In this document: positions 1 to 64,000 of the stretch, piece by piece | Layout: the number at the start of each line of letters is the position of its first letter | Position numbering within the stretch: position 1 is the first letter of the stretch | Origin: Sphingopyxis sp. JAI108 | GTDB taxonomy: Bacteria > Pseudomonadota > Alphaproteobacteria > Sphingomonadales > Sphingomonadaceae | Length of the DNA: 64,000 nucleotides | Assembly (NCBI RefSeq): GCF_013410105.1 | Contig: NZ_JACCCJ010000001.1 | Coordinates: forward strand, 1,860,001-1,924,000 | Direction: 5' to 3' | Notes under the pieces: model-generated | The model's input: the letters and a program-made list of their open reading frames with translations, nothing else | Database searches by the model: none | What the model was told of the DNA's origin: nothing | Made by a program: the position numbers and the translations under genes

Positions 1-372
1 CCCTGTTACGCGCCCGAGTTCGAAGAGCTTGCCGCCGACGGCCAACGCCAGTGCCGCTACAAGCAGTTCAAGGAAACGCTGCCCAGCGGCAAGAGCTACG
101 CGATCCTCGACATCACGACGATCCCGGAAGACGATACCCCGCTCGTCGTCGTGCCCGAGGGGCATCTGTTCCTGATGGGCGACAACCGCGATCGCAGCGC
201 CGACAGCCGTTTCCCCGCGATGGAAAATCAGGGCATCGGCCTCGTCCCCGAGGAAAATCTGGTCGGCCACGCGCTGGTCGGGATGTTCTCGACCGACGGG
301 TCGGCAAGCTGGATCAACCCGATCAGCTGGTTCACCGCCGCGCGCTGGGGACGAATCGGGGAAGGTTTTTGA
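1..372 (+). CDS. lepB: Signal peptidase I, C-terminal part (partial, runs in from the left)
   Basis: This is the C-terminal 123 codons of type I signal peptidase, the inner-membrane serine protease that removes leader peptides from exported proteins. The open frame begins at base 1 with no start, so the gene is cut by the window edge. The conserved block [11 protein letters not shown] lies around residues 60-70 of the fragment and is the diagnostic signal peptidase I box E. The catalytic Ser and Lys would lie upstream, outside the window. The TGA stop at 370-372 overlaps the TTG start of rnc. The order lepB-rnc-era is the classical arrangement and supports the assignment. Confidence 0.93.
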
Positions 373-1049
373 GCGACCCACTCGATACCGGGGCGCTCGC
401 CGGGATCATCGGCTGCAGCCCGGACGACCCGGCGCTTTACGACCTGGCTCTGACGCACGGCAGCACCGGGCGCGCCGATTATCAGCGGCTCGAATTTCTT
501 GGCGACCGGGTGCTCGGGCTCGTCATCGCGTCCGAACTCTACACGCGCTTTCCCTCCGCCAGCGAAGGCGAGATGTCGTCGCGCCTGCATGTGCTCGCCT
601 CGGGTGCGACCTGCGCCGCTATCGCGCACAAGCTCGACCTGACGGCGCTGATCCGTTTCGGCGCGCAGGCGCGCAACGACGGTGGGCGCTACAGCGACAA
701 TATTGCCGCCGACGCGATCGAGGCGCTGATCGGTGCGCTCTATCTCGATCAGGGGATGGAGGGCGCTCGCGCGTTCATCCTGGCGCATTGGAACGAGATG
801 ATCGCCGGGCAGCAGGCGGCGCCCAAACACCCCAAAGCGGCGCTGCAGGAATGGGCGCTCGCGCGAAAACGCCGCCCGCCCGAATATGAAATCGTCGCGC
901 GCGAAGGCCCCGACCATGCCCCGCGCTTTCGCGTCGCGGTCAGCGTCGGAAAACTGGCCCGGGCAGAGGCCGAGGGCGCATCGAAACAGGCGGCCGAAAA
1001 GGCTGCGGCGGCAGCTCTGCTCGCCGAACTCGAAGGAATGAAAATATGA
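369..1049 (+). CDS. rnc: Ribonuclease III
   Basis: Double-strand-specific endoribonuclease that processes rRNA precursors and structured mRNAs. The protein is 226 aa from the TTG at 369, normal for the family. The signature [12 protein letters not shown] sits near residues 38-49, followed by a second catalytic block ([15 protein letters not shown]). A double-stranded RNA-binding domain fills the C-terminus (about residues 155-225: PKAALQEW...[16 protein letters not shown]). The open frame extends further upstream, but that stretch is the shadow of lepB. The TTG overlaps the lepB stop in a TTGA tetranucleotide, which decides the start and suggests translational coupling. The rnc stop in turn overlaps the era start (ATGA). 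Confidence 0.95.
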
Positions 1050-1939
1050 CCCATCGTTGCGGATTTGTCGCCGTCGTCGGCGCGCCCAACGCGGGCAAAT
1101 CGACGATCGTCAACGCGCTCGTCGGGCAGAAAGTGGCGATCGTCAGTCCCAAGGCGCAGACGACGCGCACCCGGCTGATGGGCGTTGCGATGGACGGCGA
1201 GACGCAGATCATCCTGATCGACACGCCGGGCATTTTCGCCCCCACCCGCAGACTCGACCGCGCAATGGTTGCCGCCGCGTGGAACAGCCTCGACCAGGCC
1301 GAGGCGATCCTCGTGATGATCGATGCAGCAGCGAAGCTCGGGGAACGTGCCGAGCGCGTATTGCAGGGCATCGAGGGGCGGCCCGAGAAGAAGTTTCTCG
1401 TCCTCAACAAGGTCGATCTGACCAAGAAGGACAAGCTGCTGACGATCGCGACGCAGCTCAACGAGCGCGTCGCCTTCGACGAAACCTTCTTCATCTCGGC
1501 GAGCACCGGCGACGGCGTTCCCGAACTCAAGGCGCACCTCGCGAAACTGATGCCCGAGGGGCACTGGCACTTCCCCGAGGACGAGGTCAGCGACGCACCC
1601 GAACGCATGCTCGCCGCAGAGATCACGCGCGAGCAGCTTTATCGCCAGCTCCACGAGGAACTGCCGTATCAATCAACCGTCGAGACCGAAAAATTCACGA
1701 CGCGCCCCGACGGCAGCGCCGAAATCCACCAGCAGATCCTCGTCGCGCGCGACAACCAGCGCGCGATCATCCTTGGCCACAAGGGCGAGCGGATCAAGGA
1801 AATCGGCAGCAAGGCGCGCGCCGAACTGGCCGAACTGCTTGGTCGCAAGGTCCACCTGTTCCTGCATGTCAAGGTCAAGGCGAACTGGGATGAAGACCGC
1901 AGCGTTTATCGCGACATGGGGCTTGATTGGGTCGACTAA
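1046..1939 (+). CDS. era: GTPase Era
   Basis: Essential Ras-like GTPase with a KH RNA-binding domain that binds the 3' end of 16S rRNA during 30S subunit maturation. All G motifs are visible: G1 GAPNAGKST near residue 12, G3 DTPG near residue 60, G4 NKVD near residue 123, and SAS for G5. The C-terminal KH domain has the [15 protein letters not shown] block near residue 243. Length 297 aa is typical. The ATG overlaps the rnc stop by 4 bp. Its TAA shares bases with the TAG of the convergent lipase-like gene (CTAA at 1936-1939). Confidence 0.97.
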
Positions 1940-3060
1940 ATCCGCCGGCAATCATTCGGCGGCGGGTTGCCGTCGAAGCGCGAGGTGATCCAGCCGATCG
2001 TTTCCTGCGCGCTCTCTTTCGCGCTCGCGCCATGATCGCCCGTCATGTCGATCCAGCGCAGCGGCGTGCCGAGCCTGCACACGGCCTTCGCGAACTTGCG
2101 CGTGACCGTGGGCGCGACGATCGTGTCGTTGCGGCTCTGTGCGATCAGCAGCGGACCCGGCACACGCGCAGGATCGACACTGTTGGCGCGCGCGAAGGAG
2201 CCGAAAGGCTCGATCTTCGCGATATCCCTATTTTTGGTCGCGCGGGCGATGGTGAGGATTCCGAGGATCGTACCGAGCTTCGGCTTCTTGTCGAAGCTCA
2301 CGCAATTATTCTCGGCGAGCCGGTGAATAATGCCCTGGTTCGTGCGGTTGGCGATCGAATCGAGCGAAAATCCGTATAGCGTCGACCAGCTGTGCAGCGC
2401 GAAGGACAAGAGCAGCGCGCGCGCGTTTTTGTCACTGCCCTCGCGCAAATTGGCGGCGAGATCGGTCGGCGGGGCAGCCGCCGCGGTTGCTATCAGCCGC
2501 AAGTCGGGGGCGTAGGAACGCGCGGCCATTGCGGTCCAAAGCGCCGCATGACCGCCCTGCGATTCACCCCAGACCGCAAAGTCGCTGCCGGCAGCCGCAC
2601 CGGGAATTTCGCGCGCAGCACGCAACCCGTCCAGAACCGACTGCGCGGTGTCCGGGCCGACGAGAAACGGATGCATCGTCGGGCTCGCAAGGCCGATATA
2701 ATCGGGCGCGACGACCACATATCCGCGTAGCACCGCATCAATGCCCGCCGTCGCGGCAAAGAAATTCGGGCTGATCGAGGGTGCGCATTTTTCGGCGACA
2801 CCCCATGCGCCGTGCGTCCAGGCGATGACGCGGCGCGGGCGCGGCGGGATCGCCTCCATCGGCGCGGCGACGATGCCGGTGACGGCAAAGCGCTGGCCGC
2901 TCCCATTGCTCGTCCAATATTGCACGCGCCATGCCTGCACGCCCGGTGGCGTGTCCTGCATCGGAGCGGCCGAGATCAGATATTGCGACGGCTGGGCGGC
3001 CGCGGGGAACGAAAGCGCCGACAGGATGACGAGCAGGACGGCGGCAAGCAGGTGGCGCAT
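1936..3060 (-). CDS. Secreted lipase-family alpha/beta hydrolase
   Basis: A 374-residue exported hydrolase resembling the secretory lipase (LIP) family. A signal peptide covers about residues 1-23 (MRHLLAAVLLVILSALSFPAAA). The nucleophile elbow is GESQGG, with Ser about residue 167. An oxyanion-type WTHGAWG block lies about residue 82. The Asp and His of the triad are plausibly in SRNDTIVAP and DMTGDHG near the C-terminus. I chose the ATG at 3060 rather than the upstream in-frame start at 3084, because a GGGGAGA ribosome site lies 6-12 bases before it and because the signal peptide begins there. Substrate is unknown. It converges on era with a 4-bp stop overlap. Confidence 0.75.
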   Translation of the reverse strand: MRHLLAAVLLVILSALSFPAAAQPSQYLISAAPMQDTPPGVQAWRVQYWTSNGSGQRFAVTGIVAAPMEAIPPRPRRVIAWTHGAWGVAEKCAPSISPNFFAATAGIDAVLRGYVVVAPDYIGLASPTMHPFLVGPDTAQSVLDGLRAAREIPGAAAGSDFAVWGESQGGHAALWTAMAARSYAPDLRLIATAAAAPPTDLAANLREGSDKNARALLLSFALHSWSTLYGFSLDSIANRTNQGIIHRLAENNCVSFDKKPKLGTILGILTIARATKNRDIAKIEPFGSFARANSVDPARVPGPLLIAQSRNDTIVAPTVTRKFAKAVCRLGTPLRWIDMTGDHGASAKESAQETIGWITSRFDGNPPPNDCRRI

Positions 3061-3138
3061 GGACAAGTCTCCCCGATGCGCCAAGATAACACGGCTTCAC
3101 GCCTTCGGAAACGCCGAGCGTTAAGCCGCTCTAACCCT

Positions 3139-3166
3139 CGTCACTCCCGCTTTCGCGGGAATGACG
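3139..3166. repeat. Palindromic intergenic repeat (CGTCAcTCCCGC / GCGGGAaTGACG)
   Basis: Twelve-base arms with one mismatch and a 4-base loop form a hairpin between topA and the lipase gene. No T-run follows on either strand, so it looks like a dispersed palindromic element of the 'CATTCCCGC...GCGGGAATG' kind common in sphingomonad genomes rather than a clear intrinsic terminator. A related palindrome sits at 15506-15537. Confidence 0.55.
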
Positions 3167-3174
3167 AAGGAATT

Positions 3175-5724
3175 TCACTCGGCCGCCTTCTTGGCAGGCG
3201 CCTTCTTCGCCGCAGCTTTCTTCGCGGGCGCCTTTTTCTTCGGCGCCGCCTTCTTCTTGCCCTTCGCAGGCCCCTTTGCCGCGCGCGCATCGATCAGCGC
3301 GATCGCCTCTTCGAGCGTCAGTGTCGCGGGGTCGGCGGTCTTGGGCAAGGTCGCGTTGGTCGTGCCGTCGGTCACATAGGGGCCGAAGCGCCCCTCCATC
3401 AGCTTCATCTCACCGCCGCTCGTCGGGTGCGGGCCAAAGGTGTTGAGCGGTTCGGCCTTGGTCCGCCCGCGCCCGCCGCCTGCCGCAGCTTCGGCAATGC
3501 GGACGACTGCGGCGTTCATGCCGATGTCGAAGATTTCGGCGGTGCCCGTCAGCTTCGCATATTTGCCGTCGTGGAGCAGATAAGGACCATAGCGCCCCAG
3601 CCCCGCCATGATCGGCTTGCCGCTTTCGGGATGCACGCCGACCTCGCGCGGCAGGCTCAAAAGCCGCAGCGCATAATCAAGATCGAAATCCTCCCCCGGA
3701 ATGTCCTTGGGGATCGACGAACGCTTCGCCTCCTTGCCGTCGCCGAGCTGGATATACGGCCCGAAGCGTCCGCTGCGCTTCGTCACTTCCAGCCCCGATT
3801 CCGGATCATTGCCCATCGTTTCGGGCCCGGTGTCAGCCCCGTCGCTTCCGCCGGGCTGCGCGAACTTGCGTGTATATTTGCAGTCGGGATAATTGCTGCA
3901 CGCGATAAACGGCCCGAACTTGCCGCCACGCAGCGCCAGCTTGCCGGTGCCGCAATTGGGACAGATGCGCGGGTCGCTGCCGTCACCCTTGTCGGGAAAG
4001 AGATAGGGGCCGAGGAACTCATCGAGCGCCGCGGTAATCTCCGACGGCTTTTGCTCCATCACCTCGCCGGTGCGCGGCTTGAAGTCACGCCAGAAACGTT
4101 CGAGCACCGCCTGCCACTGCGCACGGCCGCCCGAGACGTCGTCGAGCTCTTCCTCGAGGCCCGCGGTGAAGTCGTAACCGACATAGCGTTCGAAAAAGCG
4201 TTCGAGGAACGCCGTCAACAGCCGTCCGCTCTCCTCGGGGATGAAGCGGTTCTTCTCGACCGTCACATAGGCGCGGTCCTTCAGCACTTGCAGGATCGAC
4301 GCGTAGGTCGACGGACGCCCGATGCCGAGCTCTTCCATCTTCTTGACGAGGCTTGCTTCCGAATAACGCGGCGGCGGCTGCGTCTCATGGCTTTCGACCT
4401 CGACGCCGGTCTTCGCGGGCGCGTCGCCCTTTGCCATCGCGGGCAACAGGCGCGCGTCGTCGTCGTCCGCGCTATCGTCGCGGCCCTCGTCATAAAGCGC
4501 AAGGAAACCCGGGAATTTCACCACCTGGCCCGTCGCGCGCATCACTGTCTTGCCGGTGCCGTCGGAAAGGTCGACGCTCGTGCGTTCGAGCCGCGCCGAT
4601 GCCATCTGGCTCGCGAGCGCGCGCTTCCAGATCAGTTCGTAAAGCCGCGCATGGTCGCCGCTTCCCGCCTTGTCCTTGCTGAAATCGGTCGGACGGATCG
4701 CCTCATGCGCTTCCTGCGCGTTCTTCGCCTTGGTCTGATACTGCCGCGGCTGGTCGGGGACGTAGCCGCCGTCGTAGCGCGTCGCGATGGCTTTGCGGGC
4801 AGCACTGATCGCGCTGTGGTCCATCTGGACGCCGTCGGTCCGCATATAGGTGATCGCGCCATCTTCATAGAGCGCCTGCGCGATCCGCATCGTGTGGCTG
4901 GCCGAAAAGCCGAGCTTGCGCGCCGCTTCCTGCTGCAAGGTCGACGTCGTGAAGGGCGGCGGCGGGTTGCGCGTCAGCGGCTTGGTCTCAACCGTGTCGA
5001 CGGTGAAATGGCCCGCGTTCACATCGGCTTCGGCGGCGCGCGCGTCGGCTTCGTTGGTGATCGTCAGCCGCTCGATCTTGTCGCCCTTCCAACGGGAAAG
5101 CCGCGCCTTGAACGGCGTCCCGCCCATCTCGAACAAGCCCGTCACCGACCAATATTGCTGCGCAACAAAGGCCTCGATCTCGCGCTCGCGCTCGACCACC
5201 AGGCGCAGCGCGACCGACTGGACGCGTCCCGCCGATTTCGCACCGGGCAGCTTGCGCCACAGCACTGGCGACAGGGTGAAACCGACGAGATAGTCAAGTG
5301 CCCGACGCGCGCGATAGGCGTCGATCAGATCGTCGTCGAGCGCGCGCGGGTGCGCCATCGCGTCGGTCACCGCCTGCTTGGTGATCGCGTTGAAGGTTAC
5401 GCGGTCGACCGATGCGGGCAGCGCCTTCTTGCTTCGCAGCAATTCCTGCACATGCCAGCTGATCGCTTCGCCCTCGCGATCAGGGTCGGTCGCCAGGATC
5501 AGGCGGTCGGCGCCCTTCGCCGCGTCCGAAATTTCCTTCAGCCGCTTCGCCTTGTCGGGATACAGCTGCCACTGCATCGCAAAACCGTCGTCGGGATCGA
5601 CCGAGCCGTCCTTCGGCGGCAGATCGCGAACGTGGCCATAGGATGCCAGAACCTTGAAATCGCGACCGAGATACTTCTCGATCGTCTTCGCCTTGGCGGG
5701 CGATTCAACAATTACCAATTGCAT
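3175..5724 (-). CDS. topA: DNA topoisomerase I (type IA)
   Basis: Relaxes negative supercoils via a 5'-phosphotyrosine intermediate. The N-terminus is the TOPRIM domain (VESPAKAKTIEKYLG at residues 6-20, ATDPDREGEA at 79-88). The active-site Tyr is in GAITYMRTDGV near residue 295. A four-Cys zinc finger (CPNCG...CSNYPDC) lies near residue 600, followed by repeated RFGPY-type topoisomerase C-terminal repeats and a Lys/Ala/Pro-rich basic tail typical of alphaproteobacteria. Length 849 aa is normal. It closes the plsY-dprA-(vWA)-topA series on this strand. Its ribosome-binding region (GGGGATAG) lies in the right arm of the hairpin at 5731-5780. Confidence 0.97.
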   Translation of the reverse strand: MQLVIVESPAKAKTIEKYLGRDFKVLASYGHVRDLPPKDGSVDPDDGFAMQWQLYPDKAKRLKEISDAAKGADRLILATDPDREGEAISWHVQELLRSKKALPASVDRVTFNAITKQAVTDAMAHPRALDDDLIDAYRARRALDYLVGFTLSPVLWRKLPGAKSAGRVQSVALRLVVEREREIEAFVAQQYWSVTGLFEMGGTPFKARLSRWKGDKIERLTITNEADARAAEADVNAGHFTVDTVETKPLTRNPPPPFTTSTLQQEAARKLGFSASHTMRIAQALYEDGAITYMRTDGVQMDHSAISAARKAIATRYDGGYVPDQPRQYQTKAKNAQEAHEAIRPTDFSKDKAGSGDHARLYELIWKRALASQMASARLERTSVDLSDGTGKTVMRATGQVVKFPGFLALYDEGRDDSADDDDARLLPAMAKGDAPAKTGVEVESHETQPPPRYSEASLVKKMEELGIGRPSTYASILQVLKDRAYVTVEKNRFIPEESGRLLTAFLERFFERYVGYDFTAGLEEELDDVSGGRAQWQAVLERFWRDFKPRTGEVMEQKPSEITAALDEFLGPYLFPDKGDGSDPRICPNCGTGKLALRGGKFGPFIACSNYPDCKYTRKFAQPGGSDGADTGPETMGNDPESGLEVTKRSGRFGPYIQLGDGKEAKRSSIPKDIPGEDFDLDYALRLLSLPREVGVHPESGKPIMAGLGRYGPYLLHDGKYAKLTGTAEIFDIGMNAAVVRIAEAAAGGGRGRTKAEPLNTFGPHPTSGGEMKLMEGRFGPYVTDGTTNATLPKTADPATLTLEEAIALIDARAAKGPAKGKKKAAPKKKAPAKKAAAKKAPAKKAAE

Positions 5725-5730
5725 TCAAAA

Positions 5731-5780
5731 CTATCCCCGTCACCGGCTCTCACATGTACGCGCGAGGGTGGCGGGGATAG
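5731..5780 (-). promoter_or_regulatory. Long hairpin covering the topA ribosome-binding region
   Basis: CTATCCCCG.CACC (5731-5744) pairs with GGTG.CGGGGATAG (5767-5780), about 14 positions with one non-canonical pair and a 22-base loop. In the topA direction the hairpin is followed by TTTTGA and then the ATG, and the GGGGA likely to act as Shine-Dalgarno lies in the 3' arm. It could be a weak terminator after the vWA gene, an RBS-masking structure for topA, or a dispersed repeat. The sequence alone does not decide. Confidence 0.4.
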
Positions 5781-5804
5781 CTTGATTCCGTCAAGCGGGA
5801 TTTT

Positions 5805-7391
5805 CTACCCGTCCTGCCATTTGAAATCGGCGGGCAGGATGCATTTGCCGGCGTCATATTTGCCGACGCTGCGGATGATTTCCTGATCGTCGGGCTCGAT
5901 GCGGCGGCCGCTGATCTGGCTATCGATCACACGGCGGACGAGCGCGTCGAGTTTGGTCACGAGATAGCAGTCGATCGCCGGCGGCGCGTGTGGATTGCCG
6001 ACGCCGCTGTCGTCGGTCAGGAACAGGTATCGCGACTGGGTCGCCGCCGCCATCGCGCGCATCGCATATTCTGCCTTGTCGGCGACACCCGAGGCAGCAA
6101 CCGGCGTGACGTGGATGCGCTTGGCGCGTGCCGCCTCGGCGGCTTGCCATGTTCGCCCGAACTTGTCGTCGTGTGGCGGCGCGTCGGCGACGAGCAGCAG
6201 GGACTTCACCGCATCGGGGCGCCAGTCCTGACCGACCGCGCGGATCATCGCCTGGTCCATCGCCTCTGGATAGTCCCCACCTCCGTTGGCGTTCTGCCGC
6301 GCCAGCGCGCCCTGCACGCGCCCGATATCGCGGTCGAATGCGATGGTACGCGTCACATATTCGTCGCCGAGGTCACGATAGAAAACGAACCCGATGCGGA
6401 TGTCGAGATCGCGATGCTTTGCGGTAATCGCGCCGATGATCGAGCGGAGCTCGGCCTGCAGATAGCGGATCTCGTCGCCCATGCTGCCCGTCGTGTCGAC
6501 GACGAGCATCAAGTCGAGCTTCGTCACTTTCGACGCCGTTTGATTTGCGGTCAGGCCAACGAGCTGGCCTCCGGGAGCGTCGGAGACGAGCACGGGCCGG
6601 GCGTTCGCGATCGCGCGGCCGGCCTTCCGCGCCGAAACCGTGATCCGTTCGCTCAACCGGTCTAGCCCGGGAAAGAAGACCGCGCCCCCGTCGGCCTGCG
6701 TCGCCATCGTGATGCTGTTGCCGTCGCTGCACGTCACGGTGACGTCGGCGAAGGCGATCGGCTGGCCGCTGCGGTCATTGACCTTTACGGTGACCACGCG
6801 GGTCGTATCGACGCGCGGCAGGTTCCGCACCTCCTGCCCCAGATCGCCGCTGCGGTTGACGTAGGCCGCATAAAGTTCGGGGTTGAGCAGATCGTCATGT
6901 TCGCCTGCGGTCAAAATGCCCGATTGCGGCTGCGGCTGCGGATAGGGACGCGGAGGCACGATTGCCGGGACGACGCGCGAAAAGTCCGAGGATGACTCCG
7001 GCACGGCCGAAGCGGGCGGCGGCGGCAGTGCTTCGACCGAGGCATCGCCGGGTACTGCTCGCGACCCGCTCACCGCGACATCGGCGGAATCGCCGGAATA
7101 GGACGAAGGCGGCGGTGCCATCGGAGGAGGAGGAGGAGGTGACGGCGGAGCGGCTTCGACCGGCATCGCCTCCTCGCGGTCGCGCTCCGCGCTGCCCCGC
7201 GTCTTGTGGAGGCTGGCGTGCTGCTGCTGTTGCGGCCGCTCCTCGGGAGCGAGCTGCGGCAAGGGAGCGGCGTTGCGACAGAAACCTTGATCGGGTGCAG
7301 GCCGCGACTGGGCCATCGCGAGGGGGATCGGTGCCGGCGCGGAGGCCAGCATGGCAAACATCGTGACGCCTGTCAGGAACCGGCTTCGCAT
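5805..7391 (-). CDS. Secreted von Willebrand factor A (vWA) domain protein
   Basis: A 528-residue exported protein of unknown role. An N-terminal signal peptide (about residues 1-27, ending AMAQ) is followed by a long Pro/Ser-rich low-complexity segment to about residue 150. The motif TAGEHDDLLNPELY (about residue 160) resembles the TAG-x-DD block of YfbK-type vWA proteins. Next come a carboxypeptidase-regulatory-like beta domain (VKVNDRSGQPIAFADVTV) and a vWA domain with a full MIDAS start, DTTGSMGDE. vWA domains usually bind a metal and mediate protein contacts. The ATG at 7391 has GGGGAGA just upstream, better than the TTG six bases earlier. The gene sits inside the otherwise conserved plsY-dprA-topA series. 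Confidence 0.8.
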   Translation of the reverse strand: MRSRFLTGVTMFAMLASAPAPIPLAMAQSRPAPDQGFCRNAAPLPQLAPEERPQQQQHASLHKTRGSAERDREEAMPVEAAPPSPPPPPPMAPPPSSYSGDSADVAVSGSRAVPGDASVEALPPPPASAVPESSSDFSRVVPAIVPPRPYPQPQPQSGILTAGEHDDLLNPELYAAYVNRSGDLGQEVRNLPRVDTTRVVTVKVNDRSGQPIAFADVTVTCSDGNSITMATQADGGAVFFPGLDRLSERITVSARKAGRAIANARPVLVSDAPGGQLVGLTANQTASKVTKLDLMLVVDTTGSMGDEIRYLQAELRSIIGAITAKHRDLDIRIGFVFYRDLGDEYVTRTIAFDRDIGRVQGALARQNANGGGDYPEAMDQAMIRAVGQDWRPDAVKSLLLVADAPPHDDKFGRTWQAAEAARAKRIHVTPVAASGVADKAEYAMRAMAAATQSRYLFLTDDSGVGNPHAPPAIDCYLVTKLDALVRRVIDSQISGRRIEPDDQEIIRSVGKYDAGKCILPADFKWQDG

Positions 7392-7407
7392 CCACAATCT
7401 CCCCGCA

Positions 7408-7424
7408 TGTGATACAATATCACA
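7408..7424. promoter_or_regulatory. Perfect operator-like palindrome upstream of the vWA gene
   Basis: TGTGATA-CAA-TATCACA: 7-bp perfect arms with a 3-bp centre, 16 bp upstream of the vWA start codon and just outside its ribosome site. It resembles a dimeric regulator site. The half-site spacing (TGTGA-N7-TCACA) is one base longer than the classical CRP site, so the binding protein is uncertain. Confidence 0.45.
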
Positions 7425-7496
7425 AGCCTGTGGCTCGGCCGCTGAACCGTGGCTGAACCGCGACGAGACGTTGATGGCTTGGTGCGGCGGCGGCTA

Positions 7497-8582
7497 TCAC
7501 ACGAGCGAGATCTTCGCCCCGGCATGACGCTCGACGCGGCCCGCGAGTTCGAGTTCGAGCAGCACGAGTTGCACCGTCGAGGCATCCTGCCCCGATTGTC
7601 GCACCAATTCGTCTACCGCGACCGGCGTCGGGCCGAGCAGGTCGATCAGCGACCGGCGCTCGCCCTCTCCCGCGTCCGCCGGTGCGGCGGCCGGCGTGAA
7701 GCGCTGCACCGGCTCGCGGACCATCCGCGCGTCGATCGGTCCGACCGCTTCGATCACGTCGTCGACTGTCTGGATCAAAGTCGCGCCTTCCCGGATCAAC
7801 AGGTTGCAGCCCTGCGCGCGCGGATCGAGCGGAGAGCCCGGCACCGCCATCACCTCGCGTCCGTAATCGCCGGCGCGCCGAGCCGTGATCAGCGACCCCG
7901 ATTTCGGCGCCGCCTCGATCACCACGGTCCCGTGGGCGATGCCTGCGATGACCCGGTTGCGCGCGGGAAAATGACGCGCGAGCGGCTCCGCGCCCGGCGG
8001 CTGTTCGGCGATGAGCAGCTGGTCGCTCGCGATCTTTTCCTGAAGCGCGGCATTTTCAGGCGGAAAGGCGATGTCGATGCCGCTCGCGATCACCCCCGCC
8101 GTCGCGCCGCCAAGCGCGCCGATGTGCGCGGCGGTATCGACCCCGCGCGCCAGCCCGCTGACCACCGTGACGTCGCGCGTGGCAAGATCGGCTGCGAGCT
8201 GGCGTGCGAAACGGCACGCAATCGCCGATGCATTGCGCGCACCGACGATCGCGACGCATGGTCGCCGGAGCATGGCCGTGTCGCCGCGCACGATCACGGC
8301 TGGCGGCGCGCCCTCGACCTCGCGCAGCATTGGCGAATATTCGTCCTCGTCGCTGAAAACATGGCGAGCGCCCAAGCCCGCCACACGTTCGATTTCGCGC
8401 TCGGCGACCTCGGGGGCCGCAATGCGCGCCTTGCCCGCTCCACCGCGCAGGACAAGGTCGGGCAACGCCTCGAGCGCCGCCACGCCCGACCCGAAGCGCG
8501 ACATGAGCTGGTGCCAGCTGACAGGTCCGACATGCGGCGTTCGGATCAGCCGCAGCCGCGCCAGCCGCTCGGCGTGGGTCAC
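7497..8582 (-). CDS. dprA: DNA-processing protein DprA (Smf)
   Basis: Protects incoming single-stranded DNA and loads RecA during natural transformation. The extended Rossmann fold carries the family blocks VAIVGARNASAIACRFARQLA, SGLARGVDTAAHIGAL and PARNRVIAG, then GSLITARRA and VPGSPLDPRAQGCNLLI. A C-terminal winged-helix (DML1-like) domain covers about residues 295-355. An N-terminal helix-hairpin segment (LRLIRTPHVGPVSWHQL) is present. The start is GTG at 8582, which overlaps the plsY stop (GTGA) and gives 361 aa. The longer upstream open frame is only the shadow of plsY. Confidence 0.93.
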   Translation of the reverse strand: MTHAERLARLRLIRTPHVGPVSWHQLMSRFGSGVAALEALPDLVLRGGAGKARIAAPEVAEREIERVAGLGARHVFSDEDEYSPMLREVEGAPPAVIVRGDTAMLRRPCVAIVGARNASAIACRFARQLAADLATRDVTVVSGLARGVDTAAHIGALGGATAGVIASGIDIAFPPENAALQEKIASDQLLIAEQPPGAEPLARHFPARNRVIAGIAHGTVVIEAAPKSGSLITARRAGDYGREVMAVPGSPLDPRAQGCNLLIREGATLIQTVDDVIEAVGPIDARMVREPVQRFTPAAAPADAGEGERRSLIDLLGPTPVAVDELVRQSGQDASTVQLVLLELELAGRVERHAGAKISLV

Positions 8583-9181
8583 ACATGCTCCTTGCTGGCG
8601 CCGACGCGCGGTTCGGTCCCGGCGCGCAGCCGCGCAATATTCTCGCGGTGCCGCCACAGCACGACCACCGCGAGCCCCGCTAGCCCGATCGAATATACCG
8701 GATAGCCGAACGCCAGCGCAGCGACCGGTGCCGACACCGCCCCCAGCATCCCGCCGAGCGACGAGATGCGCAAAAGCAAGACCGTGCCGAGCCATACGAC
8801 CGCGAACACCAACCCGATGGGCCAGGCGAGCGCCAGCGCCAGCCCCAGCAGCGTCGCCACGCCTTTCCCGCCGCGGAATTGCAGCCATACAGGATAGCAA
8901 TGCCCGATCATCGCCGCGGCGCCGGCGATCATCGCGGCATGTTCGCCGAGTTCCGGAACGAAATGCCGCGCGAGCAGCACGGCAACCGCGCCTTTCGCGC
9001 CGTCGAGGATCAAGGTCGCCGCCGCCAGCTCCTTGCGTCCGGTACGCAGCACATTGGTCGCGCCGATATTGCCCGACCCGATCTGGCGCAGGTCGCCCGC
9101 ACCGAAAAGGCGCGTCAGGATGACCCCGAAAGGAATCGAGCCCAGCAAATAGCCGAAGGCGACCAGCAAGAATATCGTCAT
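8579..9181 (-). CDS. plsY: Acyl-phosphate:glycerol-3-phosphate acyltransferase PlsY
   Basis: Inner-membrane acyltransferase that makes 1-acyl-glycerol-3-phosphate in phospholipid synthesis, using acyl-phosphate from PlsX. The protein is 200 aa with about five membrane segments. Three PlsY motifs are visible: GSGNIGATNVLR (about residues 36-47), the HCYPVWLQFRGGKGVAT block (about 93-109), and the late-loop WRHRENIARL. The ATG at 9181 opens straight into the first membrane helix (MTIFLLVAFGYLLGSIPFG). The preceding 16 in-frame codons are not membrane-like. It is translationally coupled to dprA and divergent from murI. Confidence 0.96.
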   Translation of the reverse strand: MTIFLLVAFGYLLGSIPFGVILTRLFGAGDLRQIGSGNIGATNVLRTGRKELAAATLILDGAKGAVAVLLARHFVPELGEHAAMIAGAAAMIGHCYPVWLQFRGGKGVATLLGLALALAWPIGLVFAVVWLGTVLLLRISSLGGMLGAVSAPVAALAFGYPVYSIGLAGLAVVVLWRHRENIARLRAGTEPRVGASKEHV

Positions 9182-9314
9182 GAAAACCCCGCTCCGTTTC
9201 GGCCTATGTGCCGCCGTTGGCGAAAGCAATCAACGGATTCGAACCCGATCGCTCCCAAAATGGATCGATAGCTCGCCCATTGAGCGGCGAGGGCCGCGCT
9301 GCTAGGCGCGGGAC

Positions 9315-10118
9315 ATGCTTCCCGCCGCCGACGCTCCCATCCTCTTTTTCGACAGCGGCCTCGGCGGTCTCACCGTACTCGGGCCAACGCGCGCGCTGCT
9401 GCCGACCGCACCGATCGTTTATGCCGCCGACTATGCCGGCCTGCCTTACGGCAAGAAAAGTGACGAGGAACTTGCGGCGCGGGTGCCCGCGCTGCTCGGC
9501 CGTCTGGTCGAGCGCTATCAGCCACGGCTTGCGGTGATCGCGTGCAACACAGCCTCAACGATCGCCCTTTCACACGTCCGCGCCGCGCTCGACCTGCCGA
9601 TCGTCGGCACCGTGCCCGCGATCAAGCCGGCCGCCGAGTTGACGCGGAGCGGCGTCATCGGCGTACTCGGCACCGAGGCGACGGTTCGCCAGCCCTATGT
9701 CGACGATCTGAGCGCCCGCTTCGCCGCTGGAAAGATCGTACTGCGCCACGGCAGCCCCGGGCTCGTCACCGGCGCCGAAGCCAGGCTGCGCGGCGAGGCG
9801 ATCGATCCCGAGGTGATTGCGCGCGCGATTGCGGGCCTGCGCGACCAACCCGGCGGCGATGCCATGGACGTCATCGTCCTCGCCTGCACGCACTTCCCGC
9901 TGCTGCGCGACGAATTGCAGGCCGCGGCGGGTCCCGCCGTTCGCCTGATCGACGGCGCGGCAGGCATCGCGCGGCGGATCGCCTGCCTGACCGAAGGGCA
10001 ACGATGGCCCGATGCTCCTGCGCCCGGAATCGCGGTCTTCACGCGCAGCGACGATCGTCCACCGCCACCGCTCGTCGCGCTGGCGCCCTATGGCATCGGA
10101 TCGATCGAGACGATCTGA
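9315..10118 (+). CDS. murI: Glutamate racemase
   Basis: Makes D-glutamate for peptidoglycan by a cofactor-independent two-cysteine mechanism. FDSGLGGLTVL lies at residues 12-22. The two catalytic cysteines are C77 in ACNTAST and C191 in ACTHFPLL. Length 267 aa is typical. It is transcribed divergently from plsY across a 133-bp gap. The 137-bp gap to hemA suggests hemA may have its own promoter. Confidence 0.96.
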   Translation: MLPAADAPILFFDSGLGGLTVLGPTRALLPTAPIVYAADYAGLPYGKKSDEELAARVPALLGRLVERYQPRLAVIACNTASTIALSHVRAALDLPIVGTVPAIKPAAELTRSGVIGVLGTEATVRQPYVDDLSARFAAGKIVLRHGSPGLVTGAEARLRGEAIDPEVIARAIAGLRDQPGGDAMDVIVLACTHFPLLRDELQAAAGPAVRLIDGAAGIARRIACLTEGQRWPDAPAPGIAVFTRSDDRPPPPLVALAPYGIGSIETI

Positions 10119-10255
10119 TAGGACAATTTGCCCCAATGCTGCGAATCGTTCGCACTGGCCTTTGGCGCTTTTCGGCGTTATTGGCCCGCATGTTAATAGC
10201 CGCCGGAGGGAGCGGCCCAATGGCCTGAATTGGCACCTGACTGCGGGGCTGAGAC

Positions 10256-11476
10256 GTGAACTATAACGATATTTTCGCACGCGCCATCGACCGGTTGCAC
10301 GAAGAAGGGCGCTACCGCGTCTTCATCGACATCCTGCGCAACCGCGGGTCTTTTCCCAATGCGCGCTGCTTCGCGGGGCATAACGGGCCGAAACCGATCA
10401 CGGTGTGGTGCTCGAATGACTATCTGGCGATGGGCCAGCATCCGAAGGTCGTCTCCGCGATGGAAGAGGCGCTGCACGACGTCGGCGCCGGTTCGGGCGG
10501 CACGCGCAACATCGGCGGCAACACCCATTATCACATCGACCTCGAAGCCGAACTCGCCGACCTGCACGGCAAGGAAGGCGCCCTGCTCTTCACCTCGGGC
10601 TATATTTCGAACGAGGCGACGCTCGGCACGCTCGGCAAGCTGCTGCCGAACTGCATCATCTATTCGGACGAACTCAACCACGCCTCGATGATCGCGGGCA
10701 TCCGCAATTCGGGCTGCGAAAAGCGCGTGTGGCGCCACAACGACCTCGCCCACCTCGAAGAGCTGATGGCCGAGGACGATCCCGAAGCGGCGAAGCTGAT
10801 CGCGTTCGAGAGCGTTTATTCGATGGACGGCGACGTCGCCCCGATCCACGCGATCTGCGACCTCGCCGAAAAATACAACGCGCTCACCTATTGCGATGAA
10901 GTCCACGCCGTCGGCATGTATGGCCCGCGCGGCGGCGGCATCACCGACCGCGACGAGGCGGCGCACCGCGTCACCATCATCGAAGGCACGCTCGGCAAGG
11001 CGTTCGGTGTGATGGGCGGCTATATCGCCGCCGACAAGAATATCATCGACGTGATCCGTTCTTACGCGCCGGGCTTCATCTTCACGACCAGCCTGTCGCC
11101 GGTGCTGGTTGCGGGCGTGCTCGCCAGCGTACGCCACCTGAAATCGTCGAGCGTCGAGCGCGAGGCGCAGCAGGCGGCCGCCGCCTATCTCAAGCAGAGC
11201 TTCCGCGATGCGGGCCTGCCGGTGATGGATTCGACGACGCATATCGTCCCGCTGATGGTCGGCGACCCGGTGCGCGCGAAAAAGATCAGCGACATTTTGC
11301 TCGCCGAATATGGCGTCTATGTGCAGCCGATCAATTTCCCGACCGTGCCGCGCGGTACCGAACGCCTGCGCTTCACGCCGGGTCCGGCGCATGACGAAGC
11401 GATGATGCGCGAGTTGACCGACGCGCTTGTCGAAATCTGGGATCGGCTCGAACTGCAGCTCCAGAAGGCTGCGTGA
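10256..11476 (+). CDS. hemA: 5-Aminolevulinate synthase
   Basis: Condenses glycine and succinyl-CoA to 5-aminolevulinate, the first committed step of tetrapyrrole synthesis by the C4 (Shemin) pathway, a hallmark of alphaproteobacteria. Family blocks: [13 protein letters not shown] near the N-terminus, [28 protein letters not shown], and the PLP-lysine block [13 protein letters not shown] (Lys about residue 248). A C-terminal [16 protein letters not shown] block completes the family pattern. 406 aa. The GTG start at 10256 is the only start consistent with the conserved N-terminus. The stop overlaps the nitroreductase start (GTGA). Confidence 0.97.
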
Positions 11477-12162
11477 CGACCGCACCCGGTTATGACGAGG
11501 TCGTCGTCGGACGCCGCTCGATCCGCGGCTTCCTCGACAAGCCCGTTCCGAAAGCGGTAATTGCCGAAATCCTCGAGGTGGCGATGCGCGCGCCCTCGTC
11601 GTTCAACAATCAGTGCTGGAATTTCTCGGTCGTCACCGGCGATCCGCTCGCGGCGATCCGCCACGGCAACACCGAAGGAATCCTTGCGGGCAAGCCCGAC
11701 AGCCGCGAGTTCCGCCGCTTCGATGGCATCGCCGACGACCATCGTGCCCGCCAGATCGAGATCGCCAAACAGCTTTTCGGCGCGATGGGCATCGCGCGCG
11801 ACGACAAGGACGCGCGCCAGGATTGGGTGCTGCGCGGTTTCCGCCAGTTCGACGCACCCGTCAGCATCGTCGTGACCTATGACCGCGTGCTGCTCGGGAG
11901 CGACATCGCGCCCTTCGATTGCGGCGCCGTCACCAATGCGCTCGTCAACGCCGCCTGGTCGCGCGGGCTCGGCTGCGTCATCAACAGCCAGGGTATCATG
12001 CAAAGCCCCGTCGTCCGCGAACATGCCCGCATCCCCGACGATCAGGTCATCATGATCTGCGTCGCAATGGGCTGGCCCGATGCCGATTTCCCCGCCAATG
12101 CGGTGGTGTCGAACCGCAAGGGCGTCGACGAGGCGGTGCGGTTCGTAGGTTTCGACGATTAG
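11473..12162 (+). CDS. Nitroreductase-family flavoprotein
   Basis: A 229-aa FMN-dependent oxidoreductase of the nitroreductase superfamily. The N-terminal [13 protein letters not shown] block and the [12 protein letters not shown] segment are the classical FMN-binding features. A glycine-containing [15 protein letters not shown] segment and the late [10 protein letters not shown] strand also match. The physiological substrate cannot be inferred. The GTG start overlaps the hemA stop (GTGA), so it is probably co-translated with 5-aminolevulinate synthase. Whether that reflects a functional link is unknown. Confidence 0.85.
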
Positions 12163-12234
12163 GCACCCTTCGACAATATCCGCGTGACTCGATAGGGTTC
12201 CCCCGAATCCCCTCCCCGACCGCGAAAGATTGTC

Positions 12235-13497
12235 ATGCCAACACAGCGTTATAGCTATACCGCGATCACGCTTCACTGGCTCATTGCGCTGTTGCTGGCG
12301 TTCCAGATCGCGCTCGGCTGGGCGCTCGAAGGGAACAACAGCCCCGAATTGTTTGCGCGCTACCAGCTCCACAAATCGGTCGGCATCACCATCCTGCTGC
12401 TCAGCTTTGCGCGCTTGGCCGCGCGCCTGTTCACATCGCGTCCGCCCGCCTCCGACGGCCCGGCATGGACGCGCGCGCTCGCCAGTACGGTACACTGGCT
12501 TTTCTACCTCGTGATGATCCTCGGTCCGATCACGGGATGGCTGCTCGTTTCTACCGCGCGCGTTCAGGTGCCGACGCTGCTTTATGGCATCATCCCCTGG
12601 CCGCACCTGCCCGTTGGCCGGAGCTGGCACGAACCAGCCGAATCGATCCACGGCGCGATGGCGTGGCTCGCGATCGGCCTGTTCCTGCTCCATATCGCGG
12701 GCGCGCTTCGTCACCAATGGTTGCTCGGCAAGCCCGAACTCCAGCGAATGATCCCTTTCGCGCGCGGGAAAGCTGCTGGAGCCGCGATCGGCGCGCTGGC
12801 GCTCGTCGCCGCGGTCTTTGCGGGCGGCAATATGATCTACCCCAGCAAGGATCGTCGGGTGGTGAAAGCCGAAACCGCGGCGCCCGCAGCGCCGGCTCCG
12901 AGGGCACCTGCGGCCTCACCTCGGCCCGAAGCACAAGCGATAGCGACCGAAACCAACGAAAGCGAAAAGGCCGAACCCGAAGACACCGGCCAGCCGCTCG
13001 CCGACTGGACGGTCGCGTCCGGTGGCCGGCTCGGCTTCACCGCGCACTGGAACGGCGAAGCGGTGGACGGCGCCTTCGGTCGCTGGCGCGCCGCCATCCG
13101 CTTCAGCCCCGACCAGCTCGCCAAATCGACCATTCGCGTCACCGTCGACCTTGCCTCGGCCGATACCGGCGACGGGCAGCGCGACGATTCGCTGAAAGGC
13201 AGCGACTTCTTCAACATTTCGGCCCACCCAAATGCTGTCTTCACGGCGCGCGACATCCGCCACCGCGGCGGCGACCGCTATGAAGCGCGCGGCACGCTCG
13301 ACCTGCGCGGCATCAGCAAGCCCGCGACGGTTCGCTTTACGCTGCGCATCGACGGCGACCGGGCGCGTGTCGCCGGGACCGCGCGGATCGACCGCACGGC
13401 ATTCGGCGTCGGCCAGGGCGAATGGGCGGCAACCGACGCGATCGCCGCCGGGGTCGACGTCGACTTTTCGTTCAGCGCGACGCGTCCGGCGTCCTGA
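12235..13497 (+). CDS. Cytochrome b561 domain fused to YceI domain
   Basis: A two-domain membrane protein of 420 aa. Residues about 1-175 form a four-helix cytochrome b561/CybB domain with candidate haem-ligand histidines in TLHWLIALLL, QLHKSVGIT, HEPAESIHGAMAWL and LLHIAGALRH. An additional helix follows (about 182-200), then an Ala/Pro/Glu-rich linker to about 250. Residues about 258-418 are a YceI-like lipocalin barrel (WTVASGGRLGFTAHW...GQRDDSLKGSDFFN...LRGISKPATVRF), expected in the periplasm, where YceI proteins bind polyprenyl quinone-like lipids. In many bacteria these are separate adjacent genes. Here they are one chain, which suggests electron transfer between membrane haem and a bound isoprenoid. 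That role is inference. Confidence 0.88.
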   Translation: MPTQRYSYTAITLHWLIALLLAFQIALGWALEGNNSPELFARYQLHKSVGITILLLSFARLAARLFTSRPPASDGPAWTRALASTVHWLFYLVMILGPITGWLLVSTARVQVPTLLYGIIPWPHLPVGRSWHEPAESIHGAMAWLAIGLFLLHIAGALRHQWLLGKPELQRMIPFARGKAAGAAIGALALVAAVFAGGNMIYPSKDRRVVKAETAAPAAPAPRAPAASPRPEAQAIATETNESEKAEPEDTGQPLADWTVASGGRLGFTAHWNGEAVDGAFGRWRAAIRFSPDQLAKSTIRVTVDLASADTGDGQRDDSLKGSDFFNISAHPNAVFTARDIRHRGGDRYEARGTLDLRGISKPATVRFTLRIDGDRARVAGTARIDRTAFGVGQGEWAATDAIAAGVDVDFSFSATRPAS

Positions 13498-13521
13498 CCA
13501 TCCAGTCATGGAAAATGCTGT

Positions 13522-14181
13522 CTAGCGCGGTCGTCGGTCGATCCTGAGCGACCAAGCATAGCCGCGATAGAGGCGCGTCACCGACATTCGCCCCCCGATA
13601 TCATTCGCGATTTCGCGTGCGCCTTCGATCAGCATCGCGCGCGGTTCGACATGAAAGCGGGCGAGCCAGCCGAGCAGCGCGGCGCGCCACCAGCCGGGCA
13701 ACTGCTCCTGCTGGCCGAAATCGACGATGTGAAGCGAGCCATGGGCGGACAAGTGGCGCATCGCTTCGCGCATCGCGCCCTGCCAGTCGGGAATCATCGA
13801 CAGTGTATAGCTTTGGAATATCCGGTCGAACCCGTCGATCCCGAACAGCGTGTTGGGATCGAAATCCGTTGCATCACCCCTTGCCACGCTGATCCTTTTG
13901 GCAAGGCCGGCGCGCGCGATCGAGGCGCGCGCGGTTTTCAGCATCTCCTCCGAAATATCGATGCCGTGGAAGCGCGCGCCCGGCCAGCAACGGGCAGCCG
14001 CGATCAGGTTGCGCCCGGTTCCACAGCCGATTTCCAGCACCCGCCCGCCCACCGGCGGTGTCAACTCGTCGATCAACCGGTCGCGGCCGAGCAGATAATA
14101 TTTGCGGGTCAGATCATAGATATGACGCTGTCCCCGATAGACGCCGTCCATCAGCGCCGCATGCCCCTCCCCCCGGCGCAT
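13522..14181 (-). CDS. btaB: SAM-dependent N-methyltransferase BtaB (betaine lipid synthesis)
   Basis: Class I methyltransferase of 219 aa that adds three methyl groups to diacylglyceryl-homoserine, giving the betaine lipid DGTS. The SAM-binding motif I VLEIGCGTGRNL lies at about residues 49-60, with GIDISEEML as motif II. The N-terminal MDGVYRGQRHIYDLTRKYYLLGRD block matches known BtaB proteins. It starts 3 bp after the btaA stop, and a GAAGGA/GAGG ribosome site lies in the end of btaA, so the two are an operon. The family match and the pairing make the call secure, although no lipid data are available here. Confidence 0.88.
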   Translation of the reverse strand: MRRGEGHAALMDGVYRGQRHIYDLTRKYYLLGRDRLIDELTPPVGGRVLEIGCGTGRNLIAAARCWPGARFHGIDISEEMLKTARASIARAGLAKRISVARGDATDFDPNTLFGIDGFDRIFQSYTLSMIPDWQGAMREAMRHLSAHGSLHIVDFGQQEQLPGWWRAALLGWLARFHVEPRAMLIEGAREIANDIGGRMSVTRLYRGYAWSLRIDRRPR

Positions 14182-14184
14182 GCC

Positions 14185-15402
14185 TCAATCCTTCAGGACA
14201 TAAAGATGGACCCCGCCATAAATCGCCGACCGATCGCGACGCGTATAGTCGCGCGACGCTTGCTCGCGATAAACCCAGCGGCTGAGCAAATCCTCGGGAA
14301 GCCGTCCCGGCAGCAGGCTCGGCTCGGCGGCGGTACGGAAAAGGACGCGCGCGCCGGGCCGCGCGGTGCGCGTCACCTCGGTCCACAGCGCGGCAAGCTG
14401 CGCGTCGCTCATCCAGTCCTGCGCGTCGAGAAAGACATAGCGATCGAAACTGGCCGCATCGGCGGCGGCAAGCATGTCGGTCATGTTCGCGTGCAGCATC
14501 GTCACGCGTTCGGCGCGCGCCTTCACCGCGGCATAATTCGCCGCCTGCAGATAGGGCGGCAGCGGCATCGTGACGCCCTTCCCATATCCGCGCCCGAACG
14601 CCTGCCAGGCGAAATAATTCTCGTCGAGCGGGAAGTCGCACGCGAGCTTTTCGAGCCGCGCGCGCAGGACGTCCGCCATCGGCCTGCCGCCGGCGAGCGC
14701 GTCATATTGCGCGGGCGGGATACCGAGCCCGAAGAGCGACGACCGCTGATCGGTGACCCAGCGGATGAACTTCCTGTCGAAAAAGGGCGCGAATTTGGCT
14801 TCGAAGATCGCACGCTGTTCCGCGACCGTCTTCGCCTGCAGAAACTGTCTCGGGTCGATGCGGTGCATCCGCGCCACCAGATGCGCGAGGCCGATGAAAT
14901 TTCCGAGCAGCCCGCGCTTGTAGAGCCCATGCGCGAAGCCGTTGATACGGCGGCGCCCCGCGAGGTCGCGGCCCTCCCAATAGCGGCGGCTGGTCTCGTC
15001 CAGATAGGGCCGGACGAACGCGCGATAGTCGGCGACGTTTGCGCTGCTGTCGGCGTCGGCAAAAAAGCGGCGGAAGCTGAGATAGTCAGGGAGCCGCTGA
15101 ATGGCGACGCGCTTCAAATTATTCAGCGCGACATGCGCGGTGTTGAGATCGACCGCGACGATCTCGGCAGGATCGGCGGTGAGATAGGAAAAGACATTGC
15201 AACCACCGCTCGCAATCGTTGCGATCCGGTTGCCCGGCTCGATCGCAAGCGCCTCCATATCGACCACCGGATCTTCCCATATCTGGGCATAAACAAGGCC
15301 CTTGAACGCGAGCGCAAAGGCGCGGTCGAGCAGGCGCTGCTTCTGCTCGGCATCCTCTCGCACGACGGCGGCGGCGATCTTGCGATTGGGCTGGCTGGCC
15401 AT
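14185..15402 (-). CDS. btaA: Diacylglycerol 3-amino-3-carboxypropyltransferase BtaA
   Basis: DUF3419-type enzyme that transfers the 3-amino-3-carboxypropyl group of SAM to diacylglycerol, forming diacylglyceryl-homoserine, the first step of phosphorus-free betaine lipid synthesis. 405 aa from the ATG at 15402. The longer open frame above it runs through the terminator and Pho box and lacks support. Visible blocks: YAQIWEDPVVDMEAL (about residues 32-46), IASGGCNVFSYL, VAVDLNTAHVALN (SAM-fold strand), and the late YVFLDAQDWMSD and RVLFRTAAEPSLLP. With btaB it replaces phospholipids under phosphate limitation in known hosts. The upstream Pho box fits that. Confidence 0.9.
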   Translation of the reverse strand: MASQPNRKIAAAVVREDAEQKQRLLDRAFALAFKGLVYAQIWEDPVVDMEALAIEPGNRIATIASGGCNVFSYLTADPAEIVAVDLNTAHVALNNLKRVAIQRLPDYLSFRRFFADADSSANVADYRAFVRPYLDETSRRYWEGRDLAGRRRINGFAHGLYKRGLLGNFIGLAHLVARMHRIDPRQFLQAKTVAEQRAIFEAKFAPFFDRKFIRWVTDQRSSLFGLGIPPAQYDALAGGRPMADVLRARLEKLACDFPLDENYFAWQAFGRGYGKGVTMPLPPYLQAANYAAVKARAERVTMLHANMTDMLAAADAASFDRYVFLDAQDWMSDAQLAALWTEVTRTARPGARVLFRTAAEPSLLPGRLPEDLLSRWVYREQASRDYTRRDRSAIYGGVHLYVLKD

Positions 15403-15475
15403 GTAATGCGACTCCGGAACTGAGGGATCCGGGGCCGCGCATGGCAGGGAGAGGTGCCATTCCCGCGACGGTTCG

Positions 15476-15493
15476 GTGACAAATCGGCGACAG
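15476..15493 (-). promoter_or_regulatory. Candidate Pho box upstream of btaA
   Basis: Reading on the minus strand: CTGTCGC-CGAT-TTGTCAC, two 7-bp direct repeats separated by 4 bp, the spacing of PhoB sites (CTGTCAT-N4-CTGTCAT). It lies 74 bp upstream of the btaA start and downstream of the terminator that ends the preceding gene, so it can serve only btaAB. Two positions deviate from consensus in the first repeat. Confidence 0.6.
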
Positions 15494-15505
15494 GAGCAAA
15501 AAACT

Positions 15506-15537
15506 CCCGTCATTCCCGCCACGGCGGCAATGACGGG
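15506..15537 (-). terminator. Intrinsic terminator of the lipoprotein gene
   Basis: CCCGTCATTcCCGCC pairs with GGCGGcAATGACGGG around a 2-base loop with one mismatch. On the minus strand it is followed by AGTTTTTTGC, a six-T run. It begins 9 bp after the stop of the lipoprotein gene and separates it from btaA. The stem also resembles the dispersed palindrome at 3139-3166. Confidence 0.7.
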
Positions 15538-15546
15538 CGGTTCAGA

Positions 15547-15993
15547 TCAATCGCGGCAGTAGCCTTCGCCTTCCTTGACGATCAGGCATTCCTTCTTGCC
15601 CGCGAGATATTTGAGGCCGGTATCGCCGCCGTTACCCCGGCGCAGCGACAGCTCTTCGTCGCCGCGCTTGAACTTGATGCCATGCTCGCTGTCCCAGCCT
15701 TCATACGTGCCCTTGGTATCGAGGTCCGACTGCATCTCGAGCTTATATTTCTCGGGCGCTGCGGTCGCGATGGTGACGTACATGCCCTCCACCCCGGTCC
15801 ATTTGCCGGCCCAGCTCGCGAAGCGGTGGGGCGCGGTGGCGGCGTTGCCGGTGCCGGCGGTCTCGCTCGGCATCGTCTCGACCGGCACCTCTTCGGTGGT
15901 CGTCGGCTCGGCGGGCGCCGGAGCCTCGGCCTTTTCGCAACCGGCCAGCAGCACCAATGCGGCGGTGCTCGCCAATATCATGCTCTTGTGCAT
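15547..15993 (-). CDS. Small lipoprotein of unknown function
   Basis: A 148-aa protein with a lipoprotein signal peptide: hydrophobic residues 4-16, then lipobox LLAGC with lipidated Cys about residue 19. A Glu/Pro/Thr-rich tether runs to about residue 55. The following domain (FASWAGKWTGVEGMYVTIA...KGTYEGWDSEHGIKFKRG...KKECLIVKEGEGYCRD) contains two cysteines that could form a disulfide. I do not recognise the family. The start at 15993 is preceded by GGAAGGAGA, better than the open-frame start 18 bases earlier. It lies 46 bp after the threonine dehydratase gene start on the same strand and may share its transcript. Confidence 0.75.
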   Translation of the reverse strand: MHKSMILASTAALVLLAGCEKAEAPAPAEPTTTEEVPVETMPSETAGTGNAATAPHRFASWAGKWTGVEGMYVTIATAAPEKYKLEMQSDLDTKGTYEGWDSEHGIKFKRGDEELSLRRGNGGDTGLKYLAGKKECLIVKEGEGYCRD

Positions 15994-16039
15994 CACGCGT
16001 CTCCTTCCCATTCCAAACGCTTCGGTCCCGATAAGTTTC

Positions 16040-17029
16040 CTATTCGGTGATGATCTCGGCGAACTTCAGCGGATCGACATTGCCGCCCGACAGGGTGACG
16101 AGCGTCGCATCGGTCACCGCGACCTTTCCCGCGAGCACCGCCGCGAGCGCCGCGGCGCCGCCGGGCTCGACCACCAGGTGCAGTTTTTCGAATACCAGCC
16201 GCATCGCGTCGCGCACTTCGCCGCGCGTCACCGCTATGCCCTTTACCCCGCGCGCCTGAAGCACCGCGAAGTTGATCGGCCATGTCTCGGGGGTCTGCAA
16301 CGCATCGCATTCGGTGGGATAGGCCATGTCCTCGACCGACAGGATCCTGCCAGCAGCCAGGCTGCGCGTCACATCGTCCCAACCCTCGGGCTCGACGGCG
16401 ATGATTTCGGCATCGGGGCAGGCGAGCGCGAGGCCTGCGGACAGGCCGCCGCCACCGCAGCAGGCGATAACCTTGTCGGGTCCGCCCAACCCGCGCAGCT
16501 TCATTTGCGCCGTCGCCTCGATCCCGGCGCTCCCCTGCCCCTCGATGATCCAAGGATCGCCATAGGCATGGACGAGCGTCCCGCCGTGCTGTTCGAGCAG
16601 CTTCGCCGCGACGGCATCGCGCGATTCGGTGACGCGATCGTAAAGCACGACCTCGGCGCCGAGCTTGCGCGTCGCCGCCAGCTTCATCGCGGGAGCGTTG
16701 CTCGGCATCACGATCGTCGCTTTGATCCCCAGCCGCTTCGCCGCCCAGGCGACGCCTTGCGCATGATTGCCGCTCGACACGCCGACAACGCCTGCCGCCG
16801 CCTGTTCGGGCGTCAGATCGGTCAGCCGGTGCCACGCGCCGCGGATCTTGAACGCGCCGACGGGTTGCAGGCACTCGGCCTTGCACCAGATCATTTTGCC
16901 GTCGATTTCAAGCGGGAGCAGCGGCGTTTGCGGCAGCAATGCAGCGACTTTCGCCGCGGCGCGTTCGACTCCCGCGAGCGTGGGCGCGCGGGTCGGGTCG
17001 ATCAGGGTATCGGGGCTTTGCTGTGTCAT
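16040..17029 (-). CDS. PLP-dependent threonine/serine dehydratase
   Basis: Fold-type II PLP enzyme of 329 aa that deaminates threonine (to 2-oxobutyrate) or serine. The Schiff-base lysine is K61 in VGAFKIRGAW. The SSGNHAQG substrate loop is near residue 85 and the CGGGGLSAG phosphate-binding loop near 190. No C-terminal ACT regulatory domain follows, so it is the short catabolic/racemase-like type rather than the feedback-regulated biosynthetic IlvA. It could also act as a serine racemase. The start at 17029 has AGGA 8 bases upstream. It is divergent from the carboxyspermidine dehydrogenase gene across 63 bp. Confidence 0.85.
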   Translation of the reverse strand: MTQQSPDTLIDPTRAPTLAGVERAAAKVAALLPQTPLLPLEIDGKMIWCKAECLQPVGAFKIRGAWHRLTDLTPEQAAAGVVGVSSGNHAQGVAWAAKRLGIKATIVMPSNAPAMKLAATRKLGAEVVLYDRVTESRDAVAAKLLEQHGGTLVHAYGDPWIIEGQGSAGIEATAQMKLRGLGGPDKVIACCGGGGLSAGLALACPDAEIIAVEPEGWDDVTRSLAAGRILSVEDMAYPTECDALQTPETWPINFAVLQARGVKGIAVTRGEVRDAMRLVFEKLHLVVEPGGAAALAAVLAGKVAVTDATLVTLSGGNVDPLKFAEIITE

Positions 17030-17092
17030 GGCTTCGTCCTATAGGGCGCGGCATACAACACAAGCCGCAGCATAGCGGGCAGGAGATTTTTC

Positions 17093-18301
17093 ATGAGCAA
17101 GGTTCTGGTGATCGGCGCAGGCGGCGTCGGATCGGTCGCGGTGCACAAGATGGCGATGAACCCCGACATCTTCCCCGACATCACGCTGGCCAGTCGCCGC
17201 AAGTTCAAGTGCGACGCGATCGCCGAATCGGTGAAGGAGCGCACGGGCGTGACGATCCAGACCGCCGAGGTCGACGCCGACCATATCGACGCGACCGCGG
17301 CGCTCATTCGCTCGATCGGCGCGACGCATGTCGTGAACCTCGCGCTCCCCTATCAGGACCTGACGATCATGGAGGCGTGCCTGTCGACCGGCGCGCATTA
17401 TCTCGACACCGCCAACTATGAACCGCGCGATGAGGCGAAGTTCGAATATCATTGGCAATGGGCCTATCACGACCGCTTCAAGGAAGCCGGGCTGATGGCG
17501 CTGCTCGGCTCGGGCTTCGATCCCGGCGTGACGAGCGTCTTCACCACCTGGCTGCGCAAGCACCATTTCGACCGGATCGACACGCTCGACATCCTCGACT
17601 GCAACGGCGGCGATCATGGCCAGCATTTCGCGACCAACTTCAATCCCGAAATCAACATCCGGGAAGTCACCGCGGTCGCCCGCCACTGGGAAAACGGCGA
17701 GTGGGTCGAAACCCCGCCGATGTCGGTGAAGCAACCGTTCGATTTCGAAGCCGTCGGGCCGAAAAATATGTACCTCATGTATCATGAGGAAATCGAAAGC
17801 CTGAAAACGCACCTGCCCGAAATCAAGCGCATCCGTTTCTGGATGACCTTCGGCGACGCCTATATCCAGCACCTCACCGTGCTCCAGAATGTCGGCATGA
17901 CGCGCATCGACCCGGTGATCTATGAAGGCCGCGAGATCATTCCGCTGCAGTTCCTCAAGGCCGTGCTGCCCGAACCGTCGAGCCTTGGCGAGACGACGAA
18001 GGGCAAGACCAATATCGGCGTCATCGCGACCGGCCTCGACAAGGACGGCAAGGAAAAGACGCTCTATCTCTACAATATCTGTGACCATGAGGACGCGTTC
18101 GCCGAAACCGGCAATCAGGCGGTCAGCTACACCACGGGCGTTCCCGCGATGATCGGGGCGGCGATGATGGTCACCGGGACCTGGTCGGGCGACGGCGTGT
18201 TCAACATGGAACAGATGGATCCCGATCCCTTCATGGCCATGCTCAACAAGCATGGCCTGCCGTGGCAGGTGAAGGAATTGGACGCGCCGCTCGACTTCTA
18301 G
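17093..18301 (+). CDS. Carboxy(nor)spermidine dehydrogenase
   Basis: Saccharopine-dehydrogenase-fold enzyme of 402 aa that reductively couples aspartate semialdehyde to a diamine (putrescine for carboxyspermidine). The N-terminal Rossmann motif is GAGGVGS at residues 8-14, and ASRRKFKCDAI matches an NADP-type specificity loop. Diagnostic segments include YLDTANYEP, GSGFDPGVTSVF and YTTGVPAMIGAAMM. The matching decarboxylase lies 1.6 kb downstream and ornithine decarboxylase 4.7 kb downstream, forming the carboxyspermidine route to spermidine. A good ribosome site (AGGAG) precedes the ATG. Homospermidine synthase is a longer relative, and length and context disfavour it. Confidence 0.88.
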   Translation: MSKVLVIGAGGVGSVAVHKMAMNPDIFPDITLASRRKFKCDAIAESVKERTGVTIQTAEVDADHIDATAALIRSIGATHVVNLALPYQDLTIMEACLSTGAHYLDTANYEPRDEAKFEYHWQWAYHDRFKEAGLMALLGSGFDPGVTSVFTTWLRKHHFDRIDTLDILDCNGGDHGQHFATNFNPEINIREVTAVARHWENGEWVETPPMSVKQPFDFEAVGPKNMYLMYHEEIESLKTHLPEIKRIRFWMTFGDAYIQHLTVLQNVGMTRIDPVIYEGREIIPLQFLKAVLPEPSSLGETTKGKTNIGVIATGLDKDGKEKTLYLYNICDHEDAFAETGNQAVSYTTGVPAMIGAAMMVTGTWSGDGVFNMEQMDPDPFMAMLNKHGLPWQVKELDAPLDF

Positions 18302-18320
18302 ATCTGACGCCACCCTCTAT

Positions 18321-18403
18321 GCCGTTCGTGCTGAGCTTGTCGAAGCACCGTTTTTCCCTTTAACCTGGGAAAAGCGGCCCTTCGACAAGCTCAGGGCGAG
18401 CGG
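18321..18403. repeat. Inverted repeat with CTGAGCTTGTCGAAG arms
   Basis: The 15-bp perfect core CTGAGCTTGTCGAAG (18331-18345) is repeated inverted at 18380-18394, with further partial matches outward (GCCGTTCGTG / CCGCTCGCCC). The 34-bp centre itself contains TTTTTCCC...GGGAAAA. This is a well-known dispersed intergenic element of sphingomonads and could also end transcription between the two flanking genes. Confidence 0.75.
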
Positions 18404-18435
18404 TTTTTATTGGCTGGCAAGCGCAAGGACGTGCC

Positions 18436-19521
18436 ATGAGATTTTACCTCGCCATTCTGGTGCTTCTCTCCCTTGCCACGCCCGCGCTCGCGCAAACCGA
18501 AGACTCCTACGCCCCGGCACGCGCGATCGTCGCCGACATCGGCAAGATCGTCACGCCGAACGGCGTTCAGGAAACCTTCGAGGCAACGCTCGGCGGCGCA
18601 CGGCAGATCGTGAACGTCCGGGGCGCGGACCAAGACAACCCCATCCTGATCTTCGTCCACGGCGGTCCCGGCGCTGTGGAGATGCCCTTCGCCTGGGCGT
18701 TCCAGCGCCCGTGGGAGGACGTCTTCACCGTTGTGCAATATGACCAGCGCGGCGCCGGGCGATCGTACCCGCTGAACGATCCCGCCACGCTCGCGCCGAC
18801 GATGACCGTCGAGCGCTACCGCGACGACGCCATTGAACTGATCGAGTTGCTCAAAAAGCGCTACGGCAAGCGCAAGGTCGTGCTGATGGGGCACAGCTGG
18901 GGTTCGATCGTCGGCCTGTCGGTCGCGGCCGAGCGCCCCGATCTGCTCTACGCCTATGTCGGCGTCGGTCAGGGCATAGATTTCCGCGAGGGCGAGAAGG
19001 CCGGCATGGCGTGGACGCGAGCGAAAGCGCTGGCGGCAGGCAACGCCGAAGCCGTCGCCGCGATCGACGCGCTCGCACCCTATCCGCAGGGCGAGTTCAC
19101 CATCGCCAAAGCCGATGGCTGGCGCAAATATGCCATTCCCTATGGCTCGCTGATCTACAACAAGCCCGACCTCAAATATTATTTCCAGACCCCGCGCCTG
19201 TCGCCAGAATATACCGCGGCCGATGTGCAGGCGTGGGGCAAGGGCAGCGCATTTTCGGTGACGACGCTCTGGCCGCGGCTCGCCGACGTCAGCTTCCAGT
19301 CGGTGCGCAAGATGGACGTTCCGATCGTCTTCCTGCTCGGACGGCACGACTATACTGTACCTTCGCCGGTGGCGGCCCAGTGGTTCGGACAGGTTGAAGC
19401 ACCCTCAAAGAAGCTCGTCTGGCTCGAACATTCGGCGCATATGCCGATGGTCGAGGAGCCGGGGCATTTCTTTGCCGCGCTGCTTCGCGACGTGCTGCCG
19501 CTGACGAAAGAGACCAAATGA
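18436..19521 (+). CDS. Exported alpha/beta hydrolase (proline iminopeptidase-like)
   Basis: A 361-aa S33-type hydrolase with a signal peptide (about residues 1-20, ending ALAQ). The oxyanion block HGGPG is near residue 75, the nucleophile elbow GHSWGS near residue 154, the acid in GRHDYTVPSP and the His in EHSAHMP near the C-terminus. Substrate unknown; relatives include aminopeptidases and esterases. It stands between the two polyamine genes of the carboxyspermidine route. The stop overlaps the start of the small membrane protein (ATGA). An AAGGA site precedes the ATG. Confidence 0.85.
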   Translation: MRFYLAILVLLSLATPALAQTEDSYAPARAIVADIGKIVTPNGVQETFEATLGGARQIVNVRGADQDNPILIFVHGGPGAVEMPFAWAFQRPWEDVFTVVQYDQRGAGRSYPLNDPATLAPTMTVERYRDDAIELIELLKKRYGKRKVVLMGHSWGSIVGLSVAAERPDLLYAYVGVGQGIDFREGEKAGMAWTRAKALAAGNAEAVAAIDALAPYPQGEFTIAKADGWRKYAIPYGSLIYNKPDLKYYFQTPRLSPEYTAADVQAWGKGSAFSVTTLWPRLADVSFQSVRKMDVPIVFLLGRHDYTVPSPVAAQWFGQVEAPSKKLVWLEHSAHMPMVEEPGHFFAALLRDVLPLTKETK

Positions 19522-19868
19522 CCGCCTATCTCGCGCCGATCGGGCTGCTGTTCGTCTCGAACATCTTCATGACCTTCGCCTGGTACGGCCAGCTCGGCGC
19601 GGTGTCGCGTCCGGTCTGGCTCGCGGTGCTGATCGCGTGGGGAATCGCCTTTTTCGAATATTGCCTCGTCATCCCCGCGAACCGCATCGGCTATGGCGTC
19701 TACAGCGCCGCCGAACTCAAGACCTTGCAAGAAGTGATCACCCTGATCATATTCGCCGGGTTCGCGGTCTTCTGGCTCGGTGAGAAGCTGACGGTGAACC
19801 ATCTCGTCGGCTTCGGTCTGATCGCGGCGGGGGCGTTCTTCATCTTCAAGGGACCGATTGCGGTCTGA
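19518..19868 (+). CDS. Small DMT-family (DUF486-type) membrane protein
   Basis: A 116-aa protein with four predicted membrane helices (about 5-22, 32-50, 70-88, 95-113), half the size of a standard drug/metabolite transporter and likely a dimer. The NRIGYG segment between helices 2 and 3 is typical of the DUF486 family. It is translationally coupled to the upstream hydrolase, and 24 bp separate it from the decarboxylase. Transport of a polyamine or peptide product is conceivable from context but not shown. Confidence 0.75.
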   Translation: MTAYLAPIGLLFVSNIFMTFAWYGQLGAVSRPVWLAVLIAWGIAFFEYCLVIPANRIGYGVYSAAELKTLQEVITLIIFAGFAVFWLGEKLTVNHLVGFGLIAAGAFFIFKGPIAV

Positions 19869-19892
19869 CTTAATTCAGGAATCCCAAGCGAC

Positions 19893-21065
19893 ATGGAAAC
19901 CCGTGCCGGCGACCCCGGAGCCTTTGCCCGCTTCGACCTGACCCGCGTCCCCTCCCCCGCATTCGTCGTCGATGCCGCGAAGGTGCGTGCGAACCTGGCG
20001 CTGCTGCGCCATATCGGCGACGCGTCGGGCGCGCGCGTGCTTGCGGCGCTCAAGGCCTTTTCCATGTGGTCGCTCGGGCCGACCGTCGCCGAATATCTCG
20101 ACGGCGTATGCGCCTCCGGCCTTTACGAAGCGAGGCTCGGCCGCGGCGAATATGGCGGCGAAGTCGCCACCTATTGCGCCGGCTACAAGGAAGCCGACCT
20201 GCCCGAGATCGCGGCGCTGTCCGACCATCTCATCTTCAACTCGCCCGGCCAGATCGCGCGATTCCGTCCGCTGCTCGACCAGCTTCGTACGCAGGGTGCG
20301 ACGTTCGACATCGGCCTGCGCATCAACCCCATGCACAGCGAAGGCGAGGTCGCGAAATACGATCCTGCCGCGCCGTGCAGCCGCCTCGGCTTTCCGATCA
20401 GCCAGCTGCTCCCCGAACATATGGAGGGCGTCGACGGCGTCCATATGCACAGCCTGTGCGAACAGGACTTCCCGCCGCTCCAGCGCACCTGGAACGCGGT
20501 GCAGCCGATGCTGCGCCCCTTCTTCGGCCAGCTCAAATGGATCAATTTCGGCGGCGGCCACCATGTCACGCGCGCGGATTATCAGGTCGACGACCTGATC
20601 GCTTTCCTGAAGCAGGTGCGCGCCGCGACGGATTGCGACGTCATGATCGAGCCCGGCGAAGCGATCGCGCTCGACGCCGGCATCCTGGTCGGGGAGGTGC
20701 TCGACCTGTTCGACAATGGCATGCCGATCGGCATCACCGACGTTTCGGCGACCTGCCACATGCCTGATGTGATCGAGGCACCCTATCGCCCCGCAATGCT
20801 CGATGAAGGAAGTGAAGGCATGCCCACGCGGCTCGGCGGCCCCTCGTGCCTCGCGGGCGACATCATCGGGGACTATCGCCTGCCCGGCGGTGCGCGCATC
20901 GGCCAGCGCTTCGCCTTCCTCGACCAGGCGCATTATTCGATGGTCAAAACCAACACCTTCAACGGCGTGCCGTTGCCCTCGATCTGGCTGTGGGATAGCG
21001 AGAGCGACGCGCTGAAGCTGGTCCGCGAATTCGGTTACGAGGATTTCAAGACGCGGCTGGGGTAA
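19893..21065 (+). CDS. nspC: Carboxy(nor)spermidine decarboxylase
   Basis: Alanine-racemase-fold PLP decarboxylase of 390 aa that removes the carboxyl group from carboxyspermidine (or carboxynorspermidine). The PLP lysine is K54 in LAALKAFSMW. HMHSLCEQ and the INFGGGHHVTR glycine loop (phosphate binding) follow. GEAIALDAG and the late CHMPDVIEAPYRP segment, with the catalytic-Cys region of this fold, are present. The final AHYSMVKTNTFNG block is characteristic of NspC proteins. It completes the polyamine module with the dehydrogenase at 17093. Whether the product is spermidine or norspermidine depends on the diamine supplied. The nearby ornithine decarboxylase favours spermidine. Confidence 0.9.
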   Translation: METRAGDPGAFARFDLTRVPSPAFVVDAAKVRANLALLRHIGDASGARVLAALKAFSMWSLGPTVAEYLDGVCASGLYEARLGRGEYGGEVATYCAGYKEADLPEIAALSDHLIFNSPGQIARFRPLLDQLRTQGATFDIGLRINPMHSEGEVAKYDPAAPCSRLGFPISQLLPEHMEGVDGVHMHSLCEQDFPPLQRTWNAVQPMLRPFFGQLKWINFGGGHHVTRADYQVDDLIAFLKQVRAATDCDVMIEPGEAIALDAGILVGEVLDLFDNGMPIGITDVSATCHMPDVIEAPYRPAMLDEGSEGMPTRLGGPSCLAGDIIGDYRLPGGARIGQRFAFLDQAHYSMVKTNTFNGVPLPSIWLWDSESDALKLVREFGYEDFKTRLG

Positions 21066-21092
21066 TCCAAACCCATTTTCACCTGGATGACG

Positions 21093-22751
21093 TTATTCGG
21101 CGGGAGCGCCAACCTCCGCCAAAGCCTGATGGATGTCGCTGACCACCACCGACCCCTCACCCACCGATGAAGCAACGCGCTTCACCGACCCCTTGCGGAC
21201 ATCGCCCACGGCATAGATGCGCGGCCAGCTCGTTTCATAGCGCGTCGGCATGCGGTCGAGTGCCCAGCCCGCCTTGACCAATTCGATAGGTGCGATGTCG
21301 GTGCCGGTCTTCACGAAGCCGCGCTCGTCGCACACCATTTCCTTGGGAAGCCAGGTCGTGTTCGGGTTCGCGCCGAGGAACAAGAACAGGAAGCCGCAAT
21401 CGCAATGCCCCTCCTCGCCGGTCTCGCGGCAGCGATAGGTTAGACCGGCGAGCCGATCCTCGCCGTGGAGCGCAACGACGTCGGTCGATGCTATGATCTC
21501 GATATTCGGATGCTCTTCGAGCCGCTTGACCAGATATTCGGACATCGTCTCACGCAGGCTCGACCGGCGGAAGATGACGTAGACCTTCTTCGCCACGCTG
21601 GCGAGATAGATCGCCCCCTGCCCCGCCGAATTGCCTGCCCCGACGATCGTAACCTCGGCATCGCTGCACAGCTGTGCCTCCATCGGCGTCGCGCCATAAT
21701 AGATGCCACGTCCTTCATAGACCTCAATGCCGTCGATCGGCAGGCTCTGATATTTAGCGCCGCTTGCGACGACGACCGCGCGGCTGCGCAGCTTGCGACC
21801 ATCCGCCAGATGCAGGCAATAGGCGTCCTCGTCGCGGTTGATCGACGCCGCGCGGACCGGCGCCACCAGCCGCGCGCCGAATTTCTGCGCCTGCACCGTC
21901 GCGCGGCGCGCGAGTTCGTTGCCCGAAATGCCGGTCGGGAAGCCTAGGTAATTTTCGATCTTCGACGACGTCCCCGCCTGTCCGCCCGGCGCCAGCGCAT
22001 CGAGCGCGATCACCGTCAGCCCTTCGGACGCGGCGTACACTGCCGCCGCCAGCCCACCGGGACCGCTGCCGACGACGATGACGTCGGCGGTCGCGCCGTC
22101 GGGAAGCAGGTCGAGCCCGAGCCCGGCCGCGAGTTGTTCGGGAGTCGGCTGGATCAGCACATCGGCGGCACCAAGGATCGCCACGGGCAGTTGATCCTCG
22201 GCCAGCCCGCGCTCGGCCAGAAGATGCCCTGCGACCGGCCCGTCGGCGGGGTCGAACCAGCGGTGCGCGACGCCATGCTTCATGAGCAGGTCGCGCATCG
22301 CATAGACGCTGCGGTCCATCGCCGCGCCGATAATGATCGTGACCGCAAAGCCGCGATGCTTGCTGAACTCGCGCCGCGCCGACAGCACGCGCACGAAGAT
22401 GTCCGAATAATGCGAATTGCCCGCGATCAACCGCTGGAAATCGGGGTGCGCGATGCGCAGTATCTCGCCGTCGGCGCCCATTTCGACGCGCGACAGATGT
22501 CGCTGCCCCGTCAATACCGACAGGTCGCCGGCGAATTGCCCTCGCTCCATCCATCCGACGCGCTTGCGGCCCTCGTCGGTCGACGCGAAAATGTCGGTGT
22601 ACCCCGACAAGGTCACGATGCAATCGGGAGCCATCGCCCCTTCTTCGATGAGCAGATCGCCGGCCCTGTGCGACTCGACCGTGCCATAGGCCCGCAGTTC
22701 GTCCAGTTCTGCGTCGGAGAAGTTGTGATTGACCTCGGCGCGAGAAACCAT
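21093..22751 (-). CDS. cNMP-binding domain + thioredoxin-reductase-like flavoprotein without redox CxxC
   Basis: A 552-aa three-part protein. Residues about 12-130 form a Crp-type cyclic-nucleotide-binding domain. Residues about 135-205 look like a glutaredoxin/thioredoxin-like domain lacking a CxxC. Residues about 222-545 form the FAD/NAD(P)H fold of thioredoxin reductase (GSGPGGLAAAVYAASEG, PGGQAGTSSKIENYLG, GAGNSAGQGAI, YAVGDVRKGSVKR). The redox-active CATC of thioredoxin reductases is GATP here (353-356), so disulfide reduction by the usual route is not possible. It may be a sensor or a different NAD(P)H oxidoreductase. It is transcribed divergently from ornithine decarboxylase. AAGGA lies 11 bases before the ATG. 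Confidence 0.85.
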   Translation of the reverse strand: MVSRAEVNHNFSDAELDELRAYGTVESHRAGDLLIEEGAMAPDCIVTLSGYTDIFASTDEGRKRVGWMERGQFAGDLSVLTGQRHLSRVEMGADGEILRIAHPDFQRLIAGNSHYSDIFVRVLSARREFSKHRGFAVTIIIGAAMDRSVYAMRDLLMKHGVAHRWFDPADGPVAGHLLAERGLAEDQLPVAILGAADVLIQPTPEQLAAGLGLDLLPDGATADVIVVGSGPGGLAAAVYAASEGLTVIALDALAPGGQAGTSSKIENYLGFPTGISGNELARRATVQAQKFGARLVAPVRAASINRDEDAYCLHLADGRKLRSRAVVVASGAKYQSLPIDGIEVYEGRGIYYGATPMEAQLCSDAEVTIVGAGNSAGQGAIYLASVAKKVYVIFRRSSLRETMSEYLVKRLEEHPNIEIIASTDVVALHGEDRLAGLTYRCRETGEEGHCDCGFLFLFLGANPNTTWLPKEMVCDERGFVKTGTDIAPIELVKAGWALDRMPTRYETSWPRIYAVGDVRKGSVKRVASSVGEGSVVVSDIHQALAEVGAPAE

Positions 22752-22859
22752 GGGAGGAGAGTCCTTTCGGGTTAGGTCTTCAACATGTTTCTAATACCGC
22801 GGCGCGCTTTTGTCTCGCCTTTGCCCGGCCCGGCGCGCGTCGCACCCGCTTCGCCGTGC

Positions 22860-23007
22860 ATGTTACCGTGCTATTACAAAATTGCGCCCAAGGGTCTTTA
22901 CAGGGGGGACCCCCGCCCATATATGCGCTCTCCGCTGCCCCAGGGGGACTTCCAATAACCGCAAGGCAGCCTTGGATGTTTAACGTTATTTTTGGGGGTC
23001 CCTTGAG
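22860..23007 (+). promoter_or_regulatory. Structured leader of ornithine decarboxylase (candidate speF-type element)
   Basis: The region before ornithine decarboxylase holds three features. A 32-codon ORF (ATG 22860 to TAA 22958) lies first. GGGACCCCC (22906-22914) is perfectly complementary over 9 bp to GGGGGTCCC (22994-23002), which lies immediately before the TTG start and contains its only G-rich Shine-Dalgarno-like run. CAAGG-cag-CCTTG (22962-22974) forms a hairpin in between. CCCCC at 22910-22914 could alternatively pair with GGGGG at 22943-22947. A conserved 'speF' RNA motif is known upstream of ornithine decarboxylase in alphaproteobacteria. I assign this to it by position and structure only. 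Confidence 0.5.
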
Positions 23008-24201
23008 TTGCACCAGCATCATAGCGCCCACGGGCTGATTCAGGCACTTTCGCCGGTCGAACCTGTTACGCTTGTCCGCCCGCATGCCGCGCGGCGCGCA
23101 GCGCGTTTCTTCATCGAGCGATTTCCCGGCACGACCATGTATGCGGTCAAGGCGAATCCATCGCCCGACCTGCTACGCGTGCTGTGGGACTCGGGCGTCA
23201 CCCATTATGACGTCGCCTCGATCGCCGAGGTCCGCCTCGTCGCGCGCACGCTTCCCGACGCGACGCTATGCTTCATGCATCCGGTCAAGGCCGAGGAAGC
23301 GATTTCCGAAGCCTATTGGAAGCATGGCGTGCGCACCTTCTCGCTCGACACGCTCGACGAACTCGAAAAGATCGTCCGTGCGACCGAAGGCGCGCAGGAT
23401 CTGAACCTGCTCGTCCGGCTTCGCGTCTCGTCCGACCATTCGAAGCTCAGCCTAGCCGCGAAATTCGGCGCCGAGCCCGACGAGGTCGCCGAACTGCTGA
23501 TGGCGACCCGCCAAGCGGCCGACGCGCTCGGCATCTGCTTCCATGTCGGCAGCCAGGCGATGACGCCTCATGCCTATGCGCAGGCGATGGAACGCGTCCG
23601 CGCCGCCATCGTCGCGGCGTCGGTCACCGTTGACATCATCGACGTCGGAGGGGGCTTCCCCTCCTCCTATCCGGGTATGGAGCCGCCGCCGCTCGACGCC
23701 TATTTCGAGACGATCCACCGCAGCTTCGAAAGCCTGCCGATCAGCTATTCGGCCGAACTGTGGTGCGAGCCCGGCCGCGCGCTGTCAGCCGAGTATAGCT
23801 CGCTCATCGTGCGCGTCGAAAAGCGTCGCGGTGACGAACTGTACATCAACGACGGTGCCTACGGCGCGCTGTTCGATGCCGCGCATGTCGGCTGGCGCTT
23901 CCCGGTCACGCTGCAACGCGAAGACCGCAGCGAGGCCGAGATGGTGCCGTTCAGCTTCTACGGCCCGACCTGCGACGACCTCGACCATATGGCGGGGCCT
24001 TTCTTCCTGCCCGCTGATGTCAAAGCCGGCGACTTCATCGAGATCGGCATGCTCGGCGCTTATGGGTGTGCGATGCGGACCAAGTTCAACGGCTTCGGCG
24101 CGGACGAGACGCATGTCGTCAGCGACGAGCCGATGGTCAGCCTCTATACGGGCGAAGTCGAGCAGGAACGCCGCAGCGCGACGGTGACCAAGCTGTTCTG
24201 A
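23008..24201 (+). CDS. Ornithine/lysine decarboxylase (alanine-racemase fold)
   Basis: PLP-dependent group IV decarboxylase of 397 aa that makes putrescine from ornithine (some relatives also accept lysine). The PLP lysine is K48 in MYAVKANPSPDLL. The HVGSQ segment and GGGFPSSYPG glycine loop (about residues 212-221) are present, as are CEPGRAL and the active-site Cys region FYGPTCDDLDHM. The only start between the last in-frame stop (22981) and the conserved core is TTG at 23008. The next ATG (23137) would remove part of the fold. It supplies putrescine to the carboxyspermidine route at 17-21 kb. The leader suggests polyamine feedback. Confidence 0.9.
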   Translation: MHQHHSAHGLIQALSPVEPVTLVRPHAARRAARFFIERFPGTTMYAVKANPSPDLLRVLWDSGVTHYDVASIAEVRLVARTLPDATLCFMHPVKAEEAISEAYWKHGVRTFSLDTLDELEKIVRATEGAQDLNLLVRLRVSSDHSKLSLAAKFGAEPDEVAELLMATRQAADALGICFHVGSQAMTPHAYAQAMERVRAAIVAASVTVDIIDVGGGFPSSYPGMEPPPLDAYFETIHRSFESLPISYSAELWCEPGRALSAEYSSLIVRVEKRRGDELYINDGAYGALFDAAHVGWRFPVTLQREDRSEAEMVPFSFYGPTCDDLDHMAGPFFLPADVKAGDFIEIGMLGAYGCAMRTKFNGFGADETHVVSDEPMVSLYTGEVEQERRSATVTKLF

Positions 24202-24226
24202 TCGCAACGGAATGCCAAAAAGCGGG

Positions 24227-24262
24227 GGGCCGGCGCTGCGATGCGACCGGCCCTTTTCCTTT
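24227..24262 (+). terminator. Intrinsic terminator after ornithine decarboxylase
   Basis: GGGCCGG (24227-24233) pairs with CCGGCCC (24247-24253), with an inner CGC/GCG extension in the loop, and is followed by TTTTCCTTT. It lies 25 bp after the stop codon and before the MFS gene. Confidence 0.75.
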
Positions 24263-24290
24263 CAGGACAAGGCGCTAGATTGCGCCGCTT

Positions 24291-25622
24291 ATGCAACCCT
24301 TTCACCATCTTCTTGCCAACAACCTGGTCGCGAACATCACCAATTTCACGGTGTGGTTCGCGCTCACCTTCTGGACCTTTCTCGAAACCCGGTCGGTGTT
24401 CGCGACGGGGATGATCGCAGGCATTTATCTCGTCCTCACCGCCGCGCTCGGTATCTGGTTCGGCAGTCTTGTCGACCATCATGGCAAACGCAACATGATG
24501 CTCGTCTCCAGCGCCGCCTCGCTGGCGCTCTACGCCGCCGCGCTCGCGGGCTATGCGCTCGCCCCCGATATTCGCGGTGCGGATACCGGGAGCATCACGC
24601 TCTGGCTCTTCATCCTCATCACGATGCTGGCGGTGATCGCCGGCAATATCCGCATGATCGCGCTGCCCACGCTCGTCACTTTGCTCGTGGCGGAAGATCG
24701 CCGCGACAAGGCGAACGGCCTCGTCGGCATGGTCAGCGGCATCGGCTTCCTCACCACCTCTGCGATCAGCGGATTCCTCGTCGCGTGGGGCGGCATGGCA
24801 GGGACGCTAGCCTTCGCGACCGGCTTCACGCTGGTCGCGATTGTCCACCTGCTGTTCGTCCGGATCGACGAGCCGCGTGTTGGCGAAGCGCATGACGCGC
24901 CGCGCCGCATCGACCTCGCCAGGACCCTTCGCGTCGTGCTGGGCATACCCGGCCTGATCGCCCTCATCCTCTTCACGACATTCAACAATCTCCTCGGCGG
25001 CGTCTTCATGGCGTTGATGGACGCCTATGGCCTGTCGCTGATGGAGGTCGAGGAATGGGGATTGCTCTGGGCGGTCATTTCCTGCGCCTTCATCCTCAGC
25101 GGGATGGTCATCGCGCGGACCGGCCTTGGCGTGAACCCCGTACGAACGCTGCTTTTCGTTAACCTCGCGGCATGGATCGTCGCGGTCTTCTTCACGGTCC
25201 AGTCGTCGATCCTGCTGCTGGCGGCCGGCTGCTTTATATGGATGTTCCTCGGCCCCTATGCCGAGGCGGCCGAGCAGACGACGCTGCAAAAGGTCGTTCC
25301 CTATGAACGGCAAGGGCGCGTCTTCGGCTTTGCCCAATCGGTCGAGCAGTCGGCGTCGCCGCTCACCGCCTTCCTGATCGCGCCGCTGACGCAGTTCATA
25401 TTCGTGCCGCTGATGACCGACGGTGCGGGCGCGGTCGCGATCGGCGACTGGTACGGCCGCGGGCCGGAACGCGGCATCGCGATCGTCTTTTCGATCGCCG
25501 GTGCGTTCGGTGTGCTTGCGACGGTCGCCGCTTTCCGGTCGAAATCCTATCGCCGGATATCGACCGCCTACGCGGTCGGTACCGGCAATGAAGCGGATAG
25601 CCTGACAGAACAGCCAGCCTGA
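24291..25622 (+). CDS. Major facilitator superfamily transporter
   Basis: A 443-aa polytopic membrane protein with about 12 hydrophobic segments in two bundles. The loop between helices 2 and 3 has the MFS motif-A-like sequence GSLVDHHGKRNMML. A longer cytoplasmic loop around residues 195-215 (EPRVGEAHDAPRRIDL) separates the two halves. The type resembles MFS exporters of the macrolide/EntS-like group, but substrate cannot be read from sequence. It follows the terminator of ornithine decarboxylase, so it is probably a separate unit. Confidence 0.85.
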   Translation: MQPFHHLLANNLVANITNFTVWFALTFWTFLETRSVFATGMIAGIYLVLTAALGIWFGSLVDHHGKRNMMLVSSAASLALYAAALAGYALAPDIRGADTGSITLWLFILITMLAVIAGNIRMIALPTLVTLLVAEDRRDKANGLVGMVSGIGFLTTSAISGFLVAWGGMAGTLAFATGFTLVAIVHLLFVRIDEPRVGEAHDAPRRIDLARTLRVVLGIPGLIALILFTTFNNLLGGVFMALMDAYGLSLMEVEEWGLLWAVISCAFILSGMVIARTGLGVNPVRTLLFVNLAAWIVAVFFTVQSSILLLAAGCFIWMFLGPYAEAAEQTTLQKVVPYERQGRVFGFAQSVEQSASPLTAFLIAPLTQFIFVPLMTDGAGAVAIGDWYGRGPERGIAIVFSIAGAFGVLATVAAFRSKSYRRISTAYAVGTGNEADSLTEQPA

Positions 25623-25696
25623 CGACGAAGCCTCTTCCGTTTTACTTTGCAATCATTCTATCGTGCGCGCGAAGCAGAGAGAGAGGATGCGCGTCG

Positions 25697-26851
25697 ATGT
25701 TGTCAGGGATCCGGATCATCGATCTTACCACGGTTATCTTCGGTCCCTATGCGACGCAGATGCTCGCCGATCTCGGCGCCGAAGTGATCAAGGTCGAAAC
25801 GCCGGGCACCGGCGACATTTCGCGCTATCTCGGGAACGGCGTCCCCGACCCGACAATGGGCTCTATCCACCTCACCGTGAACCGCGGCAAACGGTCGATC
25901 GCGCTAGACCTCAAGAAGCCCGAGGACGCCGCCGTACTCCGCGACCTGATCGCGAGTGCCGACGTCTTCTTTCACAATGTCCGAGGCAAGGCGATCGCCA
26001 AGCTGGGCTTCGACTTTGCGGCCTGCGAGGCGCTGAAGCCCGACATCATCTATGTCCATGGCACCGGCTTCGGGCAAGACGGCCCCTATGCCGATCTGCA
26101 GGCGTATGACGATGTCATCCAGGCAGCGACGGGTACGACCAGCCTGCTGCCACGTGTCGATGGCGACCCGCGCCCACGCTATTTCCCTTCGCTGATCGCC
26201 GACAAGATCGCGGGCCAGTTCGGGGCGCAGGCGATCCTTGCCGCGCTAGTCCACAAGCTCCGCACCGGCGAAGGGCAAGAGGTCGAGGTGCCGATGTTCG
26301 AATGCTTCGCGTCCTTCATGCTCGTCGAGCATTTCCGCGACGCGACGCTCGATCCGCCCATCGGTCCCGCCGGCTATCCGCGTCAACTCGACCCGACGCG
26401 CCAGCCCTTTCCGACGAGCGATGGCTATCTCGCGATCGTTCCCTACACACCCGAATCGACCGCGCGGCTGATGGCGCTGCTCGGCAGCGCCGACCTGCTC
26501 GCAACGCCGGACTATGAGGCGGCAAAGGCCGAAGGACGGCATATGTCGCTGATTTACAGCGAGATCGCACGCAAAACACCGGCGAAATCCACCGCCGAAT
26601 GGCTCGCACTGTTCGCCGCAAACGATATTCCGGCGATGGCGACGCGCGACCTTCAGGACATCAAGGAAGACCCGCATTTCGCTGCAACCGGCTTTTTCCG
26701 CCACCGTACCCATCCCGATGTGGGGGCGTTCCACGAAATGCAGCCGCCGGTGAAATATGGTGCGATGCCGCCGCGCGATCTTGGCTTCGCGCCGCGCGTC
26801 GATGGCGACGGAGCCGCGATCCGTACCGAGATCGCGGTTCGGCGCGACTGA
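25697..26851 (+). CDS. Class III CoA-transferase (CaiB/BaiF family)
   Basis: A 384-aa family III CoA-transferase, which moves CoA between carboxylic acids through an aspartyl-CoA thioester. The N-terminal block IRIIDLTTVIFGPYATQMLADLGAEVIKVE is diagnostic, followed by NRGKRSIALDLKKPE, FHNVRGKAIAKLGFD and GFGQDGPYAD. Donor and acceptor acids are not identifiable. The ATG at 25697 directly precedes the conserved region, and a purine-rich GAGAGAGAGG tract lies upstream. There is no obvious pathway partner beside it. Confidence 0.88.
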   Translation: MLSGIRIIDLTTVIFGPYATQMLADLGAEVIKVETPGTGDISRYLGNGVPDPTMGSIHLTVNRGKRSIALDLKKPEDAAVLRDLIASADVFFHNVRGKAIAKLGFDFAACEALKPDIIYVHGTGFGQDGPYADLQAYDDVIQAATGTTSLLPRVDGDPRPRYFPSLIADKIAGQFGAQAILAALVHKLRTGEGQEVEVPMFECFASFMLVEHFRDATLDPPIGPAGYPRQLDPTRQPFPTSDGYLAIVPYTPESTARLMALLGSADLLATPDYEAAKAEGRHMSLIYSEIARKTPAKSTAEWLALFAANDIPAMATRDLQDIKEDPHFAATGFFRHRTHPDVGAFHEMQPPVKYGAMPPRDLGFAPRVDGDGAAIRTEIAVRRD

Positions 26852-26917
26852 ATTTTGGCAATTGCATATCGGCGCGCCGCCCCTAGCATCGCCGCCGTAC
26901 GACAAAGGGGGGAGCAT

Positions 26918-27349
26918 ATGACGCCGAACATTCTCGCACCGGGCGCGGTGCTGATCCTGTGGACGCTCGTCATGCTGGTGTGGGTCGCGGTGACGCGCTT
27001 CGGCGCGCTTGCCAAATCGGGTATCGATCTCAAGGCAGCACCGCCCGGCGGTCGCGGCGGCGACCTTGAAGGGATCTTGCCGCCCGTCACCAACTGGAAA
27101 TCGCACAATTACACGCATCTGCTCGAACAGCCGACGCTCTTTTACGCCGTCATTCTGATCCTGCACGCGGTCGGCGGCTATCCCGCCTATGTCGTATGGA
27201 TCGCCTGGGCCTATGTCGCGCTGCGTATCGTGCACAGCTTCTGGCAGGCAACGGTGAACCGTATACCGGTGCGCTTTGCCATCTTTGCGGCGTCGACCTT
27301 GTGCCTGCTGGCGCTCGCGCTGCTAGCGGTGATCGCCACTTTGGGTTGA
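26918..27349 (+). CDS. MAPEG-family membrane protein, copy 1
   Basis: A 143-aa protein with four predicted membrane helices. The MAPEG family contains membrane glutathione transferases and eicosanoid-related enzymes in eukaryotes; bacterial roles are mostly unknown. The motif WKSHNYTHLLEQPTLFYAV and the YVALRIVHSFWQATVNRIPVRF block are the conserved MAPEG core. The ATG at 26918 is preceded by AAAGGGGGGA. The following gene encodes a paralogue 12 bp downstream, so the two form a tandem pair. Confidence 0.85.
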   Translation: MTPNILAPGAVLILWTLVMLVWVAVTRFGALAKSGIDLKAAPPGGRGGDLEGILPPVTNWKSHNYTHLLEQPTLFYAVILILHAVGGYPAYVVWIAWAYVALRIVHSFWQATVNRIPVRFAIFAASTLCLLALALLAVIATLG

Positions 27350-27361
27350 GGGGGAGAGATT

Positions 27362-27796
27362 ATGGATACGAACGCTATTTTGGGACCGGTCGCGACGCTC
27401 GCGCTCTGGTCGATGGTCATGTGGGTGTGGATGTACGCGACGCGCATCCCGGCAATGCAGCGCGCGAAAATCGACGCCGCAAAAATGGTCGGCGGCACCG
27501 GCAAGGGGCTCGACGATGTGCTGCCCGCCGAGGTGCAATGGAAGGCGCATAATTACAACCATCTGATGGAACAGCCGACGGTCTTCTATGCCGTCGCGAT
27601 CGCGCTCGCGGTCGGCGGCATGGGCGGCGGGCTGAACGCGCAGATCGCTTGGGCCTATGTCGCCCTGCGCATCGTGCACAGCCTGATCCAGGTGACGGTC
27701 AATCGCGTGATGTGGCGCTTCGGCGTCTTCGCGCTGGCAAGCCTTGCCCTATTCGCGCTTTGCCTGCACGCCTTCATGGGTTTCGTGCTGCATTAA
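27362..27796 (+). CDS. MAPEG-family membrane protein, copy 2
   Basis: A 144-aa paralogue of the preceding gene with the same four-helix layout. It repeats WKAHNYNHLMEQPTVFYAV and YVALRIVHSLIQVTVNRVMWRF almost in register. It probably arose by tandem duplication; the pair could form homo- or hetero-trimers, as MAPEG proteins do. GAGGGGGAGAGA precedes the ATG. It converges with the RNA methyltransferase gene, with a 3-bp gap between the stops. Confidence 0.85.
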   Translation: MDTNAILGPVATLALWSMVMWVWMYATRIPAMQRAKIDAAKMVGGTGKGLDDVLPAEVQWKAHNYNHLMEQPTVFYAVAIALAVGGMGGGLNAQIAWAYVALRIVHSLIQVTVNRVMWRFGVFALASLALFALCLHAFMGFVLH

Positions 27797-27799
27797 CAG

Positions 27800-28999
27800 C
27801 TATCGCGAAAACCGCGCGGCCAGTTCCACATGGGTCGACCAGCGGAACTGGCCGACGGGCTGGACCCAGTCGAGCCGGTAGCCGCTTTCGGTCAGTATTT
27901 TCGCATCGCGCGCGAAGCTCGCGGGATTGCAGCTGACATAGGCGATTGCCGGCACCGCTGAACCAGCGAGCTGCCTCACCTGCTCCTCCGCCCCCGCGCG
28001 GGGAGGGTCGAGGATGATCGCACCGAAACGGTTGAGCTCGGCAGGCACCAATGGGCGCCGGAACAGGTCGCGATGCTCGGTCGCGACCAGCGCGCGGGCG
28101 CGGTTTGCGGCGCCGGTCAACGCGGCGACCGCATCGCGCGCGCCCTCGGCAGCATAGACTTTGCGCCCCGCCTGCACCGACAGCGCGAAGGTGCCGACCC
28201 CCGCAAACAGGTCGGCAACGGCGCCGGCATCACCGATCGCTTTGGTTACCGCATCCACGAGCGCCGCCTGCCCCGTCGCGGTCGGTTGCAGAAAGGCAAA
28301 GGGCGGCACCTCGACCAATATGTCGCCAAAGCGCATCGTCGGCGGATCGGGCTGCCATAGGATTTCGAGCCCGTCGCCCTGATCGATCGCGAAACGCGCC
28401 AGATTGTGCCTGCCGGCAAAATCCTGCAACGCCATCGCGGCATCTAGCCCCTCGGCCTTGACGCCATCGAGGATCAATTCGACGCCCTGATCGAGCACTT
28501 GCAGCTTGACCTTCACCGGGCGTCGCGGCTGCGCAATCATGACCAGCAGTTCGCGCACAGGTTCGATCAACGCGAAGAGTTCGGGCAGCAACAGCGGGCA
28601 CATCCGCATATCGACGATCTGGTTGCTCTGCGCCGCGTTGAATCCGATCGCGACCTGTTTGCCCGTCCTGAGCGCGGTGAGCGCGGCGCGGCGGCGACTC
28701 TGCGGCGGCGAAAGGAGCGCGGGAAGCACCTCGCCATAGAGGACGTCCTGCCCCTCCAGCCCGCCGACCACGCGATCGCGCACGAACTCGGCGAGCGCCG
28801 GTTCGGCGACATGCTGCAACTGGCAACCGCCGCATTTGCCGAAATGGCGGCACACCGGTTCGGCGCGGTTCGGTCCCGGAATGAGGATCCCGTCGTCGCG
28901 CACGCGGTCGCCCGGCACGGCGCCCGCCACATGGCGGCCGTCGCCCGTCACGCCGTCGCCGCGCGCGGCGATGCGCTCGATCAGCGCAGCTTCGCTCAT
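27800..28999 (-). CDS. RNA uracil-5-methyltransferase, RlmD/RumA type
   Basis: SAM-dependent methyltransferase of 399 aa that makes 5-methyluridine in RNA. An N-terminal iron-sulfur motif is visible (C50-x5-C56-x2-C59 in CRHFGKCGGC, with a fourth Cys in MRMCPLL), which is typical of RlmD (23S rRNA U1939) and related enzymes. The SAM motif is DLFAGVGTFAL, and the catalytic motifs are ILDPPRAG and the nucleophilic Cys in VSCNPASFARD. A recognisable TRAM domain is short or absent. Whether it modifies 23S rRNA at the RlmD or RlmC position cannot be decided here. It is 1 bp from the nnr stop, so it is in that operon. Confidence 0.85.
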   Translation of the reverse strand: MSEAALIERIAARGDGVTGDGRHVAGAVPGDRVRDDGILIPGPNRAEPVCRHFGKCGGCQLQHVAEPALAEFVRDRVVGGLEGQDVLYGEVLPALLSPPQSRRRAALTALRTGKQVAIGFNAAQSNQIVDMRMCPLLLPELFALIEPVRELLVMIAQPRRPVKVKLQVLDQGVELILDGVKAEGLDAAMALQDFAGRHNLARFAIDQGDGLEILWQPDPPTMRFGDILVEVPPFAFLQPTATGQAALVDAVTKAIGDAGAVADLFAGVGTFALSVQAGRKVYAAEGARDAVAALTGAANRARALVATEHRDLFRRPLVPAELNRFGAIILDPPRAGAEEQVRQLAGSAVPAIAYVSCNPASFARDAKILTESGYRLDWVQPVGQFRWSTHVELAARFSR

Positions 29000-29000
29000 G

Positions 29001-30353
29001 TCAGTCCCTTATCAGATCATCCGCTACAAGGCCGGGGCCTATATGCGTGGCGCGCGCAATATGCCAGCCCACCGCGGCGACCGCGGCATCGAAAGCATCG
29101 CCCCCCCTTGCCAGCATCGCGCCGCAAGCACCGGCCAGTACGTCGCCCGTCCCCGCCGTCGCCAGCCACGGGCTGCCCGGCCATGCGGCCGCAACGCGGC
29201 CGTCGGGCGCGGCGATGATCGTATCGGCGCCCTTGTAGACAACGACCGCCTGCGTGCGCGCCGCGGCCGCCTTGGCGCGATCGATCTTGCTGCCGTAAAG
29301 CTGCGGAAAGGCGCGCGCGAACTCGCCTTCATGCGGGGTCAGGATGGCTTTTCGGGGTGTTTCGGCCAGGCGCGGCAGCGCCGCGTCGATGGCCGCGGCG
29401 TCGAGCACCAGCGGCTTGCCCGAATCGAGCGCCGCCTCCACGTCGAACAACAACTCGTCGCCCGCCGGAAACCCGGGCCCGATGACGACCGCGCCGACGC
29501 GCGGATCGTCAAGCCGTTCGCCGAACTTCTCGTCACTCTCGGCGATGATCGCCGAAAAGGGCGCCCGCTCGCTGCCGTCGAGCACGACATAGCCTGCGCC
29601 CGCCCGCAGCGCCGCTGCGGCCGTCAGGCCGGCGGCGCCGCGCATCGGTCCGGCAAAGACCAGCACCATCCCGCGCGTGAACTTGTGCGCCGCCGCCTCC
29701 GGCTTCCTCCCCCGCGCGTCCGGCAGCGTCCACATCACCTTGTTCGCCGATATGCCGATCGGCGCGAGCAGGACGCGGCCGCAGGCGGGTGCGGTCGGAA
29801 GCAGGACATGCGCGGGCTTCAGCGCGCCAAGCGCCAGCGTCACATCGGCGCGAAGCGGCGGGATCCAGTCGGCCGCACCGTCGCTGTCGATCCCGCTCGG
29901 GACATCGACCGCAAGGATGCGCCGGTCGGAAAAATGGCCGAGGATGGCGGCGAGCTCGTCCGAGATCGTCCGCGACAGCCCGACACCGAAAAGCGCATCG
30001 ACGATCAGTGGCGCAGGCGCCAGGCGGCCATCGACAGCCTCGACCGGTCCGCTCCACCCTGCGCGCGCCGCCTTCGCCAGCTCGGTCGAGGGTTCGGCCA
30101 GTGCGGCGACGCGCACCGCCGCTCCGCGCTCGGCGAGCATCCGCGCCGCGACATAGCCATCGCCGCCATTATTGCCAGGGCCGCAGAGGATGAGGATGGG
30201 CGCTCCCGCCGCCATCCGCCAGGCCGTATCGGCCACCGCTGCACCCGCAAGCTCCATCAATTGCGATAGCGAAGTGCCTTGGATGGCGCAGGCGGCCTCG
30301 GCTTCGCGCATCGCACTCGCGGTCAGGATCGGGGCGTCGGCAGGAACGGACAT
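29001..30353 (-). CDS. nnr: Bifunctional NAD(P)HX epimerase/dehydratase Nnr
   Basis: Repairs hydrated NADH/NADPH. The N-terminal half (about residues 1-205, YjeF_N) is the epimerase, with CGPGNNGGDGYVAARML. The C-terminal half is the ADP-dependent dehydratase of the ribokinase-like fold, with LTPHEGEFAR near residue 335 and the ATAGTGDVLAGACGAM loop near 405. Length 450 aa is slightly shorter than the E. coli enzyme. The ATG at 30353 fits the N-terminal helix. The gene continues 1 bp apart into the RNA methyltransferase and follows a small lipoprotein gene by 32 bp. Confidence 0.93.
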   Translation of the reverse strand: MSVPADAPILTASAMREAEAACAIQGTSLSQLMELAGAAVADTAWRMAAGAPILILCGPGNNGGDGYVAARMLAERGAAVRVAALAEPSTELAKAARAGWSGPVEAVDGRLAPAPLIVDALFGVGLSRTISDELAAILGHFSDRRILAVDVPSGIDSDGAADWIPPLRADVTLALGALKPAHVLLPTAPACGRVLLAPIGISANKVMWTLPDARGRKPEAAAHKFTRGMVLVFAGPMRGAAGLTAAAALRAGAGYVVLDGSERAPFSAIIAESDEKFGERLDDPRVGAVVIGPGFPAGDELLFDVEAALDSGKPLVLDAAAIDAALPRLAETPRKAILTPHEGEFARAFPQLYGSKIDRAKAAAARTQAVVVYKGADTIIAAPDGRVAAAWPGSPWLATAGTGDVLAGACGAMLARGGDAFDAAVAAVGWHIARATHIGPGLVADDLIRD

Positions 30354-30385
30354 GATGCCGCCCTATCACGATCGCGCGACAGCGC

Positions 30386-30775
30386 CTACTTGGCGCCGCC
30401 CGTATTCGCCGGCAGGCGATAGCGGTCGTGCCCGATCGCCACCTCGATCATATTGTCGCCGATGATCGTCACCTTCGCCGGCTCGGCACCGTCCGCCGAC
30501 ACGACGCCGCGGCCGTCGGTCGTGACCTGCAGGCGCCGGTATCCGACATTGGCGCGCCCGACGACGAGGACCGCACCATTCTCGCCGCTCATTTCCTCGA
30601 CGGTGCAGGTGCGATCGAACAGCTTCGCGCCCTCGAGCGCGCACTCGATGCGGCCATTCTCGGCAGCTTCGCGCGAACCGCGTGCCTCGGCCTCGGCAAG
30701 GTCGCCATTGTCGGGCGCGCGATTGCAGCCCGCGAGCGCGAGCAATGTCAGCGCGATCCCCCCGAGTCTTTTCAT
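30386..30775 (-). CDS. Small lipoprotein of unknown function
   Basis: A 129-aa protein with a lipoprotein signal ([17 protein letters not shown], lipidated Cys at 17). The mature part has an [18 protein letters not shown] segment with two cysteines suited to a disulfide, and a beta-rich remainder ([41 protein letters not shown]). I do not recognise the family. It is translationally coupled to ilvD (ATGA at 30772-30775), which is unusual for a lipoprotein. Confidence 0.78.
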
Positions 30776-32631
30776 CCCTTGCCCTTCAGCTGCGACAGGT
30801 CGCGGACAGCGCCGCGCGCTGCACTCGTCGTCATCGCGGCATAGGCCTGAAGTGCTACCGAAACCTTGCGCAGGCGCGCTTTCTCGGGCTGCCAGGCGGT
30901 ATCGCCCTTGGCTTCCATCGCGGCGCGGCGCTCGGCCAGCACGCTGTCTGCGACCGCAAGCGTGATCGTCCGCGACGGGATGTCGATGTTGATCAGGTCG
31001 CCATTCTCGACCAGCCCGATCGCGCCGCCCTCGGCGGCTTCGGGCGAGACATGGCCGATCGACAGGCCCGACGTGCCGCCCGAAAAGCGCCCGTCGGTGA
31101 TCAGCGCGCAGGCGGCGCCGAGGCCCTTGGACTTGAGGTAGCTCGTCGGATAGAGCATTTCCTGCATGCCCGGTCCACCCTTCGGCCCTTCGTAGCGGAT
31201 GACGACGACGTCGCCCGTCTCGATCTGCCCGGTAAGGATCCCCGCGACCGCCGCGTCCTGGCTTTCATAGACTTTTGCCGGACCCGAAAATTTCAGGATG
31301 CTCTCGTCGACGCCCGCGGTCTTCACGATGCAGCCGTCGAGCGCGACGTTGCCCGACAGCACCGCAAGCCCGCCATCCTTGCTGAACGCATGGTCGGCCG
31401 AACGGATCACCCCCGCCTCGCGGTCGAGGTCGAGGCTATCCCAGCGCCGGTCCTGGCTGAACGCCGTCTGCGTCGGCACCCCACCCGGCGCCGCCATGAA
31501 GAATTTCTGCACATCGGGGTCGTTCGTCCGCGAAATGTCCCATTTGTTGAGCGCATCGCCCAGCGTCGCACTGTGCACCGTCGGCAGATGCGCGTGGATC
31601 AGCCCCGCGCGCTCCAGCTGGCCGAGGATTGCCATGATCCCGCCAGCGCGGTGGACGTCCTCCATATGGACGTCGCTCTTCGCCGGCGCGACTTTTGACA
31701 GGCACGGCACGCGGCGTGACAGCCGGTCGATGTCGGTCATGGTGAAATCGACCCCTGCCTCGAACGCCGCGGCAAGCAGATGGAGCACGGTGTTCGTCGA
31801 CCCGCCCATTGCGATATCGAGGCTCATCGCATTTTCGAACGCCTCGAAGGTCGCGATATTGCGCGGCAACACGCTATCGTCGCCTTCCTCATAGTGGCGC
31901 TTGCACATCTCGACGACGATCCGCCCCGCGCGCAGGAACAATTCCTTGCGATCGGCGTGCGTCGCGAGCGTCGAGCCGTTGCCCGGCAGCGACAATCCCA
32001 GCGCTTCGGTCAGGCAGTTCATCGAATTCGCCGTGAACATCCCCGAGCACGAGCCGCAAGTCGGGCACGCTGCACGTTCGATATCGGACACTTCCTCGTC
32101 GGTATATTTCTCGTCGGCGGCGGCGACCATCGCGTCGACGAGATCGAGGGCGACTTCCTTGCCCTTGATCACGACCTTGCCCGCCTCCATGGGCCCGCCG
32201 GAGACGAACACCACCGGAATGTTGATCCGCAGCGCCGCCATCAACATGCCCGGCGTGATCTTGTCGCAGTTCGAAATGCACACCATCGCGTCGGCGCAGT
32301 GCGCGTTGACCATATATTCGACGCTGTCGGCGATCAGGTCGCGGCTCGGCAGGCTGTAGAGCATGCCGTCGTGCCCCATCGCGATGCCGTCATCGACCGC
32401 GATCGTGTTGAATTCCTTGGCGACCCCGCCCGCCGCTTCGATCTCGCGCGCGACCATCTGGCCAAGGTCCTTGAGGTGGACGTGGCCGGGAACGAACTGG
32501 GTAAAGCTGTTGACCACCGCGATGATCGGCTTGCCGAAGTCGCTGTCCTTCATCCCCGTCGCGCGCCACAGGCCGCGGGCGCCGGCCATATTGCGACCGT
32601 GGGTGGTGGTACGCGAACGATAAGAAGGCAT
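30772..32631 (-). CDS. ilvD: Dihydroxyacid dehydratase
   Basis: Iron-sulfur dehydratase of the isoleucine/valine pathway, converting 2,3-dihydroxy-3-methyl acids to 2-keto acids. 619 aa, the long E. coli-type form. Cluster-related cysteines are visible in [11 protein letters not shown] and [11 protein letters not shown]. The N-terminus [27 protein letters not shown] is the standard IlvD opening. The C-terminal [21 protein letters not shown] block is conserved. An AT-rich 59-bp gap (AATAATATTACTAGG) separates it from the upstream amidohydrolase gene and may hold its promoter. Confidence 0.97.
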
Positions 32632-32690
32632 TCCCGATATTCCTAGTAATATTATTTCACAGATTGACGTCGAGATGCGCCTCTACACGC

Positions 32691-33422
32691 CTATGTCGCG
32701 ATGTTCAACGCCACTTTCTTGCACATGCGCCCGAGACTTTCGGCAAACAGTGCCTGCCCTGCCTCATCGCCGACCAAATCCTGCCGCATCTCGATCCCGA
32801 CGTAGGGAATGACATTTGCCTCGGCGTGCCGGTTCATCGTCGCGTTGAGCAATTTGCCCGAATAGGGCTGCTGGTCACCGACATTCAGCCCTTCGGCCTC
32901 CAGCGCGGCAATGGCAGCCGCAGCAAGACGATCGTCCTCATTATAGAGCACCCCGACATGCCACGGACGCGCCTGGTCGGGATGCGCAGACAGCGACGGG
33001 GTAAAGCTGTGCAGCGAGAGGATCATCGCCGGCCGATGCGCTGCAATCGTCGCGGCGATCTGGTCGTGATAAGGCCGGAAGAAGCGCGCCAGCCGCGCCT
33101 CGCGCCCTGCATCGTCGAGTGCATTGCCTGGCACTGCATGGCCGTCGCTCGCGATCGGCAGCACCTCCGGAGCATCTTCCTCGCGGTTACAGTCGACGAC
33201 GAGGCGCGACACGCCGCCCAGGATCGCCGCGTCGACCGCGCCGCTTTCGACGAGCAACGCCGCGACCTCGGCGACGCCAATGTCGATGGCGATATGGTTC
33301 GACAGCAACGCGCGATCGATGCCCAGATCGACGTCGTCCGGCACATGGGCCGACGCATGATCCGCGATCAGCAGCACGCCCCCTGCCCGCGCCTCGCCGA
33401 TCTGCCGCCATGCTTCGCTCAC
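32691..33422 (-). CDS. N-formylglutamate amidohydrolase family protein
   Basis: A 243-aa zinc hydrolase of the HutG/FGase family. The motif IADHASAHVPDDVDLG (about residues 17-32), DIGVAEVA and SRLVVDCNREED match the metal-binding core. SLHSFTPSL and GVLYNEDDRL follow. The preferred substrate may be N-formylglutamate from histidine degradation, but no hut genes are nearby, so related N-formyl or acyl amino acids are possible. The start is GTG at 33422, overlapping the ispE stop (GTGA). The longer upstream frame is a shadow of ispE. Confidence 0.82.
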   Translation of the reverse strand: MSEAWRQIGEARAGGVLLIADHASAHVPDDVDLGIDRALLSNHIAIDIGVAEVAALLVESGAVDAAILGGVSRLVVDCNREEDAPEVLPIASDGHAVPGNALDDAGREARLARFFRPYHDQIAATIAAHRPAMILSLHSFTPSLSAHPDQARPWHVGVLYNEDDRLAAAAIAALEAEGLNVGDQQPYSGKLLNATMNRHAEANVIPYVGIEMRQDLVGDEAGQALFAESLGRMCKKVALNIAT

Positions 33423-34267
33423 CTTAATGCTCCTGCCATCAGCCACCAGTCCGGACGCTGCTCCGCCAGCAAGGCTGCCGCCGCATCGCGCTCGGCCGTC
33501 GCGTCGAACAGCGCGAAACAGGTCGCGCCCGACCCCGACATGCGCGCCAGCCACGGCCTGAGTGCGCCGAGTTCGAGCAATATGTCGGCGATCGCGGGGC
33601 ACTGTGCGGTCGCCGGGCGCTGCAGGTCGTTGCGCGCGCCCAACAATTGCGCGCGCAGGTCGGCTCCGGTGAACAAGGGCCCGCGATCGATCCCGTCCCA
33701 GGCGGCAAACACCGGCCCCGTCGCGACCGGCTGCCGCGGATTGACGAGCAGCACCGGCGTACCGCCGAGCCGCAGTTCGGGCACTGGACTGAGTTCCTCG
33801 CCGACCCCGACGCCAAGACAGGTCGTGCTCGCGACACAGGCGGCGATATCCGCGCCGAGCGGGCTCACGACCCGCGCAAGCGTCGCGTCGCCCAGCTCGG
33901 GCAGGAAATGCGCCCGGATAAGCCGCGCCATCGCCGCCGCATCGGCCGACCCGCCGCCGATCCCTGCGGCGACCGGAAGCGCCTTGGTGAGCGTCACCGC
34001 CAGCGGCGGCACGCGGTCGGCGCCGTAGCGCGCGCGGAGCAGTGCGATCGCTTTCATCACCAGATTGTCGCTGTCGGCGCGCAACCCTGCGGCGAACTCT
34101 CCCTCGATGGCGAGGCTGTCCGCTTCTGCAAGCTCCGCCGCGATAGCATCTCCCCCATCGACAAAGGCGAACAGCGTCTCGATCGCATGATAGCCGTCGG
34201 CCCGCCGCGCCCGGACGTGCAGCGCGAGGTTGATCTTGGCCCAGCCGGTCTCGCTAAACGCCGTCAC
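33419..34267 (-). CDS. ispE: 4-Diphosphocytidyl-2-C-methyl-D-erythritol kinase
   Basis: GHMP kinase of the non-mevalonate (MEP) isoprenoid pathway, phosphorylating the 2-hydroxyl of CDP-methylerythritol. The N-terminal AKINLALHVRARRADGYH block contains the conserved Lys and Asn, and the ATP loop PVAAGIGGGSADAAA lies near residue 100. A C-terminal MSGSGATCFALF motif is present. 282 aa. The start is GTG at 34267, overlapping the stop of the upstream TPR gene, and the stop overlaps the amidohydrolase start. Three genes are therefore chained by GTGA overlaps. Confidence 0.95.
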   Translation of the reverse strand: MTAFSETGWAKINLALHVRARRADGYHAIETLFAFVDGGDAIAAELAEADSLAIEGEFAAGLRADSDNLVMKAIALLRARYGADRVPPLAVTLTKALPVAAGIGGGSADAAAMARLIRAHFLPELGDATLARVVSPLGADIAACVASTTCLGVGVGEELSPVPELRLGGTPVLLVNPRQPVATGPVFAAWDGIDRGPLFTGADLRAQLLGARNDLQRPATAQCPAIADILLELGALRPWLARMSGSGATCFALFDATAERDAAAALLAEQRPDWWLMAGALR

Positions 34268-35901
34268 GGCGCCGTCGTGGCGGGGGTCAGCCCGTCGCGC
34301 AGCTTCGCCTCCAGCCGCGTCGCCATCTCCGCCTCGGCCAGCAGCGCCGCGGCGCGCCAGTTATACCGCGCCCGGAACTTCTGGCCCGCCTTCCAATAGG
34401 CATCGCCCAGATGCTCGACGATCACCGGATTCTCGGGCTCGCCTCGCTGCGCCCGCTCCAGCAGATCGACCGCATCGTCGGTCCGTCCCGTCAGGAAATA
34501 GGCCCAGCCCAGCGAATCGCTGATGCTCGCATTCTGCGGCTCGCGATGCCAGGCGGCTTCGATCCGCGCGAGCGATTGCGGCATGTCCTTCCGCCGTTCG
34601 AGCGCGGAATAGCCGGCAAAATTCAGTATCGACGCGTCGCCGGGCCGCAACGCGACGGCCTGCTCCATCAGCACCGCCGCTTCGTCCCAACGCCCCGCCT
34701 GCAGCAGCAAGTCCGCACGCGCGATCAGCAACGTCCCGCGCAACGCCCGATCGCCTTCGTCGTCGCCCAGTGCCGCCCCGAGCCGCTCATAGGCGCTCGC
34801 GGCCGCCGCAGGGTCGCCCGAACGCCGCGCGATATCGGCGAAGCGGACAAGCAGCCCACGCGCGGGATTGGCGTTGGCGGCGGTCTCGGCAAGCGCCGCC
34901 GCGCCCGCAAGCTCGCCGGCATCGGCCATCAGTTCGGCGCGGCGCATCGTCAACACGGCCGGCAACGCCTGACGGCCGGTGTCGAGCAGCGCCATCGCGT
35001 CTTCGGACTGGCCGTTGCGGTCGAGCGCCTCGACGAGCGTCGCCCGCACCGCCCAATCTTCGTCGTTGAGCCAGTACGCCGCGCGCGCGAACAACAAGGG
35101 CAGCTTGGTGCTGCCGTTCGGAGTCCGCGCAAGGCCGTCGGCCAAAATGCCCAGCCATTGCGCCGTGCCCGCCCGCGGCGTCGAAACCGGCTGGTCGGGA
35201 AGCAGCAGCATCGGATCTTCGCGCTGCCCCGACGCGAGGGCGATCCGCCCGCGCAGCCGCTCGGCCGCCTCGCTTTCGCCCGCCTTGTCCAGCGTCGCGG
35301 CGACCCGCATGGCGACAAGTTGGCTCGTCCGGTCTGTCAGCGTGATACCGTCGGTCAGGGCTGCGGCCGAATCCGCACGTTTCGCCGCGATCTGCACAAG
35401 TGCGACCTGCAGCGTCAGCGCGGGCTCTGGCCGCGTCCGGCTGTTGACCGCCAGCAGATGCTGTTCGGGGAAATTTTCGCGCGCGCCGACGTCGATCCAC
35501 GCATTCACCGTCGGCAGGATCAGCCGCGCGATGGTGTCGGCACCCGCCTTGTCGGCGCGGCCCGCCATATAGGAGCGCGCCGCCTTCCAGTCAGACCGGC
35601 GCATGGCATCGACCATCAGCACCAGTTGCGCGTCGAAACGCCGCTCGCCCGCCGCCCACAGGCGCTGCGCCGCATCGTGCGCGGAGTCGAGATCGCCCGC
35701 CTCGATCGCTTGTTCGAGCATCCGTCCGCGGATACCCGGCAGGTCCGGCGCCGCACTCGATACGGCGGACAGCGCCGACAGCGCGGCTGCCGGTTCGCCG
35801 CCCTCTTCCGCCAATCGCGCCTGCACGAGCGCGTTGAGGATCATGCCGCTATCGTCGGCGGCTTGCGCGGGCATCGCCGCCGCAAAGGCGGCAGCGATCA
35901 A
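34264..35901 (-). CDS. Exported TPR-repeat protein
   Basis: A 545-aa Ala/Leu-rich helical repeat protein; TPR-type repeats are clearest at about residues 430-530 (ISDSLGWAYFLTGRTDDAVDLLERA). It is of the type annotated as 'tetratricopeptide repeat protein' in sphingomonads, perhaps involved in envelope assembly. The start is uncertain. The TTG at 35901 leaves a signal peptide without a basic n-region and has no ribosome site. Reading upstream, ATT at 35934 has GGAGG five bases before it and adds RTCKPARFLL, giving a proper signal peptide. It follows the ETF-QO gene closely and is coupled to ispE (GTGA). Confidence 0.75.
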   Translation of the reverse strand: MIAAAFAAAMPAQAADDSGMILNALVQARLAEEGGEPAAALSALSAVSSAAPDLPGIRGRMLEQAIEAGDLDSAHDAAQRLWAAGERRFDAQLVLMVDAMRRSDWKAARSYMAGRADKAGADTIARLILPTVNAWIDVGARENFPEQHLLAVNSRTRPEPALTLQVALVQIAAKRADSAAALTDGITLTDRTSQLVAMRVAATLDKAGESEAAERLRGRIALASGQREDPMLLLPDQPVSTPRAGTAQWLGILADGLARTPNGSTKLPLLFARAAYWLNDEDWAVRATLVEALDRNGQSEDAMALLDTGRQALPAVLTMRRAELMADAGELAGAAALAETAANANPARGLLVRFADIARRSGDPAAAASAYERLGAALGDDEGDRALRGTLLIARADLLLQAGRWDEAAVLMEQAVALRPGDASILNFAGYSALERRKDMPQSLARIEAAWHREPQNASISDSLGWAYFLTGRTDDAVDLLERAQRGEPENPVIVEHLGDAYWKAGQKFRARYNWRAAALLAEAEMATRLEAKLRDGLTPATTAP

Positions 35902-35917
35902 AAGGAAGCGCGCGGGC

Positions 35918-37573
35918 TTACATGTTCGGGTAATTTGGGCCTCCGCCGCCTTCAGGGGTGACCCAGTTGATATTCTGGGTCGGGTCCTTGATATCGCACG
36001 TCTTGCAATGGACGCAATTCTGCGCGTTGATCACGAATTTCGGATCGCCTTCCTCTTTGCCGACGATCTCGTAAACCCCCGCCGGACAATAACGCTGCGC
36101 GGGCTCGTCATAAAGCGGCAGGTTATAGGCGACCGGGATCGACGGATCCTTGAGCTGGAGGTGGACCGGCTGGTCTTCCTCATGGTTGGTGTTCGAGATG
36201 AACACCGAGGACAGGCGGTCGAAGGTCAGCACGCCGTCGGGCTTGGGATAGTCCGGTTTCGGCATGATGTCGGCGCGATAGAGACTCTCGTTGTCCGGAT
36301 GATGCTTCATCGTGAAAGGGACTTTGATCTTCAGCGTTTCGAGCCACATCGTGATGCCCGACAGGATCGTCCCCGCAAGGTCGCCATATTTCTCGACGAG
36401 CGGCAGCACGTTGCGCACGACGCTCAGTTCTTGTTTGACCCAGCTATCGTCATAGGCGGCCTGATAGGCATCGAGCGTGTCGCTCGACCGCCCTGCGGCC
36501 ACCGCCGCGAACGCGGCCTCGGCGGCCATCATACCCGACTTCATCGAGGTGTGAGTGCCTTTAATGCGCGGGACATTGAGGAAACCCGCGCTGTCACCGA
36601 TCAGCGCGCCGCCCGGGAAGGCGAGTTTCGGCACCGACTGATACCCACCATCGCTGATTGCGCGCGCGCCATAGGAAACGCGCTTTCCGCCCTTCAATAT
36701 CTTCGCGATCTCGGGGTGCGTCTTCCACTTCTGCATCTCCTGGAACGGGGAGATGTGCGGGTTGCGATAGTTGAGCCAAGTCACGAAACCCAGCGCGACC
36801 TGCCCGTTCGCCTGATGATAGAGGAAACCGCCGCCGTTGGCGTTCTGATCAAGCGGCCAGCCCTGCGTGTGGATCACGCGCCCCGGCGCATGGTTCGCGG
36901 GATCGATATCCCAAAGTTCCTTGACGCCAAGACCATAGACCTGCGGTTCGCAATCGGCGTCGAGCGCGAATTGCGGCTTGAGCATCTTGGTCAGATGGCC
37001 CCGCACACCCTCGGCGAAGAAGGTATATTTGGCGTGGAGTTCGAGGCCGGGAGCATAATCGGCCTTGTGGCTGCCGTCGCGCGCGACACCCATGTCGCCC
37101 GTCGCAACGCCTTTGACCGATCCGTCCTCGTTGTAGAGGATTTCGGCGGCAGGAAAGCCGGGAAAGATTTCGACGCCCAGCGCTTCGGCCTGCTCGGCAA
37201 GCCAGCGGCAAAGATTGCCGAGGCTGCCCGTATAGGTGCCCTTGTTGTGCATGAAACCCGGCGAGATGAGCTCGGGCAGGCCGAACTTCTTGTTCTTGGT
37301 GAGAATCCAATGCTGGTTGTCGTTCACCGGCACCTCGGCGAGCGGACAGCCCTGGTCGCGCCAATCCGGCAGCAGCTCGTCGAGCGACTTCGGGTCGATC
37401 ACCGCGCCCGACAGGATATGCGCGCCGACTTCGGACCCCTTTTCGAGGATGCACACCGACAATTCGCTGCCGGCTTCGTTCGCCAGTTGTTTGAGGCGGA
37501 TCGCCGCCGAAAGCCCCGCCGGACCCGCGCCGACGATGACCACGTCATAGGGCATCGATTCCCGTTCGCTCAC
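35918..37573 (-). CDS. Electron transfer flavoprotein-ubiquinone oxidoreductase
   Basis: Membrane-associated iron-sulfur flavoprotein that passes electrons from ETF (fatty acid and amino acid oxidation) to ubiquinone. 551 aa from the GTG at 37573 (MSERESMPYDVVIVGAG). An ATG at 37555 is an alternative. FAD motif VGAGPAGLSAAIRL lies near the N-terminus. The C-terminal 4Fe-4S domain has the cysteines in YCPAG and NCVHCKTCDIKDP, ending in the family-typical NINWVTPEGGGGPNYPNM. ETF subunits are not in this window. Confidence 0.95.
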   Translation of the reverse strand: MSERESMPYDVVIVGAGPAGLSAAIRLKQLANEAGSELSVCILEKGSEVGAHILSGAVIDPKSLDELLPDWRDQGCPLAEVPVNDNQHWILTKNKKFGLPELISPGFMHNKGTYTGSLGNLCRWLAEQAEALGVEIFPGFPAAEILYNEDGSVKGVATGDMGVARDGSHKADYAPGLELHAKYTFFAEGVRGHLTKMLKPQFALDADCEPQVYGLGVKELWDIDPANHAPGRVIHTQGWPLDQNANGGGFLYHQANGQVALGFVTWLNYRNPHISPFQEMQKWKTHPEIAKILKGGKRVSYGARAISDGGYQSVPKLAFPGGALIGDSAGFLNVPRIKGTHTSMKSGMMAAEAAFAAVAAGRSSDTLDAYQAAYDDSWVKQELSVVRNVLPLVEKYGDLAGTILSGITMWLETLKIKVPFTMKHHPDNESLYRADIMPKPDYPKPDGVLTFDRLSSVFISNTNHEEDQPVHLQLKDPSIPVAYNLPLYDEPAQRYCPAGVYEIVGKEEGDPKFVINAQNCVHCKTCDIKDPTQNINWVTPEGGGGPNYPNM

Positions 37574-37691
37574 CGCAAATACCTTTCTGCCGTCCCTGCG
37601 CGGACATTCATCGTGCCCCGCGCTCATTCTGTCACGATTTGCGATGCCCGCCAATTGACGCGTCCGTCAACTGCCTGTTTGAAACAAAATC

Positions 37692-38480
37692 ATGGGCGGG
37701 CGAAACTCTGCGTTGCTGGCGGAAAGCTATTGTGACTGGTGGTCCTTGGCGGGCGTCGATGCGCTTGTCGGTGAGGCGCCGGCGGGATGGCTGGTCGTGC
37801 CGCCCGCAAATGACCCCGCGGCCGCCAAGCCAAAACGCGTCGCCGACATCGAGCCCGAACCGCTCCCGCTGCCCGCTGTGCTCCAGCGACAGGAAGCGCC
37901 CGAGGCGTTCGAGCCGAAAGGGCCGGTCGTGTTTCCCGACGACTGGGAAGAATTCCAAGGCTGGCTGGCGACCAGCGCCGATGTGCCTGGCAGCCAGTGG
38001 GATGCGCGCCGCGTGCTCCCGGTGGGCGACGCGGGCGCGCCGCTGATGCTGCTCACCGCCTGGCCCGAACTCGACGACCAGCAGGGCGGAACGCTCTTTT
38101 CCGGCGGCGCGGGCAAGCTGCTCGATGCGATGCTGCAGGCAATCGGCATGGCGAGGGCAGACTGCTATGTCGCGAGCCTTGCCGTCACCCGCCCTGCCGG
38201 CGGCCGCTGCGACGACAAGGACGCCGCCGAACTCGACCGCCTGCTTTGGCATCATTTGCGGCTGGCACGGCCCGAACGGTTGCTGCTGATCGGTAGCGAC
38301 ATCGTTCGCATGGCCGCCGCGACCGCACTTCCCGACGCGCGCGGAAAGTTACTCGATATTAACCAAAGCGGCGCCACGATGGAGACGGTGGCTGTGGCGC
38401 ATCCCGTGATGCTGCTCGCCCGCCCCGCGCAGAAGGCGGCGGCGTGGGATAGCCTGAAACTGTTCAACCGGGGACGTTGA
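37692..38480 (+). CDS. Degenerate uracil-DNA glycosylase superfamily protein
   Basis: A 262-aa protein whose second half resembles family 4 uracil-DNA glycosylases: GGTLFSGGAGKLLDAMLQAIG (compare GxPFVGxAGxLLxxxL), LLLIGSDIVRMAA, and a late VAHPVMLLARPAQKAAAWDSL (compare HPSxxLRxPxxKxxxWxDL). The motif-I EAPG is replaced by AWPE, and the Cys positions that bind the 4Fe-4S cluster in family 4 enzymes are not conserved (the CRPP equivalent reads VTRP). The N-terminal 90 residues (SLAGVDALVGEAPAGWL, then Pro/Glu-rich) are lineage-specific. Activity is doubtful. Only 3 bp separate it from the lytic transglycosylase gene. Confidence 0.65.
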   Translation: MGGRNSALLAESYCDWWSLAGVDALVGEAPAGWLVVPPANDPAAAKPKRVADIEPEPLPLPAVLQRQEAPEAFEPKGPVVFPDDWEEFQGWLATSADVPGSQWDARRVLPVGDAGAPLMLLTAWPELDDQQGGTLFSGGAGKLLDAMLQAIGMARADCYVASLAVTRPAGGRCDDKDAAELDRLLWHHLRLARPERLLLIGSDIVRMAAATALPDARGKLLDINQSGATMETVAVAHPVMLLARPAQKAAAWDSLKLFNRGR

Positions 38481-38483
38481 CAG

Positions 38484-40259
38484 ATGCGGAATATGACCAA
38501 GATCCTTCTTTCCCGCGCCGTTCTGGCGCTTTTGCTCACCGCGGCTCCTGCATTCGCTGCCGATGCCGGGGGGCGCGATTTCGTATCGGCACCGCAGACG
38601 GTGCCCGAAATTCTTTCGTCGAAACAGAAACAGCTTTACACGCAGGTCCTTGGCGCGATCCGCGGCGAGCGCTGGGCCGACGCAAAGGCGCTGCTCGATA
38701 GCGCGGAACAGGATGCGAAGGGTGGCCCGCTTACCGATTTCCTGCGCGCCGAACTGTTGACCGCCGCGAACAGCCCGCGCGCCGAAGTCGCAGACATCAT
38801 GCCGATTCTTTCGCGCTCGCCCTATTTGCCGCAAGCCGCACAGCTTGGCCGCCTCGCGACCAGGCGCGGCGCGACCGATTTGCCGACCCTTCCCTTCGAG
38901 GCGCGTCTCGCCTGGGCGGGCAGCGCGCCGCGCCGGCTCGGCGCGGACAGCGTCAGCGACCCGGCGGCGGTGCGTCTCGCGGCGACGATCCCCGACCGGA
39001 TCAAGAATGACGATCCCGCGGGCGCCGAAACGCTGCTCAACGCCGTCATCGACCAGCTCAGCCCGGCGGCCCGCGCCGAATGGACGCAAAAGGTCGCCTG
39101 GTCCTATTATATCGAAAATGACGACCAGAATGCGCTGCGCCTGTCGCTCGCCTGCACCTCGGCCGGCGGCGCCTGGGCGACGCAGGGCGCGTGGGTGCAA
39201 GGCCTCGCATCGTGGCGGCTGCGCGATTACCGCACCGCGCTTGCCGCGTTCGACCGCGTCGCAAAGGAAGCACCCGACAGCGAACAGCGCGCCGCCGCTT
39301 ATTACTGGGCTTCGCGCGCCGCCGTTGCGGCGGGCCAGCCCGCATTGGTGCAGCCGCGCCTGCGCGCCGCCGCCGCCAATGAGGAAACCTTCTATGGCCT
39401 GCTCGCGACCGAATCGCTCGGCGTCGAAGCGGCGAGACAGCGCGAGAATGTCCGCCCCGATCGCAGCGCCTGGCGCGCGCTCGAGGAACAGCCCAACGTC
39501 CGCATCGCGATGGCGCTCACAGAGATCGGCGAGGAGGTCTACGCGGGCCAGGCGCTGCGCCACCAGGCCCAGATCGGCAATCCCGACCAACACGCCCAGC
39601 TGATCGCTATGGCGGGCGCGCTCAGCCTGCCCGAAACGCAGCTCTATCTTGCCCACAACACCCCCCACGGCCGCAAGCCGGCTGCCTTGGCCCGCTATCC
39701 GCAGCCCAAATGGGAACCCAATGGCGGGTGGAAGGTCGATCCCGCGCTCGTGTTCGCCCACACGCTTCAGGAATCGCGTTTTCAGCGCGCCGTCGTCAGC
39801 AGCGCGGGCGCGACCGGGCTGATGCAGGTGCGCCCCGGCACCGCGCGCGACATCGTGCGCTGGGAAGGCGCGGTCGCCGCGCTCGGCGACCTCAAGACGC
39901 CCGCGGTGAACATGGATCTCGGCCAGCGCTACCTGCAATATCTGAGCCGCGAACCCGCGACGGGCGGCCAGTTGCCCAAGGTCATCGCCGCCTACAACGC
40001 CGGCCCCGCGCCGGTCGCGCGCTGGCAGTCCGAGATCCGCGATAATGGCGATCCGCTGCTCTACATGGAATCGATCCCCTATTGGGAAACGCGCGGCTAT
40101 GTCGGCATCGTGCTGCGCAATTACTGGATGTACGAGGCGCAGCAGGGCAAGCCTTCGGTCAGCCGCGCAGCGCTCGCCCAAGGGAAATGGCCGCGCTTCC
40201 CGGACGGCAAGGACCGCACGCGCCTTTCCTATGCCGGCGATTTCGCGAATGCCGATTGA
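38484..40259 (+). CDS. Soluble lytic murein transglycosylase (Slt70-like)
   Basis: A 591-aa periplasmic enzyme that cleaves peptidoglycan glycan strands to 1,6-anhydromuropeptides. A signal peptide covers about residues 1-25 (ending AFAADAG). An alpha-superhelical U-domain fills most of the protein. The C-terminal SLT domain starts near residue 425 with the catalytic Glu in HTLQESRFQ, then [16 protein letters not shown] and [13 protein letters not shown]. The ATG at 38484 follows the glycosylase-like gene by 3 bp; a second ATG three codons in is an equal candidate. The 3' end overlaps moaB by 11 bp. Confidence 0.93.
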
Positions 40260-40773
40260 CGACAGCCTGGCGTTCAAGCCCGTCCGCATCGCGCTCCTGA
40301 CGATTTCGGACAGCCGCAGCGCAGCGGATGACCGTTCGGGCGACAAGCTTGAGGAATTGCTGACCGGCGCGGGCCATATCCTCGCCGCGCGCGCGCTGAT
40401 CAAGGATGAAACCGACCTGATCGTCTCGCGCCTCCACAACTGGATCGACGATCCGGCGGTCGACGTCGTGATCACCACCGGCGGTACCGGGCTCACGGGC
40501 CGCGACGTGACGCCAGAGGCGCTGCACCGGCTCGACGGCAAAGAAATCCCCGGCTTCGGCGAATTGTTCCGCTGGCTCAGCTACCAGACGATCGGCACCT
40601 CGACGATCCAGTCGCGCGCCTGCGCCGTCGTGGCACGCGGCACCTATATCTTCGCGCTGCCCGGCTCGACCGGCGCGATCACCGACGCGTGGGAAGGCAT
40701 CTTGTCGACCCAACTCGACAGCCGTCACAAGCCCTGCAATTTCGTCGAACTGATGCCGCGACTGACCGAATAA
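40249..40773 (+). CDS. moaB: Molybdenum cofactor biosynthesis protein B
   Basis: A 174-aa MoaB/MogA-type protein involved in molybdopterin adenylylation or metal insertion in molybdenum cofactor synthesis. The [13 protein letters not shown] start and the [15 protein letters not shown] motif (about residues 77-91) are diagnostic, with the FALPGSTGA block at the C-terminus. The ATG at 40249 lies inside the end of the transglycosylase gene (11-bp overlap). The earlier part of the open frame is a shadow. No other moa/moe genes are nearby. Confidence 0.93.
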
Positions 40774-40819
40774 CCAGTTTGTTCTTTATTTGTTCCCACC
40801 GGAGGATTATCCTCTCCCG

Positions 40820-41908
40820 GTGGAATCGTCCAAACCCCTCCCTCCCATCATGGGCCGCGGCGCGCCGACCAATTTGCGCCCGACGCGCACGGGGTCGGCC
40901 GCGCGAGTCCTCGACGGCGACTGGCTCGATGCGGCGGAGGACATCGACGGCGAAGCGCCCCGATTGCGCACGACGGTCACGGTCGAGCATCCCAAGACGA
41001 TCATATCGCGCAATAAGTCGCCCGACATCAGCTTCGACCGCTCGATCAACCCCTATCGCGGCTGCGAACATGGCTGCATCTATTGCTTTGCGCGCCCGAC
41101 GCACGCCTTCCACGACCTTTCGCCGGGGCTCGATTTCGAAAGCAGGCTCTTCGCAAAGCCCGACGCGGCAAAGCTCCTGCGCGCCGAACTAGCCAAGCGG
41201 GGCTACAAGGCGGCACCGCTCGCCATCGGCACCAACACCGACGGTTATCAGCCGATCGAACGTGAATGGGGCGTCACCCGTTCAGTCATCGAAGTGCTCG
41301 CCGAAACGCGGCATCCGCTGATCATCACCACCAAATCGGATCGCGTGCTCCGCGACATCGACCTGCTCACCGACATGGCGCGCGACAATCTGGTGGGCGT
41401 CGCGGTATCGGTGACGACGCTCGATACCGGGATTGCGCGCACGCTCGAACCGCGCGCGCCGCATCCGAAACGCCGCCTCGCCGCGATCCGCAAGCTGATC
41501 GACGCGGGCGTGCCGACGCAGGTCAATATATCGCCGATCATCCCTGCGATCACCGATCACGAGATCGAGGCGATCATGCAGGCCGCTGCCGAAGCGGGCG
41601 CGATCCGCGCCTCCTATATCCTGATGCGCCTGCCCTTCGAGGTCGCGCCGCTCTTTCGCGCTTGGCTTGCCGCCCATTATCCCGACCGCGCCGACAAGGT
41701 CATGCACATGGTGCAGGACATTCGCGGCGGGCGCGACAACGATCCCGATTTCTTCACGCGCATGCGCGGCCATGGCGTCTGGGCGCAGCTCATCCGAACC
41801 CGCGTCAAACGCGCCGCGCGCGAACATGGCATGGACTGGAGCTTCCCGGCCATCCGCAGCGACCTGTTCCGCCCTCCCGAGCGGGATGGGCAGATGGAAC
41901 TATTCTAG
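40820..41908 (+). CDS. PA0069-type radical SAM protein
   Basis: A protein of about 362 aa with the 4Fe-4S radical SAM motif CEHGCIYCF (CxxxCxxC). It belongs to the PA0069 family, distantly related to spore photoproduct lyase. The function is unknown; related proteins are suspected in nucleic-acid repair or modification. Other visible blocks are MGRGAPTNL near the N-terminus, GTNTDGYQPIER and the C-terminal DWSFPAIRSDLF. I prefer GTG at 40820, after GGAGG at 40801; TTG at 40790 and ATG at 40850 are alternatives. Its TAG is shared with the convergent acyl-CoA synthetase stop through the palindrome CTAG. Confidence 0.85.
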   Translation: MESSKPLPPIMGRGAPTNLRPTRTGSAARVLDGDWLDAAEDIDGEAPRLRTTVTVEHPKTIISRNKSPDISFDRSINPYRGCEHGCIYCFARPTHAFHDLSPGLDFESRLFAKPDAAKLLRAELAKRGYKAAPLAIGTNTDGYQPIEREWGVTRSVIEVLAETRHPLIITTKSDRVLRDIDLLTDMARDNLVGVAVSVTTLDTGIARTLEPRAPHPKRRLAAIRKLIDAGVPTQVNISPIIPAITDHEIEAIMQAAAEAGAIRASYILMRLPFEVAPLFRAWLAAHYPDRADKVMHMVQDIRGGRDNDPDFFTRMRGHGVWAQLIRTRVKRAAREHGMDWSFPAIRSDLFRPPERDGQMELF

Positions 41909-43509
41909 GCCGCCGTCAGCGACCGCAGCTTGTAATCCTTGTAATCGTCGCGGATCTGGCGCTTCAAGATCTTGCCCGTCGCGGTGTGCGGCAGCTCATC
42001 GACGAAGACGATTTCGTCGGGCAACCACCATTTGGCGACCTTGTCCTTGAGGTAATCGACGATCGCCGCCTCGCTCGTCTCGGCGCCCGCCTTCTTCACG
42101 ATCAGCAGGATCGGCCGCTCGTCCCATTTGGGGTGATAGACTCCGACCGCCGCCGCCTCCTGAACCCCCGGCGCGCCAACCGCGGCATTTTCCAGTTCGA
42201 TCGAGCTGATCCATTCGCCGCCCGACTTGATCACATCCTTTGCGCGATCGGTGATCTGCATGACCCCGTCGGGGTGGAGCACCGCGACGTCGCCGGTGTC
42301 GAACCAGCCCTCGGCGTCGGCCGCATCGCTATCGGCTTTGAAATAGCGCTGGATGATCCACGGGCCGCGACATTGCAGGCGCCCGCTCGTCTCGCCGTCG
42401 CGTGGCAATTCGCCTCCCTCGTCATCGACGACGCGCAGCTCGACACCGAAGGGCGGGCAACCCTGTCGCGTGACAATGTCGACCCGCTCGTCGAAGCCCA
42501 TCTCGTCCCAGTTCCACGGCCTCTTGCCCATCGTCCCGATCGGCGAGGTTTCGGTCATCCCCCAAGCATGGCCGACGTCGATTCCTGCCTTCATGAACCG
42601 CTCGATCATGGCACGCGGCGCCGCCGAGCCGCCGATGATGACGCGGTAAAGCTTGCCATAATCCATGCCCGTCGCGTCCATATGCGCGAACATCGCGAGC
42701 CACACTGTCGGCACGCCCGCACTGTGCGTCACGCCCTCGTCGTGCATCAGGTCGCACAATATCCGCGCATCGTTAGTCGCGGAAAAGACGAGCTTCGCGC
42801 CGACGGTCGCGGCGGCGAAAGGAATACCCCAGCTGTTCGCATGGAACATCGGCACGATCGGCAGCACGACGCTGCGGTTCGACATGTCGAACACGTCGGG
42901 CTGGATCTCGGTGATCGCGTGGATGACGTTCGAGCGATGCTCGTAGAGGACGCCCTTGGGATTGCCGGTCGTGCCACTGGTATAGCAAAGCCCGACCGGA
43001 TCACGCTCGTCGAGCTCCACCCATTCGAAATTGCCATCCTCGACATCGATCAGGTCGCGGTACGACAGATAGCCCTCCCGCGCCGGCGCATCGAACAGGA
43101 TGAAATGCTCGACCGTCGGCAATTGGCTCCGCAGCCGCTCGACGATCGGCAGGAACATCGCGTCGAACAACAGCACGCGGTCCTCGGCGTGGTTGATGAT
43201 ATAGACGAGCTGCTCGTCGAACAGCCGCGGGTTCACCGTATGCAGCACGCCGCCCATCCCGGCGGTGCCGTACCAGCTGACCAGGTGATGACCATGGTTC
43301 ATCGCCAGCGTCGCGATGCGGTCGCCCTTCGTAATCCCCAGTTTCACCATCGCGGCGGCGAAACGGCGTGCATCCTTGCCGACCTCACCCCAGTTCGATC
43401 GCGTCGTGCTGCCGTCAACCCACCGCGACACGATCTCGCGTCCCGCATGTTCGCGAGCGGCATGATCGATCAGGCTGGTGACGAGCAGTGGCTGGCCCTG
43501 CATTCCCAT
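41905..43509 (-). CDS. Long-chain acyl-CoA synthetase (AMP-forming)
   Basis: A 534-aa ANL-superfamily ligase that activates a fatty or other carboxylic acid through acyl-AMP to acyl-CoA. The P-loop-like motif [19 protein letters not shown] lies near residue 175, with [21 protein letters not shown] (about residue 410) and the C-terminal [17 protein letters not shown] catalytic lysine region. It is close to the medium/long-chain ligases that begin '[16 protein letters not shown]'. Two start ATGs are possible (43509 and 43503); GAGG precedes both. Substrate chain length is not evident. Confidence 0.9.
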
Positions 43510-43586
43510 GGTGCGGCATCCTCAATTATATCGTTGCCCCCCATGGATAGGGTCGAAAACCGCCGATATGCAAGGGGGAAGGAAGG

Positions 43587-46500
43587 TCAGCGCACCCTGA
43601 ATTCGCGCGGCGCGACCAGCGACAGCATGGGCTCTGCCACCCCGGCGATCATGTCGAACCGCGACACCGTGTCGGGACCGAGCGCGAAACCGCGGCCGAG
43701 TTCGATGCGAATTTCGTCGTCGGTCAGCGGATCGATCGTCGTGATGACGACACGGCCCCGCGCATCGTCGCGTTTGACGAGCAACCGCGCCATATCCTCG
43801 ATCGCCGCCGGCATTTCGACGCGGCACGCCAGCTGCAACGCCGCGGTCGCGGCGATATCGGCGAGCGATTGCGCACCACGCACGGTGACCCGCGGCGTTT
43901 CCTCGCCCTCGAGCAGATCGAGTTCAACCGACAGTAGGGCGCAGCCGCCATCGGCCGCCAGCGCCTCGAGCGTCTTGCCCGCCATCTCGTCGAAACAGCT
44001 CGACTGGAATTGGCCGCTGCGATCCGACAGTGTCAGGTTGAGGAAGCGATTGCCGCGCTGCGACACGCGCGGCCGCGCGCTTTCGACCATCGCCGCCATC
44101 ACCATCGGGATGCGCGTGCCCGGCGTCATTTCGACATTGTCGCAGATGTCGCCATAGGATCGCGCGCCGCGCGCCGAGACGATCGCCTCATATTGCTCGA
44201 CCGGGTGCGACGAGAAATAGAAACCGAAAGCGTCCTTCTCGCGCGTCATTCGTTCGGCGAGCGTCCACGGCTCGGCGGCGGGCAGTTGCAGCACCGGGGC
44301 GATCGCTATGTCGCCGCCGAACAGGCCACCCTGCCCCGTCGATCGTTCGTGCGCCGAACTGTTCGCGCAGGCGAGCAGGCTTTCGGCGCCGGCAAAGGCG
44401 CGCGGGCGGTCGGGTTCGATACAATCGAACGCCCCCGCTGCCGCCAGCGCCTCGATCTGGCGGCGGTTGAGCAGCTTGGGGTCGATGCGGTTCGCGAAAT
44501 CGTCGAGGCTCCCGAAATCGCCCTTCGCCTGCCGCTCGGCGACAAGCGCCTCCATCGCCTTCTCGCCGACGCCCTTGAGCGCGCCGAGCGCGTAGCGGAC
44601 CGTCAATCCTTCGTCGCTACGCCCGACCGAGAAATCGGCTTCGCTGTCGTTAACCGACGGCGGCGTGATCGCGACGTCGAGGCGGCGCATATCGTCGATG
44701 AAGATCGACAATTTGTCGGTCTGGTGGCTGTCGAACGACATCGATGCCGCGAAAAATTCGTGCGGATAATGCGCCTTCAGCCACGCCGTCTGATAGGAGA
44801 GCAGCGCATAGGCCGCAGCGTGGCTCTTGTTAAAGCCATAGCCAGCGAACTTGTCGATCAAGTCGAACAGCTCGTTCGCCGCCTTGGCGTCGATGCCATT
44901 ATGCTCGCCGCAGCCCTTGACGAAGGTATCGCGCTGCGCGTCCATCTCGGCCTGGACTTTCTTGCCCATCGCGCGGCGCAGCAAGTCGGCGCCGCCGAGG
45001 CTGTAGCCGGCGAGGATCTGCGCCGCCTGCATTACCTGTTCCTGGTAGACGAAGATGCCATAGGTTTCGGCGAGGATGCCTTCGAGCAGCGGGTGCGGAT
45101 AGGCGATCGGCTCGCGCCCGTTCTTACGCGCGCCAAAGAGCGGGATATTGTCCATCGGCCCTGGGCGATAGAGCGCGACGAGCGCGATGATGTCGCCGAA
45201 GTTGGTCGGTTTCACCGCCGACAGTGTGCGCCGCATTCCTTCGGATTCCAGCTGGAACACCCCGACGGTCTCGCCGCGCTGGAGCAGCGCATAGACTTCC
45301 TCATCGTCCCATGCGAGCGTGTCGAGATCGACATCGACCCCCCGCAACGCGAGCAGGCGCTTCGCCTCCTTGAGCACCGACAGGGTCTTCAAGCCGAGGA
45401 AGTCGAATTTCACCAGCCCGGCTGTTTCGACATATTTCATGTCGAACTGCGTCACCGGCATGTCCGAACGCGGGTCGCGATAGAGCGGGACGAGCTGGTC
45501 GAGCGGGCGATCGCCGATCACCACCCCGGCGGCGTGCGTCGAGCTATGCCGCGGCAGGCCTTCCAGTTGCCGCGCCATGTCGAACAGGCGCCGCACCCCG
45601 TCATCCTGCTTATACTCGGTCATCAGCTCGGCAACACCGTTCAGCGCGCGTTCGAGCGTCCAGGGATCGGTCGGATGGTTCGGGACCAGCTTGGCAAGCC
45701 GGTCGACCTGACCATAGCTCATCTGGAGCACGCGGCCGGTGTCCTTCAGAACCGCGCGCGCCTTCAGCTTACCGAAGGTGATGATCTGCGCGACGGTGTC
45801 GCGGCCATATTTTTCCTGCACATAGCGGATCACTTCGGCGCGCCGCGTTTCGCAGAAGTCGATGTCGAAGTCGGGCATCGATACGCGTTCGGGGTTGAGG
45901 AAGCGTTCGAACAGCAACCCCAGTTTCAGCGGATCCAGGTCGGTGATCGTCAGCGCCCAGGCGACGACGCTGCCGGCGCCCGAACCGCGTCCCGGCCCAA
46001 CCGGAATGTCGTGGGCCTTCGCCCATTTGATGAAGTCGGCAACGATCAGGAAGTAACCCGGAAAGCCCATCTGGACGATGACCCCGACCTCGAAGTCGAG
46101 CCGCGCGACATAGGCGTTGCGCTCCTCTTCGGAGAGATCGGAATAGAGCGCCAGCCGCGCATCGAGGCCCGCGCGTGCGTCGGCGGCAAGCTGCGCCGCC
46201 TCACCCTCGCGGTCGCCCGCAAGGCTGGGCAGGATCGGCTTGCGCTTCGGCGCCATGAAGGCGCAGCGCTGCGCGATGACGAGCGTGTTGCGGATCGCCT
46301 CGGGCAGGTCCGAAAAGGCGTCTTCCATCGCCTCGGCGGGCTTCAGCCAGGCTTCGGGGCTCGACACCCGCCGGTCCTCGCTCTCGACATAGGCGGACTG
46401 GGCGATGCACAGCATCGCGTCGTGGGCCGGATGGAAGTTCGGTTCGACGAAATTGGCTGGATTGGTAGCGACGATCGGCAACGCCCGTGCATAGGCGAGA

Positions 46501-47075
46501 TCGATCAGCCCCGCCTCCGCCGCCGTCTCGGTCGCGTCGCCGCGCCGCGACAATTCTATATAGAGCCGCCCGTTGAACAGCGCCTCCAATTGCTCGACAT
46601 AATCCTCGGCCGCACTCTTCTGCTCGCCCGCGAGAAGTCGCGCCAGCGCGCCCTCGCCGCCGCCGGTCAGGCAGATGAGGCCATCGGTCTTGCCCGTGAC
46701 ATCCGACAGCAGGACATGCGGATCCTGTTCGACCGGACGCCCCAGGTGCGCCGCCGAGACGAGCGCGCACAGATTGTCATAACCCTTCTCGTCCTGCGCA
46801 TAGAGCGCCAGCCAGTCGATCAGCGGTGCGCCGTTCGCCATCCGCTGGCCCGGTCGCGCGACGCTGAGCAGGGTCCCGACGATCGGCTGCACCCCCGCCG
46901 CCTTGCACGCATCGCCAAAGGCCATGACGCCGTAAAGCCCGTTGCGATCGGCCACCGCTATCGCCGGAAAACCGCGCTCGCGCGCGGCTTTCGCGATCAG
47001 CTTAGGCTCGATCGCCCCTTCCAGCATGGTGAAACTGGAAAAGACGCGCAGGGGAACAAAGGGGCTGTAGGCCAT
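43587..47075 (-). CDS. dnaE: DNA polymerase III subunit alpha
   Basis: Replicative polymerase of about 1162 aa. An N-terminal PHP domain (FVPLRVFSSFTMLEGA) has partly altered metal-ligand positions, as in many DnaE1 proteins. The polymerase palm has active-site Asp residues in PDFDIDFCETRR and KFDFLGLKTL. The fingers and beta-clamp-binding region follow (FNKSHAAAYALLSYQTAWLKAHYP), then helix-hairpin-helix and OB-fold domains (LTLSDRSGQFQSSCFDE). ATG at 47075 is one codon after a possible GTG, and neither has a clear ribosome site. It lies downstream of lolC-lolD, as often in alphaproteobacteria, with two extra genes inserted. Confidence 0.97.
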   Translation of the reverse strand: MAYSPFVPLRVFSSFTMLEGAIEPKLIAKAARERGFPAIAVADRNGLYGVMAFGDACKAAGVQPIVGTLLSVARPGQRMANGAPLIDWLALYAQDEKGYDNLCALVSAAHLGRPVEQDPHVLLSDVTGKTDGLICLTGGGEGALARLLAGEQKSAAEDYVEQLEALFNGRLYIELSRRGDATETAAEAGLIDLAYARALPIVATNPANFVEPNFHPAHDAMLCIAQSAYVESEDRRVSSPEAWLKPAEAMEDAFSDLPEAIRNTLVIAQRCAFMAPKRKPILPSLAGDREGEAAQLAADARAGLDARLALYSDLSEEERNAYVARLDFEVGVIVQMGFPGYFLIVADFIKWAKAHDIPVGPGRGSGAGSVVAWALTITDLDPLKLGLLFERFLNPERVSMPDFDIDFCETRRAEVIRYVQEKYGRDTVAQIITFGKLKARAVLKDTGRVLQMSYGQVDRLAKLVPNHPTDPWTLERALNGVAELMTEYKQDDGVRRLFDMARQLEGLPRHSSTHAAGVVIGDRPLDQLVPLYRDPRSDMPVTQFDMKYVETAGLVKFDFLGLKTLSVLKEAKRLLALRGVDVDLDTLAWDDEEVYALLQRGETVGVFQLESEGMRRTLSAVKPTNFGDIIALVALYRPGPMDNIPLFGARKNGREPIAYPHPLLEGILAETYGIFVYQEQVMQAAQILAGYSLGGADLLRRAMGKKVQAEMDAQRDTFVKGCGEHNGIDAKAANELFDLIDKFAGYGFNKSHAAAYALLSYQTAWLKAHYPHEFFAASMSFDSHQTDKLSIFIDDMRRLDVAITPPSVNDSEADFSVGRSDEGLTVRYALGALKGVGEKAMEALVAERQAKGDFGSLDDFANRIDPKLLNRRQIEALAAAGAFDCIEPDRPRAFAGAESLLACANSSAHERSTGQGGLFGGDIAIAPVLQLPAAEPWTLAERMTREKDAFGFYFSSHPVEQYEAIVSARGARSYGDICDNVEMTPGTRIPMVMAAMVESARPRVSQRGNRFLNLTLSDRSGQFQSSCFDEMAGKTLEALAADGGCALLSVELDLLEGEETPRVTVRGAQSLADIAATAALQLACRVEMPAAIEDMARLLVKRDDARGRVVITTIDPLTDDEIRIELGRGFALGPDTVSRFDMIAGVAEPMLSLVAPREFRVR

Positions 47076-47114
47076 CACATGACGCTACAGTGACAGCGGT
47101 GATTCTGCCAAGGC

Positions 47115-47591
47115 TTAACCCAGCAGTTCCTCAATCTCTTTGCGCAATTGCTCGGGCTTCGTCGTCGGTGCGTGGCGCGACACCGTCCGCCCTTCGCGAT
47201 CGACCAGGAACTTCGTGAAATTCCACTTGATCCCGCTGCCGAGCAAGCCGGTCTTTTCCTTCTTGAGATGCTTGAAGATCGGATCGGTATCGTCGCCATT
47301 GACATCGATCTTCGCCATCAGCGGGAAGCTCACATCATAGGTCAGCGAGCAGAAATTCTTGATCTCCTCCGCATCGCCCGGCTCCTGCGCCCCGAACTGG
47401 TTGCAGGGGAACGCCAATATCTCGAACCCGCGGTCCTTATAATCGCGATACAGCTCCTCCAGCCCCTCATATTGCGGGGTGAAGCCGCACTTCGACGCGG
47501 TGTTGACGATCAACAGCACCTTGCCCTTGTAGTCGGCAAGCGATTGTGCGCCGCCGCCGGGCAGTTTCGCCGAAAGATCATAGAGTCCCAT
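47115..47591 (-). CDS. Glutathione/thioredoxin peroxidase
   Basis: A 158-aa peroxidase of the GPx family. The peroxidatic residue is Cys (C35 in NTASKCGFTPQ) rather than selenocysteine. The catalytic partners are Gln in FPCNQFGAQEPG and Trp in KWNFTKFL. A further Cys at 81 (IKNFCS) is placed like the resolving cysteine of thioredoxin-dependent GPx enzymes, so thioredoxin may be the true reductant. The ATG at 47591 has GGGGAGA upstream; the longer frame is unsupported. One bp separates it from the DUF1579-like gene, and 39 bp from dnaE. Confidence 0.92.
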   Translation of the reverse strand: MGLYDLSAKLPGGGAQSLADYKGKVLLIVNTASKCGFTPQYEGLEELYRDYKDRGFEILAFPCNQFGAQEPGDAEEIKNFCSLTYDVSFPLMAKIDVNGDDTDPIFKHLKKEKTGLLGSGIKWNFTKFLVDREGRTVSRHAPTTKPEQLRKEIEELLG

Positions 47592-47592
47592 G

Positions 47593-48126
47593 TTATTTCT
47601 CCCCGGATTTTTGCGGTCTATAGATGAAATCGAAACTCGTGGTCCAACTGAGTCCGTGATCGACCGACTGCTCGCCATGCTGGCGCACCGATCCGTCTTC
47701 GCGCCGCGTATAGGTCATGCGGATCAGGCCATCCTGTTCCTTGCCGGCCACATTCGCCCAGCGGCCGGTCAGCACCATCCTCCCGTCGACCGGTCCCCCG
47801 TCGAAATCGACTCGCGCGCCGCCGCTATCGACCCACGCCTGCCGCCAATGCCGGCGTTCCTTGTCATAGTGGCTGAACGAGCCGCCACCGCCCCCCTTGA
47901 ACGGTTTCCACGTCTCACGGATCGCGCAGCCGTCGAACATCGCTTCGATGCTGCTTGTCGCGACCTGCGTTCCGCTGTCACCCGGATAGACGTCCCACTC
48001 ACCGACCCAGAAATCGAAGGCACGGTGATCCGGCGCCGAACATGGCGGCGGCGATGGCGGCGCGACCTGCGCCGACGCGGCCGCGGCAGCCAGAATGGCG
48101 GCCAACAGCATCGAAAATCGAAGCAT
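47593..48126 (-). CDS. Secreted DUF1579-like protein
   Basis: A 177-aa exported protein with a signal peptide (residues 1-19, ending ASAQ). The first mature block FDFWVGEWDVYPGD is the recognisable opening of the DUF1579-type beta-barrel family. SIEAMFDGCAIRETWKPF, GGSFSHYDKERRHWRQAWVDSGG and a C-terminal GLSWTTSFDFIYRP strand follow. The function of the family is not established; a small-molecule-binding barrel is likely. It lies between lolD and the peroxidase gene on one strand and is probably in the same transcript. Confidence 0.75.
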   Translation of the reverse strand: MLRFSMLLAAILAAAAASAQVAPPSPPPCSAPDHRAFDFWVGEWDVYPGDSGTQVATSSIEAMFDGCAIRETWKPFKGGGGGSFSHYDKERRHWRQAWVDSGGARVDFDGGPVDGRMVLTGRWANVAGKEQDGLIRMTYTRREDGSVRQHGEQSVDHGLSWTTSFDFIYRPQKSGEK

Positions 48127-48158
48127 CCTGGTTCCCCTCTCACCCCGGCGGATAGAAG

Positions 48159-48836
48159 CTACGCCTCGATATGCCCCTCATGCAAGCGCAACACGCGGTC
48201 CATTTTTGCGGCCAGCCGCTCGTTGTGCGTCGCCACCAGCGCGGCCGAACCATGGTCGCGCACCAGCTTCACGAACTGGTCGAACACGCGGTCGGCGGTC
48301 GCTTCGTCGAGATTGCCCGTCGGCTCGTCGGCGAGCACCAGCAGGGGCCGGTTCGCCAGCGCGCGCGCGACCGCGACGCGCTGCTGCTCCCCGCCCGACA
48401 GCTTGCTCGGCTTGTGATGCAGCCGCTCGCCGAGCCCCAGCCTCCCGAGCAGGTCGGCGGCGCGCTCCTCCGCCTCGGCCTGCCCCGCGCCGCGTATGAG
48501 CTGCGGCAGCACGACATTCTCGATCGCGTTGAAATCGGGTAGCAGGTGATGGAACTGATAGACGAAACCGATCTTCTCACGCCGTGTCTTCGTCCGCTCG
48601 CCCTGCTGGAAGCGCGTGACGTCCTCGCCGTCGATGCGGATCGTCCCGCCGAAGCCGCCTTCGAGCAGGCCCACCGCCTGCAGCATCGTCGACTTGCCGG
48701 ACCCCGACGGGCCGAGCAGCGCAACGATCTCCCCGCGGCGCAGCGACGCGTTGACGCCGCGCAGCACCTCGATCGTAACATCGGCTTGGGTGAAGCTCCG
48801 TCTCAGGTCGACCAGTTCCAGTGCGACATCATTCAT
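48159..48836 (-). CDS. lolD: Lipoprotein-releasing ABC transporter ATP-binding subunit
   Basis: A 225-aa ATPase of the Lol system, which extracts lipoproteins from the inner membrane. Walker [10 protein letters not shown] (about residues 41-49), signature [15 protein letters not shown], Walker [14 protein letters not shown] and the switch His in LVATHNERL are intact. The length and pairing with a LolC/E permease identify LolD rather than MacB or FtsE. Its start overlaps the lolC end by 8 bp. Outer-membrane lipoproteins such as those at 15.9 and 30.7 kb would be its clients. Confidence 0.93.
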
Positions 48837-50079
48837 AGCGCAGAACCTGCACGGGGTCGGTATTGGCCGCCTTGTACGCGGGATAGAGCGTCGCGAGGAA
48901 GCTGAAGACGATCACCATGATGACGATAGCGGTGATTTCGACCGGGTCGGGCTTCGACGGCAATTCGGTGAGAAAGCGGATCGATGGATCCCAGAGCGGC
49001 TGGCCGGTGATGAACTCGACCCCGCGCAGCACCCCTTGCCGAAAATAGAGCAACGAGAAACCGACGATCATCCCCGCAATCGTCCCCGCGATGCCGATCG
49101 ACAGGCCGATCGCCATGAAGATGCGCATCACCGCGTCGCGCGGCGCGCCCATCGTGCGCAATATCGCCATGTCGCGCGTTTTCGCGCGCACCAGCATGAT
49201 CAGCGACGAGATGATGTTGAACGAGGCAACAAGGATGATCAGCGACAGGATCACGAACATCGCGACGCGCTCGATCGACAATGCCTCGAACAGGCTGGCG
49301 TTCATCGACCGCCAGTCGGAAACGACGGCCCGCGCCGCGAGCTTTTCGGCGAGCGGCTGCATGATCTCGCCGACGCGGTCCGGGTCCTCGGTCTTGACCT
49401 CGATCATCTGGACCTGATCGCCGGTGAGCAACAGCAGCTGCGCATCCTCCATCGGCATGACGATATAGGCTTTGTCGAAATCATAGACCCCGATCTCGAA
49501 GATCGCCGTCACGCGATAGCTGATCTCGCGCGGCACCGTGCCAAATGGCGTCGAGCGGCCCTGCGGATTGATGATCGTCACGTTCGACCCGACCTGCGCA
49601 CCCAGATTGCGCGCCAGTTCGCTACCGATCGCGACATTGCCCGAACCCCCGGTCAGGCTGTTCAGACTGCCCTGGAGCACCTTGCCGCCCAGCGTCTTGT
49701 TGCTGCGGATATCGGGCACTGTCATGCCGCGCACCAGTACGCCCTCGACCCGCCCGCTGAAGGTCGCGAGCAAAGGTTGCTCGATCAACGGAGTCGCCGA
49801 CACGACTCCCGGCGTCGCCTTCGCCTGTTCCAGCACGTCACGCCAATTGTCGATCCGTCCGCCGAAACCCTGCACGACCGCATGGCCGTTCAGCCCGACG
49901 ATCTTGTCGAACAAGTCGCTGCGCACGCCGTTCATCACGCTCATCACCACGACCAGCGCCGCAACGCCCAGCATCACGGCGGTGAAGCTGAACGCTGCGG
50001 CGACGAAGATGAACCCTTCGCCGCGCTGCGGAAGCAAATAGCGTTTGAAGATGGTGCGCTCGTACGGACGCAGAATCAT
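48829..50079 (-). CDS. lolC: Lipoprotein-releasing ABC transporter permease
   Basis: A 416-aa inner-membrane permease of the LolC/LolE family. A first helix lies near residues 25-50 ([29 protein letters not shown]), followed by a large periplasmic domain, then three C-terminal helices (about 275-400), the FtsX-like layout. The N-terminus [19 protein letters not shown] is typical. Only one permease is present, so the transporter probably works as a homodimeric permease with LolD, as in many alphaproteobacteria. The ATG at 50079 borders the 435-bp gap. Confidence 0.93.
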
Positions 50080-50514
50080 GGGAGGACCGGCCTTTGCGGC
50101 GCTTGGAAAAGGTCACGCATGATAACTGCTTTAGGCAGGTCAAACAGTGCTGGCAATGGGCGCCTGAATGACCCCAAGTTACCAATGACTCGCATGAATG
50201 TGTTGCCCATAGGTCACAGCGGCCCGCAAAAGCGTGGCCAAATGCCCGCCAGAGGGTGACAAAGCCTGGTCCACGACCTACCCCAAGGCTTCTGGTTCAA
50301 CGCGGCCCAAAGGCCCGGATCCAGGGAGTGCAGGCCTTTCGCCGGCCTGCGCACAAGGGGGATGGCGAGTGTTCGTCACAGGCGCCCGGGTCTTGGAAAC
50401 AAGGCCCGGGCGTTGTGATTCCGGCTGCAGGACTAGGCCCCTGCTCTGTTCGTCGCTCCGGCGCCCGGATCAAATCCGGAATGACGATGAAGCAAAGGCC
50501 GGCGTTGCGAGCGC
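50080..50514. other. 435-bp non-coding gap with clustered hairpins
   Basis: No convincing gene lies here; the short open frames have no conserved look or ribosome sites. It contains at least three inverted repeats: GCAGGCC...GGCCTGC (50330-50350), the strong hairpin at 50377-50417, and CCGGAT-caa-ATCCGG (50465-50479), the last resembling the 'CCGGATCAAATCCGG' dispersed element of sphingomonads. The lolC promoter must lie near its left end and the 3' end of the Crp/Fnr transcript near its right end. Confidence 0.7.
50377..50417. repeat. Very stable hairpin with GAAA loop
   Basis: CGCCCGGGTCTTG (50383-50395) pairs with CAAGGCCCGGGCG (50400-50412) around GAAA, with one T-G wobble. An outer CACA (50377-50380) / TGTG (50414-50417) extension adds four pairs. 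No T-run follows on either strand, so it is more likely a repeat element or structured RNA than a standard terminator. Confidence 0.6.
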
Positions 50515-51198
50515 CTAACCCTCATTCTCGCTGATATCTTCAAGCATCTCGGCGTCGAGCACGCGCACGCGCCCTTGCTCGAGCGAAATCACGCCCGATT
50601 CCTCCCAGCTCTTGAGCTGCCGGTTGATATGCTCGCGGCTCATGCCCGCAAAATTGCCGAGTTCTGTCTGGCTGAGTTCGACGCGCTGCGACGCTTCGAT
50701 ATCCTTGCGAATCAAGCGCTTCAGATAGCGCGCGAGGCGCGGGCCGGAGGCATAGGCGCGGTCGCTTTCGATCGTCTGGTCGGCGGTGCGCAGCCGCCGC
50801 GCGAGCTGCTGCATCAGCGACCAAGCGAATTCGGGGTGGCTCGCGGCGAAATCCTTGAGCGCGTTGCGGCCGAGTTGAAGCGCGCTGCCGGCGCTCGTCG
50901 CGGTCACCGACGCCGTTCGCTCGCCGCCATCGAGCAGCGCGATCTCGCCCAGCACCGCACCGGGCTCGGCATAGGCGAGCACGATCTCGCGCCCGCCGGC
51001 GGTGAGCATCGATATCCGGGCCGTACCTTCGGTCAGGATCAGCATCATGTCGCCGGGATCGCCCTGAACGAGCAATTCCTTGCCCTTGACGAAGTTGACC
51101 TGCACCGCGCGGCGCGCGATCTCGGCCCAATCCTCGATCGACAGACCGGAAAAAATGCTGTCGGGGCCCTGCAACTCGGCGAGTTTCGCGTGATCCAT
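50515..51198 (-). CDS. Crp/Fnr-family transcriptional regulator
   Basis: A 227-aa regulator with an N-terminal cyclic-nucleotide-binding-type barrel (about residues 15-125, GDPGDMMLILTEGTARI, GAVLGEIALLDGGERTASVTA) and a C-terminal helix-turn-helix (SQTELGNFAGMSREHINRQLKSW, about 173-195). It has no cysteines, so it is not an Fnr-type iron-sulfur oxygen sensor. The ligand is unknown. AGGGG precedes the ATG, and the gene starts 27 bp after the pyrG stop, so it is probably co-transcribed with CTP synthase. Confidence 0.9.
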   Translation of the reverse strand: MDHAKLAELQGPDSIFSGLSIEDWAEIARRAVQVNFVKGKELLVQGDPGDMMLILTEGTARISMLTAGGREIVLAYAEPGAVLGEIALLDGGERTASVTATSAGSALQLGRNALKDFAASHPEFAWSLMQQLARRLRTADQTIESDRAYASGPRLARYLKRLIRKDIEASQRVELSQTELGNFAGMSREHINRQLKSWEESGVISLEQGRVRVLDAEMLEDISENEG

Positions 51199-51225
51199 TT
51201 GCCCCTACACCCCTTTTCGTCCGGC

Positions 51226-52857
51226 CTAGACCAGCCGGCTCTGCTTCACCGCCGCTTCGATGAACCCCGCGAACAAGGGATGCGGGTCGAACGGCTTCGA
51301 CTTGAGTTCCGGGTGGAACTGCACGCCGATAAACCACGGATGATCGGGGCGCTCAACGATTTCCGGCAACATGCCGTCGGGCGACATGCCCGAAAAGACG
51401 AGACCGCCCTTTTCGAGTTGCTCGCGATAGGCGTTGTTGACCTCATAGCGGTGGCGGTGCCGTTCGCTGATGTCATTGGCGCCGTAGACGCTCGCAACAT
51501 GGCTGTTCGGCGACAGCTTCGCCTCATAGGCACCGAGGCGCATCGTGCCGCCCAGATCGGTGTCGGCCCCACGCTTCTGCAACCCTTCGGCGCTCATCCA
51601 TTCGGTGATCATGCCCACCACGGGCTCGTTCGTCGGGCCGAATTCGGTGCTCGATGCGTCCTCGATCCCGCTCGTATTCCGCGCCGCCTCGATGCACGCC
51701 ATCTGCATGCCGAGGCAGATGCCGAAAAAGGGCACGCCGCGTTCGCGCGCGAAACGCACGCTCGAAATCTTGCCTTCGGACCCACGCTCGCCGAAGCCGC
51801 CGGGGACGAGGATGCCGTGCATCGGCTCGAGATTGGCGGCGAGGTCCTCGTCGCGCTCGAACATTTCGGCGTCGAGCCAGCGGATATTGACCTTGACGCG
51901 ATGCGCCATGCCGCCGTGGACAAGTGCTTCGTTGAGCGATTTATAAGCGTCGGGCAGCGACACATATTTGCCGACGACGCCGATCGTGACCTCGCCTTCG
52001 GGGTGCTGCTTGCGATCCATGATATCGTACCAGGCCGTCAGGTCGGGTGCGGGCGCGTCGTGGATACCAAAGGCGTAGAGCACTTCGGCGTCGAGCCCCT
52101 CGCCATGATATTGGACGGGCACCGAATAGATGCTGTCGGCGTCGAGCGCCGGGATCACGGCCTCCTTGCGGACGTTGCAGAATTGCGCGATTTTCGCGCG
52201 CTCGGTCTCGGGCAGCGGCTTTTCGCAGCGGCAGAGCAGGATGTCGGGCTGGACGCCCAGGGAAGCGAGTTCGCGCACGCTGTGCTGCGTCGGCTTGGTC
52301 TTCAGCTCGCCCGCAGCGGCGATATAAGGCACCAGCGTAACATGGACCGAGATGGCGTTATCGCGCCCGACTTCGTTCTTGAGCTGGCGGATCGCCTCGA
52401 TGAAAGGCAGCGATTCGATGTCGCCGACGGTGCCGCCGATTTCGCACAGCACGAAATCAAGGTCGTCGGTTTCGGCGCGCGCAAATTCCTTGATCGCGTC
52501 GGTGACGTGCGGGACGACCTGCACCGTCGCGCCCAGATAATCGCCGCGCCGTTCCTTGGCGATGATGCCCTGATAGATGCGGCCCGAGGTGACATTGTCG
52601 CTCTGTCGTGCCGCGACGCCGGTGAAGCGTTCATAGTGACCAAGATCAAGGTCGGTCTCGGCCCCGTCGTCGGTCACATAGACCTCGCCGTGCTGATAGG
52701 GCGACATCGTGCCCGGATCGACGTTCAGATAGGGATCGAACTTGCGAATACGGACACGATAGCCACGCGCCTGCAACAAGGCTGCCAGGCTAGCCGCCAT
52801 CAGACCTTTGCCAAGCGAGGAGACCACGCCGCCGGTGATAAAAATGAACCGCGCCAT
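51226..52857 (-). CDS. pyrG: CTP synthase
   Basis: Converts UTP to CTP using glutamine nitrogen and ATP. The N-terminal synthetase domain begins [18 protein letters not shown] (P-loop-like). The C-terminal class I glutamine amidotransferase has the nucleophile Cys in [10 protein letters not shown] and the His/Glu in VQFHPELKS. 543 aa, standard. It is followed by the Crp/Fnr gene and preceded by secG on the same strand (105-bp gap). Confidence 0.97.
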
Positions 52858-52962
52858 GGGAGGAAAGACTTACTCAACGGGAGGGGGACGGCGCAAGCCG
52901 TCGAATCGCATCCGGCGGAAAATATTTCCGCCGGGCGGGCTGACTGGAGGCCGAAGCCGCCG

Positions 52963-53415
52963 TTATTTCTTGGCGGGTGGTGCCTGGGCGGGGGCCGGAG
53001 CGGCCTCCTGGCTTGCCGCCGCGGCGGCCGCGGCCGCCAGCGGGTCGTCGCCCGCCGCCGCAGGCGCGGCGCCGGCAGCAGCGCCTTGCGCCGGCTGGGC
53101 CGGACCGGTCAGCGACGAGGCGGGAGCCGCGCCGCTGGTCTGTGCCGCCTTCGACAGCGAGGTGTCGATCGTTGAACCGCTGCGGCCGACCGAAGCCATC
53201 GCCGCGAGCAGGATCGACAGCGCGACGAAGGCGGTTGCAAGAACCGTCGTCGCCCGGGTCATGAAGTCCGCCGCACCGCGCGCCGACAGCAGGCCTGCGG
53301 GGCTGCCGCCGACACCAAGGCCGCCACCTTCCGACTTCTGCATCAGGATGACGCCGATCATCACCGCAGCGACGAGCGCCTGCAGGACGAGTATGAAGGT
53401 GAAAAGGCTGGACAT
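52963..53415 (-). CDS. secG: Preprotein translocase subunit SecG
   Basis: Small auxiliary subunit of the SecYEG channel. Two membrane helices (about residues 3-22 and 55-75) flank the conserved QKSEGGGLGVGGSPAGLLSARG loop. The C-terminal half is an Ala/Pro/Gln-rich, low-complexity tail, longer than in E. coli but common in alphaproteobacteria. The start is the ATG at 53415, giving 150 aa; the longer frame upstream is not membrane-like. It lies 100 bp downstream of tpiA, the usual neighbour. Confidence 0.93.
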   Translation of the reverse strand: MSSLFTFILVLQALVAAVMIGVILMQKSEGGGLGVGGSPAGLLSARGAADFMTRATTVLATAFVALSILLAAMASVGRSGSTIDTSLSKAAQTSGAAPASSLTGPAQPAQGAAAGAAPAAAGDDPLAAAAAAAASQEAAPAPAQAPPAKK

Positions 53416-53515
53416 CGTATTTTCCCGAACTCGCGCGACCTCAAACGGACCGCGCCCGCGGCGCACATAGAGACGAAGCGGCTTCGCTTCAACCCATTGG
53501 ATCAGCCGCCGAGGA

Positions 53516-54265
53516 TCAGTGGAGCGACGCGCCCGCACCGATGATCGGCACGAACTTCGCGGCGGTCAGGCTCGCGCCGCCCACGAGCGCACCGTCGACG
53601 TCGCCCGCGCCGAGCAATTCGGCGGCGTTGTCGCCATTGACCGAGCCGCCATAGAGAATGCGCATTTCCTCCGCCGCACCGCCAAACCGGGCCGCGAGCG
53701 CGCCGCGGATCGCGCCGTGCATCGCAGCCACATCGGCCACGGTCGGGACCAGGCCGGTGCCGATCGCCCAGATCGGCTCATAGGCAATCGCCAGGCGGGC
53801 CGGATCGAATTCGCCCGGAACCGACCCCGCGACCTGCGCCAGCACATAATCGATCGCCCCGCCCGATTCGCGCACCTCGCGCGGCTCGCCAACGCAGAGG
53901 ATGACCGAAAGGCCGGCGGCCAGCCCCGCTTCGGCCTTGGCGCGGACGTCGGCGTCGCTTTCGCCGAATCCTTCGCGCCGTTCGCTATGCCCGACGATCA
54001 CCAGGCTCGCGCCGATGTCGGCGAGCATCGGCGCTGCAACCGACCCGGTAAAGGCTCCCGACGCCGCGCTGTGGCAATCCTGCCCCCCGATCGCCTTGCC
54101 CGGCGCCGCGACGGCCATGGGACCGATCAGCGTGAAGGGCGGGCAGATGGCGACGTCGACCGCCGGATGATCATCCGCCGCGACGAAAATAGCCCGCGCT
54201 TCGGCGACGGCATCCGACAATCCGTTCATTTTCCAGTTGCCGACCACATATTTGCGCCGCGCCAT
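53516..54265 (-). CDS. tpiA: Triosephosphate isomerase
   Basis: Interconverts glyceraldehyde-3-phosphate and dihydroxyacetone phosphate. The opening RKYVVGNWKMNG holds the catalytic Lys and Asn. IVGHSERRE has the catalytic His (about residue 94), and the active-site Glu is in AYEPIWAIGTG (about residue 165). The phosphate loop YGGSVN is also present. 249 aa. GGGAGAGG lies upstream of the ATG. It is divergent from the PpiD-like gene. Confidence 0.96.
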   Translation of the reverse strand: MARRKYVVGNWKMNGLSDAVAEARAIFVAADDHPAVDVAICPPFTLIGPMAVAAPGKAIGGQDCHSAASGAFTGSVAAPMLADIGASLVIVGHSERREGFGESDADVRAKAEAGLAAGLSVILCVGEPREVRESGGAIDYVLAQVAGSVPGEFDPARLAIAYEPIWAIGTGLVPTVADVAAMHGAIRGALAARFGGAAEEMRILYGGSVNGDNAAELLGAGDVDGALVGGASLTAAKFVPIIGAGASLH

Positions 54266-54444
54266 GTCTCTGCCTCTCCCGCTATTGTGGACCTCGTCAG
54301 GCCCTAGCGGCGCACGGGGGCGGGAGGCAAGGCGCGTTGGCGCGTGCGAAAAGCCCCTTTCCGGCCTTGATGCCGCTCCGCCTCGCGCCTAAAGCAGCGC
54401 GCAATCGCGCACAATTGCGCCCTGCCGGAAAGAATGCCCGCTTC

Positions 54445-56391
54445 ATGATCACCGCCATCCGCGCCATGTTCTCCTCGACGATCGGCAAATTCCTTGCCCT
54501 CGCCTTCGTCGTGCTCGTCGGGCTCGCCTTTGCGCTCAGCGACGTCACCGGCAATTCGACCTTCGGCGGGGTCGGCGGCGCCAATGTCGCGAAAGTCGGC
54601 GACGAGAATATCGGCGTCGGCGAATTGCGCGAGCGCGTCCGTCAGACCTATAATCAGGCGCGGCAGGACCAGCCCGGCTTGACGATGGCGGCCTTCGTCG
54701 AATCGGGCGGTCTCGACCAGGTGCTCGACCAGCTTGTCGAAGGATCGGCCTTCGATCAGTTCGCGACCGAAATGGGCTTCGGCGTCAGCAAGCGGCTGAT
54801 CGACGGCCGTATCGCCGACCTCCCCGCGTTCGCCGGCGTGTCGGGCAAGTTCGACCAGACGGTGTTCGAGAATTTCCTGCGCCAGAACGGTATCAGCGAG
54901 GCGCAGCTGCGCCGCGACCTGCGCCAGCAGATCCTGGTCGAACAGCTGGCCGCTCCGATCGCGCAGATGCCGCGCATCGCGCCCGGCATAGCGCAGCCCT
55001 ATGCCGCGCTGCTTCTCGAACAGCGCCGCGGTCAGGCGACCTTCATCCCCGCCAGCCCCTTTGCGCCGACCGCCGATCCCGGCGACGCCGCTCTGCGGAC
55101 CTTCCTGTCGCAGAACAAAACCAAATTCACCGTCCCGGAACGCCGCGTGATCCAATATGCGCTGTTCGATCGCGGCGCCGTCCCGGTTCCCGCGGTTACC
55201 GAGGCTGAAATTGCGAAGGTCTACAAGGATAATGCCGCCCAATATGCCGCGAGCGAAACGCGCCGTTTCGCGCAGGTGATCCTTCCCGATCAGGCGGCAG
55301 CGAATGCGCTTGCCGCCAAGGTTCGCGGCGGCACCTCGCTCGCTGCGGCGGCACAGGCTGCGGGCCTGTCGGCCTCGACCACCGGCGACCTGACTCAGTC
55401 GGCCTATGCCGCGACGACGACCGCCGCCGCCGCCAAGGCCGCCTTTGCCGCCAAGCGCGGCGACATCGTTGGGCCCACCCAGACCGGGCTCGGCTGGACC
55501 GTCGCACGCGTCGAGGACGTCACCGCCCGCCCCGCGCGCAGCCTTGCCGAAGCGAGCGAAGATATCCGTACCGAACTTGCCAAAAACAAGGCGAACGAAG
55601 CGATCGTCGACTATTACAACGCGATCCAGGACGCCGTGAACGGCGGCGCGTCGGTCGAGGAAGTCGCCGCCGACCGCAAGCTCCAGCTCGTCGAGACCCC
55701 CGCTCTGCTGCCGAGCGGCCGCGCCCCGGCGCAGCCCGCCTTCGTGCCCGCGCCCGAACTCGCGCCGCTCGTCGCGCAGGCCTTCCAGGCCGCGGGCGAA
55801 GGCGAGGGTCATATCGCCACGATCGTCGAGAATGAGAAATTCGCCGTCTATGCGGTGAAGTCGATCGTCGCTGCGGCGCCGCCGCCCTTCGCGCAGATCC
55901 GCTCCGACCTGCTCAGCGAATGGCGCTTTGCCGAGGGACAGAAGGTCGCCCGCGACAAGGCGCGCGCGATCGTGAAAGCTGTCGAGGGCGGAAAGAGCCT
56001 CCCCCAGGCGGTCGCCGCTGCGGGCCCGAATATCGGCAGCGTGCAGCCAATCGGCGGTCGTCGCGCCGAACTCGGCGCCGACGGCAAGCCCGTTCCGCCG
56101 GAACTCGCGTTGCTCTTCTCGATGGCCAAGGACAGCGTCAAGACGCTCGAGATTCCCGGCAACCGCGGCTGGATGGTGATTGCGCTCGACGACGTCCAGC
56201 GCCCCGATCCGAAAACGATCGAGCCGCAACGTGTCGCCGCGATCGCCCAGCCCCTCGCTCCCGCTTTCGGCAACGAACTGATCGAACAGCTCGCCGCCGA
56301 AGCGAAGCGCCGCGTCGGCGTTACCATCAACAAGGATCTCGTCGCCCAGCTGCGCGCCGAACTCACCGGCAACGCGCCGGTCGTCGAATAA
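54445..56391 (+). CDS. Membrane-anchored peptidyl-prolyl isomerase (PpiD/SurA-like)
   Basis: A 648-aa periplasmic folding factor anchored by one N-terminal helix (about residues 12-32, IGKFLALAFVVLVGLAFAL). A SurA-N-like chaperone region covers about residues 45-190. A parvulin-type domain follows around 240-360, but it is weakly conserved, so isomerase activity is uncertain; PpiD of E. coli is likewise nearly inactive. The start at 54445 (MITAIRAMFSSTIGKF) precedes the anchor; the extra upstream codons are not membrane-like. trpE begins 2 bp downstream, so they are one operon. Confidence 0.88.
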   Translation: MITAIRAMFSSTIGKFLALAFVVLVGLAFALSDVTGNSTFGGVGGANVAKVGDENIGVGELRERVRQTYNQARQDQPGLTMAAFVESGGLDQVLDQLVEGSAFDQFATEMGFGVSKRLIDGRIADLPAFAGVSGKFDQTVFENFLRQNGISEAQLRRDLRQQILVEQLAAPIAQMPRIAPGIAQPYAALLLEQRRGQATFIPASPFAPTADPGDAALRTFLSQNKTKFTVPERRVIQYALFDRGAVPVPAVTEAEIAKVYKDNAAQYAASETRRFAQVILPDQAAANALAAKVRGGTSLAAAAQAAGLSASTTGDLTQSAYAATTTAAAAKAAFAAKRGDIVGPTQTGLGWTVARVEDVTARPARSLAEASEDIRTELAKNKANEAIVDYYNAIQDAVNGGASVEEVAADRKLQLVETPALLPSGRAPAQPAFVPAPELAPLVAQAFQAAGEGEGHIATIVENEKFAVYAVKSIVAAAPPPFAQIRSDLLSEWRFAEGQKVARDKARAIVKAVEGGKSLPQAVAAAGPNIGSVQPIGGRRAELGADGKPVPPELALLFSMAKDSVKTLEIPGNRGWMVIALDDVQRPDPKTIEPQRVAAIAQPLAPAFGNELIEQLAAEAKRRVGVTINKDLVAQLRAELTGNAPVVE

Positions 56392-56393
56392 GG

Positions 56394-57911
56394 GTGAGCC
56401 TCGAAGGGAGAGCCGCGGCGCTCGAAGCGCTGGCGCAGGGACGCGGCGCGGTCGTCTGGCAGCGGCTGATCGCCGACATCGAAACGCCCGTGTCGGCGGC
56501 GCTCAAGCTGATCGAGCCCGGGCGCGGCGACTGGGTGCTCGAATCGGTCGAAAGCGGCGAAACGCGCGGGCGTTACAGCCTGATCGGGCTCGACCCCGAC
56601 CTGATGTTCGAGGTGAAGCGCGACGCCGCACGGATCAACCGCGACTGGCGCCGCGACCGTGATGCGTTCGAACCGCTCGAAACCGGCGCGCTGCACGCGC
56701 TTCGCGACCTCGTCGCCGAATGCCGCTTCGACGTGCCCGACGGTCTGCCGAAGGCGCTCGCGACGCTCGTCGGCTTCTTCGCCTATGAGACGATCGGCCT
56801 CGTCGAGCGCATTCCGCGCGCGGGGGGCACGGGCCTCGGCCTGCCCGACATGGTGTTCGTGCGCCCGACGGTCATCCTCGTCTTCGACCGCCTTGCCGAC
56901 GAACTCTTCCTCATCGCGCCGATCTGGCCCGACGCCAACGGCGCGATCGACCGCATGATCGAGGATGCGCAGGAGCGGCTTGAAACGGTCGCCGCCCGCC
57001 TGTCCAGCGTCAGCGCGCACAGCGACCGTGCGACGACCGACGCACTGCCGGAAGCGATCGCGGCGAACCCTGCCACCGCGCCAGCGCATTTCGCCGAAAT
57101 GGTCGCTGTCGCGAAGGATTATATCGCGGCGGGCGACATCTTTCAGGTCGTGCTGTCGCAGCGTTTCTCGACCCCGTTCGACCTGCCGCCCTTCGACCTC
57201 TATCGCGCGCTGCGCCGTGTAAACCCCTCGCCTTTCCTCTATTTCCTCGACCTGCCCGGCTTCGCGCTGATCGGCTCCTCGCCCGAGATCCTCGTGCGCG
57301 TCCGCGACGGTGAGATCACGATCCGCCCCATCGCCGGCACGCGCCCACGCGGACGCACGAGCGCCGAGGATGTCGAGAATCGCGAGAGTCTGCTTGCTGA
57401 TCCCAAGGAACGCGCCGAGCATTTGATGCTGCTCGACCTCGGCCGCAACGATGTCGGTCGCGCGGCGATCGGCGGCAGCGTCACCGTCACCGACAGCTAT
57501 ACCGTCGAATTTTACAGCCACGTCATGCACATCGTCTCGAACGTCGTCGGCCGGATCGCGCCCGACAAGGACGCGATCGACGCGCTGTTCGCGGGCTTTC
57601 CTGCCGGCACGGTCAGCGGCGCGCCCAAGGTCCGCGCCTGCCAGATCATCGCCGAGCTCGAAGCCGATGCGCGCGGGCCCTATGCCGGCGGCGTCGGCTA
57701 TTTCGCGCCCGACGGCAATATGGACAGTTGCATCGTGCTGCGCACCGCCATCGTCAAGGATGGCGAAATGCACGTTCAGGCCGGCGCCGGCATCGTCGCC
57801 GACAGCGACCCCGCCTATGAACAGCGCGAGTGCGAGGCAAAGGCCGGTGCGCTCTTCGCTGCCGCCCGCGAGGCTGTGCGGTTGGCGGGCACGCCGGGAT
57901 ATGGCCAATAG
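56394..57911 (+). CDS. trpE: Anthranilate synthase component I
   Basis: Chorismate-utilising subunit of the first tryptophan-specific step. 505 aa from the GTG at 56394, two bp after the PpiD-like gene. The tryptophan feedback site region (WVLESVESGETRGRYSLIG, about residues 42-60) is intact. The catalytic C-terminal domain shows ALIGSSPEILVR, IAGTRPRGRT, LDLGRNDVGR and the GAPKVRACQIIAELE block. The glutamine-amidotransferase partner (trpG) and trpD/trpC are not adjacent; the next gene is on the other strand. The long upstream frame is a shadow. Confidence 0.94.
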   Translation: MSLEGRAAALEALAQGRGAVVWQRLIADIETPVSAALKLIEPGRGDWVLESVESGETRGRYSLIGLDPDLMFEVKRDAARINRDWRRDRDAFEPLETGALHALRDLVAECRFDVPDGLPKALATLVGFFAYETIGLVERIPRAGGTGLGLPDMVFVRPTVILVFDRLADELFLIAPIWPDANGAIDRMIEDAQERLETVAARLSSVSAHSDRATTDALPEAIAANPATAPAHFAEMVAVAKDYIAAGDIFQVVLSQRFSTPFDLPPFDLYRALRRVNPSPFLYFLDLPGFALIGSSPEILVRVRDGEITIRPIAGTRPRGRTSAEDVENRESLLADPKERAEHLMLLDLGRNDVGRAAIGGSVTVTDSYTVEFYSHVMHIVSNVVGRIAPDKDAIDALFAGFPAGTVSGAPKVRACQIIAELEADARGPYAGGVGYFAPDGNMDSCIVLRTAIVKDGEMHVQAGAGIVADSDPAYEQRECEAKAGALFAAAREAVRLAGTPGYGQ

Positions 57912-57984
57912 GGCGCGGCCGCGGCGGAGGCTTTGAAGCGTTGATTTGCAGGAAGGCGGTTTTCGGCCGCCAGCGACCCGCCCC

Positions 57985-59355
57985 TCAACCCTCGTCCCGC
58001 GCCGGCAGACTCAAGGTGAACCGCGCCCCCTGCCCTGGCGCGCTGTCGACCGTCAGGTCGCCATCCATCGCACGCGCCAGCCGGCGGGCGATGTAAAGCC
58101 CCAGCCCCGATCCGCCACTATCGGTCCGCCCCAGCCGTTCGAATTTCTCGAACACCACCGCCTGCTGCTCGGCGTCGATCCCCTGACCCTGATCGGCGAC
58201 GGTCACTGTCGCGCGGCCCTCTTCGCGGTCGACCCGGATCCATATCTGCGATTGGTCGGGTGAATAGCGGATCGCATTGCCGAGCAGGTTGAGCAGCACC
58301 TGCAGCACCCGGCGGAACTCGCCATAGGCCGGCGCCCGGTCGTCGCTGCGCGGCGCGTCGATGCGGATGCCCTTTTCCTCGGCCTTCATGCCGAGCAACC
58401 CGACGGCGCGGCGGGCAAGGTCGCCCAGGTCGATTTCATCACGCGCCGCCTTGAACCCGGGGCGCTCGATATTCTGAAGGTCGGCGAGATCATCAACAAG
58501 GCCGAGCAGGTGGCGCCCCGCATGCGCAATATCGCCAGCGTAGCGCGCGTAGTCGGCGCGAATTGGCCCGTCGAATTGTCCCGAAATCGTCTCCGCCGTC
58601 GCAATGATGCGGCTGAGCGGTCCACGCAACGCGCCGTCGATGCGGCGGCCGAACTGCGGATCCGACAGGGGCAGCGATCCGAAGGCCGGATCGACGAGCG
58701 CGCCGGGAGTCCTTTGTTCGATCGGGGGCGGTGCCTCGGCAGCGACCGCGCTTCCGCGAAAACCGGTGAAACGTCCCGTCGCGTCGAACAACGCTTCGCC
58801 GGCGAGCGTCATCACCATCTGCTCCACCCGGACGCGCTGGCCGTCGAAGCGCGCCTGTCGCGCGAGGCCGCGCAGCACGGGAAAACGGCCGTCATCGTCG
58901 GGTTGCAGCTCGAACAACTCGGAAAGCGAGCGCCCTTCCCAGCCCGTCGGAACCGGGGGGGCATCGGGGGCCGCACGCAGCGCGACGAGGCGTAGTTGCT
59001 GGTCGCACTCCCACGTCCAGCTTTGCGGAACCGCCGCGCCCTCGGCGATCGGCGGCATTTGCGGCTGGACCAGCGGCCGCGTCCGCCAGTCGGTGATCTC
59101 GAGGCTTGCGCCATCGGCATCGGGGGTGATGCGGACGAGCGCGTGGATGTCGCTGTGATCGTCGGCGGCATAAAGCGGCCGGCTGATATCGCGGTGGAGC
59201 CGCTGTGCGAGCGCAACGAGACGCGCGAGATGCGGCAGGGCGAGCGGCTTGTCGAGACCCGCGCCCGCGCGCTGCTGCAGGCGCAACAGCGGCGCGTCGG
59301 CGCTTACCAGCGCGCCCGACCGGTCGATGCGGCCGCGGACGACGCGCTCGCTCAC
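57985..59355 (-). CDS. Histidine-kinase-like protein without the phospho-acceptor His
   Basis: A 456-aa cytoplasmic protein (no membrane helix). Residues about 110-205 resemble a PAS-type sensor. Residues about 233-295 resemble the dimerisation helices of a histidine kinase, but the H-box reads FGRRIDGALRGPL, with Gly at 241 where His is expected. The ATPase domain is intact: N-box LLGNAIRYSP (about 357-366), G1 DQGQGI (388-393), F-box FEKFERLG and G2 GGSGLGLYIA (414-423). It could be an ATP-binding regulator or a pseudokinase. The GTG start overlaps the stop of the upstream gene (GTGA). Confidence 0.82.
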   Translation of the reverse strand: MSERVVRGRIDRSGALVSADAPLLRLQQRAGAGLDKPLALPHLARLVALAQRLHRDISRPLYAADDHSDIHALVRITPDADGASLEITDWRTRPLVQPQMPPIAEGAAVPQSWTWECDQQLRLVALRAAPDAPPVPTGWEGRSLSELFELQPDDDGRFPVLRGLARQARFDGQRVRVEQMVMTLAGEALFDATGRFTGFRGSAVAAEAPPPIEQRTPGALVDPAFGSLPLSDPQFGRRIDGALRGPLSRIIATAETISGQFDGPIRADYARYAGDIAHAGRHLLGLVDDLADLQNIERPGFKAARDEIDLGDLARRAVGLLGMKAEEKGIRIDAPRSDDRAPAYGEFRRVLQVLLNLLGNAIRYSPDQSQIWIRVDREEGRATVTVADQGQGIDAEQQAVVFEKFERLGRTDSGGSGLGLYIARRLARAMDGDLTVDSAPGQGARFTLSLPARDEG

Positions 59356-60275
59356 CGCGCACGGTCCGCGTCGTAAGATTTCATATCGTCGGCGCTGCCC
59401 ACCGCGCGCGCCGGCAGCATCGCCAGCGACGCCTCGATCGGCGCCAGCGCCATATTATCGAGCCGCAGCGGCGCGAACAGCGAGGGCAGCGCCGCGCTCT
59501 CCGCCGTCAGCAGCGCAAGCGCCATGCCGTCATAGCTGCGGCGATGCGCCGCCGCCGCGAGCGCGATCAGCACCGGCCAATCGTGCCGCGCAATCGCCGC
59601 AGCTGCAGCATCGGTCGCGTCCGCGCCCAAGGCCGCGTAATATGCGCCTCCCGCGTCCTCTATCCCGCTTTCCTTCGCTTGCCGTTCGGTCGCGGCGCGG
59701 ACGGCGTCGCCCAGTGCGGCGGCGCGTTTCGCGTCCTTGCTCACTTCTGCCAGCCGCCACGCGGCTATGTCGAGCAGCAGCGTGCGGAAAATTTCGCTAT
59801 CAAGGTCGGCGATCGCGATCGCCGGATTGCCGAGCGCATCGAACCGCCGGCGGTCGGCGATCTGCACTGCCAGATAGGCGCGGTCGAGATCGGGTAGTGC
59901 ATCCTCGACGGCCGGACCCTCGTCATTCGCTGCGGCGGGATCGGCGAGCAATGGCGGCGGGCTGCCGCGCTGTGCCGACTGTTCGCGCCAGCGATGTTCC
60001 TCGGCGCGCGCAAAGCAGATTCCGGCCAGCCGCGTGGCGGAAGGCAGTCCACCGCCCAGCCACTCGTTCCACAGTGCTGCGGGGTCGACGGACGGGTCGA
60101 GCCGCGCCGCCACCTCGGCGACCATCCGACGCGCGATCCCCAGCGACAGGGCGCGCTGCTCCTCGGTCAGCCGGCCCGCCTTGGGCGCGGCGAGATAATC
60201 CGCCAGCTCGCGCAGGCGCGCCGCCAGCGTCGGCGACGGCGGATCGATGCCGGGAGAGAAGAGCGATTCACTCAT
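59352..60275 (-). CDS. Unknown Ala-rich helical protein
   Basis: A 307-aa soluble protein, Ala/Leu/Arg-rich and predicted mostly helical, with no signal peptide, membrane helix or motif I recognise. A patch at about 100-125 (SAQRGSPPPLLADPAAANDEG) looks like a flexible linker between two helical parts. The ATG at 60275 fits, and there are 58 bp back to the membrane nucleotidyltransferase-like gene. Its stop overlaps the GTG of the kinase-like gene, so translation is probably coupled and the two proteins may act together. Confidence 0.65.
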   Translation of the reverse strand: MSESLFSPGIDPPSPTLAARLRELADYLAAPKAGRLTEEQRALSLGIARRMVAEVAARLDPSVDPAALWNEWLGGGLPSATRLAGICFARAEEHRWREQSAQRGSPPPLLADPAAANDEGPAVEDALPDLDRAYLAVQIADRRRFDALGNPAIAIADLDSEIFRTLLLDIAAWRLAEVSKDAKRAAALGDAVRAATERQAKESGIEDAGGAYYAALGADATDAAAAAIARHDWPVLIALAAAAHRRSYDGMALALLTAESAALPSLFAPLRLDNMALAPIEASLAMLPARAVGSADDMKSYDADRAR

Positions 60276-60333
60276 GCGCGTCCGCCAATATCAGCATGAC
60301 GTTAATAGGGCTTAAACCTTCAAGGCCTTTGTT

Positions 60334-61548
60334 TTACCGCGCCTCGGGGCGGCGCGCGAGGCGTAGCCAGAGCAGGATCTGAAACAGCGCCAGCAGCGGC
60401 AGGATCGCGAACATCAGCGGGGCAAAGCCGAACAGCAGCGCAGGCGCCAGCAGGATCCATGCCTCGTCCGCGTCGGGCAGCAGCCAGTGAAATCGCCGCC
60501 GCTCCCCCGAATCTTCGTAAAGCGCACGCGCGAGGAGGATCGCCGCGGCAAGGCACGGCGCGAGCGCGGCTTCGGAAAACGGCGGCATCTTCTGCCCCGG
60601 CCCGGCGAGCGACAGCAACCAGGGAAAGACTGCGAGCAGCACCCACGCAAAAGTGCGGATAATGTCGCGCGCGCGGTCCTGCGCCGCGCTTTCGGCACGA
60701 AACGCTGACAGGAAACGCATCGCCGCGAGCCCCAGTCCGCCGAGGATGGCGACAAGCGCGCCCGCCGCCGCGAGGCCGCTCGCCGCCAGCAGCGCGACCG
60801 CCACCCACAAGAGAGCGGTGACATATGGCAGATAGCGCGCGGTCGCCGGCGATTTGACCAGCAGCGGGCCCGCCAGCCGGATCACCGGCATCATGATCGC
60901 CGAACGGCCAAGCCCCATGCCGCCATATTCGACTTGCTGAAGGCTCGATTGCTCGATCAGCGCGGCGGTCGGGCGATCGGCGACGATCGCGATCTCGCCC
61001 TGCTCGAACAGCGCCGGCTCGCAATAGAGGCGCCGCGCACCCGCCTGCACCGCGAGACGCAGCAGGGTCAGCATCATGTCCCATTCGCCCGGCATCGCCG
61101 CGAGTTCGGCGACCATGGGCTGCGAGATCGAGGCGAGCCCGCCCCAGCGCCGCGTCGCGTCGATCCGCTCGAATCCCTGCGTCAGCATCGTGTCGCCGGT
61201 GACCAGGATCGCCGGCGATCCGGGCTTGGCGATCGCCGCATAATGGGTGCCGCCCGCGCGAAGGCCGTCGGCGACGAGGATGATCCTGTCGTCGCCCTCC
61301 ACCAGCGGGACGAGATCAGCTGCCTGGCGCACGGGCGTGACCTTGATCCCGCGGCGGCGGATGCGGTCGCAGGTGGCGAGCAATTCGCCGGGCACCGCAC
61401 CGACCGCGACCGCGATATGCGTCACCCCGACGTCGGCGAGGCGCGCCGCCTGGCGCTCGATCAGCGTCTCGCCGGCGACGGTGACGAGCGCGCGCAGCGA
61501 TCCGTCGGGCAACGTTTCGGAGGCGCCGACCAGCGCAATCAGGGCCAT
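60334..61548 (-). CDS. Nucleotidyltransferase-like membrane protein, probably catalytically dead
   Basis: A 404-aa protein. Residues 1-200 look like an NTP-transferase fold (ALIALVGASETLPDGSLRALV, TLIERQAARLADVGVTHIAVAVG), but the glycine-rich GxGxR nucleotide loop and the following PK signature are missing. Residues about 240-395 hold five to six membrane helices. The layout resembles the fused inositol-phosphate cytidylyltransferase/DIPP synthase; the segment LLVKSPATARYLPYVTALLW aligns with the LLxxTxITPNxVTLLSxL part, yet the catalytic DGVDGExAR-type motif is absent (AMRFLSAFRAES). The start at 61548 fits the first strand. The family call is inference. Confidence 0.6.
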   Translation of the reverse strand: MALIALVGASETLPDGSLRALVTVAGETLIERQAARLADVGVTHIAVAVGAVPGELLATCDRIRRRGIKVTPVRQAADLVPLVEGDDRIILVADGLRAGGTHYAAIAKPGSPAILVTGDTMLTQGFERIDATRRWGGLASISQPMVAELAAMPGEWDMMLTLLRLAVQAGARRLYCEPALFEQGEIAIVADRPTAALIEQSSLQQVEYGGMGLGRSAIMMPVIRLAGPLLVKSPATARYLPYVTALLWVAVALLAASGLAAAGALVAILGGLGLAAMRFLSAFRAESAAQDRARDIIRTFAWVLLAVFPWLLSLAGPGQKMPPFSEAALAPCLAAAILLARALYEDSGERRRFHWLLPDADEAWILLAPALLFGFAPLMFAILPLLALFQILLWLRLARRPEAR

Positions 61549-61670
61549 TGGCGCAAGAGTTTCTCTGCAGCGGGCATCGGCACGAAGCTTTAGGGCCGGT
61601 GAAGCGATTGGCAAGCCCCGCCATGCGCCGCGATGACGTCACGCCTTCACCTTATTTTCCTGTGCTTTCC

Positions 61671-61710
61671 GCGCCTTTTCGGTCCGCAAAAAAATCCCGG
61701 CGAAAGGCGC
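61671..61710. repeat. Inverted repeat in the gyrA leader region
   Basis: GCGCCTTT (61671-61678) and AAAGGCGC (61703-61710) form perfect 8-bp arms around a 24-base loop that contains a seven-A run. It lies 74 bp before the gyrA start, between the divergent genes. Function unknown; possibly an operator or a 5' UTR hairpin. Confidence 0.35.
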
Positions 61711-61783
61711 GAATCGCTGGCCTTTCCAGCCCCCATCGGCTAGGCAGAATCCATCTCCCGAAAGAGCAGAAAAAGGCCGGGTC

Positions 61784-64000
<2,217 letters not shown>

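Follow-up and report, generated by a model that had tools for sequence, protein, structure and literature searches.

DivL is a well-known pseudo-histidine kinase (PMC4211667, PMC5361649). In one of these sources it is described as a protein with PAS, DHp and CA domains, in which the acceptor His is replaced and the other boxes are kept, and its CA domain is reported to be dispensable (PMC4211667). The consensus of the CtrA box is given as TTAA-N7-TTAAC (PMC7200025), and a study on Sphingomonas melonis describes CtrA as dispensable for growth (PMC8116508). The 64,000-nucleotide stretch of Sphingopyxis sp. JAI108 DNA analysed here (the window) includes three genes, g1, g2 and g3, that on balance probably constitute a CtrA-linked, DivL-like pseudokinase signalling module of the Sphingomonadaceae. 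The relevant features are the following.

60334..61548, minus strand: g1, 404 amino acids from ATG; NTase-like N domain plus membrane domain; motif-less homologue of proteins with two domains, NTase-like and CDP-alcohol phosphotransferase
59352..60275, minus strand: g2, 307 amino acids; fast-evolving, with a tie to DUF2336 through intermediates
57985..59355, minus strand: g3, 456 amino acids, GTG start; N-terminal PAS-like region, DHp lacking the His, and HATPase_c whose motifs are intact
59352..59355, minus strand: GTGA overlap of the g2 stop and the g3 start
60301..60316, minus strand: CtrA-type box TTTA-N7-TTAAC in the g1-g2 gap
60287..60292, minus strand: -10-like GATATT, 8 nt past the CtrA-type box; putative promoter element
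58633..58635, minus strand: g3 Gly241 codon, where the phospho-acceptor His would be
58441..58653, minus strand: g3 DHp region, residues 235-305
57997..58329, minus strand: g3 CA/ATPase region with the N, G1, F and G2 boxes

The initial annotation had described three minus-strand genes opposite gyrA, and this is correct: among the ORFs of the window the three frames are open between 61548 and 57985, and gyrA is divergent from them on the plus strand. A longer frame of 426 amino acids, starting at TTG 61614, is an alternative for g1. The proposed coupling of g2 and g3 by GTGA was found at 59352-59355, and the overlap measures 4 nt in most same-genus loci. The description of the genes as one unit holds in part. 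They are adjacent and on the same strand, but the gap between g1 and g2, of 58 nt, contains a conserved promoter-like element, and as a consequence g1 and g2-g3 may be expressed as more than one simple transcript.

A strong match to the g3 profile (E < 1e-100) is present in 166 of 186 family genomes. The places of both g1 and g3 were among the matches listed for 132 genomes, a set in which trio-less genomes are under-represented, and in all 132 g1 lies upstream of g3, on one strand and within 2 kb; 117 of these genomes belong to other genera and 15 to the same genus, and 126 leave room for g2. The trio is therefore conserved together in Sphingomonadaceae genomes well outside the genus. When iterated profiles are applied to a small pool, the 40 middle ORFs examined all fall into one family. 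The g1 profile matches 181 of the 186 genomes, a count that takes in relatives of the motif-bearing enzyme type (G123, G241, G270, G166) as well as other weak matches. The full set of three genes is not indispensable, since g2 is missing or has no room at L080, L081, L091, L114 and L115 and in genomes G201 and G271; g3 is not found downstream at 5 of 40 fetched loci. Three of the 40 loci classed as further (L080, L081 and L115) belong to the genus of the window, Sphingopyxis. In the short flanking sequence upstream, gyrA could be recognised at just 2/40 further loci and 2/12 named loci, and the g1-g3 adjacency stands all the same. A megablast search of PLSDB revealed no plasmid-borne copies.

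It could be argued that g1 is functionally unrelated and rides along, with g2-g3 alone as the working unit. A separate promoter-like box ahead of g2 is consistent with this, as are g1-profile matches in family genomes that have no g3 match, such as G146, G183 and G247, and also G123 and G241, whose g1-like protein is of the motif-bearing enzyme type. We consider this quite unlikely, as g1 is directly upstream in every one of the 132 genomes with both places among the matches listed.

Omega values calculated for ten close pairs were 0.04-0.17 for g1, 0.13-0.34 for g2 and 0.04-0.12 for g3. Within g3 they were 0-0.063 for the DHp part and 0.008-0.095 for the CA region, the former being the lower in nine of the ten pairs. 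Selection on the three genes is purifying, and the range of 0.04-0.34 gives no indication of relaxed selection. The absence of catalytic motifs from two of the three proteins could suggest decaying remnants, but this explanation is extremely improbable and was rejected: it is contradicted by the low omega, and the frames are open and the architecture is the same family-wide. That the genes are retained rather than decaying, as had been proposed, is supported by their conservation, by these values and by the ATP-site residues kept in g3.

The g3 protein matches HATPase_c at 6.8e-30 and HisKA weakly, below the cut-off; at E<=0.1 HATPase_c was detected in 37/37 copies and HisKA in 33/37. Gly241, in the sequence GALRGPL, takes the place of the phospho-acceptor His. 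This column was read in 49 copies, compared with 166 genomes that have a strong g3, and contains P in 26, G in 8, R in 6, Q in 3, E in 2, H in 2, A in 1 and S in 1; the following residue is never acidic, including in the two copies with His. With 47 of 49 orthologues lacking the acceptor His, g3 is a predicted pseudo-histidine kinase, in agreement with the initial annotation. The ATPase domain had been called intact and is so: N356, N360, D388, G390, F402, G415, G417 and G419 are unchanged in 49/49 copies and G392 in 48, while F405, the tenth ATP-site position checked, is unchanged in 45. These nine well-kept positions, together with the low omega of the CA region, could also be expected if g3 were a catalytic half-kinase, forming a heterodimer with another histidine kinase and phosphorylating the His of that partner through its own ATP domain; the system would then still be enzymatic. 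This is unlikely: there is no His-bearing kinase among the three genes of the unit, and ATP could alternatively be used as a structural ligand. In a loose pattern search L238 appeared as another His-less kinase, and it was rejected after inspection by eye, as its MHDIKN is a His motif.

In the tree, 37 g3 copies form one clade (100/100) located next to and within His-bearing kinases that have an upstream g2-family gene; the g3 of L114, a short frame, was left out of this alignment. The nearest relatives outside the clade carry a normal acceptor His at all 15 loci (L259-L273), and 17 DHp positions share one residue between the active and the His-less forms, at a frequency of 80% or more in each. 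By this placement g2-g3 derives from a DUF2336-kinase pair with an intact His. In 7 of 13 fetched sister regions, where the kinases are His-bearing, a FlgL-like gene is found about 3 kb or less upstream of the DUF2336 gene. This proximity, as well as the CtrA-type promoter, would fit a g2-g3 pair that keeps an old control of flagella or motility in which the kinase step was made unnecessary. We regard that as very unlikely. Of the 166 family genomes in which g3 is strong, 73 have no FliG match, and across draft genomes with a completeness of 90% or more a strong g3 showed no association with FliG (odds ratio 0.69, p 0.48); a present flagellar role was rejected as the main reading on these grounds.

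The g2 protein had been described as an unknown helical protein. This needs amending: the window protein itself has no match to the DUF2336 model (PF10098), but 13 of 40 g2-family members match the model at E<=1 (best 1.2e-23), and g2 can thus be tied to DUF2336 through intermediate sequences only. A literature search by the names of DUF2336, with most subscription journals outside its scope, found no paper.

The match of g1 to NTP_transf_3 is below threshold (18.9 bits, cut-off 27), and hydrophobic segments are found in its C-terminal half. As judged from an alignment of 393 columns with E 4.3e-39, g1 is homologous to relatives of the CDP-alcohol phosphotransferases, including the bifunctional inositol-phosphate cytidylyltransferase type. 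PF01066 is matched by five of eight scanned g1 relatives, at least one of which also matches NF041135 (below the cut-off) and PDB 4mnd and 4o6m. DG..AR is the catalytic motif of the CDP-alcohol phosphotransferases (PF01066). The motif DG..[AS]R is present in 6/11 g1 relatives and in 0/41 trio g1 copies; L102 and L117 were placed in the alignment of the relatives (A9), not in A4. The claim that g1 lacks catalytic motifs stands for the phosphotransferase motif. The missing NTase signature is not special to the trio: by eye, relatives with an intact phosphotransferase motif show no such signature either. Normal motifs in close homologues had been named as evidence against the initial annotation, and this applies in part, to the kinases outside the clade and to some of the g1 relatives. 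They show the origin of the proteins, and the conservation of the His-less and motif-less forms is not undone by them.

A CtrA-type box, scored as at least 8 of 9 positions of the consensus, is present in the g1-g2 gap at 30/30 same-genus loci and 29/35 further loci, where shuffles predict 0.36 and 0.35, respectively, although the loci are related and not independent. Control stretches included it in 0/29, 0/30, 1/35 and 0/30 cases. TTTA-N7-TTAAC has a single match in the window (0.01 expected), and G[CA]T[AT] follows the box by 8-9 nt in 22/35 further loci. The same motif also precedes ctrA in this genome, and in another genome it precedes a CcrM-like gene. While the gap thus has the box of the CtrA regulon, the motif is not enriched genome-wide: TTWA-N7-TTAAC has 7 sites and its reversed control 17. 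For TAAC-N6-TTAACC, six genomes gave 23 against 14; five of these genomes were selected because their g2 promoter has the site, and those promoters account for 5 of the 23. GGTTTA-N7-TTAAC occurs once per genome in four genomes and defines no regulon; where the site could be placed, it is the g2 promoter itself. A sigma-70 scan of 57700-62000 found no promoter. CtrA would bind at the g1-g2 gap.

From what the sequences record, namely conservation, synteny, purifying selection, motif absence, ancestry and the box, we infer a regulatory or scaffolding function for the unit. The ancestor of g3 would have been an active PAS-type histidine kinase beside a DUF2336 partner, near flagellar genes in several sister lineages, that lost the acceptor His and the following acidic residue and kept the DHp helices and the ATP site. 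Acting without self-phosphorylation on that His, g3 may read a ligand or the ATP state through its PAS-like and CA domains and adjust the conformation of its DHp helices accordingly. These helices would dock an active kinase or a response regulator, in a manner resembling that of DivL with CckA and DivK. g2 would be the dedicated partner of g3, possibly in a complex, and g1 could be a membrane anchor or a lipid- or nucleotide-sensing surface. Since g2-g3 would be driven by a CtrA-type promoter of its own, the module would be an output of the CtrA pathway, possibly feeding back on CtrA. A more speculative and rather unlikely extension is that the family recruited a DUF2336-kinase pair associated with the flagellum and an enzyme of the inositol-lipid type, both rendered catalytically silent, into a three-part sensor. 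This sensor would link the state of the nucleotide or membrane-lipid pool to the CtrA pathway of the cell cycle, as a second pseudokinase beside DivL. On the tree, the step at which the acceptor His was lost falls between the His-bearing relatives and a large clade that is almost devoid of it, and the gene lies beside a DUF2336 partner; it can therefore be asked what role a kinase has once phosphorylation has stopped. The locus also raises the question of an undescribed sphingomonad input to, or output of, CtrA.

Three described systems can be compared with this locus. With the CDP-alcohol phosphotransferases g1 has alignable relatives in common and differs in the missing catalytic motif. The DUF2336-linked PAS histidine kinases of sister families have, like g2-g3, a DUF2336-family gene followed by the kinase, belong to the same clade as g3 and have DHp and CA residues in common with it; unlike g3 they have a His-Glu acceptor motif (15/15), and unlike the trio they show, in 12 of the 13 fetched regions, no gene with a significant match to the g1 profile. 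G270 has a g1 relative that carries the motif, some 3.4 kb upstream of its DUF2336 gene. DivL, of the CckA-ChpT-CtrA pathway, has the PAS-DHp-CA architecture and a replaced acceptor His, as does g3, and a link to CtrA would be common to both. g3 was not taken as the sphingomonad DivL, because the genome holds another protein with DivL features, L249, which includes SYELRTPL and has DivL 4q20 as its best PDB match at 1e-30; 4q20 ranks only tenth among the solved-kinase matches of g3, and g3 is no closer to L249 or 4q20 than to other kinases. The acceptor position is Tyr in DivL, whereas the g3 copies have Pro, Gly, Arg and others, with no Tyr in 49. The DivL CA domain is reported dispensable and the ATP site of g3 is conserved, suggesting a different use of this domain in the two proteins.

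The three genes under study lie on the minus strand of the window as open frames, with gyrA divergent from them:

61548-60334, minus strand: g1, open frame encoding a nucleotidyltransferase-like protein with a membrane domain
60275-59352, minus strand: g2, open frame encoding a helical protein linked to DUF2336 through intermediate sequences
59355-57985, minus strand: g3, open frame encoding a PAS-like/HisKA/HATPase protein

The unit opposite gyrA, the coupling of g2 and g3 by a shared GTGA overlap and the absence of the acceptor histidine from g3, all described in the initial annotation, are seen in the window. The g3 product shows a strong HATPase_c and a weak HisKA match, with Gly at the phospho-His place, and that of g1 a sub-threshold match to NTP_transf_3, its C-terminal half holding hydrophobic segments. 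Among named relatives the closest are two Sphingopyxis loci, with 83 and 81% identity for g3, so the window's genus is probably Sphingopyxis.

A search of 60 genomes found g2 in 34 of the 36 from the same genus and in none of the other 24, all of other families. In all 30 same-genus loci returned g1 and g3 adjoin g2 in the same order, contig ends cutting g1 of one locus (L028) and g3 of another (L030). The initial annotation had suggested that the trio is a retained system, and a check across the order showed that its co-occurrence extends beyond the genus: among the matches listed, g1 precedes g3 by no more than 2 kb, in the same orientation, in 132 of the 132 genomes showing both (88 and 29, plus 15 same-genus), 126 of which have space for g2 in between. 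Profiles of g1 (at 1e-10) and g3 (at 1e-45) matched 194 and 230 of the 247 genomes of the order, respectively. Within the window's own family of 186 genomes the g1 profile matched 181, which include some motif-bearing g1 relatives outside the trio, and the g3 profile 172, with g3 matches below 1e-100 in 166. Around g1 matches in 40 further loci (37 from other genera, three from the same genus) g3 was downstream in 35. L080, L081, L091, L114 and L115 have no middle gene. The middle gene is fast-evolving; nevertheless, using iterated profiles on a pool of 59, all 40 middle ORFs examined fell in one family, and 13 of them matched DUF2336. In the short upstream flank gyrA was seen in 2/40 further and 2/12 named loci. 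The trio is a real, conserved module; no published account of it was found in the literature searched, which leaves out most subscription journals, and it may be described elsewhere.

The loss of the acceptor His from g3, flagged initially, recurs in most copies. The acceptor column of 49 g3 copies holds P (26), G (8), R (6), Q (3), E (2), H (2), A (1) and S (1), 47 copies therefore being without His, and in none of the 49 is it followed by an acidic residue. N356, N360, D388, G390, F402, G415, G417 and G419 are unchanged in all 49, G392 is kept in 48 and F405 in 45. The two His-carrying copies (L084 and L090) sit inside the g3 clade without the acidic neighbor, and their His looks like drift. 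The DG..[AS]R motif is found in 0/41 trio g1 copies and in 6/11 g1 relatives. Selection on the three genes, also raised initially, was estimated with a scripted Nei-Gojobori procedure on ten close same-genus pairs (dS reaching about 0.9 for some parts); omega was low throughout, at 0.041-0.169 for g1, 0.130-0.341 for g2 and 0.039-0.120 for g3. The helical dimerization part of g3, of 71 codons only, gave 0-0.063, lower than the ATPase part in 9/10 pairs.

The g1 relatives are two-domain NTase-like/CDP-alcohol phosphotransferase proteins, with which the trio g1 set aligns over 393 columns (E 4.3e-39). PF01066 was matched by 5/8 relatives scanned, inositol-type NCBIfam families, below cut-off, by the three compared with that database, and PDB 4o6m and 4mnd by the one scanned. 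In L102 and L117 the gene directly downstream of a motif-bearing relative encodes a myo-inositol-1-phosphate synthase.

Concerning the origin of g2-g3, the best 15 loci (L259-L273) from 17 genomes picked from a listing, two of these loci belonging to the window's family, carry a kinase whose His motif is intact, with a g2-family match directly upstream of it; DUF2336 was matched over cut-off by 6/6 upstream neighbors scanned. In a midpoint-rooted tree built from 67 kinase cores, all 37 rows of the g3 alignment fall into one clade (100/100), which the His-bearing L259 joins (97/99), all inside a DUF2336-linked group (96/98). As the g3 rows are monophyletic inside His-bearing, DUF2336-linked kinases, a single loss of His is consistent with the rows sampled. 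In 7/13 fetched regions the DUF2336 gene is preceded, at up to about 3 kb and in the same orientation, by a gene that we read as FlgL-like from its product, a flagellin-domain protein of 305-308 aa; FlgK is also present in two of the seven. Downstream of the His-bearing kinase, at a distance of a few kb, L286, L289 and L293 show by profile matches a second DUF2336-like gene in the opposite orientation; the copy of L286 matches PF10098 at 1.1e-54.

A putative CtrA-type promoter box, GGTTTA-N7-TTAAC, is found between g1 and g2 in 30/30 same-genus loci. Scored against TTAA-N7-TTAAC, the CtrA consensus given in PMC7200025, at least 8/9 positions agree in 30/30 same-genus and 29/35 further loci, against 0.36 and 0.35 expected from Markov shuffles; control stretches before g1 and before g3 gave 0/29, 0/30, 1/35 and 0/30. 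G[CA]T[AT] follows the box by 8-9 nt in 22/35 further loci. In the window's genome the CtrA-type motif also stands before ctrA, itself identified at 416 bits (cut-off 350), and another genome has it before a CcrM-like gene (614 bits, below the cut-off of 830); a similar box lies near DUF2336 genes of sister families in 7/13 cases, a raw count with no shuffle baseline. Counting against a CtrA-type promoter, TTWA-N7-TTAAC is not enriched in the window's genome (7 sites vs 17 for the reversed control). TAAC-N6-TTAACC has 23 sites vs 14 across six genomes, five of which were chosen for their g2 promoters, those promoters being five of the 23. The latter motif also precedes similar 174-175-aa ORFs in four genomes (L208, L216, L217, L218), carrying ..EFASFT..EQRYI.RSLDIGLGR.DAFKLWAR.. 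or a close variant; the one copy tested had no NCBIfam match. At L205 in the window's genome (C2 near 52154) TTTA-N7-TTAACC and then GCTAT stand shortly before a 172-aa ORF, also with no NCBIfam match.

The mechanism of the module is one that we infer from anatomy and ancestry. FliG was unmatched in 73 of the 166 family genomes with strong g3, so flagella are not required for g3 retention. According to PMC2877005, Sphingomonadales keep CckA-ChpT-CtrA while DivJ-PleC-DivK is degenerate or lost. The nearest working model for g3 is DivL, which, as described in PMC4211667, has Tyr in place of His, binds DivK and controls CckA while lacking kinase activity. The window's genome encodes its own DivL-like protein (L249, C1 near 461437), in which Tyr replaces the acceptor His and the C-terminal G2 box reads GGIGLAL; g3 would accordingly be a second pseudokinase beside it.
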